32,478 nucleotides of DNA from NCBI GenBank assembly GCA_018971385.1, contig JAGXAY010000016.1, positions 1 through 32,478 on the forward strand. Direction: 5' to 3'. This stretch comes from Acidobacteriota bacterium. Lineage in GTDB: Bacteria > Actinomycetota > Acidimicrobiia > Acidimicrobiales > RAAP-2. The notes beneath the pieces were generated by a model. It saw only the letters and a list, made by a program, of their open reading frames with translations. It ran no database searches and was not told the origin of the DNA. Position numbers and translations under genes: made by a program. Of the stretch, positions 1 through 32,478 are shown one piece after another (the first letter of the stretch is position 1; the number at the start of each line of letters is the position of its first letter).

Positions 1-696
1 AACGTCCCGGTCGACTCGGACCTCACCGTCGGTGTCGGTCACGGCCTTCTTCACCTTGCGCACGATGTCCTCGGGCGAATCAAGGACGTAGATGGTCCCG
101 AGCGGGGAGTCCACCGACTTCGACATCTTGCGGGTGGGTTCCTGGAGGTCCATCACGCGGGCCGCCACCGGGGGCGCGACCGCCTCGGGGACGGTGAAGA
201 CCTCGCCGTAACGGTTGTTGAACCGTTCGGCCACGTTGCGGGCGAGTTCGAGGTGCTGGCGCTGATCGTCGCCCACCGGAACCTCCCGGGCGCGGTAGAG
301 CAAGATGTCGGCCGCCATCAAGACGGGGTAGGTCAAGAGACCCACGCGATAGCCCTCCTGGCGTCCGGACTTCTCCTTGAACTGGGTCATGCGCGTGAGC
401 TCCCCGTAGGAGGCCACGCACTCTAGTAACCAACTGAGTTGGGCGTGGTAGGGCACGTGACTCTGCACGAACACGGTGCAGACGTCGGGATCGATCCCCG
501 ACGCGAGAAGCACCGCGAGCGTGTCGAGGGTCTGATCACGGAGTTTCTCCGGCGCGATATCGAGGGTGAGGGAGTGGAGATCGACGACGGAGTAGAAGGC
601 GTCGTCACTCTGAACCAAGGCCCACTGACGAATCGCTCCCAGGTAGTTTCCGAGGTGGCCGATACCGGAGGGCTGGATGCCCGAGAGAATTCGCAT
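1..696 (-). CDS. trpS: Tryptophan--tRNA ligase (TrpRS), 3' end beyond the window
   Basis: This class I aminoacyl-tRNA synthetase charges tRNA-Trp with tryptophan in the cytoplasm. Reading down from the ATG at 696, the frame stays open for 232 codons to the window edge, so the C-terminal third is missing. The N-terminus [20 protein letters not shown] carries the HIGH-like signature as GHLGN (residues 13-17). The second ATP-binding signature KMSKS is intact at 115-129. Between them are family blocks including the MTQFKEKS region and the [17 protein letters not shown] block, which fits bacterial TrpRS closely. The ATG at 696 is chosen because it begins the conserved IQPSG strand directly. A TAGCAT hexamer ends six bases upstream and there is no Shine-Dalgarno, so the mRNA is probably leaderless. 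It is divergent from scpA. Identification is very secure. Confidence 0.96.
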
Positions 697-745
697 GGAG
701 CCATGCTAGAAGACGGCCCCCTCGTTCTTCGCTAGAGTTCTCGCC
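697..745. promoter_or_regulatory. Divergent overlapping promoters for trpS and scpA
   Basis: Only 49 bases separate the two start codons. On the minus strand TAGCAT (703-708) ends 6 bases before the trpS ATG. On the plus strand TAGAGT (733-738) ends 7 bases before the scpA GTG. Both match the actinobacterial -10 pattern TANNNT at the distance that places transcription start on the start codon. Neither gene has a Shine-Dalgarno. The two -10 boxes are 24 bp apart, so the -35 zone of each promoter would overlap the other promoter. The -35 hexamers are not recognisable. Start sites are inferred, not measured. Confidence 0.5.
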
Positions 746-1522
746 GTGACCTACGTCGTGACGACGCCGTCGTTTTCCGGACCCGTCGAAGTACTGCTGC
801 AGTTGATTAGCTCCCACGAGCTCGACGTCGTCGACATTCCTCTGGCTCCGCTGGTCGACCAGTTCGTCGAGAGTCTGAAGAACCGACGAGAGGACCTCAG
901 TACCGACGACATCTCCGAGTTCTTGCTCATCGGGGCGATTCTGCTCGAGATGAAGTCCCAGCGTCTCCTGCCCGGACGAGACGACACCGAGCCCGACGAG
1001 GAGTTCATCGGATGGGAGGAGCGCGACGTCCTCCTGGCGCGACTGCTCGAACTGCGCACCTACGCCGGGGCCGCCGACGCCTTCGTCGCCCTCTTCGAAC
1101 GAGCCGCTCGTTCCTACCCTCGCCTCGCCGGACTGAACGAAGGATTCGTCGTCACCCCACCAGACCTCCTGGCGGGGGTCACCACGGCCCAACTGGCCCT
1201 GGCCTACCTGCGCGGGATCGAGGAGAAGCCGGTTCCCGTCGTGCGACTGAATCACGTTACGGTCGACGCCGTCACCGTGGCCGAAACGGTCATCGTCCTC
1301 GCCGAGCACCTCGCCGGGCGAGGTCCCCTCAGCTTTCGCGACCTCACCCGAGACCTGCGTACGCGCATTGAGATCATCGTTCACTTTCTGGCCCTCCTGG
1401 AGTTGTGCAAGCTGGGACACGTGGAACTGGGCCAGGGGGAGACCTTCGGCGACGTGGAAGTGACGTGGGTCGCGAAGGACGAGACGGTCGATCTCGGAAG
1501 GGTGGATGTCTATGAGGGATGA
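746..1522 (+). CDS. scpA: Segregation and condensation protein A
   Basis: ScpA is the kleisin subunit that, with ScpB, bridges the SMC ATPase heads to form the bacterial condensin and compact the chromosome. The 258-residue product has the usual length. Its N-terminal kleisin segment (about residues 8-60, FSGPVEVLLQLISSHELDVV followed by PLAPLVDQFVE) is diagnostic of the family. An acidic middle section holds the DDISEFLLIGAILLEMKSQRLLP block, and the C-terminal winged-helix domain occupies roughly residues 175-250. The GTG at 746 is preferred because the conserved helix starts about ten residues later and a TAGAGT box lies 7 bases upstream. This is the first gene of an eight-gene overlapping operon. 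The scpB start lies inside its 3' end (17 bp overlap), which suggests translational coupling of the two complex partners. Confidence 0.95.
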   Translation: MTYVVTTPSFSGPVEVLLQLISSHELDVVDIPLAPLVDQFVESLKNRREDLSTDDISEFLLIGAILLEMKSQRLLPGRDDTEPDEEFIGWEERDVLLARLLELRTYAGAADAFVALFERAARSYPRLAGLNEGFVVTPPDLLAGVTTAQLALAYLRGIEEKPVPVVRLNHVTVDAVTVAETVIVLAEHLAGRGPLSFRDLTRDLRTRIEIIVHFLALLELCKLGHVELGQGETFGDVEVTWVAKDETVDLGRVDVYEG

Positions 1523-2090
1523 ACTGTCAATGGCCCAGCGCCTCGAGGCCATGCTGACGGTGGCCCTCGAGCCGGTGAGCGCGGCCGAGTTGGCCGACGT
1601 GCTCGCGACTACGACCGACGTGGTGCAGAACGAGTTAGAGACCCTGCGCGCCGAGTACGAAGTCGAACGCCGGGGCTTCACCGTCGTTGAACTCGCGAGC
1701 GGCTGGGCCCTTCAGTCCCACCCCGACGTCGCCGAGTGGGTCACCCGCTTCGCCCACCGCGACGTGTCCCACCGCCTCTCCTCGGCCGCGCTCGAAACCC
1801 TGGCCATCGTGGCCTACCGTCAGCCCATCTCCCGGGCCCAGATTTCGGCCCTGCGCGGAGTGAACGTCGACGGCGTCATGCGCCTGCTCGAGCAACGCGG
1901 TTACGTCGAGGAGAAGGGCCGGGCGAGTGGTCCCGGGCAGTCGATCCTCTACGGGACGACCGACCTCTTTCTCGATCGCCTGGGACTGGCCGCCCTCGAC
2001 GACCTGCCCCCCATCGAGCAGTTCCTCGTTCCGGTGGAGACCGCTCACGAAATCGCCGGGCGCTGGTCCGGTGAGGGTGACGAGGCCTAG
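1506..2090 (+). CDS. scpB: Segregation and condensation protein B
   Basis: ScpB is the dimeric winged-helix (kite) partner of ScpA in the SMC-ScpAB condensin. The 194-residue protein has two tandem winged-helix domains, about residues 5-85 and 95-165. The family block with ALETLAIVAYRQPISRAQI and the following GVNVDGVMRLLEQRGYVEE is intact. The ATG at 1506 overlaps scpA by 17 bp; an alternative in-frame ATG at 1512 would remove two residues and cannot be excluded. The stop codon at 2088-2090 is followed immediately by the rluB ATG with no gap, so ribosomes could pass directly to rluB. The scpA-scpB-rluB order is common across Gram-positive bacteria, which supports the assignment. Confidence 0.95.
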   Translation: MSMRDELSMAQRLEAMLTVALEPVSAAELADVLATTTDVVQNELETLRAEYEVERRGFTVVELASGWALQSHPDVAEWVTRFAHRDVSHRLSSAALETLAIVAYRQPISRAQISALRGVNVDGVMRLLEQRGYVEEKGRASGPGQSILYGTTDLFLDRLGLAALDDLPPIEQFLVPVETAHEIAGRWSGEGDEA

Positions 2091-2837
2091 ATGGACCCCC
2101 TCGAGGGCGAACGACTCCAGAAGGTGCTCGCGCGAGCCGGATACGGTTCGCGACGCGCCTGCGAAATCCTGATCGAGGACGGACGGGTGACCGTCGACGG
2201 CCGCGTGGCGACTCTCGGGAATCGAGTGGACCCGGAGCGTCAGATCATCTGCGTGGACGGCGCCATGGCCCCCGTCGCCCCGTCGAAGGTCTACTTTCTC
2301 CTCAATAAGCCGGCCGGTATCGTGACGACCGCTCACGACCCCCAGGGCCGTCCGACGGTCCTCTCGCTCGTCGAGACGAGCGAGAGAATCTTTCCGGTGG
2401 GGCGCCTCGATATGAACACCGAGGGTCTCCTCATCTTGACCAACGACGGTCGACTGGCCCACCTGCTCACCCACCCCTCGTCGGGGGTGGCGAAGGAGTA
2501 CCTGGTGCGCGTCGAGGGCGACCCCTCCCCGGGAGCCCTACGACGACTACGCGAGGGCGTCGAACTCGAGGACGGCCGTACCAGTCCCGCCCAAGTCTCC
2601 CGCGTCTCCGAGGGCTTGTTGCGCATCGTGATTCACGAGGGCCGGAATCGACAAGTGCGCCGAATGTGCCAAGCGGTCGGGCACGAAGTGACTCGCCTCG
2701 TGCGTACGCGCATCGGACCCATTCACGACGCCACCTTGCCCCCCGGGGCCTCTCGGCAACTCTCCCTCGCCGAGGTCCGTCGGCTCATGGAGGTCGTGGG
2801 TCTGAGCGACGAGGCCGCCTCGTCCATGCCATCATGA
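2091..2837 (+). CDS. rluB: 23S rRNA pseudouridine synthase, RluB family
   Basis: This RsuA/RluB-type enzyme converts a uridine of 23S rRNA to pseudouridine during 50S subunit assembly. The N-terminal S4 RNA-binding domain spans about residues 7-55, starting GERLQKVLARAGYGSRRACE. The catalytic domain follows, with the motif GRLDMNTEG in which Asp107 is the expected nucleophile. The late block EGRNRQVRRMC is also typical. Its 248 residues match the family. RluB is favoured over RsuA and RluE because of the consistent position next to scpAB, but the exact target uridine cannot be read from sequence. The ATG directly abuts the scpB stop, and the gene ends in an ATGA overlap with aroH. Confidence 0.93.
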   Translation: MDPLEGERLQKVLARAGYGSRRACEILIEDGRVTVDGRVATLGNRVDPERQIICVDGAMAPVAPSKVYFLLNKPAGIVTTAHDPQGRPTVLSLVETSERIFPVGRLDMNTEGLLILTNDGRLAHLLTHPSSGVAKEYLVRVEGDPSPGALRRLREGVELEDGRTSPAQVSRVSEGLLRIVIHEGRNRQVRRMCQAVGHEVTRLVRTRIGPIHDATLPPGASRQLSLAEVRRLMEVVGLSDEAASSMPS

Positions 2838-3202
2838 GTGCCGTGAAAGTACGAGCCGTGCGGGGAGCAACCACCGTCGAACGTGACGACGTCGAGGAGA
2901 TCTACGCCGCGACCCGGGAACTTCTCACCGCGATGCTCGAACGCAACGAGATCGATCTCGATCAGGTGGTCTCGGTCCTCTTCACCACCTCGCCCGATCT
3001 CGTGGCGGCCTTTCCCGCCACCGCGGCCCGCGCACTGAACTTTGCCGACATTCCCCTCATGTGCGCGAGCGAGATCGCGGTCCCGGGCTCCCTGCCCCGC
3101 TGTATCCGGGTCATGATGCACACCTACAGCGACCGGGACCGCTCCGACATTCGACACGTCTACCTGCGTGACGCCGTCACCCTCCGCCGTGACCTCGTCT
3201 AA
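2834..3202 (+). CDS. aroH: Chorismate mutase, AroH type
   Basis: AroH converts chorismate to prephenate, the first committed step to tyrosine and phenylalanine. The start is the ATG of the ATGA overlap with rluB, giving 122 residues, close to the 127 of Bacillus subtilis AroH. The opening VRAVRGATTVE and the later RCIRVMM and IRHVYL blocks are those of the trimeric pseudo-alpha/beta-barrel AroH fold, not the helical AroQ fold. Comparison with the B. subtilis enzyme places the catalytic residues at Arg10, Glu80, Arg92, Tyr110 and Arg118, all present. It lies immediately upstream of and overlaps tyrA, whose product uses its product prephenate. A longer in-frame reading back to 2666 is only the reading frame running open inside rluB. 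Confidence 0.95.
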   Translation: MSAVKVRAVRGATTVERDDVEEIYAATRELLTAMLERNEIDLDQVVSVLFTTSPDLVAAFPATAARALNFADIPLMCASEIAVPGSLPRCIRVMMHTYSDRDRSDIRHVYLRDAVTLRRDLV

Positions 3203-4253
3203 GCGCGCCCACGTCGTGGGACTCGGTCTCATCGGCTCCTCCGTCGCCCGGGCCCTCCAGCGCGCCGGGTGGACCGTGACCGGAGACGACCTCGACGAGA
3301 GCGTCGTCACGGAGGCCCTCCGTGTCGGCGTCATCACCGACGTCCCGTTCCCGCCCGACGCCGACCTCGGCGTAGTCGCCACCCCCGCCGGCGCGGTGGT
3401 GGAGGTCGCCCGTCGTCTCCTCGACTCCCTGTCGCCTCACGCGGTCGTGACCGACGTCGCGGGGGTCAAGGAGACCATCGCTCACGACATCGCCGACCCC
3501 CGCTTCGTTCCCGGACACCCCATGGCCGGCTCGGAGTTACGGGGCCTCGCCGGGTGTCGCGCCGACATGTTCGAGGGGGCGACGTGGGTTCTCACTCCGA
3601 CGCCGTCCACGGACCCGCGGGCCTACGCGACGGTCCACCACGTGATCCGAGAGATGGGGGCTCACGTCGTCGCACTCGACGCTGGAGACCACGATCGACT
3701 GGTGGCTCTCGCCAGTCACGTACCCCACCTGCTCGCCGGGGCCCTCATGAACGAAGCCGCCGTCGCCGCTCGCGAGGACGCGGTACTCCTCCAGCTGGCC
3801 GCCGGCGGTTTTCGCGACATGACGCGCATCGCGGCGGGTGATCCCCTGATGTGGCCGGACGTCCTCTTGGAGAACCGCCGCGCCGTCACGAGCACCCTCG
3901 ACGACGTGATTGCGCGCCTCGAGTCCCTGCGCCGCGTCGTCGCCGAGCAGGATCGCGTCGGCCTCGAGGGGACGCTCCGGAGTGCCTCCGAGGCTCGCCG
4001 GCGGCTTCCGGGTCGGGCGGTGAGTGCGGAGGAACTCGCCTACCTCCGGGTGGAGATCGCCGACCGACCGGGGGCCCTCGCCACCATCACCACCACGGCC
4101 TCGGACCGCTCGGTCAACATCTTCGACATCGAAATCGCCCACCACGTGGAGGGACGAAGCGGTACCTTGCTGCTCTCCGTCGACGAGACGGTCGCCGACG
4201 GGTTCGTCGAGTCTCTCCGCTCACTCGGATTCCTCGTCGTGAGGGACAAGTAG
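3189..4253 (+). CDS. tyrA: Prephenate dehydrogenase with C-terminal ACT domain
   Basis: TyrA oxidatively decarboxylates prephenate to 4-hydroxyphenylpyruvate, the tyrosine branch. The GTG at 3189 gives 354 residues and starts just before the Rossmann strand with GLGLIG (residues 11-16), the NAD(P)-binding loop. An upstream GTG at 3168 would add seven residues and is less convincing. The HPMAGSE block contains the conserved active-site histidine. The catalytic domain is helical at its C-terminal half. Residues about 286-350 form an ACT domain (RVEIADRPGALATI and following), so feedback control by an aromatic amino acid is likely, though the ligand is inferred. It overlaps aroH by 14 bp and its stop shares one base with the aroA start (TAGTG). 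Confidence 0.95.
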   Translation: MTSSKRAHVVGLGLIGSSVARALQRAGWTVTGDDLDESVVTEALRVGVITDVPFPPDADLGVVATPAGAVVEVARRLLDSLSPHAVVTDVAGVKETIAHDIADPRFVPGHPMAGSELRGLAGCRADMFEGATWVLTPTPSTDPRAYATVHHVIREMGAHVVALDAGDHDRLVALASHVPHLLAGALMNEAAVAAREDAVLLQLAAGGFRDMTRIAAGDPLMWPDVLLENRRAVTSTLDDVIARLESLRRVVAEQDRVGLEGTLRSASEARRRLPGRAVSAEELAYLRVEIADRPGALATITTTASDRSVNIFDIEIAHHVEGRSGTLLLSVDETVADGFVESLRSLGFLVVRDK

Positions 4254-5530
4254 TGCGCGTCGTCACTCCCGCCGCCCGCCTCGAGGGAACCCTGCGCGTC
4301 CCCGGTGACAAGAGTGCGAGCCACCGCGCCCTGATTCTCTCCGCCCTGGCCAACGGTTCGTCCGTCCTCGAGGGACTCTCCGAGGGGGAGGACGTGCGCT
4401 CGAGTGCCGGCATTCTCTCCGCCCTCGGGGCTCGGGTGGAGTGGGGGAGTGACCTCGTCACCGTGGAGGGGCCGTCCGAGGGCCTGCGGGCGACGACGCT
4501 CGACCTCGACTGCGGAAACTCCGGCACCACGATGCGCCTCATGAGCGGAGTTCTCGCGGGAGTGGAGGGTCGTCACCGTCTCGTGGGTGACGCCTCGCTC
4601 TCGGCGCGCCCCATGGACCGGGTCGCTCGCCCGCTCAGCCTCATGGGCGCTTTCGTTGAGGGGGTCGGTGAACGGGTCCACGCCCCCCTCCTCGTGACCG
4701 GTCGAGCGAGTCTCGAGGGAATCGAGTACGAGGTGCCCGTCCCGAGTGCCCAGGTGAAGTCGGCCGTCCTCTTGGCCGGACTTCACGCGTCGGGAGTGAC
4801 CGTCGTGCGAGAGACCGTGCGCACCCGGCCCACCACCGAACGCATGCTGCTCGCGGCCGGGGCTGACGTCGACATTGACGAGTCGGAATCGGGGCGTCGC
4901 GTCGTGGTGCGAGCCTCTCGACCCCACCCGCGCCACTGGAGAGTGCCGGCCGACCCCTCCCAGGCCGCCTTCTTCGTGGTTCTCGGAGTCCTCCACCCGG
5001 ACGCCGTGATTCACCTCGAACCCATGGACGACGCCCCGGAGCGCATCGGATTTCTTCACGTCCTCGAGCGCATGGGGGCTCAGTTGGAGGTCACCACCAG
5101 TGAAGAAGGTGTGCGGGTCACGGCGCGGTCCAGTCACCTACGGGCGACGGAGATATCGTCTCGGGAGATTCCCTCGGTCGACGAAGTCCCCATTCTCGCC
5201 GTGGCCGCGGCCGGCGCCACGGGTCGTAGCTACTTTCGAGAGATGGGGGAACTTCGCTTAAAGGAGTCGGACCGTTTCGCCGGGTCCCTCCGTCTCGCCG
5301 CCGCCCTCGGCTGTGAGGTGGGTTCGGAGGGCGACGACTTCTGGATTGAGGGTCGAGGCGATCCCCAGCGCTTCGCCCCCCTCGCCCTCGACGCCGGTCT
5401 CGATCACCGCATGGTGATGTCGAGTGCCGTCGCGGGAGTGGTGGGCCAGGGAGCACGCATTGAGGGGGAGTCAACGGTCTCCTCGAGCTACCCCCACTTC
5501 TTCGAGGACCTGGACGGACTACGAGCGTGA
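4253..5530 (+). CDS. aroA: 3-phosphoshikimate 1-carboxyvinyltransferase (EPSP synthase)
   Basis: AroA transfers the enolpyruvyl group of phosphoenolpyruvate to shikimate-3-phosphate, the penultimate step to chorismate. From the GTG at 4253 the product is 425 residues, the usual length. The substrate-binding start VPGDKSASHRA gives Lys20, Ser21 and Arg25. The block GNSGTTMR is the PEP/shikimate loop and resembles the Bacillus form more than the Escherichia NAGTAMR form. DEVPILAVAAA and LKESDR are the later family signatures. The frame is open upstream through tyrA, but conservation begins at the chosen GTG, which overlaps the tyrA TAG by one base. Its product chorismate feeds the upstream aroH and the trp genes further along. 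The gene ends in a GTGA overlap with cmk. Confidence 0.96.
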   Translation: MRVVTPAARLEGTLRVPGDKSASHRALILSALANGSSVLEGLSEGEDVRSSAGILSALGARVEWGSDLVTVEGPSEGLRATTLDLDCGNSGTTMRLMSGVLAGVEGRHRLVGDASLSARPMDRVARPLSLMGAFVEGVGERVHAPLLVTGRASLEGIEYEVPVPSAQVKSAVLLAGLHASGVTVVRETVRTRPTTERMLLAAGADVDIDESESGRRVVVRASRPHPRHWRVPADPSQAAFFVVLGVLHPDAVIHLEPMDDAPERIGFLHVLERMGAQLEVTTSEEGVRVTARSSHLRATEISSREIPSVDEVPILAVAAAGATGRSYFREMGELRLKESDRFAGSLRLAAALGCEVGSEGDDFWIEGRGDPQRFAPLALDAGLDHRMVMSSAVAGVVGQGARIEGESTVSSSYPHFFEDLDGLRA

Positions 5531-6153
5531 GTACGGTCATCGCCATCGACGGACCGGCCGGCTCGGGCAAGTCCACTCTCGCCCGGGCGCTCGCCGAACG
5601 GCTCGGCTACGACGTGCTCGACACCGGGGCGATGTACCGTGCCCTTACCGTGGAATGTTTGCGACGGGGCGTCGACGTGACGTCGAACGAGGACGTGAGC
5701 CGTCTCGCCCGGTCCATCGTCGTGACGACGCTGCCCGAGGTCTCCGTCGACGGACACTCGGTGGGACACCTCCTGCGAACCCCCGAGGTCAACGTCGCCG
5801 TGTCGAGCGTGGCCGCCCTCCCCGGAGCGCGGGAGGCGATGGTCGCCGCGCAGCGCGCCCAGGCCGCCGCTAGTACCCGGGGCCTCGTCGCCGAGGGCCG
5901 CGATCTCACCACCGTCGTCTTTCCCGACGCCACCCTCAAGATCTTTCTCACGGCCTCTCTCGACGAGCGGGCGCGCCGTCGAGGGGATGAGTCCCGTGAC
6001 TCCGTCGCTCGCCGCGACCACCTCGACTCCACCCGGGCGGCCTCACCGCTCACCCAAGCCCCCGACGCTCGCGTGCTCGACACCACGGGCCGCAGCGTCG
6101 CCGACCTCGTAGAGGAGGTGGTCGAGTGGCTCGCGAACACCACCTCGCACTGA
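5527..6153 (+). CDS. cmk: Cytidylate kinase
   Basis: Cmk phosphorylates CMP and dCMP to the diphosphates using ATP. The P-loop GPAGSGKST is at residues 9-17, and the nucleotide-monophosphate-binding segment DTGAMYR follows near residue 32. A central EGRDLTTVVFPDA block matches the family's EGRDIGTVVFPDA, and an arginine-rich lid (about ARRRGDESRD) is present. At 208 residues it is somewhat shorter than most bacterial Cmk proteins (about 220-230), with the trimming at the C-terminus. The GTG start lies in a GTGA overlap with the aroA stop. The reading frame of plsC begins 28 bp before the cmk stop. Confidence 0.94.
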   Translation: MSTVIAIDGPAGSGKSTLARALAERLGYDVLDTGAMYRALTVECLRRGVDVTSNEDVSRLARSIVVTTLPEVSVDGHSVGHLLRTPEVNVAVSSVAALPGAREAMVAAQRAQAAASTRGLVAEGRDLTTVVFPDATLKIFLTASLDERARRRGDESRDSVARRDHLDSTRAASPLTQAPDARVLDTTGRSVADLVEEVVEWLANTTSH

Positions 6154-6797
6154 ACCCCCACAAGACGCTCTTCTACCGGGCCGTGGCGGGTGTCCTCCGG
6201 GTCGTCAGTTATCTCCTCTTTCGACCCCGGGTGAGCGGATCGAGCACGATTCCCGAGGAGGGCGCTCTCCTCATCGCCCCGACCCATCGCTCGAACCTCG
6301 ACTTCGCCTTCAGTCTCTTTCTCTGTCGCCGCAAGATCTTCTTCATGGCCAAGCAGTCCCTCTTCGATGTACCGGTCCTCGGACGCGCTCTCGTCGCTCT
6401 CGGGGCGTTCCCGGTGACGCGGGGGGCGGCGGACCGGGACGCGATGAAGGCCGCCGAAGAGGTGCTGCGCGCCGGTCACGCCCTCCTCATGTTCCCCGAA
6501 GGTACTCGTAGTGAGGGTCCCGACATCTTGCCCCTGCACGACGGGGCGATGTTCATCGCCGCCCGGGCCGGTGCTCGCGTGGTGCCGGTGGGTATTGCGG
6601 GATCGGAGATCGCTCTCGCGCCGGGAGCGAAGATGGTGCGTCCCCACCGGGTCGACATCGTGATTGGCGCCCCCCTCGAGCCGCCGGCCGGAGAGCCCCG
6701 ACCGAGTCGAGCCCTCGTGAGTGCGGCCACGAAAGAACTTCAGAGTTCTCTCAACGAGGTCTTTCACGAAGCGCGTACGAGAAACGCGCGGGCGTAG
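6126..6797 (+). CDS. plsC: 1-acyl-sn-glycerol-3-phosphate acyltransferase (PlsC family)
   Basis: PlsC-family enzymes acylate lysophosphatidic acid at the inner membrane to make phosphatidic acid. The 223-residue protein has the HX4D catalytic motif as HRSNLD (His54, Asp59) and the glycerol-phosphate-binding block FPEGTRSEG (about residues 123-131). It has a hydrophobic N-terminal stretch around residues 17-33 and an arginine-rich start. A third block, VVPVGIAGSE, matches the family. The GTG start overlaps the end of cmk by 28 bp; no later start precedes the conserved region convincingly. Acyl acceptor specificity cannot be told from sequence, so a related acyltransferase role is possible. It is the last gene of the scpA operon. 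Its stop abuts the stop of the convergent glycosyltransferase with no base between. Confidence 0.9.
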   Translation: MAREHHLALNPHKTLFYRAVAGVLRVVSYLLFRPRVSGSSTIPEEGALLIAPTHRSNLDFAFSLFLCRRKIFFMAKQSLFDVPVLGRALVALGAFPVTRGAADRDAMKAAEEVLRAGHALLMFPEGTRSEGPDILPLHDGAMFIAARAGARVVPVGIAGSEIALAPGAKMVRPHRVDIVIGAPLEPPAGEPRPSRALVSAATKELQSSLNEVFHEARTRNARA

Positions 6798-7628
6798 TTA
6801 CGCGGAGCGCGAGGCGCTGCGTGGGGCGTTTCGCTCCCGCCAGTAGGTTCCGAAGACCACCTTGGCGTAACGGAAGCCGAAGAGCCAGTTCTTGCCCTTC
6901 TTCGTGGTGCCCGAGGCGCGGGGGTGCCAGATGGTCGGTACCTCGGCCGGACGATATCCCCGTCGCAGGCACACGATGATGAGCTCCGACGTCTGGTACT
7001 GACTCTGCACGAGTCGGTCCACCGCCTCGGCCAACATGGACACGCGCAGTCCCCGGTATCCGGTGGAGGTGTCGGTGAGGCGCGCCCCCACCATCCGGTT
7101 GATGATGAAGGAGAAGAAACGCACGCCGACCTTGCGGACCATGTCGCCCGTCTCGTCGGTGCCGAGCACTCGACTCGTGAGAACGAAGTCGGCGCGGTCC
7201 TCCACCAGGGGTTCAAGTAGATTGCCCATCTCGTTCGGGTCGTTCTGTCCGTCGGCGTCGAGAGTAATGACGTACTTCACGCCCCGGTCGATGCAGTAGC
7301 GGTACGTCACCTGGAGGGCCACTCCGTGACCCAGGTTCACCGGGAACTCAATGACCTGAACGCCGGGAAAACTGCGGGCGATCTCGGCCGTGCGGTCCGA
7401 ACCACCGTCCACCACCACGAGAGTGGTGTAGGGGTGTCCGTTGATGGTTTCGGGCATCTTTTCCAAGACCTGTCCGATGTTGCCCTCTTCCTCGTAGGCG
7501 CACAGCGACGCCACGACGGCCTCCGGGGTGAAATTCGGGTTCTCCGCCTCGTAACGCTCCAGGGCTTGGCGAATGGCGTACTGACGCAACGCCTCAGCGC
7601 GTCGCTTCTCCAGATCCACCTTCGACAT
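6798..7628 (-). CDS. Family 2 glycosyltransferase (dolichyl-phosphate-mannose-synthase-like)
   Basis: A GT-A fold, family-2 glycosyltransferase of 276 residues that probably transfers a sugar from a nucleotide-sugar to a lipid carrier or glycan. The first 33 residues are a charged, helical, alanine- and arginine-rich extension with no signal peptide. The GT2 core starts near residue 38, has VVVDGGSDRTAE (about 72-83) for nucleotide binding, and the metal-binding DAD at residues 124-126 in TLDADGQND. No C-terminal membrane helices are visible, unlike many polyprenyl-phosphate transferases. Donor and acceptor are unknown. The ATG at 7628 has a purine-rich GAAGGGAAG ribosome site. It sits downstream of ispH on the same strand, which might hint at use of a polyprenyl lipid acceptor, but that is inference. 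Confidence 0.85.
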   Translation of the reverse strand: MSKVDLEKRRAEALRQYAIRQALERYEAENPNFTPEAVVASLCAYEEEGNIGQVLEKMPETINGHPYTTLVVVDGGSDRTAEIARSFPGVQVIEFPVNLGHGVALQVTYRYCIDRGVKYVITLDADGQNDPNEMGNLLEPLVEDRADFVLTSRVLGTDETGDMVRKVGVRFFSFIINRMVGARLTDTSTGYRGLRVSMLAEAVDRLVQSQYQTSELIIVCLRRGYRPAEVPTIWHPRASGTTKKGKNWLFGFRYAKVVFGTYWRERNAPRSASRSA

Positions 7629-7670
7629 GTGCTTCTTCCCTTCAGCCAGGAGCGTCCCGCGGATGAGGCC

Positions 7671-7693
7671 CTAGGGAACCCCTAGAGATTATC
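7671..7693 (-). promoter_or_regulatory. Candidate promoter and dyad upstream of the GT2 gene
   Basis: On the minus strand GATAAT (7688-7693) overlaps TAATCT (7686-7691), either of which could be a -10 box. Immediately downstream is a perfect inverted repeat, CTAGGG-AAC-CCCTAG on the plus strand (7671-7685), lying where transcription would start. It could be an operator or a short 5' hairpin. It has no T tract, so it is not a good terminator for ispH. Evidence is symmetry and position only. Confidence 0.35.
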
Positions 7694-7716
7694 AACGGGG
7701 GCCGCGTCCGCCCGGT

Positions 7717-8754
7717 TCAGCGGGCCGACGCCGCCAGCACCTGGGCCGCGGTGAACTCCCGATCGGCCGCCACGTCGAAGCCCGGACGCACCTCGCCGAA
7801 GAGGGCGAGGGAGGTGACGGTGGTGAGGGAGCGAAGAATGTCGCGAAGCTCCGGTGGGGGAGGGAAGTACTCGTCCTCCGTCACGAACGAGGAGAGTTCG
7901 ACACCGTGACGGGGGTTGAGGCGCTCGAGCACTTGATCGACGAGGGACTCCGGCGCCGAGGCGCCAGCGGTCACCGCGACCGTTCCGTGGAGGTCGTCCG
8001 GTATTTCGTCCGCCCCGTTCACCCGCATCACCCGGGGGCATCCGGCGGCGCGCGCCACGTTCGTGAGGGCCACCGTGTTGGAGGAGTTCGCCGACCCAAT
8101 CACCACCACCGCGTCGGCCCGCGAGGCGAGCGAGCGGAGCGCGCCCTGTCGGTTGGTGGTCGCGAAGCAGAGATCGGAACGATTCGGCATCCAAATATCG
8201 GGAATCCCGCTCAAGGCGTACTGGCGCAGGTCGGCCCACTCGTCCTCCGACAGGGTCGTCTGGGACAAGAGCGCGTAGGGCCCCGGCCTCGTCGCTGCCC
8301 GGTCGATGTCCTCGCGCGACTGGATGAGGACCACCGAGTCGGGAGCGACGGCCATGGTGCCGACGGCCTCCTCGTGACCCTCGTGGCCCACGTAGAGCAC
8401 GGTGTAGCCCTTGCGAGAGCGCACCTTCAACTCGTGGTGAACCTTCGTGACGAGCGGACAGACGGCGTCCACCACCACGCGATGGTCCCGGCGGGCCTCC
8501 TCCACCAGTTGGGGCGGCGAACCGTGGGCACTCAGCATCAACGGGGCGCCCGCCGGCACGGCGCTCACGTCGTCGACGAAAATAACCCCGAGCGAACGAA
8601 AGTGATCCACCACGAAACGATTGTGAACAATCTCGTGGTAGCAGTAGACCGGTGGCTCGAAGATGCGGGTCATCCAGTCGAGGGCCTTGATGGCCTTCTC
8701 GACCCCGGCGCAAAACCCCCGGGGTGACGCGAGCAACACCCGATCGACGTTCAC
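7717..8754 (-). CDS. ispH: 4-hydroxy-3-methylbut-2-enyl diphosphate reductase
   Basis: IspH is the last enzyme of the non-mevalonate (MEP) isoprenoid pathway, reducing HMBPP to IPP and DMAPP with a [4Fe-4S] cluster. The 345-residue product has the three cluster cysteines at 15 (GFCAGV), 99 (DAVCPLV) and 196 (DLCFATTNRQ). The diphosphate-binding histidines are at 44, 77 and 127, and the catalytic glutamate is Glu129 in GHEGHEEAVG. The SANSSNT block is also intact. It is slightly longer than Escherichia IspH, with a C-terminal extension of roughly 20-30 residues after the family end. The GTG start at 8754 is supported by a TAGGCT box ending six bases upstream, a leaderless arrangement. It is divergent from the DUF512 gene. 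Confidence 0.96.
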   Translation of the reverse strand: MNVDRVLLASPRGFCAGVEKAIKALDWMTRIFEPPVYCYHEIVHNRFVVDHFRSLGVIFVDDVSAVPAGAPLMLSAHGSPPQLVEEARRDHRVVVDAVCPLVTKVHHELKVRSRKGYTVLYVGHEGHEEAVGTMAVAPDSVVLIQSREDIDRAATRPGPYALLSQTTLSEDEWADLRQYALSGIPDIWMPNRSDLCFATTNRQGALRSLASRADAVVVIGSANSSNTVALTNVARAAGCPRVMRVNGADEIPDDLHGTVAVTAGASAPESLVDQVLERLNPRHGVELSSFVTEDEYFPPPPELRDILRSLTTVTSLALFGEVRPGFDVAADREFTAAQVLAASAR

Positions 8755-8828
8755 CTTCCCAGCCTAATTTCCTCGGACCCGACTCCCGCACCGCCCGAGA
8801 GGGGAGTAGTTGCCCGTAGGCTGTACGG
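8755..8828. promoter_or_regulatory. Divergent leaderless promoters for ispH and the DUF512 gene
   Basis: The 74-bp gap holds the same -10 hexamer, TAGGCT, on each strand. On the minus strand it occupies 8761-8766 and ends six bases before the ispH GTG. On the plus strand it occupies 8817-8822 and ends six bases before the DUF512 GTG. No properly spaced Shine-Dalgarno precedes either start. Both starts are therefore likely to be the first base of their mRNA. No clear -35 boxes are visible. Confidence 0.5.
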
Positions 8829-10196
8829 GTGTCCGGCGCCCGTATTTCCTCGATTTCGCCGACTTCGCCCCTCGCCGACCTCGACGTGCGCATCGGCGAC
8901 GAGCTCATCGCCGTCAATGGCCGAGCGCCCACCGACATCATCGAGTACCAACAGCTGGTCGATGACGAGTCGGTCACCCTGCTCCTCCAGCGCGAGGGGC
9001 GGCCGCTTCGCCACAAGGTCACCGTGTCCAAAGTGGCCGGCACTCCACTCGGCCTCACGATCGATTCGGCGGTCTTCGACCGCATCCGGACGTGCGACAA
9101 TCACTGCAGTTTCTGCTTCATCTACCAACTGCCGAAGGGGCTTCGTCGTTCCCTCTACGTGAAGGATGACGATTTTCGCCTCTCCTTTCTCTACGGGAAC
9201 TACACCACCCTCACCCGCTTCACCGAGATGGATCTCGAGCGGGTCGTGACGGAGCGTCTCTCGCCCCTCTACGTCTCCATTCACACGACGAATCCGCAGT
9301 TGCGGGCCGAGATGTTGCGCAATCCGCGGGGTGCCACCTCCCTGCGGTGGCTGCGGGCCCTCCTCGACGCCGGCGTCGCGGTGCACGGACAGGTCGTGAC
9401 CTGTCCCGGCATCAACGACGGCGCGGAACTGGAGCGAACTCTCGAAGACGCCCTGACGCTCTACCCGGAACTCGCCTCCCTCGCGGTCGTTCCCGTCGGG
9501 GTCTCCCGTTTCAACCCCGAGGACTCGATGCGCTCCTTCGAACCTGACGAAGCGCGCGTCGCGCTCGAACTCGTGGAGCACTTTCGGGAGGTGGCCCGCC
9601 AATCCCTGGGCCGTCCCCTCATTGAGGCGTCCGACGAGTTCTACCTCCTCGCCGGAAGACGTCCACCCCCGGCCGAGTACTACGACTCGCTCGACCAGGC
9701 CGAGAACGGGATCGGGCTCGTCGCCAGTTTCGAACAGAGCTTCCGGGGTGACACGGAGATGGACGTGCTCGGCACCGGTTTCTTTCAGTCCGTCGACGGG
9801 GCTCCGGCGTGGGGCTACCGGGCCCCGCGGGCGAGCGAGGGTGTCGCCTCCGGCGAGCGCGTCAAACTGCTCACCGGGGAGTACGCCGCTCCGCTCCTGC
9901 GGGAACTGCTCGACGACGCCCAGTACTCCGACGTCGAGGTCATCGCGGTGACGAATGACTACTTCGGGGGCAACATCAAGGTGGCCGGACTCCTCACCGG
10001 AGCCGACGTCTCCCGGACCGTGAGCGAGGACCCGGAGGCCACCTACCTACTGCCCGACGTGTGCCTCAACGAGGGACGTTTCGTCGACGGCGTGGAGCTC
10101 GCCGAGGTGGGCAGTAACGTCGTAGCGGTGAAAACCACCGGACAGGATCTACGCCGCACGCTCGAACATTGGCGTACGCGCTTGGTGTCCGCGTGA
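8829..10196 (+). CDS. PDZ-like / radical SAM / DUF512 protein
   Basis: A 455-residue protein of the DUF512 family, with no assigned reaction that I know of. Residues about 5-70 form a PDZ-like domain (LADLDVRIGDELIAVNGRAP is the typical carboxylate-loop region). The radical SAM cluster motif CX3CX2C is at Cys89, Cys93 and Cys96 (CDNHCSFCF), and the TIM-barrel part continues to about residue 270. The DUF512 domain covers roughly 285-430 and includes the TGEYAAPLL and NDYFGGNIKVAGLLTG blocks. Cys89-type motifs bind a [4Fe-4S] cluster that cleaves S-adenosylmethionine. It ends in a GTGA overlap with der, so the two are probably co-translated, which hints at a role near ribosome assembly or translation. 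The GTG start is supported by TAGGCT six bases upstream. Confidence 0.9.
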   Translation: MSGARISSISPTSPLADLDVRIGDELIAVNGRAPTDIIEYQQLVDDESVTLLLQREGRPLRHKVTVSKVAGTPLGLTIDSAVFDRIRTCDNHCSFCFIYQLPKGLRRSLYVKDDDFRLSFLYGNYTTLTRFTEMDLERVVTERLSPLYVSIHTTNPQLRAEMLRNPRGATSLRWLRALLDAGVAVHGQVVTCPGINDGAELERTLEDALTLYPELASLAVVPVGVSRFNPEDSMRSFEPDEARVALELVEHFREVARQSLGRPLIEASDEFYLLAGRRPPPAEYYDSLDQAENGIGLVASFEQSFRGDTEMDVLGTGFFQSVDGAPAWGYRAPRASEGVASGERVKLLTGEYAAPLLRELLDDAQYSDVEVIAVTNDYFGGNIKVAGLLTGADVSRTVSEDPEATYLLPDVCLNEGRFVDGVELAEVGSNVVAVKTTGQDLRRTLEHWRTRLVSA

Positions 10197-11476
10197 GTCG
10201 GGTCGTCGTCGTCGGTCGGCCGAACGTCGGCAAGAGCTCCCTCGTCAACCGCCTGGCGGCCAAGCGGCTCACCGTCGTCGAGGAACACCGCGGGGTCACC
10301 CGTGACCGCAAAGTGGTCCCGGTGGAGTGGAACGGCGCTCGTTTCGACGTGGTCGACACTGGTGGTTGGCTCGAAGCGGGCGACGACCTCGAACGAAAGG
10401 TGTCGCGTCAGGCGGACGCCGCCCTCGACGAGGCCGACCTCGTTCTCTTCGTCGTGGACGTCACGACGGGCGTGACCGACGAGGACCGCCAGGCCGCGCG
10501 GTGGGTCCTCAAGTCTCGTCGACCCCACCTCCTCGTTGTCAACAAGGTGGACGACGCCCTTCACGAGGCCGCGGTCTGGGAGTTTCTCTCCCTCGGCTGC
10601 GGCGATCCCCTGGCGGTCAGTGCCCAACACGGACGGGGGGCGGGAGATCTTCTCGACACCATCGTCGATCACCTGGACGACCCCACCTCCGTCGCTGACG
10701 AGACTCCCGACGACGACGCCCTCCGCGTGGCTCTCGTGGGTCGACCGAACGTCGGCAAGTCCACGCTCTTCAACCGTCTCATTGGCGAGGAGCGATCCGT
10801 CGTTCACGACATGCCGGGCACGACCCGTGACGCCATCGACACCGTCATCGATACTCCGGACGGCCGGATTCGCTTCATCGACACCGCCGGGATGCGTCGG
10901 CGGGCCAAGACCGAGGCCGGTCTCGAAACCTACAGCGTCGTGCGTTCCCTCGAGGCCCTCGACCGGGCCGATATCGCCCTCCTCGTGATTGACGCCACCC
11001 AGGGCGCGAGCGCCCAGGATCAACGCCTCGCGGAGAGAATCTCGGCGGCGGGCTGTCCGGCGCTCGTGATTCTCAACAAGTGGGAACTCATCGACACCGA
11101 GGATCGCGAAAAGGTCCTGTCGACGGTCTCGGACAAGTTGGCCTTCCTCGGTGACGCTCCGGTGCTGAAGACCTCGGCCACGAGTGGACGGGGAGTGCAC
11201 CGCATCCTGCCCGCCCTATCGCAGGCGAAGGAGGACTACACCAAGCGAGTCTCCACCGGCGCCCTCAACCGGGCGATTCGGGACCTCCAGATTCACCAGC
11301 CGGCCCCGACGGGCAAAATTCGCTACGCCGTTCAGGGCGCCACCGAGCCCCCCACCTTCACCCTCTTCATCGCGGGGCGCCTGCCCCAGACGTACTTGCG
11401 CTACGTGGAACGATCCCTGCGTGAACGTTTCGACCTCGGCACGACCCCGCTCAAGATTCGCGTCCGCACCGAGTAA
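10193..11476 (+). CDS. der: Ribosome biogenesis GTPase Der (EngA)
   Basis: Der is an essential GTPase with two tandem G domains that matures the 50S subunit. The chosen GTG at 10193 lies in a GTGA overlap with the upstream stop and gives 427 residues beginning MSRVVVVGRPNVGKSS. The first G domain has the P-loop at residues 8-16, DTGGW and NKVD. The second starts near residue 182 with VGRPNVGKST, then DTAGM and NKWE. A KH-like domain fills about residues 345-427. All guanine-nucleotide motifs are intact. A TTG at 10169 would add eight residues with no family support. The stop TAA shares its last base with the ATG of the next gene. Confidence 0.96.
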   Translation: MSRVVVVGRPNVGKSSLVNRLAAKRLTVVEEHRGVTRDRKVVPVEWNGARFDVVDTGGWLEAGDDLERKVSRQADAALDEADLVLFVVDVTTGVTDEDRQAARWVLKSRRPHLLVVNKVDDALHEAAVWEFLSLGCGDPLAVSAQHGRGAGDLLDTIVDHLDDPTSVADETPDDDALRVALVGRPNVGKSTLFNRLIGEERSVVHDMPGTTRDAIDTVIDTPDGRIRFIDTAGMRRRAKTEAGLETYSVVRSLEALDRADIALLVIDATQGASAQDQRLAERISAAGCPALVILNKWELIDTEDREKVLSTVSDKLAFLGDAPVLKTSATSGRGVHRILPALSQAKEDYTKRVSTGALNRAIRDLQIHQPAPTGKIRYAVQGATEPPTFTLFIAGRLPQTYLRYVERSLRERFDLGTTPLKIRVRTE

Positions 11477-11658
11477 TGACCGGGTGGTGCGACACCTGCG
11501 ACCGCCGCGTCGAGGGCGAGACCTGTGAAGTGTGCGGTCAGCCCGTCACCGAGCCCGAGAGAATTCGCCTGGACTGGAAGTGGAAGTTCTTCGGCGTATC
11601 GACGGTGATATACCTGATCTGGCGGATCTACCAACTCATTCACTGGTTGACGTCGTAA
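11476..11658 (+). CDS. Small zinc-ribbon membrane protein
   Basis: A 60-residue protein that I do not recognise as a named family. Two CX2C pairs (Cys5/Cys8 and Cys17/Cys20) form a zinc-ribbon or rubredoxin-like knuckle at the N-terminus. A charged linker (about residues 25-36, ending DWKWK) leads to one hydrophobic, aromatic-rich transmembrane helix at about 37-58. With no signal peptide, the zinc knuckle probably lies in the cytoplasm. The ATG starts on the last A of the der stop (TAATG), so it is translationally coupled to der. The gamma-carbonic-anhydrase gene follows nine bases later. The overlap with der and the clean cysteine pairs argue that it is a real gene. Confidence 0.75.
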   Translation: MTGWCDTCDRRVEGETCEVCGQPVTEPERIRLDWKWKFFGVSTVIYLIWRIYQLIHWLTS

Positions 11659-11667
11659 GGGGGAGTC

Positions 11668-12186
11668 GTGGCGATCTACGCACTAGGAGATGTCGAACCC
11701 TCCATTGATCCGAGCGCCTTCGTCCACCCCGACGCCGTCGTGATCGGGCGCGTGAGTATCGGCCCGAACTCCTCGGTGTGGCCCGGCGCGGTTCTACGGG
11801 GCGACTACGGAGAGATTCGCGTAGGGGCGAGAACCTCGATTCAAGACGGCACCGTTGTTCACGCCACGGCCGAGTGCCCCACCCTCATCGGGGACGACTG
11901 CGTCGTCGGGCACCTGGCGCACCTCGAGGGCTGCGTCATTGCGAACGGCGCGCTCGTCGGTTCCAACTCCGTCGTCCTCCACGAGGTTCACGTGGGAGAG
12001 GGCGCCACCGTGGCCGCCGGGGCGGTCGTGCGCAATCGGACGACGGTGCCGCCGGGCGCCCTCGCCCTCGGAGTTCCCGCGGTAGTGCGAGAGGGCCTGA
12101 GTAATCCCGCGGACATCACCGACGGCGCCGCCCTCTACGTCACGAACACCGCGCGCTACCGCGCCGAGTTGCGTCGGCTCGATTAG
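11668..12186 (+). CDS. Gamma-carbonic-anhydrase-like hexapeptide-repeat protein
   Basis: A 172-residue left-handed beta-helix protein of the gamma-carbonic-anhydrase/PaaY/YrdA group. Hexapeptide repeats run from about residue 10 to 135, and a C-terminal helix (VTNTARYRAELRRL) follows, as in trimeric family members. Comparing with Methanosarcina Cam, His65 and His82 align with two zinc ligands. The third ligand position is Glu87 instead of histidine, while a histidine sits at 85 (GHLAHLEGC). Carbonic anhydrase activity is therefore uncertain, and metal binding may be altered. The GTG at 11668 has a GGGGGAG ribosome site six bases upstream or less. It ends the der cluster or shares its transcript. 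Confidence is high for the fold and low for the reaction. Confidence 0.88.
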   Translation: MAIYALGDVEPSIDPSAFVHPDAVVIGRVSIGPNSSVWPGAVLRGDYGEIRVGARTSIQDGTVVHATAECPTLIGDDCVVGHLAHLEGCVIANGALVGSNSVVLHEVHVGEGATVAAGAVVRNRTTVPPGALALGVPAVVREGLSNPADITDGAALYVTNTARYRAELRRLD

Positions 12187-12200
12187 ACGTGGCTCCCCGT

Positions 12201-12218
12201 TAAGGTGACACCCGGAGG
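12201..12218 (+). promoter_or_regulatory. Candidate -10 box and ribosome site for the small exported protein
   Basis: TAAGGT (12201-12206) fits the TANNNT -10 pattern, and GGAGG (12214-12218) lies nine bases before the ATG at 12228. This pair supports the ATG as the start and allows an independent short-leader transcript. Confidence 0.35.
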
Positions 12219-12227
12219 TTGTGTCTC

Positions 12228-12467
12228 ATGCGCCACAAAGTAACGGTGTCGGTTGCCGCGTTTCTTATCGCCCTCGCGGGTCTCGGGGGTTACCTCCTGA
12301 GCAAGCCGAGTGTCCCCAACGTGTCGGCGACGGCCACGGGCCAGTCCGCCTCGAAAATCTGCACCCTCTTTCCGGGACTGCCGCCCTCCATGGATAACGA
12401 TGCGGGGCACGCTCGGGGTCCGGACACCACGCCGGATCGCGACTGCGACTGGGCGCAAACCCACTGA
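12228..12467 (+). CDS. Small exported or membrane-anchored hypothetical protein
   Basis: A 79-residue protein with no recognised family. It starts with a short basic segment (MRHK) followed by a hydrophobic helix at about residues 6-27 that looks like a signal anchor or signal peptide. No lipobox cysteine is present. The rest is polar, proline-containing and low in structure, with two cysteines (about 45 and 74) that could form a disulfide outside the cell. GGAGG nine bases upstream supports the ATG at 12228; a TTG at 12219 in the same frame overlaps that ribosome site and is rejected. The stop lies two bases from the convergent trpD stop. Its base composition is a little less G+C-rich than its neighbours. 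Confidence 0.6.
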   Translation: MRHKVTVSVAAFLIALAGLGGYLLSKPSVPNVSATATGQSASKICTLFPGLPPSMDNDAGHARGPDTTPDRDCDWAQTH

Positions 12468-12469
12468 CG

Positions 12470-13495
12470 CTAATCGGGTCGCTGGGTGACCTCGACCATC
12501 CGCTCGAGGACGGTGCTTGCCGCCCCCGAGGAGACGCTGGCCCGGGCGAGCTCGTAGCCCTCGAGGAGAGTCGCCGCTCGGCCCGCGGCGAGCAGAGTGA
12601 GGGCGGCGTTCGCGCACACGACGTCGTGGACCGCTCCCAATGCCCCCGAGAGAAACTCTCGCACCACCCGGACGTTGACCTCGACGTCACCCCCGCGCAG
12701 ACTGGCCACGTCGTGACGAAATCCGAGCTCCTCGCCGGCGTTGATGACCTCCCGTCGAGTGCCGTCGGAACTCACGTGGATCAACGTGGACGTAGTGCCC
12801 ACCGAGAGCTCGTCGAGGCCGTCGTGCCCGTGAACGAGAGTGATGGCGTCGACCCCGCGACGCGCGAGTACTTCGGCCATGGGCGCCAGCAACTGTTCGC
12901 TCGATACCCCAATCACGCCCCGGCGCACCCCCGCCGGATTCGCCAGGGGACCGAGGACGTTAAAGACCGTGCGAAAGCTGAGCGCCCGACGAATGGGGGT
13001 CAAGTAGCCGAGTGCGTGGTGGTACTTCGGGGCGAAGATGAACGCCATACCCGCTTCACGAAGGCTCTCCTCGATAACGGCGGGCTCCACGTCGAGACGA
13101 ACTCCGAGACCTTCGAGCACGTCCGCCGAGCCCACCGAGGACGACGCCGCCCGATTACCGTGCTTAGCGACGGGAACGCCACACCCGGCGACGGCGAAAG
13201 CGGCCATCGTCGACACGTTGACCGAGTGCAGTTGGTCACCACCGGTTCCCACGATGTCGACCGCGTCGGCGGGTGCGGAGAGTCGAGTGGCGGCGGCCAT
13301 CATGGCGTCCACGAAGCCCGTCATTTCATCGATGGTCTCGCCCTTGATGGTGAAGGCGGTCAAGAAGCTGGCCACTAACGGACCCTCCACCCGACCGGCC
13401 AAAATCTCACCGAGCGCCTCGGCGGCGGCTGGCCGATCCATCGACTCGCCTCGGACGAGGGGTTGGAGAACATCGTGGGCGAACGAAGTGATCAC
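12470..13495 (-). CDS. trpD: Anthranilate phosphoribosyltransferase
   Basis: TrpD transfers phosphoribose from PRPP to anthranilate, the second step of tryptophan synthesis. The 341-residue protein has the PRPP loop as GTGGDQLHSVNVST (about residue 82 on), the KHGNRAASSSVGSADVLE block with the anthranilate/PRPP contacts, and the helical APKYHHALGYLTPIRR segment with the FNVLGPLANP block. Length and domain order are standard (small helical N-terminal domain, large alpha/beta domain). The start is a GTG at 13495. It is on the opposite strand from the remaining trp genes, transcribed away from them out of a shared 77-bp region. trpE and trpG are not in this window. Confidence 0.95.
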   Translation of the reverse strand: MITSFAHDVLQPLVRGESMDRPAAAEALGEILAGRVEGPLVASFLTAFTIKGETIDEMTGFVDAMMAAATRLSAPADAVDIVGTGGDQLHSVNVSTMAAFAVAGCGVPVAKHGNRAASSSVGSADVLEGLGVRLDVEPAVIEESLREAGMAFIFAPKYHHALGYLTPIRRALSFRTVFNVLGPLANPAGVRRGVIGVSSEQLLAPMAEVLARRGVDAITLVHGHDGLDELSVGTTSTLIHVSSDGTRREVINAGEELGFRHDVASLRGGDVEVNVRVVREFLSGALGAVHDVVCANAALTLLAAGRAATLLEGYELARASVSSGAASTVLERMVEVTQRPD

Positions 13496-13572
13496 CGGCG
13501 CGCCTTTCGGATACGGGGTTGCCCCAATGTAGTCAAACCAAAACGACTCTCCGGCCCGTTACGCTCGAGGGG
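13496..13572. promoter_or_regulatory. Divergent promoter region between trpD and trpC
   Basis: On the plus strand TACGCT (13560-13565) ends seven bases before the trpC GTG, the leaderless TANNNT pattern. On the minus strand TTGACT (13531-13536) and TATCCG (13508-13513) are separated by 17 bp and could form the trpD promoter, placing transcription start within about 10 bases of the GTG. I looked for a Trp-rich leader peptide, an attenuator hairpin pair and a T-box, and the gap is too short and lacks them. A small GGGG-TT-GCCCC-type symmetry at 13515-13525 is too short to interpret. Confidence 0.4.
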
Positions 13573-14352
13573 GTGACCACGTACCTCGACGCGATTGGCG
13601 AATTCCACCGAGCGCGCGCCCAGGCTGATCCTCGTTCCTGGACCTCCCGAGTCGACGGTCTCTGGTACACCGGTCCGTCACTCTCGACGCACCTGAGCGA
13701 GGGTCCGAACGTGGCCGTGATTTCGGAGGTGAAGCGTCGATCACCCTCGAAGGGGTGGCTCGCCGAGGATCTGGACGCGGCCGCCACCGCTCGGCTCTAC
13801 GCCGACGGGGGAGCGACGGCGATCTCGGTGCTGACCGACCTACCCCACTTCGGGGGCACTCTCGACGACCTGGCGGCCGTGCGACGAGCGGTGGATCTCC
13901 CGGTGCTGCGTAAGGACTTCACGGTGTGTGAAAACGACGTCCTCGACGCCCTCGAATGGGGAGCGTCGGCCGTTCTCTTGATCGTGGCCCTCCTCAGTGA
14001 CGACGAACTCGCCCGTCTCCACGCCCTCGCTCGAACCGTCAATCTCGATGCGCTCGTCGAAGTGCACGACGAAGCCGAGGCCTCGCGCGCCCTCCGGGCG
14101 GGAGCCACCCTCATCGGCGTGAACCAACGCGACCTTCACACCTTCGCCGTGGACTCACTGCGCGCCGCCCGGGTCGCTCAGTCTCTTCCCCACGACATCG
14201 TCAAGGTCGCCGAGAGTGGCCTGCGCAGCGCCGACGACGTGCGCGTAGCCGGCGAGGCCGGATTCCACGCGGTGCTCGTCGGCGAGAGTTTCGTCACCGA
14301 TGCGTCACCGGGGGAGAGGGTTCGTGACTTCGCGGGAGTAGCACGACCGTGA
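13573..14352 (+). CDS. trpC: Indole-3-glycerol phosphate synthase
   Basis: TrpC closes the ring of carboxyphenylamino-deoxyribulose phosphate to indole-3-glycerol phosphate. The GTG at 13573 gives 259 residues, matching the single-domain enzyme. The family signature ISEVKRRSPSKG holds the first catalytic lysine, LRKDF the second, and the phosphate-binding loops VNQRDL, AESGLRSADD and LVGESFV close the TIM barrel. The in-frame TTG at 13519 would add 18 residues that look non-conserved. The TACGCT box seven bases before the GTG supports the shorter form. The gene is followed by trpF in a GTGA overlap, and no PRAI domain is fused to it. Confidence 0.95.
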   Translation: MTTYLDAIGEFHRARAQADPRSWTSRVDGLWYTGPSLSTHLSEGPNVAVISEVKRRSPSKGWLAEDLDAAATARLYADGGATAISVLTDLPHFGGTLDDLAAVRRAVDLPVLRKDFTVCENDVLDALEWGASAVLLIVALLSDDELARLHALARTVNLDALVEVHDEAEASRALRAGATLIGVNQRDLHTFAVDSLRAARVAQSLPHDIVKVAESGLRSADDVRVAGEAGFHAVLVGESFVTDASPGERVRDFAGVARP

Positions 14353-14966
14353 AGGCGTCCCCGACTCTCATCAAGGTGTGCGGGCTGACCCGTCTCGACG
14401 ACGGCGCCATGTGCCTCGAGGCGGGGGTCGACTACCTCGGACTCATCTTCGCCTCGTCGCCGCGGCGCGCCCCCGAGGGCCTCGGTCGACAGTTCGCTCA
14501 GTTAGGGGCGTCGACCGTCGGAGTCTTTCGCGGTCGTAGCGACGACGACATCGTGCGCATCGTGGAGGACGAAGAGATTGGGATCGTGCAGCTGCACGAT
14601 CCGGCGTCTCCCGCTCTTCGAGATCATCTCGAACGAGGGGGCGTCGAGGTGTGGCGGGCGGTTCACGCCGCCGACTGGCGCACCGCCGATCTCCAGGGGG
14701 CCCGGCGGCTGCTGCTCGACGGTCCCGCGCCCGGGTCAGGACAGCTCGCGGACTGGTCGGGATTCGTACCCGACGAGGTCGACCGACCCTTTCTGATTGC
14801 CGGGGGACTCACCCCCGATAACGTCGCCGCCATGATCGACCTCCTCCACCCCCACGGCGTCGACGTGGCGTCGGGGGTGGAGAGTTCGCCGGGAATCAAG
14901 AGCCCCGAACTGGTCGCTCGTTTCGTCACCCAGGTACGACACCACCCCGAGGAGGGAATCGAATGA
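14349..14966 (+). CDS. trpF: Phosphoribosylanthranilate isomerase
   Basis: TrpF performs the Amadori rearrangement of phosphoribosylanthranilate between the TrpD and TrpC steps. The 205-residue product begins with IKVCGLTR, whose cysteine is the catalytic base. The block [11 protein letters not shown], the [11 protein letters not shown] segment with the catalytic aspartate, and the final [10 protein letters not shown] and [14 protein letters not shown] phosphate-binding loops are all typical. The typical family motif has GGTG after the aspartate; here it is PAPGSG, a mild variation. The GTG start overlaps the trpC stop by four bases, and the stop overlaps the trpB ATG by four, so translation is probably coupled along the operon. 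Confidence 0.94.
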
Positions 14967-16147
14967 CCCAGACCGCCCCCGTGATGAGGGACCCGGGAGA
15001 GGATGGTCGCTTCGGCGACTTTGGGGGACGCTTCGTTCCCGAAGCCCTCATTCCCGCGTGCGAGGAGCTCCACGACGCGTTTCGCGACGCCTGGACTGAC
15101 GACGCGTTTCGTGAGGAGTTCCACCACGTTCTGCGCGAGTTTGGCGGTCGCCCCACTCCTATCACGTACCTCGCGCGGCTCTCGGAGTCGCTGGGTGTGA
15201 GGGTCTACGCCAAGCGCGAAGACCTCGCCCACACCGGAAGTCACAAGATCAATAACGTCGTCGGCCAGACCCTCCTCACCCGACGCATGGGCAAGACCCG
15301 CGTCATCGCCGAAACCGGCGCGGGCCAGCACGGTGTCGCCACGGCGACGGCGGCGGCCCGACTCGGTCTGGACTGCACGGTCTACATGGGTGAACTCGAC
15401 ACCCAGCGACAGGCCCTCAACGTGTTTCGCATGGAACTCCTGGGGGCGAAGGTGGTGCCGGTGACCTCCGGTAGTCGAACCCTCAAGGACGCCGTCAATG
15501 AGGCGATGCGCGAGTGGGTGACCTGCGTCGACGACACCCACTACTGCCTCGGCTCCGTCATGGGCCCCCACCCCTTCCCGTGGATGGTGCGGGAGTTTCA
15601 GTCCATCATCGGGCACGAGGCGTCGCGCCAGATGGCGGAGTTGGGGGTCGGCACCCCCGACGTGGTCGTCGCCTGCGTCGGAGGCGGGTCGAACGCGGCT
15701 GGCATCTTCGCCGGGTTCGCCGACTCGACGGCTGAACTCGTCGGGGTGGAGGCCGCCGGTGGTGCCGCCATCTCCGGAGGACAACCCGGAGTGCTCCACG
15801 GTATGAAGTCGATGCTCCTTCAGTCCGAATCCGGACAGATCGAGGAGGCGGAGTCCATCTCGGCCGGCCTCGACTACCCGGGTATCGGTCCCGAGCACGC
15901 CCACCTCGCCGCCATCGGTCGGGCGCGCTACGTGGGAATGGCCGACGAACCCGTGATCGAGGCGTTGCAGTTGCTCAGTAGCTCGGAGGGGATCATCCCG
16001 GCCCTCGAATCCGCGCACGCCGTCGCCTGGATTGCCCGAGAAGCCGGACGAGAGATTCCTTCGGGATCGACGGTGCTCCTGAATCTCTCGGGTCGAGGAG
16101 ACAAGGACGTCGCCCAGGTGCGCGACATCTTGAAGGGCCGTTCGTGA
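14963..16147 (+). CDS. trpB: Tryptophan synthase beta chain
   Basis: TrpB uses pyridoxal phosphate to join indole and serine. The 394-residue protein starts ahead of [13 protein letters not shown], the family opening. Lys95 in HTGSHKINN is the PLP Schiff-base lysine, ETGAGQHG holds the catalytic glutamate, and GGGSNAAG binds the cofactor phosphate. [10 protein letters not shown] closes the protein as usual. This is the ordinary TrpB1 type that pairs with TrpA, which is encoded next with a four-base GTGA overlap. All key residues are present. Confidence 0.97.
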
Positions 16148-16902
16148 ACTCGCTCGAACGCCACCTCCGCGAGCGCCGCGACGCCGGCCAGTCGTCCTTC
16201 GTGCCCTACCTGATGGCGGGCATGGTCCCCGACTGGCGCGACCACCTGGAGGCCCTCGTCGCCGCGGGCGCGGCGGCCGTTGAAGTGGGGGTGCCCTTCT
16301 CCGACCCCATCTTGGACGGTGTGGTTATTCAACGAGCGGCCCTCGCGTCACTCGAGGCCGGAACGACTCCGGAGGGAGTCTTCGCCGAACTCGCCCGACG
16401 TCCCCTCGGAGTTCCCGTCATCGTCATGACCTACTTCAATATCTTCCACCACCTGGGCATGGAGCGAAGCGCCTCTCTCCTCCACGACGCCGGGGTGTCG
16501 GGAGTGATCATTCCCGACCTCACCCTCGAAGAGGCGGGCCCGTGGCGCGAGGCCGTTACTGGTCGGGACATCGACACGGTCCTCCTGGTCGCTCCCTCCT
16601 CGCCGGAGGCTCGGGTCGAAAAGATTGCTCGGGCCGCGCAAGGATTCGTCTACGCGGCGTCTCGCATGGCCGTGACGGGACAGGCCGAGGACACCGGGGA
16701 CGCCGGCGCCGTCGTCGACCGGGTCCGGCGCCACAGTGACCTACCGGTCTTCGTCGGTATCGGTATCTCTACCCCCGAACAAGCTCGTCACGCCTACTCC
16801 ATAGCCGACGGCGCCATCGTGGGGTCGGCCCTCGTTGATCGGGTGCTGCGGGGAATGAGTGCTCTCGAGACCGAAGCCTTCGCCCGGGACTTTGTGCTCT
16901 AG
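16144..16902 (+). CDS. trpA: Tryptophan synthase alpha chain
   Basis: TrpA cleaves indole-3-glycerol phosphate and passes indole through the tunnel to TrpB. The 252-residue TIM barrel has the two catalytic acids at Glu47 and Asp58 in [14 protein letters not shown]. The loop [11 protein letters not shown] replaces the more usual VYLLSRAGVTG form. The N-terminal substrate segment reads [10 protein letters not shown] in place of the common YLTAGFPD, a modest divergence at the active-site entrance. The GTG overlaps the trpB stop. This is the last gene of the trp operon; no terminator hairpin follows clearly in the next 60 bases. Confidence 0.95.
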
Positions 16903-17034
16903 TTCGACGAATCCATCCCCTCGCTACCCTGTCACCACATCTCCTAATCCACCACCGCAGCGCTAGGACCTGGTAGAGAGGGAGGGTAATTAACACGTGG
17001 GTGAGCCACGTGAACAACACCCGGGGGGGTAAAG
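16903..17034 (+). promoter_or_regulatory. Promoter region of the acetate transporter, with an inverted repeat
   Basis: This 132-bp gap has no gene. A perfect seven-base inverted repeat, CACGTGG-GTGAG-CCACGTG, occupies 16994-17012, beginning just after an AT-rich GGTAATTAAC stretch (16985-16994) that may contain the -10 box. The repeat could be an operator or a 5' hairpin. A run of seven G (17023-17029) provides the ribosome site six bases before the ATG. No T-tract terminator for trpA is visible. Confidence 0.4.
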
Positions 17035-17580
17035 ATGAGTGAACACCGAGTAGCCGATCCTGGTCCTTTAGGACTAGCCGGTTTCGCCATGACGACGTTT
17101 ATGTTGAGTTCGGCCAACGCCCACCTGTGGGGTGGCAACGGGGCGGGAGCAGCCCTGTCGCTCGCCCTCGTCTACGGAGGGCTCGCTCAACTACTCGCCG
17201 GAATGTGGGAGTTTGTGCGCAAGAACACATTCGGGGCCTTGGCCTTCACGTCCTACGGCGCGTTCTGGATTGGGGTCTACCTACTCCTCGAAGTAGTGAA
17301 GAGCCCGACCTCTCTGGCGGTCTACCTGTTGAGTTGGACCATTTTTACGTTCTACATGTGGATCGCCAGTTTTCAAGCCTCGAAGATGTTGGCCATCCTC
17401 TTCACCCTGCTTCTCGTCACCTTCGTCTTCTTGACCATCGGCGCCTGGGGTGCCGGTCACGTGGGCTTGACGAAGGCCGGGGGCTGGTTCGGAATCGCGA
17501 CGGCGCTCGTCGCCTGGTACATCTCGGCCGCCGGGGTGACGAACGAGACCGCCGGACGAAAAGTACTGCCGACGTTGTAG
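17035..17580 (+). CDS. GPR1/FUN34/YaaH-family acetate (succinate) transporter
   Basis: A 181-residue, six-helix membrane protein of the AceTr family, which includes Escherichia SatP and fungal Ady2/Ato and moves acetate or succinate across the inner membrane. The N-terminal signature is present as DPGPLGLAGFAMTTF (from about residue 8), with Asp replacing the first Asn of the usual NPAPLGL. The second signature EFVRKNTFGALAFTSYGAFW (about 60-79) is nearly canonical. Hydrophobic helices fall roughly at 12-33, 40-58, 71-87, 93-113, 118-138 and 147-168. No signal peptide is cleaved. Acetyl-CoA synthetase follows on the same strand, so acetate is the likely substrate. Only a strong hairpin separates the two genes. 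Confidence 0.9.
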   Translation: MSEHRVADPGPLGLAGFAMTTFMLSSANAHLWGGNGAGAALSLALVYGGLAQLLAGMWEFVRKNTFGALAFTSYGAFWIGVYLLLEVVKSPTSLAVYLLSWTIFTFYMWIASFQASKMLAILFTLLLVTFVFLTIGAWGAGHVGLTKAGGWFGIATALVAWYISAAGVTNETAGRKVLPTL

Positions 17581-17582
17581 TG

Positions 17583-17629
17583 ACAACTCCCTCCACCCGG
17601 GTGACGGTCACTCGGGTGGAGGGAGTTGT
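17583..17629 (+). terminator. Strong hairpin between the acetate transporter and acs
   Basis: A near-perfect 47-base palindrome starts two bases after the transporter stop. The left arm ACAACTCCCTCCACCCG pairs fully with CGGGTGGAGGGAGTTGT, and the inner GTGAC and GTCAC arms extend it. The only non-Watson-Crick pair is G17600 with T17612, which is a wobble in RNA. The RNA stem could reach 22 bp, less if the tiny loop opens. The downstream sequence is T-rich but interrupted (TGTCGTGTCTTC), so this is a terminator of the hairpin-only kind or a partial terminator/processing site before acs. It could also act as a DNA cruciform or mRNA stabiliser. Confidence 0.6.
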
Positions 17630-17637
17630 GTCGTGTC

Positions 17638-17684
17638 TTCATAATATGAAAGTTGACAGGAGTGCCATATTCCTGTCCGGGGGG
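17638..17684 (+). promoter_or_regulatory. acs upstream region: -10 candidate, two dyads and ribosome site
   Basis: TTCATA-A-TATGAA (17638-17650) is a perfect six-base dyad that contains the possible -10 boxes CATAAT and TAATAT. Just downstream, GACAGGA-N9-TCCTGTC (17655-17677) is a perfect seven-base inverted repeat that would lie at the start of the acs leader. A perfect TTGACA at 17653 overlaps it, but no suitable -10 sits 16-18 bp further on, so I do not call it a -35. A G-rich ribosome site (17679-17686) precedes the ATG. Together these suggest control at the acs promoter or leader. Confidence 0.4.
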
Positions 17685-17692
17685 AGATCATC

Positions 17693-19663
17693 ATGAGCGA
17701 ACAAGGATTAGAAGCACTCTTCAGCGAAACCAGGCAGTTCCCGCCCTCGCCGGAGTTCGTCGCTCAAGCCAACGCCCGTGACGACATTTACGACATCGCG
17801 AACGCCGACCCCGAGGCCTGGTGGCGCCAGCAAGCCACTCGTCTGACGTGGACGAAGGAACCAACGACCACGCTCGAGTGGGACCTACCGAACGCTCGCT
17901 GGTTCGCCGACGGTGAGTTGAACGCGAGCTACAACTGCGTCGACCGCCACGTGGAAGCCGGACTCGGTAGTCGCGTGGCGCTGCACTGGATCGCCGATCA
18001 ACCGGGCGAGGAACGGGTCATCACCTACTCGGACCTTCACCGCATGGTCCAACAGGCCGCGAACGCCCTCGAGGAACTCGGGGTGTCGGCCGGGGACCGA
18101 GTCGCGATCTACATGCCCATGATCCCTGAAGCGGTCGTCGCCATGCTGGCCGTCGTGCGCCTTGGAGCGATGCACTCGGTCGTCTTTGGAGGTTTCGCGG
18201 CGGACGCACTCGCGTCGCGCATTCAGGACTCTGACTGTCGAGTCGTCATCACCGCGGACGGGGCTTTTCGCCGCGGCAGTGTCTCACCCCTCAAGCCCGC
18301 CGTCGACCAGGCCCTCCAGTCCTGCCCCGGCGTGACCAAAGTTCTCGTGGTCCAGCGCACCCACTCGCCGGTCGACTGGGTGGAGGGTCGCGACCACTGG
18401 TGGCACGAGACCGTCGACCGCCAGTCACCGGAACACACCTGGCGGGCCTTTAACGCCGAGCACCCGATGTTCATTATGTACACCTCCGGTACCACCGCTA
18501 AGCCCAAGGGGATCTTTCACACCACTGGGGGGTACCTCACCCAGGCCGCGACGACCTACCACTACGTCTTTGACCACAAGCCCGAGACCGACGTCTGCTG
18601 GACCGCCGCCGACATCGGGTGGATCACGGGACACAGCTACATCGTCTACGGTCCCCTCATCAACGCGGCCACCCAGGTGATGTACGAGGGTCTGCCCGAC
18701 TCGGGGGGCAAGGATCGTTGGTGGCGCATCATCGAGGAGCAGAAGGTCACCGTCCTCTACACCGCCCCGACCACCATTCGCACTCTGATGAAGTGGGGCC
18801 ACCAGATTCCGGCCGAGCACGATCTCTCCTCTCTCCGCCTGCTCGGAACGGTCGGGGAGCCGATCAATCCCGAGGCCTGGATCTGGTACCACACCTTCAT
18901 CGGGGCCGAGCGCTGCCCCATCGTGGACACCTGGTGGCAGACCGAGACCGGCGCCATCATGGCGACCCCGCTCCCCGGCGTGACCGCCACGAAACCGGGT
19001 GCCGCGATGCGTCCCTTCCCGGGCATCTCCCTCGAAGTCGTGAATGAACAGGGCCACGTCGTCGGCCACGGACAGGGTGGCTATCTCGTCATCACCCGCC
19101 CCTGGCCCTCCATGACCCGCGGAATCTGGGGCGACCCGCAGCGCTTCTTCGACACCTACTGGAGCCGTTTCGAGGGCCGCTACTTCGCCGGAGACGGCGC
19201 CAAGTACGACGAGGACGGTGACCTCTGGCTCCTCGGTCGCGTCGACGACGTCATGAACATCTCGGGTCACCGGCTGTCCACCACCGAGGTGGAGCACGCG
19301 CTCGTCTCCCACCACAGCGTCGCCGAGGCGGCCGTCGTGGGAGCCAGTGACGAGCACACCGGCCAGGCCATCGTCGCCTTCGTGACGCTGAAACTCTCGG
19401 CCACCGACGCCGAGGCCGATCACGCTCAGACCATTGACGCGCTGCGCCAGCACGTGGCCCAGGTCATTAGCCCGATCGCGAAGCCCCGCCAGATCATCCT
19501 CACCCCGGAGTTACCGAAGACCCGGTCGGGAAAGATCATGCGTCGACTACTACGCGACGTCGCCGAGAATCGCCAGTTGGGCGACGTCACGACCCTGACC
19601 GACCCGACGGTGGTGAACATGATCGCCGGGCTCATGGGCAACCACGCCGCCGACGACGACTAG
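17693..19663 (+). CDS. acs: Acetyl-CoA synthetase (AMP-forming)
   Basis: Acs activates acetate to acetyl-AMP and then acetyl-CoA. The 656-residue protein has the ANL-superfamily layout: a large N-terminal domain to about residue 525 and a mobile C-terminal domain. The N-terminal ACS segment has the DPEAWWRQQA and LTWTKEPTT region. The ATP loop reads YTSGTTAKPKG, with Ala where the commonest form has Gly. The acyl pocket shows TADIGWITGHSY and the tryptophan of WWQTETG that selects for acetate. Lys614 in KTRSGKIMRR is the catalytic lysine that is reversibly acetylated in other bacteria. The ATG at 17693 has a G-rich ribosome site. Its partner is the upstream acetate transporter. Its stop overlaps the stop of the convergent oxidoreductase. 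Confidence 0.96.
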   Translation: MSEQGLEALFSETRQFPPSPEFVAQANARDDIYDIANADPEAWWRQQATRLTWTKEPTTTLEWDLPNARWFADGELNASYNCVDRHVEAGLGSRVALHWIADQPGEERVITYSDLHRMVQQAANALEELGVSAGDRVAIYMPMIPEAVVAMLAVVRLGAMHSVVFGGFAADALASRIQDSDCRVVITADGAFRRGSVSPLKPAVDQALQSCPGVTKVLVVQRTHSPVDWVEGRDHWWHETVDRQSPEHTWRAFNAEHPMFIMYTSGTTAKPKGIFHTTGGYLTQAATTYHYVFDHKPETDVCWTAADIGWITGHSYIVYGPLINAATQVMYEGLPDSGGKDRWWRIIEEQKVTVLYTAPTTIRTLMKWGHQIPAEHDLSSLRLLGTVGEPINPEAWIWYHTFIGAERCPIVDTWWQTETGAIMATPLPGVTATKPGAAMRPFPGISLEVVNEQGHVVGHGQGGYLVITRPWPSMTRGIWGDPQRFFDTYWSRFEGRYFAGDGAKYDEDGDLWLLGRVDDVMNISGHRLSTTEVEHALVSHHSVAEAAVVGASDEHTGQAIVAFVTLKLSATDAEADHAQTIDALRQHVAQVISPIAKPRQIILTPELPKTRSGKIMRRLLRDVAENRQLGDVTTLTDPTVVNMIAGLMGNHAADDD

Positions 19664-21072
19664 GAGTCGAAACCGAGCCCCAGAACGTCCAGCAGTCGGA
19701 GCCACAGGTTGCGCCGCCCCCCACGGGTGTCGGCCCGGTGGATGGACCACTGAGTGAGACGGATGAACAGCCACCGGAACGGTTCGGGCGGGAAGGGCCA
19801 CGGCTTCTTTCTCACCATGCGCAGGCGGGTGCGTTCCGTCTCGAGTCCGTCGGCGAGATCGAGCATGGTGTTGGCGGCGAATCGCGTCGCCCCCACCCCG
19901 AGTCCGGTGAAACCGACGGCGTAGACGACGCGCCCGCCGTGAGCGGTGCCCCAGAAGGGAGAGAAACGGGTGCAGGTGTCGATCGCCCCGCCCCAGCCGT
20001 GAGTGAACTTGATGCCCGCTAGTTGGGGGAACGTGTCGAGGAAGTGGGCGGCCAAGGTGGCGAACGTCTCGGCGTTGAACTCGTAGTGTCGCTGGACCCG
20101 TCCGCGGAAGTGGTAGATCGCGTCGTATCCTCCCCAGAGGATCGAGCCGTCCGCCGTCAGTCGGTAGTAGTGGAACTGGTTTCCGGCGTCGGAGACCCCC
20201 TCGCGCCCGGCCCACCCAATGGCCGCTCGCTGTTCCGCACTGAGGGGCTCGGTCACGATCTGGTAGTCAAAGACGGGGACGACGTACTTGCGGACGGACC
20301 TCACGAGAGAGGGCCACACGTTGGTCGCGAGGGCCACGCGGGCCGCCGTGACCGCCCCGTAGGGAGTGATGACCCTCACGCCACCGCTCACGTCCTCTAA
20401 CTTCTCGGCCCGAGTGTTCTCGTAGATCTCGACGCCGAGGCGCAGACACGCCCGTTCGAGGCCCCAGACGAGACGCGCCGGATCCACCATGGCCGTTCCG
20501 TCGGGGTCGAAGAGACCTCCGAGATACCGGGGGGAGTTGACCCGACGTCGAACCTCCTCGGCGCCGAGCACCGTCACGTGGTCGCCCGCCGCGTTGCGAC
20601 GCGCCGCCTCCTCTTCGATATCGCGAAGCTGCCACTCTTCGAGGGCGACCCGCAACTCGCCGGTACGTTCGAAGTCGCACTCGATCCCGTAGCGGGCGAT
20701 CGTCGCCTCAATCTCGTCCAAGTTTTCGCGAGCGAGACGTTCGATCTCGACCATCTCGTCGCCGAAACGGCGCGCGCCGTTCATGAATCCGTGAGTGAGC
20801 GAGGCGGAGAGAAAGCCACCGTTTCGCCCCGAGGCTCCGGCGCCCGTTTCGTACTGTTCGATGACGACGACGTGTCGCCCCGGGTCTCGCTCCTTAGCGA
20901 GCAGGGCGCTCCAGAGTCCGGTGTACCCGGCCCCCACGACACAGAGGTCGGCCCCTACCTCTCCGACGAGGGCCGGACGCGACTCGGGTTCGAGGGGATC
21001 GGAGTCGAGCCACCACAGATCGGGCTGAAGTTCCCGTAAATGCCGCAGAACAAAGGTGTCTTTGTCGTCCAT
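19660..21072 (-). CDS. FAD-dependent oxidoreductase, DAO family
   Basis: A 470-residue flavoprotein of the D-amino-acid-oxidase/glycine-oxidase fold, similar in layout to PuuB-type gamma-glutamylputrescine oxidases. The dinucleotide-binding GAGYTG is at about residues 47-52 with Glu72 at the end of the second strand, and SGRNGGF (81-87) is the FAD contact typical of this group. The C-terminal GFTGLGVGATR block completes FAD binding. A 40-residue leader precedes the Rossmann fold. The substrate is unknown; an amine or amino acid is inferred. The ATG at 21072 is chosen, but a GTG at 21096 would add eight residues. A TAGACT box (21125-21130) could be its promoter. The OYE gene is 83 bp upstream on the same strand. 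Confidence 0.85.
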   Translation of the reverse strand: MDDKDTFVLRHLRELQPDLWWLDSDPLEPESRPALVGEVGADLCVVGAGYTGLWSALLAKERDPGRHVVVIEQYETGAGASGRNGGFLSASLTHGFMNGARRFGDEMVEIERLARENLDEIEATIARYGIECDFERTGELRVALEEWQLRDIEEEAARRNAAGDHVTVLGAEEVRRRVNSPRYLGGLFDPDGTAMVDPARLVWGLERACLRLGVEIYENTRAEKLEDVSGGVRVITPYGAVTAARVALATNVWPSLVRSVRKYVVPVFDYQIVTEPLSAEQRAAIGWAGREGVSDAGNQFHYYRLTADGSILWGGYDAIYHFRGRVQRHYEFNAETFATLAAHFLDTFPQLAGIKFTHGWGGAIDTCTRFSPFWGTAHGGRVVYAVGFTGLGVGATRFAANTMLDLADGLETERTRLRMVRKKPWPFPPEPFRWLFIRLTQWSIHRADTRGGRRNLWLRLLDVLGLGFDS

Positions 21073-21155
21073 AGAGCCGGCCCTTCGGCCGCTCACCCCG
21101 CATCCCGTCTCGTCGCGTGGCTGCAGTCTACCGGGGGAGGCCCCGTCGAGCCGGG

Positions 21156-22217
21156 TTACGCGCGAACGGTGCGCGCCCGGTCAAACTGGACCGGCCAGGC
21201 GATGACCTCACCGAGCGCCTCCGCCGCCTCGAGGGCGAAGCGGGGGTTACGTAGGGCCGCGCGGGCCACCATGACGGCGTCGGCTCGACCCGCGGCAACA
21301 ATCTCCTCGGCCTGGTCGGCAGTGGTGATGAGGCCCACCGCACTCACCGTCACCCCTCGTGAACGTAGAGCCTCCGCGAGGGGCACCTGGTAACCGGGGC
21401 CGATTGGAATCGCGGCTCCAGCGACGTTCCCGCCACTCGACACGTCCACGAGATCCACACCGCGCTCCATTAGTTGCTCGGCGACCCACGCGGTATCGTC
21501 CACGGTCAATCCACCCTCGGTCCAGTCCGTCGCCGAGACGCGCACGAAGAGGGGAGTGGGACTGAGTGCGCGCAGGTCGCTCGCAATCTCGAAGAGCAAG
21601 CGAGCTCGGTTCTCCAGCGAGCCCCCGTACTCGTCCTCGCGCTGATTGGAGAGGGGCGACATGAACTCGTGAAGGAGGTAGCCGTGGGCCGCGTGAATCT
21701 CGAGGACGTCAAAACCGGCGCGCAGGGCCCGGGTGGCGGCCGCGACGAAGTCCTGACGCACGTCGGCCAGGTCGTCGATCGTCAGCGCGCGAGGAGTGGG
21801 GTAGCCCTCGAAGGGGATCGCCGACGGTGCGACGGCTTCCCAACCTCCCTCCTGCGCACTCGCGAACGGGTGATCCGCCCAGGGTTGCATCGTCGAACCC
21901 TTTCGACCGGCGTGGGCGAGTTGCATACCGGCGAGGGTGCCCTGCGAGTGGAGAAACTCCACTACACCTCGCCAGGCCTCCTCCTGGTCGTCCCGGTAGA
22001 TACCGGGACACGCGATGGAGATGCGTCCCTCGGGAGAGACCGCGGTCGCCTCGCTCATGACGAGACCAAATCCACCCGTCGCGAAGGAACCGAGGTGGAC
22101 CCGGTGCCACTCTCCCACCACACCGTCGACCGCGGAGTACTGGCACATGGGGGCCACCCACAAGCGGTTGGGGAAGGACGTGGTGCGCAGGGTGAGCGGG
22201 GAGAAGAGGGCGGACAC
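21156..22217 (-). CDS. Old-yellow-enzyme family NADH:flavin oxidoreductase (YqjM-like)
   Basis: A 353-residue FMN protein of the old yellow enzyme family, likely an NAD(P)H-dependent reductase of activated C=C bonds. The N-terminus LFSPLTLRTTSFPNRLWVAP leads to MCQYS, with Cys25 and Tyr27 as in Bacillus YqjM (the thermophilic-like class). QLAHAGRKG and the paired histidines of EIHAAHGYLLHEFMSPLSN, then REDEYGGSLENR, are the FMN and substrate-binding blocks. The GTG at 22217 has an AAGGAG ribosome site six bases upstream; the frame is open 84 codons further but that part is antisense to the next gene and not conserved. It is divergent from the FAH-family gene. The physiological substrate is unknown. 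Confidence 0.93.
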   Translation of the reverse strand: MSALFSPLTLRTTSFPNRLWVAPMCQYSAVDGVVGEWHRVHLGSFATGGFGLVMSEATAVSPEGRISIACPGIYRDDQEEAWRGVVEFLHSQGTLAGMQLAHAGRKGSTMQPWADHPFASAQEGGWEAVAPSAIPFEGYPTPRALTIDDLADVRQDFVAAATRALRAGFDVLEIHAAHGYLLHEFMSPLSNQREDEYGGSLENRARLLFEIASDLRALSPTPLFVRVSATDWTEGGLTVDDTAWVAEQLMERGVDLVDVSSGGNVAGAAIPIGPGYQVPLAEALRSRGVTVSAVGLITTADQAEEIVAAGRADAVMVARAALRNPRFALEAAEALGEVIAWPVQFDRARTVRA

Positions 22218-22313
22218 GGGGGGCTCCTTACGAATCAGACCCTTCGAGGTTAGGGGTGTCGCCCGGTTAATTAGTCGTATGCTTTTAGGACTACCTCGCA
22301 TTAAGGAGATTCT
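22218..22313. promoter_or_regulatory. Divergent promoter region between the OYE and FAH-family genes
   Basis: On the plus strand TATGCT (22278-22283) could serve the FAH-family gene, with AAGGAG (22303-22308) five bases before its GTG. On the minus strand TAACCT (22247-22252) could serve the OYE gene, with AAGGAG (plus-strand 22224-22229) six bases before its GTG. Unlike several other starts here, both genes have true Shine-Dalgarno sites and short leaders. No clear operator symmetry is seen. Confidence 0.35.
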
Positions 22314-23171
22314 GTGCGACTCGCCACCCGCCACGGCCGTGCCCACCTCGTCACCGACCAGGGCTTTGTCGACGTCTCCGCCGCCAGCCACGGACGCTTC
22401 TCCCACCGCGTCATCGATCTGCTCACCCAACTCGACGAGGTGGGGACGTGGTGGGACGAGGTCCACCACGAGGTGACCGAGGAGCTCGTCGCCGACCCGG
22501 CCCTCGACGCCGGACTCGGACCGGTCGTGGACCAGCCGTCACAGATCTTCGCCGTCGGCCTGAACTACCACGAGCACGCGCGCGAGATGGGCCTGCCGTC
22601 GCCCACCACGCCCATGATCTTCACCAAGTTCGTCTCCTCGCTCGCGGGAACCGGCTCACCCATACCTCGCGTCAGTGACTCCGTCGACTGGGAGTCCGAG
22701 CTCGTCGTGGTCATCGGTCGCGGGGGACGACACCTCACCCCCGAGACGGCCCTCGACGCCGTCGCGGGATACTGCGTGGGTCAAGACGTCTCCGACCGCG
22801 AGCTACAGATGGCCGCCTCGCCACCCCAGTTCTCCCTCGGAAAGTCCTGGCCCAACTTCACGGTCACCGGGCCGTGGATCACCACCCGCGACGAGGTGGG
22901 CGATCCCCAGAATCTGGGTATCCGCTGCGACGTGTCGGAGGTCACCTTCCAGAACTCGACCACCCGCGACATGGTGTTCACGGTGGCCGAGGTCGTCTCG
23001 TACCTCTCTCGCGTGGTCGAGCTTCGACCGGGTGACCTTATTTTCACGGGATCACCCGAGGGCGTGGGACAGGGCCAAAAGCCCCCGCGATTCCTCGACG
23101 AGGGTGACATCGTCGACACGCGAATCGAGAAGTTGGGGTCGATTCGCAACACCGTGGTGGCGCCCTTTTGA
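22314..23171 (+). CDS. Fumarylacetoacetate hydrolase (FAH) family protein
   Basis: A 285-residue member of the FAH superfamily, metal-dependent enzymes that hydrolyse or decarboxylate C-C bonds in 2-oxo acids, often in aromatic catabolism. An N-terminal domain (about 1-70) precedes the catalytic beta-roll. The blocks FAVGLNYHEHA, PMIFTKF and the metal-binding ExE in DWESEL (Glu127 and Glu129), with Asp158 in GQDVSDRELQ, are intact. The glycine-rich end GDLIFTGSPEGVGQG is typical. Activity could be 2-hydroxyhepta-2,4-diene-1,7-dioate isomerase, acylpyruvase or another; sequence alone does not decide. The GTG start has a clear AAGGAG site. No other ring-cleavage genes lie in the window. Confidence 0.92.
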   Translation: MRLATRHGRAHLVTDQGFVDVSAASHGRFSHRVIDLLTQLDEVGTWWDEVHHEVTEELVADPALDAGLGPVVDQPSQIFAVGLNYHEHAREMGLPSPTTPMIFTKFVSSLAGTGSPIPRVSDSVDWESELVVVIGRGGRHLTPETALDAVAGYCVGQDVSDRELQMAASPPQFSLGKSWPNFTVTGPWITTRDEVGDPQNLGIRCDVSEVTFQNSTTRDMVFTVAEVVSYLSRVVELRPGDLIFTGSPEGVGQGQKPPRFLDEGDIVDTRIEKLGSIRNTVVAPF

Positions 23172-23182
23172 CCACCACCACC

Positions 23183-23188
23183 AAAAAA
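23183..23188 (-). terminator. T-tract after tRNA-Pro
   Basis: Six consecutive T directly follow the encoded CCA on the minus strand. The T arm and acceptor stem of the tRNA could serve as the hairpin before it. Between here and the FAH-family gene stop on the other strand there are only 11 more bases. Confidence 0.4.
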
Positions 23189-23267
23189 TGGTCGGGCTGG
23201 GGAGATTTGAACTCCCGATCTCTCGGCCCCCAGCCGAGCGCTCTAGACCAAACTAAGCCACAGCCCG
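23189..23267 (-). tRNA. tRNA-Pro (anticodon GGG)
   Basis: The minus strand folds as a complete tRNA. The acceptor stem is CGGGCTG with CAGCCCG (7 bp), the D stem GCTT with GAGC, the anticodon stem CTCGG with CCGAG, and the T arm GGGAG-TTCAAAT-CTCCC. The loop CTGGGGG places anticodon GGG at plus-strand 23229-23231, reading CCC and CCU. C1-G72 and discriminator A73 match proline identity. The 3' CCA is encoded (23189-23191) and is followed at once by six T, a likely termination site. TAGAGT (plus-strand 23278-23283) upstream may be the -10 box. Confidence 0.96.
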
Positions 23268-23329
23268 TGGGTTACTCACTCTAGCCGTTAGCGCGTGAGT
23301 CACCCGAACACGAAACGCCCAAGGGGCCT

Positions 23330-23346
23330 CGCTATACTCGCTAGCG
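23330..23346 (+). promoter_or_regulatory. Candidate gltB promoter with overlapping dyad
   Basis: TATACT (23333-23338) is one base from the -10 consensus and places the start about 33 bases before the gltB ATG. It lies within the inverted repeat CGCTA-N7-TAGCG (23330-23334 and 23342-23346), which could be an operator. A matching -35 box is not evident. AAAAGG (23364-23369) is the ribosome site, eight bases before the ATG at 23378. Confidence 0.45.
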
Positions 23347-23377
23347 GGTCAGCGTCGCCCCAGAAAAGGTGACGAGA

Positions 23378-26300
23378 ATGACCCAGACCTCCCCCCTCTA
23401 CGACCCCGCGTTCGAGCACGACGCCTGTGGTGTCGGGATGATTGCCGACCTGACGGCGCGACCCTCCCACGAGACGGTGCGCGACGCCCTCACCATCCTC
23501 GAGAACATGGAGCACCGAGGGGCGAGTGGCGCCGACGTCCACTCCGGTGACGGAGCGGGCCTCCTCGTCCAGATGCCCCACGAGTTCATGCGCCGAGTGT
23601 TCGCGAACGACTCCTTAGAGCCCGGCCACTACGGAGTGGGTTTTTGGATGCTACCCCGGGGGGAGGAGTCCGCCGGTCTCCATGAACGGATCGACGACGT
23701 CTGCCGCAACCTCGGAGTGGCCACTCTCGGGTGGCGCGACGTTCCCGTCAACTCCTCCATCCTCGGTCCGACCTCCGCCGCCACCGAACCCCGCTTCGTG
23801 CACCAGCTCGTCGTGAGTGACGGCGCCCCAGATCTCGAGCGAGCCCTGTTCGTGGCGCGTCGACAAATCGAGAAGGAGACGGCGGCCTACGCCGCCTCGT
23901 TCTCCACTCGAGTACTGATCTACAAGGGCATGCTCACCTCGCCCCAACTACGTCGCTACTTCGACGACCTCCGAGACGAGGGCCTCACGTCGGCGATTGC
24001 CCTCGTGCACTCGCGCTTCTCGACCAACGTTCTGCCGCGCTGGGACCTCGCCCAACCGTTTCGCTACATCGCCCACAACGGCGAAATCAACACCGTGCGG
24101 GGCAACCGGAACTGGATGACGGCTCGCGAGTCGACCCTCGCGAGCGACCTCCTGCCGGCTCCCGTCTCGAGTTTCGCCCCCGTGATCACGCCGGGAATGA
24201 GTGACTCGGCCAGTTTCGACGAGACGGTGGAGTTGCTGGTCCAGGGTGGGCGGTCCCTGCCCCACGCCATCTTGATGATGATTCCCGAGGCCTGGGAGCG
24301 CGCGAGCGCCATGGAGCCGGCGCGACGGGACTTCTACCGCTACCACGCGGCCCTCATGGAGCCCTGGGACGGTCCGGCCTCGGTGAGTTTCTGTGACGGA
24401 CGAGTGGTGGGCGCCGTCCTCGACCGCAACGGTCTGCGCCCGGCGCGCTACTGGGTCACCAAGGATCAGCGGGTGATCTTCGCGTCTGAGGTGGGAGTCC
24501 TCCCCGTCGAGCCCGACAACATCGCCCGCAAGGGACGCCTCCAACCGGGCCGAGTCTTCCTGGTGGACGTCGAAGAGGGCCGCCTCATCGACGACGCCGA
24601 ATTGAAGGCCCAACTGGCCGGGGCCGCCCCCTACGGCGAGTGGCTCGCCGCCCAGCAGGTGAGCCTCGACGAGGTGCCGGCCCAGGAGATGCTGACCCCG
24701 AGTCACGCCAGTGTTCGACTCCACCAGCGCCTCTTCGGCTACTCCGACGAGGACCTGCGTCTCATTCTTCGCCCCATGGCCCAGTCCGGCGAGGAGCCGA
24801 TTGGTTCCATGGGTTCCGACGCGGCGCTTCCGGTGCTCTCCCGTCAGCCCCGGAGCGTCTTTGACTACTTCACTCAACTCTTCGCGCAGGTCACCAATCC
24901 GCCCCTCGACGCCATTCGCGAAGAACTCGTGACCTCCACCCGGGTGACCCTCGGCGGCGAAGACAACCTCCTCACGGAGTCCCCGACCCACTGCCACCAG
25001 ATCGCCCTCGCGTCGCCGGTCCTGACCGTCGAAGAGCTCGCCAAGTTGCGCTACATCGATGAGGCGATGCCCGACTGGGGTTTCCGCGCCGTCGCGCTCG
25101 ACGGCCTCTTTCCGGTGGCGGGCGAGGCGACCTCGGGGGAGCGACTCGCCCGAGCGCTCGACGAACTCTGCGACCAGGTCGTCGACGCGGTCCGCGGGGG
25201 AGCGACACTCGTCGTCCTCTCCGACCGCAACGCCAACGAGGAACTGGCCCCGCTGCCGAGTCTGCTGATGACCTCCGCCGTTCACCACCGGCTCGTCACC
25301 GAGCACCTGCGCACCGCCGCGGCCCTCGTGGTCGAAGCGGGCGACGTGCGCGAAGTGCACCACGTCGCCCTCCTCGTCGGGTTCGGGGCCTCGGCCGTCT
25401 GCCCCTACCTGGCCTACGAGTCCATCGACGACCTTGTCGCGACCGGAGACCTCACCCACGACGCTACGGACGCTCGCTACCACTACGCCAAGGCCCTCAC
25501 GAAGGGTCTCGTGAAGGTGATGTCGAAGATGGGCGTCTCCACGGTCGCCTCCTACGTCGGTAGCCAACTCTTCGAAGCCGTGGGTCTCGACAGTTCCGTT
25601 CTCGACCGTTTCTTTCCGGGCTTTCGCTCCCGGGTGGGTGGGGCGACGCTCGACCGACTCGCCGACGCGGTGTTGGCCGGACATCGCCGCGCCTTTAACC
25701 CCCCGGCGGGCGAACGGGTCGAGATCGTGTCACGGGGCGAGTACCAGTGGCGTCGAGACGGTGAGATTCACCTCTTCAACCCGCGGACCGTGCAGAAGTT
25801 GCAGCACGCCACCCGCGAGAAGCGCTACGACATCTTCCGCGAGTACACCCGCATGGTCGACGATCAGGCTCGCGCGGAGGTCACCCTGCGTTCCCTCCTC
25901 CGACTAAAGAAGGCTCCGGTCCCGGTTCCCCTCGAGGAGGTGGAGAGCGCCTCGTCCATCCTGGCCCGCTTCTCCACCGGAGCGATGTCCTACGGCTCAA
26001 TCTCCGAAGAGGCTCACACCACTCTCGCCATCGCGATGAACCGCCTGGGCGCGAAGTCCAACACCGGCGAAGGGGGAGAGGACGAGGAGCGCTTCGACAC
26101 CTCCGACCCGAGTCGGAATCGACGGAGCGCCATCAAGCAGGTGGCCTCCGGCCGATTCGGCGTGACCTCGCGCTACCTGGTGAACGCCGACGACCTCCAG
26201 ATCAAGATGGCTCAGGGGGCCAAGCCCGGCGAGGGCGGACAACTACCCGGTTCCAAGGTCTACCCGTGGATCGCGGCCACCCGTCACTCCACCCCCGGTG

Positions 26301-27820
26301 TGGGGCTCATTTCACCCCCGCCCCACCACGACATCTACTCCATCGAAGACCTCGCTCAGTTGATCTACGACCTGAAGAACGCCAACGACCAGGCCCGGAT
26401 TCACGTCAAGTTGGTCTCCGAACAGGGCGTGGGCACCATCGCCGCGGGAGTCGCGAAGGCTCACGCCGACGTGGTCCTCATCTCCGGCCACGACGGCGGC
26501 ACGGGAGCGGCCCCGCTCACGTCACTGAAGCACGCCGGAACACCCTGGGAGCTCGGCCTCGCCGAAACTCACCAAACTCTCGCCATGAACGGACTGCGCT
26601 CGCGCATCACGGTGCAGGTGGACGGGCAACTGAAGACCGGTCGGGACGTCGTCATCGCGGCCCTCCTCGGCGCCGAGGAGTTCGGATTCGCCACCGCGCC
26701 CCTCGTCGTCTCGGGCTGCATCATGATGCGGGTGTGCCACCTCGACACCTGCCCGGTCGGCATTGCCACCCAGAATCCCGAGTTGCGGGCCCGCTTCAGC
26801 GGCCAGCCCGAGTTCGTGGAGAACTTCTTCCAGTTCATCGCCGAGGAGGTGCGTGAATACCTCGCCGAGATGGGGGCGCGCTCGCTCGACGAGATCATCG
26901 GCGACGTCTCGAAACTGGAGGTCGCCGCACTCGAGGACGAGACCAACACTCTCGACCTGTCACCCCTCCTCGCCGAGACCCCCGTCGATCAGCGTCGACG
27001 CACTCAGGCGCAAGACCACGGTCTCGCCCAGGCCCTCGACTGGAAGTTCATGTCCGAGGCCCTCTCGGCTCTCGAGACCAACGAACCGGTGCACCTCTCC
27101 TTCGACGTCGCCAACACCCAGCGCGCCGTGGGGACCCTGACCGGCTCCGCGATGACGAGAACCCTCAAGGAACGTCGAGCGCCGGAGGACCTCGTGACCG
27201 TCGAACTGACGGGATCGGCCGGACAGTCCCTCGGGGCCTTTATTCCCCAGGGTCTCACGCTCCGCCTGCACGGGGACGCGAACGACTACGCGGGTAAGGG
27301 CCTGTCGGGGGGTCGGGTTATCGTCCAACCGGCCGCTCAGGCCACCTTCGCCGCCGAGGAGAACATCATCGCCGGCAACGTCATCGGTTACGGCGCGACC
27401 AGCGGCGAGATCTTCGTCCGAGGAGTCGTGGGAGAGCGTTGCGCAGTGCGCAACTCCGGGGCCACCATCGTGGTGGAGGGCACCGGCGACCACGCCTGCG
27501 AGTACATGACGGGGGGAGTCGTCGTTATTCTCGGACGAGTCGGACGCAATCTCGCGGCCGGAATGTCGGGGGGGACTCTCTACCTCTACGACCCCGAGTC
27601 CGCCGTCCACAGCCACCTCTCGGCGGGGGTCTACGAAATCGACCCCCTCGAAGCGGAGGACGACGAGCGACTCTTCCACCTGCTCACCCGATACCACCAG
27701 GAGACCGACTCCACCCGCGCCCGAGAGATTCTCGACGCGTGGCGAGTCGAAAGGATGAACTTCGTGCGAATCGAGACCTCCGAGTACCAGCGCGTGCGAG
27801 ACGAGATGCGCCATGGGTAA
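23378..27820 (+). CDS. gltB: Glutamate synthase large subunit
   Basis: GltB transfers the amide of glutamine to 2-oxoglutarate, the GOGAT half of ammonium assimilation. The 1480-residue protein has the full domain order. A class II glutaminase domain has nucleophile Cys17 (HDACGVG) exposed after removal of the preceding residues. A central domain covers about 460-750 and the FMN synthase barrel about 800-1180. The C-terminal GXGXG beta-helix covers about 1230-1440. The 3Fe-4S cysteines are at 1114, 1120 and 1125 (CIMMRVCHLDTC). The ATG at 23378 is preferred over the in-frame GTG at 23369 because of the AAAAGG spacing. gltD follows with an eight-base overlap. Confidence 0.97.
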   Translation: MTQTSPLYDPAFEHDACGVGMIADLTARPSHETVRDALTILENMEHRGASGADVHSGDGAGLLVQMPHEFMRRVFANDSLEPGHYGVGFWMLPRGEESAGLHERIDDVCRNLGVATLGWRDVPVNSSILGPTSAATEPRFVHQLVVSDGAPDLERALFVARRQIEKETAAYAASFSTRVLIYKGMLTSPQLRRYFDDLRDEGLTSAIALVHSRFSTNVLPRWDLAQPFRYIAHNGEINTVRGNRNWMTARESTLASDLLPAPVSSFAPVITPGMSDSASFDETVELLVQGGRSLPHAILMMIPEAWERASAMEPARRDFYRYHAALMEPWDGPASVSFCDGRVVGAVLDRNGLRPARYWVTKDQRVIFASEVGVLPVEPDNIARKGRLQPGRVFLVDVEEGRLIDDAELKAQLAGAAPYGEWLAAQQVSLDEVPAQEMLTPSHASVRLHQRLFGYSDEDLRLILRPMAQSGEEPIGSMGSDAALPVLSRQPRSVFDYFTQLFAQVTNPPLDAIREELVTSTRVTLGGEDNLLTESPTHCHQIALASPVLTVEELAKLRYIDEAMPDWGFRAVALDGLFPVAGEATSGERLARALDELCDQVVDAVRGGATLVVLSDRNANEELAPLPSLLMTSAVHHRLVTEHLRTAAALVVEAGDVREVHHVALLVGFGASAVCPYLAYESIDDLVATGDLTHDATDARYHYAKALTKGLVKVMSKMGVSTVASYVGSQLFEAVGLDSSVLDRFFPGFRSRVGGATLDRLADAVLAGHRRAFNPPAGERVEIVSRGEYQWRRDGEIHLFNPRTVQKLQHATREKRYDIFREYTRMVDDQARAEVTLRSLLRLKKAPVPVPLEEVESASSILARFSTGAMSYGSISEEAHTTLAIAMNRLGAKSNTGEGGEDEERFDTSDPSRNRRSAIKQVASGRFGVTSRYLVNADDLQIKMAQGAKPGEGGQLPGSKVYPWIAATRHSTPGVGLISPPPHHDIYSIEDLAQLIYDLKNANDQARIHVKLVSEQGVGTIAAGVAKAHADVVLISGHDGGTGAAPLTSLKHAGTPWELGLAETHQTLAMNGLRSRITVQVDGQLKTGRDVVIAALLGAEEFGFATAPLVVSGCIMMRVCHLDTCPVGIATQNPELRARFSGQPEFVENFFQFIAEEVREYLAEMGARSLDEIIGDVSKLEVAALEDETNTLDLSPLLAETPVDQRRRTQAQDHGLAQALDWKFMSEALSALETNEPVHLSFDVANTQRAVGTLTGSAMTRTLKERRAPEDLVTVELTGSAGQSLGAFIPQGLTLRLHGDANDYAGKGLSGGRVIVQPAAQATFAAEENIIAGNVIGYGATSGEIFVRGVVGERCAVRNSGATIVVEGTGDHACEYMTGGVVVILGRVGRNLAAGMSGGTLYLYDPESAVHSHLSAGVYEIDPLEAEDDERLFHLLTRYHQETDSTRAREILDAWRVERMNFVRIETSEYQRVRDEMRHG

Positions 27821-29243
27821 GCCCACCGGTTTTCTCGAGTATCCCCGCGAGACTCCGGCCCACCGGCCGGTCGCGGTGCGCCTGCGCGACTGGCGCGAGG
27901 TGTACGAACCCCAGAGCGACGAGGCCATCGCCACTCAAGGAGCGCGGTGCATGGACTGCGGCATTCCGTTCTGCATGCAGGGCTGCCCCCTCGGCAACCG
28001 GATTCCCGTCTTCAACGACCACGTGTACCAGGGGCGTTGGGACCGCGCCGCGGCCCAGTTGCTCGCCACGAACAACTTCCCCGAGTTCACTGGTCGACTC
28101 TGTCCCGCGCCCTGCGAGTCGGCCTGCGTGGTCGGCATCTCCGGTGATCCCGTCACCATCGAACGGATCGAGCTCCAGACCATCGAACACGCCTACGCCC
28201 TCGGTCTCCCGGTGCAGAGCGCGCCGAGCGAGGAGAGTGGTCGCTCCGTCGCCGTCGTCGGTTCGGGTCCCTCGGGCCTCGCCTGCGCCGCGCAACTGCG
28301 TAGCGCCGGCCACCGAGTCGAAGTCTTCGAGCGAAACGACCGTATCGGCGGCCTCCTGCGCTACGGCATTCCCGAGTTCAAGATGGAAAAGGCCGTCCTC
28401 GACCGCCGTCTGCGGGAGATGGAGGGCGTGGGCATCGTCTTTCACCCCTCCTCACCCATCGGTGAGAACGGGGAGTCTCTGGAGTCGTTGCGCGCCCGTT
28501 TTGACGCCGTCGTCCTGGCTCTCGGCTCCACTATTCCCCGACTCATTCCCGTTCCCGGGGCCGAACTCCGGGGGGTCTACCCGGCGATGACCTTCCTCGA
28601 GGCGGCGACGAGAGAGGTCCACGGGGGACCGGCGAGTCCCTACAGCGCCGCGGGGCACCACGTCATCATTCTGGGTGGTGGCGACACCGGAGCGGACTGC
28701 CTCGGTACGGCGCACCGCCAGGGCGCGCTCTCGGTGACGCAGGTCGAAATCATGGACACACCTCCGACGACTCGTCCCGCCGAACAGCCGTGGCCGATGA
28801 TGCCCCGCCTCTACAAGGTCACCTCGGCCCACGAAGAGGGTGGAGAGCGGGTCTTTTCGACCGAAACTCTCGAGTTTCGGGGCGACGACGCGGTACGCGA
28901 GATCGTCCTGCGAAACAACCAGAGCGGCGAGGTTCACTCGCAACCGGCCGATCTCGTTCTCATCGCCGCCGGCTTCGTCGGACCGGAACTCTCGGCCCTC
29001 GGACTCGCCCAGCCCGAGTCCACCACTACCCGGGGAACCCTTCAGGTCGACGACACCTGGCGCGTGGCCGGAGTGGGGGAGGGCTCCGGGGTCTTCGCCT
29101 GCGGCGACGCGGTGCGGGGTCAGTCTCTCATCGTCTGGGCCATCGCCGAGGGTCGTTCCGCCGCGGCGGGAGTCGACGCCTACCTGAGAGAGACGGCGAG
29201 CGCCCTGCCCGCACCGATCACTCCCTACCAGCTTTCGTGGTAG
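27813..29243 (+). CDS. gltD: Glutamate synthase small subunit
   Basis: GltD supplies electrons from NADPH, through FAD and two 4Fe-4S clusters, to GltB. The 476-residue protein has the N-terminal cysteine set RCMDCGIPFCMQGC (Cys46, 49, 54, 58) and the second set CPAPCESAC (Cys97, 101, 105). The FAD loop VVGSGPSGL lies near residue 150 and the NAD(P)-binding GGGDTGADC near residue 287. A typical ERNDRIGGLLRYGIP segment and the closing CGDAVRGQSLIVWAI block are present. The ATG overlaps the gltB stop by eight bases, so the subunits are probably made in balanced amounts. Confidence 0.97.
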   Translation: MGKPTGFLEYPRETPAHRPVAVRLRDWREVYEPQSDEAIATQGARCMDCGIPFCMQGCPLGNRIPVFNDHVYQGRWDRAAAQLLATNNFPEFTGRLCPAPCESACVVGISGDPVTIERIELQTIEHAYALGLPVQSAPSEESGRSVAVVGSGPSGLACAAQLRSAGHRVEVFERNDRIGGLLRYGIPEFKMEKAVLDRRLREMEGVGIVFHPSSPIGENGESLESLRARFDAVVLALGSTIPRLIPVPGAELRGVYPAMTFLEAATREVHGGPASPYSAAGHHVIILGGGDTGADCLGTAHRQGALSVTQVEIMDTPPTTRPAEQPWPMMPRLYKVTSAHEEGGERVFSTETLEFRGDDAVREIVLRNNQSGEVHSQPADLVLIAAGFVGPELSALGLAQPESTTTRGTLQVDDTWRVAGVGEGSGVFACGDAVRGQSLIVWAIAEGRSAAAGVDAYLRETASALPAPITPYQLSW

Positions 29244-29251
29244 CGAGGCTC

Positions 29252-29267
29252 TAGCATCGGGGGGGAG
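29252..29267 (+). promoter_or_regulatory. Candidate promoter and ribosome site of the acyl-CoA ligase
   Basis: TAGCAT (29252-29257) fits TANNNT and ends ten bases before the ATG at 29268, with a G-run ending GGGGAG directly against the start. The spacing would give a leader of only a few bases. The gene may instead be read through from gltD, since the gap is 24 bp. Confidence 0.3.
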
Positions 29268-30887
29268 ATGACCTCTTTCCCCTCCACTATGCAGGTCGCG
29301 CCCCTCACGGTTCGTGACATCGTTCATCACGCCGAACGGGTCTACTCCGATCGTCGAATCTTCACCGTCGAAGCCGACGGCGTCCGCGAGGCGACCTTCG
29401 CCGAGGTCATCAGTCGGGCCCGGCGACTCGCGACAGCGTTGGAGAACCTCGGTGTCACGCGAGGCGAGCGCGTCGCCACGCTCATGTGGAACAACCAGGA
29501 ACACCTCGAGGCCTACGTCGCCGTTCCAACCATGGGCGCGGTACTGCACACCCTCAACCTGCGTCTCTTTCCCGACCAGCTCGCGTACGTCATCAACGAC
29601 GCCGACGACGCCGTCATTATCGCCGACGCGAGCGTGCTCGGCCTCATCGCCCGCATCCGTGACCGAATCTCACCGCGCCACCTCATTGTCCGGGGTACGC
29701 CGGAGGACTCCTACGGTCTCGAGTTCCTCGACTACGAAGAGTTACTCGCCACGGTGGACAACGACGACTACTCCTGGCCCGACCTCGACGAGAACACTCC
29801 CGCCATCGCCTGCTACACCTCGGGCACGACGGGTGATCCCAAGGGCGTGGTGTACTCCCACCGCTCGCTCTGGTTGCACTCACTCGCGATCCAGACTCAG
29901 AACTCCATCGCCCTCGGCGAGTCGGACCGGGCCCTGCTCGTGGTACCGATGTTCCACGTCAACGCGTGGGGCATGCCCTACGGGGGTCTATGGTGCGGCG
30001 CCGATCTCGTGATGCCCCAGATGTTCTTGAAGGGTGAGCACCTCGCGAGCACCATCCAGCAACTTCGGCCCACCCTGGCGCTCGGGGTTCCCACCATCTG
30101 GATGGACCTCCTGCGCGCCGCGACGACGGGGGAGTACGACCTCTCCTCCTTGAGAGTTCTCGTGGCGGGCGGAGCGGCCGTTCCGGCCACGCTCATCCGG
30201 GCCTACCGCGATCAGCTCGGACTGACCGTTCTCCAGGGCTGGGGCATGACCGAAACGAGTCCCCTCGTGGCCGTCGCCGTCCCGCCGATCGGGGCGGAGG
30301 GGGAGGACGAGATCACCTACCGCGCGAAGACGGGCCGGCTCGTCGCCGGAGTCGAGATTCGCGTCGTGAACGAGGAGGGCGAGGTCCTCCCCCACGACGG
30401 AAAGAGTGTCGGGGAGTTGGAACTGCGCGGACCCTGGATCGCCGCCAGTTACATCAAGGGTCGCGAGCCCGACTCCTTCCACGACGGCTGGCTGCGCACC
30501 GGGGACATCGGCACCGTGGACGCTCGCGGCTTCATCGTGATCTCCGATCGGCGTAAGGACGTCATTAAGTCGGGGGGCGAGTGGATCAGCTCGGTCGAAC
30601 TCGAAAATCTGGTCATGGGTCACCCGAGCGTGCACCAGGCGGCCGTAATCGCGGTACCCCACGAGCGCTGGCAGGAACGCCCCCTCTGCCTCGTGGTTCT
30701 GCGCGAAGGCGAGGACCTTGACGTGGAGGACCTGCGCCGCCACCTCGCCCCCCACGTGGCGTCCTGGTGGATTCCGGAGTTCTGGGCGACCCTGCCGGAG
30801 ATGCCCCTCACGAGCGTCGGCAAGTTCGACAAGCGCGAACTGCGCCGTCGACACGGCGAGGGCGAGATTGAGGTCGTGAGTGTCTGA
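29268..30887 (+). CDS. Acyl-CoA ligase (AlkK/FadD type, AMP-forming)
   Basis: A 539-residue ANL-superfamily ligase that activates a medium- or long-chain carboxylic acid to its CoA thioester. The ATP loop [18 protein letters not shown] (near residue 185), the GWGMTETSP block, the hinge region [15 protein letters not shown] and the C-terminal catalytic lysine in [12 protein letters not shown] are complete. The [12 protein letters not shown] segment is typical of the AlkK-like medium-chain group. Chain length cannot be predicted from sequence alone. The ATG is at 29268. Its stop overlaps the next small gene by eight bases. Together with acs, this gives two acyl-CoA-forming enzymes in the window, but they are 10 kb apart. 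Confidence 0.93.
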
Positions 30888-31080
30888 AACGCTCAGCGAT
30901 CTGGCCGACCAGGTCTCGGCGCTCGAGCGTCGCGTCTCCGACGCGCTCTACGACGCACTGCGCGCCCAGGTGCGCGACGAGGACGCCGAGAACGCGAAGG
31001 AACTAGAGAAACGTCTCGCCAAAGTTCGCCGGAGTCTCATCAAGGCCGAGTCCCTCCTTCGAGGAGCCGTCGAGGACTAA
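30880..31080 (+). CDS. Small coiled-coil hypothetical protein
   Basis: A 66-residue, highly charged, all-helical protein, with heptad-like spacing of Leu, Val and Ala (LADQVSALERRV, LEKRLAKVRRSLIKAESLL), so it probably forms a coiled coil. There is no signal peptide, cysteine or membrane segment. The GTG at 30880 lies inside the end of the acyl-CoA ligase gene, giving an eight-base overlap that suggests coupled translation. Codon composition matches its neighbours. I do not recognise the family. The stop overlaps the stop of the convergent DUF664 gene. Confidence 0.65.
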   Translation: MSETLSDLADQVSALERRVSDALYDALRAQVRDEDAENAKELEKRLAKVRRSLIKAESLLRGAVED

Positions 31081-31634
31081 GCAAAGGGATCCGGCCAGTC
31101 GGGGTCCGGGTCTTCACCGACCCGTCCGTCGAGCGACTCGCGAATAAGGTCCGCGTGGCCGGTGTGCCGGCCGTACTCTTCGAGAAGGTCCACGAGGAGA
31201 CGACGCACGCTCGCGCGTGTTCCGTCCGACCAGGACACCGCACTGGGGGCATCGAGCCCCTGGTTCTTCACGACGTCTCCGATGTCGGTGCGCACTCGGC
31301 GCACCGTGTCGTCGTAGAGGGCGTAAAGAGTGGTGCTGGTCTGGTCGTTCGCCCAGAGAAACTCGCCCCCGTCGTGGTCCCCGAGCCGCTCCACCCACGC
31401 CGGGGACAGCTCGCGCCCGCGAATCTTCACCCCCACCGCGTACTCCTCCACCAGGGCGAGGTGGGCGAGGAGGCCCCCGAGAGTGAGCGACGACGACGCG
31501 AGTCGGTGCCTCAACTGCTCGTCGGTCAGTCCGTCACACTTGTACCGAAAGGTGGCCCGCTGACGGTCAAGGGCACCGAGAAGGTGCTCGACCTCACTAC
31601 CCGCGAGGGGTGGTTCGAAGAAGGGCGTGCTCAC
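31077..31634 (-). CDS. DinB-like (DUF664) mycothiol-dependent-enzyme-type protein
   Basis: A 185-residue protein of the DinB/YfiT-like four-helix superfamily, DUF664 group, found mainly in actinobacteria. DinB-fold members bind a divalent metal through three histidines and some act as thiol-S-transferases using mycothiol or bacillithiol. Candidate ligands here are His58 (LLAHLALVEEYAV) and the His157/His160 pair in EYGRHTGHADLIRE. The N-terminal region and the LLDRQRATFRYKCDGL-type helix fit the family. The substrate is unknown. The GTG start at 31634 overlaps the upstream LOG gene stop by four bases, so the two are probably co-transcribed. Confidence 0.85.
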   Translation of the reverse strand: MSTPFFEPPLAGSEVEHLLGALDRQRATFRYKCDGLTDEQLRHRLASSSLTLGGLLAHLALVEEYAVGVKIRGRELSPAWVERLGDHDGGEFLWANDQTSTTLYALYDDTVRRVRTDIGDVVKNQGLDAPSAVSWSDGTRASVRRLLVDLLEEYGRHTGHADLIRESLDGRVGEDPDPDWPDPFA

Positions 31635-32478
31635 GACGCCTCCCCGTCGGCGTTCAGGCAGTCGATGGCCCCGACGAGGCGAGCGTAACGCCTCCCGTCG
31701 TGGTCGAAGGCCACCTCTCGGTCGCTCGCCCAGTCGACGGGACCGACGAGACTCTCGAGTTGTGCGCGGGTGGCGTCACTGACGCCACGGCGTAGACGCA
31801 CCACCGCGCGACCGCCGCCGACCGCCGCACTCTCGAACACTCGGTAGAAGGAGTCCAGGTAGTCGGCCGCCGCCCCGGGATCGTCGTAGAGCCGGTACAT
31901 GCTGGCGTCACCGGGGCTCAAGTAGCCGTCAGAGATCACTCGGTCCATGAACCTGCTCCACTCCTTCCAGAACGTACCGCCCGGCTCGTCCAGCAGCACG
32001 ACCGGAGCGGGAGTGGTCTTCGAGGTGTTGAGCAGGGTGAGGACTTCGAAGAGTTCATCCATGGTGCCCACCCCACCCGGGAGAGCGACGAAGGCGTGGG
32101 CCTGACGGGTCAGGAGAACCTTGCGAGTGAAGAAGTGCGCGGTCGCCACGTGGTGATCCGTCTCGTCCACCCACGGATTGGTGCCGTGTTCGAAGGGGAG
32201 TTCAATGTTGATTCCGATGTTCCCGTCGAGCCCGGCCCCCTTCGCGGCGGCCGCCATGATGCCCGGCCCGGCACCCGCCACGATCATCCAGCCCCTAGAG
32301 CGCAGGAGTCGGGCGAGATCCTCCGTCACCCGGGAGAGCGGAGCGTCGAGGGGAGTGCGCGCGGAACCGAAGATCGTGACGTAGGGTCCGCGATGGCGTT
32401 CGAAGAGCTGTTCACCGAGGACCAAGTCCTCGACGATCTCACCGAGACGCTCGAGGTCGTCCCGGCGACCCTTCTCGG
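31631..32478 (-). CDS. LOG-family protein, 5' end beyond the window
   Basis: A Rossmann-like protein of the LOG (lonely guy, TIGR00730, formerly lysine-decarboxylase-like) family. Family members hydrolyse nucleoside 5'-monophosphates to release a base, including cytokinin nucleotides in plants and some actinobacteria. The nucleotide-binding PGGVGTMDELFE motif is intact, as are VTIFGSARTP and AGAGPGIMAAAAKGA. The C-terminal part after about residue 190 (counting from codon at 32425) is longer than in minimal LOGs and carries a separate acidic region. The frame remains open to the window edge, so the true start lies outside. It overlaps the DUF664 gene start. Confidence 0.88.
   Translation of the reverse strand, partial: EKGRRDDLERLGEIVEDLVLGEQLFERHRGPYVTIFGSARTPLDAPLSRVTEDLARLLRSRGWMIVAGAGPGIMAAAAKGAGLDGNIGINIELPFEHGTNPWVDETDHHVATAHFFTRKVLLTRQAHAFVALPGGVGTMDELFEVLTLLNTSKTTPAPVVLLDEPGGTFWKEWSRFMDRVISDGYLSPGDASMYRLYDDPGAAADYLDSFYRVFESAAVGGGRAVVRLRRGVSDATRAQLESLVGPVDWASDREVAFDHDGRRYARLVGAIDCLNADGEAS

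Follow-up and report, generated by a model that had tools for sequence, protein, structure and literature searches.

What does the 455-residue radical SAM protein encoded immediately upstream of der do, and does the attachment of its gene to that of a ribosome-assembly GTPase tell us anything about its substrate? The window considered here is the whole stretch of 32,478 nucleotides of an acidimicrobial contig, and the gene in question occupies positions 8829–10196 of its forward strand. The open reading frame has a GTG start, with an in-frame stop upstream at 8817 and no start codon between 8817 and 8829. The initial annotation had described the product as a combination of PDZ, radical SAM and DUF512 domains, and all three are recovered above their Pfam gathering scores: PDZ_6 at residues 6–55 (8844–8993; E 6.7e-10), Radical_SAM_2 at residues 71–218 (9039–9482; E 4.7e-60) and DUF512 (PF04459) at the C-terminus, residues 221–431 (9489–10121; E 9.9e-39). 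Downstream of the PDZ_6 match is a putative carboxylate-binding loop, L74-G75-L76 (aligned with LGI72-74 of the homologue csDUF512, discussed below), in which G75 is invariant among the 78 sequences aligned. The protein gave no match at E 0.001 to PF02310, the N-terminal B12-binding Rossmann domain, its N-terminus being given over to PDZ. PF04459 has a single match in the 2.1-Mb genome, and the highest identities to the window protein among 77 aligned relatives are those of L061 (Acidimicrobiaceae, 67%) and L111 (Actinomycetes, 66%), which makes an Acidimicrobiia source probable.

DUF512 had been taken, when the sequence was first read, for a domain with no known reaction. This is no longer tenable: it was established in 2024 as a cobalamin-binding domain, and the available part of that account describes four DUF512 homologues that were able to bind cobalamin, converted it to methylcobalamin with SAM and released a little 5'-deoxyadenosine (Wang et al., PMC11659888). 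The authors regard these proteins as most likely to be radical methylases, for which the part available identifies no substrate (PMC11659888), and a 2025 review, in the portion to hand, puts them and Mmp10 into class 2 of the cobalamin radical SAM enzymes and raises the question of which reactions they carry out (PMC13331322). There is no mention of EngA or of a GTPase in the text of PMC11659888, no methylated substrate for any DUF512 protein was found in the openly licensed PMC literature, and none of the literature matches listed links DUF512 with der or plsY (PMC7775120 was a false lead, since it concerns DUF5129). Thus, the idea of an undescribed activity survives in part: the radical SAM enzyme still has no known substrate, as was first proposed, but the cofactor chemistry of DUF512 has been described (PMC11659888, available part).

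In a phmmer search of the PDB, the closest relative was csDUF512 of Clostridium sporogenes (9CG1; E 1.4e-80 over residues 13–445), followed by pfDUF512 of Pyrococcus furiosus (9CG2) and Mmp10. The window protein and csDUF512 (PMC11659888) have in common the order PDZ–radical SAM–DUF512, a CX3CX2C motif with Phe after the third Cys, a DDD motif, a Thr for the cobalamin tail, an axial Leu and an LGx loop, and can be aligned over most of their length, yet their identity is only 32–33%. An AlphaFold model of the window protein (pLDDT 92, pTM 0.90) differs from csDUF512 in a low-confidence stretch at about residues 311–340; in Foldseek it retrieved 9CG1 at E 1.1e-40, 9CG2 at 8.9e-17 and Mmp10 at 8.4e-11, and VIA comparison with 9CG1 gave a Z of 34.9 over 411 residues (rmsd 4.1), against 26.7 for 9CG2, 18.4 for Mmp10 and 13.9 downwards for the remaining radical SAM enzymes. 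Like the window protein, pfDUF512 has a radical SAM domain and a C-terminal cobalamin domain, but it has no PDZ domain, and its active site is closed by a loop, L1. Mmp10 (TIGR03278, PDB 7QBS), which methylates an arginine of a protein (PMC11659888, available part), also has a C-terminal cobalamin domain and belongs with the DUF512 proteins in class 2 (PMC13331322, portion to hand), but it too is without PDZ, and the window protein scores only 41.7 bits against a TIGR03278 cut-off of 350. A cyanobacterial NCBIfam model of the hypothetical-equivalog kind, TIGR03279 (radical SAM protein), gives 315.9 bits, with its best stretch at residues 5–307, and this falls below the curated cut-off of 574.7. 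TsrM and TokK resemble the DUF512 homologues in using SAM-derived methylcobalamin chemistry, but have an N-terminal Cbl-binding domain of which none is detectable in the window protein. Judged by its domain order, CX3CX2C and DDD motifs, Phe97, Leu388 and Thr349, and by the 9CG1 fold of the predicted model, the window gene is an added member of the recently described PDZ–radical SAM–DUF512 family, with its predicted cofactor residues intact.

The residues of csDUF512 that surround the cofactors can be mapped individually. C87, C91 and C94 correspond to Cys89, Cys93 and Cys96 of the [4Fe-4S] motif (9093–9116), whose intactness had been noted from the start, and F95 to the adjoining Phe97; D111-113 correspond to Asp113-115 (9165–9173), Asp114 being the equivalent of D112, a ligand of the unique iron in csDUF512; L366, at the lower axial face of cobalt in csDUF512, corresponds to Leu388 (9990–9992); and T323, which there holds the dimethylbenzimidazole tail, corresponds to Thr349 (9873–9875), an assignment that rests on a TG motif, phmmer misaligning that stretch. 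Among 242 loci, which include at least 11 repeat records of one gene, Cys89, Cys93, Cys96, Phe97, Asp113 and Asp115 are conserved in 241, the sole gap being a gene cut at a contig end, and Leu388 is conserved in 240. Position 114 carries Asp in 215 loci and Glu in 26, with a gap in one. Only 178 have Thr at position 349, and contact with the tail is therefore not a constant feature of the family.

The variants are unevenly distributed. The 26 DED sequences comprise all nine from Desulfobacterota, 10 of the 13 from Acidobacteriota and seven of the 80 named-contig loci (L055, L067, L069, L079, L083, L108 and L109), with der adjoining DUF512 in none of the six of these last that are testable. Thr349 is replaced by Val in 34 of 50 loci of the cyanobacterial phylum (L159–L208, including five repeat records) and by Cys in 17 of 30 Chloroflexota loci. 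The change to Val in cyanobacteria might be a sign of pseudocobalamin, but the pattern is not a clean one, Thr being kept in 9 of 10 presumably picocyanobacterial loci from small genomes (about 1.8–2.3 Mb). Two loci of one actinobacterial family (L025 and L031) encode DUF512 proteins in which there is no room for a PDZ domain: the cluster cysteines lie 15–16 residues past the open start, at which an ispH match ends, and der still follows.

This analysis observed domains, predicted fold, cofactor residues, conservation and gene context; by analogy with the homologues, the window protein would share their cobalamin/SAM chemistry, and C-methylation would be its probable reaction. We think it very probable that it is a class 2 cobalamin-dependent radical SAM methylase of the csDUF512 type, a description that gives an enzyme class and a mechanism and no substrate. 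How might such an enzyme work? A first SAM would methylate cob(I)alamin bound base-off by the DUF512 domain, with Thr349 at the tail and Leu388 beneath the cobalt, and a second would be reductively cleaved at the [4Fe-4S] cluster on Cys89, Cys93 and Cys96; Asp114 and Phe97 may move SAM from one of its two poses to the other (a proposal carried over from csDUF512). The 5'-deoxyadenosyl radical would then abstract hydrogen from an unactivated carbon of the substrate, and the resulting carbon radical would accept the methyl group from methylcobalamin. The PDZ domain would complete the shortened barrel, as it does in csDUF512, and may also dock the C-terminus of a protein. Cobalamin radical SAM enzymes that catalyse other reactions do exist (PMC11659888 and PMC13331322, parts available), so that cobalamin might instead serve here in a ring contraction, a coupling or the like; this seems improbable, as the Leu under cobalt and the sandwich of cluster, aromatic residue and cobalamin are as in radical methylases, and the homologues methylate cobalamin (PMC11659888, available part). 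The host genome appears to use cobalamin (it has two B12-binding domain matches above cut-off and two cobalamin riboswitches), but this supports the enzyme class only weakly, because 196 of the 198 Actinomycetota genomes have PF02310 B12-binding domains. For the same reason, cobalamin use offered no contrast as a phylogenetic marker.

We turn now to the genetic context. The stop codon of the DUF512 gene (TGA, 10194–10196) overlaps the likely start of der (GTG, 10193–10195) in the sequence GTGA (10193–10196), as had been pointed out in the initial annotation, and the gene that follows on the same strand (10193–11476) is identified as EngA/Der at 484 bits (cut-off 307). An alternative der start (TTG at 10169) is mechanically possible. 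The overlap suggests that the two genes are translationally coupled in the window; it names no substrate. Upstream, and divergent, is ispH (7717–8754, reverse strand), a conserved neighbour 74 nucleotides from the DUF512 start, and beyond it are three further members of a conserved cluster, all on the forward strand: aroA (matching from about 4286 within an ORF at 3851–5530), cmk (5527–6153) and a gene for a plsC-type acyltransferase (6126–6797). A forward ORF at 7906–8727 had no Pfam match. Ordinary neighbours lie further out: scpB and a pseudouridine synthase gene at 1506–2837, and trpC, trpF, a gene for a trpB-like PALP enzyme and trpA at 13519–16902.

How general is the association with der? 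Throughout, neighbours were counted at the best-scoring loci of each draw, which are not a random sample; draw loci reach no further than about 0.8 kb before the DUF512 gene and 1.4 kb after it, and each draw takes its phylum name from its central locus. A conserved proximity does hold in Actinomycetota, where der is downstream of DUF512 in 29 of 30 loci (the best 30 of 73 genomes with a match; the exception is L030), and in the Bacillota draw, where it is so in 30 of 30 (the best 30 of 96). The same arrangement occurs in 62 of the 80 named-contig loci, or 62 of 78 testable ones (L099 and L109, in which the sequence ends too soon past the gene, being excluded). Elsewhere, der adjoins DUF512 in only 2 of 30 Chloroflexota loci and in none of 13 from Acidobacteriota, nine from Desulfobacterota (a tenth, weak match, L291, having been dropped) and 30 from cyanobacteria, nor was there any Der match in 20 longer regions (about 12.5–13 kb) from the cyanobacterial phylum. 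Thus, the link is real in two phyla, Actinomycetota and Bacillota, and is not universal; and the control genomes of Escherichia coli and Bacillus subtilis have Der with no match to PF04459.

In many loci of Actinomycetota and Bacillota, all or part of the series aroA-cmk-plsC-ispH-(S1)-DUF512-der-plsY-gpsA can be recognized, ispH being inverted in many Acidimicrobiia, as it is in the window. This cluster does not need DUF512, because cmk, plsC or ispH lies within 1.5 kb of der in 27 of 28 actinobacterial loci that have no DUF512 (30 such genomes were searched, of which 28 gave a der match at E 1e-100). The simplest reading is of an old housekeeping cluster, with DUF512 as an optional constituent. 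Among 20 regions of the cyanobacterial phylum, aroA is near DUF512 in four, in two of which (L199 and L205) the adjoining gene encodes a protein of one S1-domain cluster. The same 20 regions include ten members of a cluster of 174-residue proteins, taken here to be those of L189–L196, L207 and L208, one of which matches PadR; the gene adjoins or overlaps the DUF512 start in L189, L192 and L193.

What, then, might be methylated? The initial annotation had looked to the der overlap for a ribosomal, translational or peptide target. C-methylation of a ribosomal protein, a translation factor or an RNA, with the der link reflecting shared function, is to our minds possible at rather less than even odds: der follows DUF512 with the regularity just described in Actinomycetota, Bacillota and the testable named-contig loci, and genes for S1, MiaA and YceD occur near DUF512 in 11, five and four, respectively, of 80 loci, although these three were picked as queries after the loci had been inspected. 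A relative with rearranged domains, described below, is encoded downstream of the tRNA-modification gene tsaD, and rimI-like and tsaE genes are frequent companions. Set against this are the near or complete absence of the der link from Chloroflexota, Acidobacteriota, Desulfobacterota and cyanobacteria, and the persistence of the cluster around der in loci devoid of DUF512. The link being confined to some phyla, and the cluster persisting in this way, a ribosomal target is left open, and the reading of der coupling as a pointer towards it finds no support. No residue of Der clearly tracks with DUF512 either, and for Der itself to be the substrate seems very improbable. Adjacency and the GTGA overlap are all that speak for it; a comparison of 82 Der sequences (from the 111 DUF512 loci L001–L111) with 18 from the 28 loci without DUF512, sequences being left out where der was absent or incomplete or failed a P-loop filter, revealed no diagnostic column: none was invariant on one side and missing from the other, and the two groups differed most at position 392 (Phe in 96% with DUF512 versus 33% without). 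Moreover, most Der C-termini are charged or polar residues or Gly, and not hydrophobic ends of the PDZ type: the last residue of the 82 is E or R in 14 each, S, G or D in eight each, K in seven, T in six, N or Q in four each, A in three, H in two, and Y, L, M or V in one each.

The other genes of the cluster could equally be searched for hints. Methylation of a lipid, isoprenoid or envelope component, or of a membrane protein, would fit the recurrence of plsC, ispH, plsY and gpsA beside DUF512 in Actinomycetota and Bacillota, the presence of uppP upstream of it in 20 of 30 cyanobacterial loci, of pgsA nearby in 2 of 13 loci from Acidobacteriota and 2 of 9 from Desulfobacterota, and of plsC or ispH in 5 of 30 from Chloroflexota. 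Yet the query genes were chosen after such loci had been inspected, and L264, L274 and L283, with L186, are repeats of those loci; a link within a phylum may be a single inherited event; 24 of 30 Chloroflexota and 11 of 13 Acidobacteriota loci have no query gene beside DUF512; and PDZ domains usually bind peptides. We consider a membrane-related substrate unlikely. In Desulfobacterota, where der is absent from the loci, miaA or pgsA is near DUF512 in four of nine. Because the queries were post hoc, repeat loci were counted and relatives share a history, these non-der neighbours constitute a lead and not a test. The largest share of our expectation, at a little under one-half, goes to some other kind of substrate altogether.

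The relative with rearranged domains is of interest in its own right. A second, weaker PF04459 match is present in 40 of 119 genomes of the Bacillota draw (leaving out G339, in which one gene is split over contigs) and 4 of 198 of Actinomycetota, and all 24 of these second genes that were examined (20 from Bacillota and four from Actinomycetota) are of one type, with the same parts in the order radical SAM, PDZ, DUF512. Examples are L292 (2417–3742, reverse strand), L294 (1267–2724, forward) and L295 (662–2893, forward), the order in L293 and L296–L315 having been assigned by alignment; each of the 24 scanned has matches to the three Pfam domains at E 0.01, some of which fall short of the gathering score. 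Seventeen of the 24 loci (17 of 20 in Bacillota and none of four in Actinomycetota) have tsaD upstream of the rearranged gene and in the same orientation, and the loci so linked include three with lgt in between, 13 with a rimI-like gene and 11 with tsaE. No description of this domain order was found in the available part of PMC11659888, and a literature search joining radical SAM, PDZ domain and TsaD found nothing. One candidate product was considered. The tRNA modification hn6A is t6A with one extra carbon, and the origin of its hydroxynorvaline is given as not known in the available parts of two sources (PMC10702137; PMC7694415); Methanosarcina acetivorans and Methanocaldococcus jannaschii make hn6A, and bacterial t6A enzymes accept supplied hydroxynorvaline (PMC10702137, available part). 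The chemistry would fit, but the control genomes of these two hn6A makers have no PF04459 match, and a role for the rearranged family in hn6A can be regarded as a weak lead only. It is conceivable, if rather doubtful, that the two families (one by der and S1, the other by tsaD) place undescribed C-methyl marks on the translation apparatus.

PF04459 is widespread, with matches in 73 of 198 genomes of Actinomycetota, 96 of 119 of Bacillota, 34 of 81 of Chloroflexota, 13 of 60 of Acidobacteriota, 10 of 79 of Desulfobacterota (one of them weak) and 75 of 79 of the cyanobacterial draw, including genomes near 1.8 Mb. In Clostridium difficile, Tn-seq classed CDR20291_2521, which encodes a PDZ, radical SAM and DUF512 protein, as essential, and no discussion of polarity for this gene was found in the available part of that report (PMC12548448). 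With der next after DUF512 in all 30 of the Bacillota loci, a polar effect on der is a credible alternative explanation of that essentiality, inferred from those loci and not from the C. difficile locus itself. If the enzymes do mark the translation apparatus, this would explain their retention in many bacteria, including cyanobacteria with genomes near 1.8 Mb. Identification of the substrate would name a new cobalamin-dependent reaction and account for one of the uses of vitamin B12, and would tell us whether the cluster around der is functional or merely inherited.
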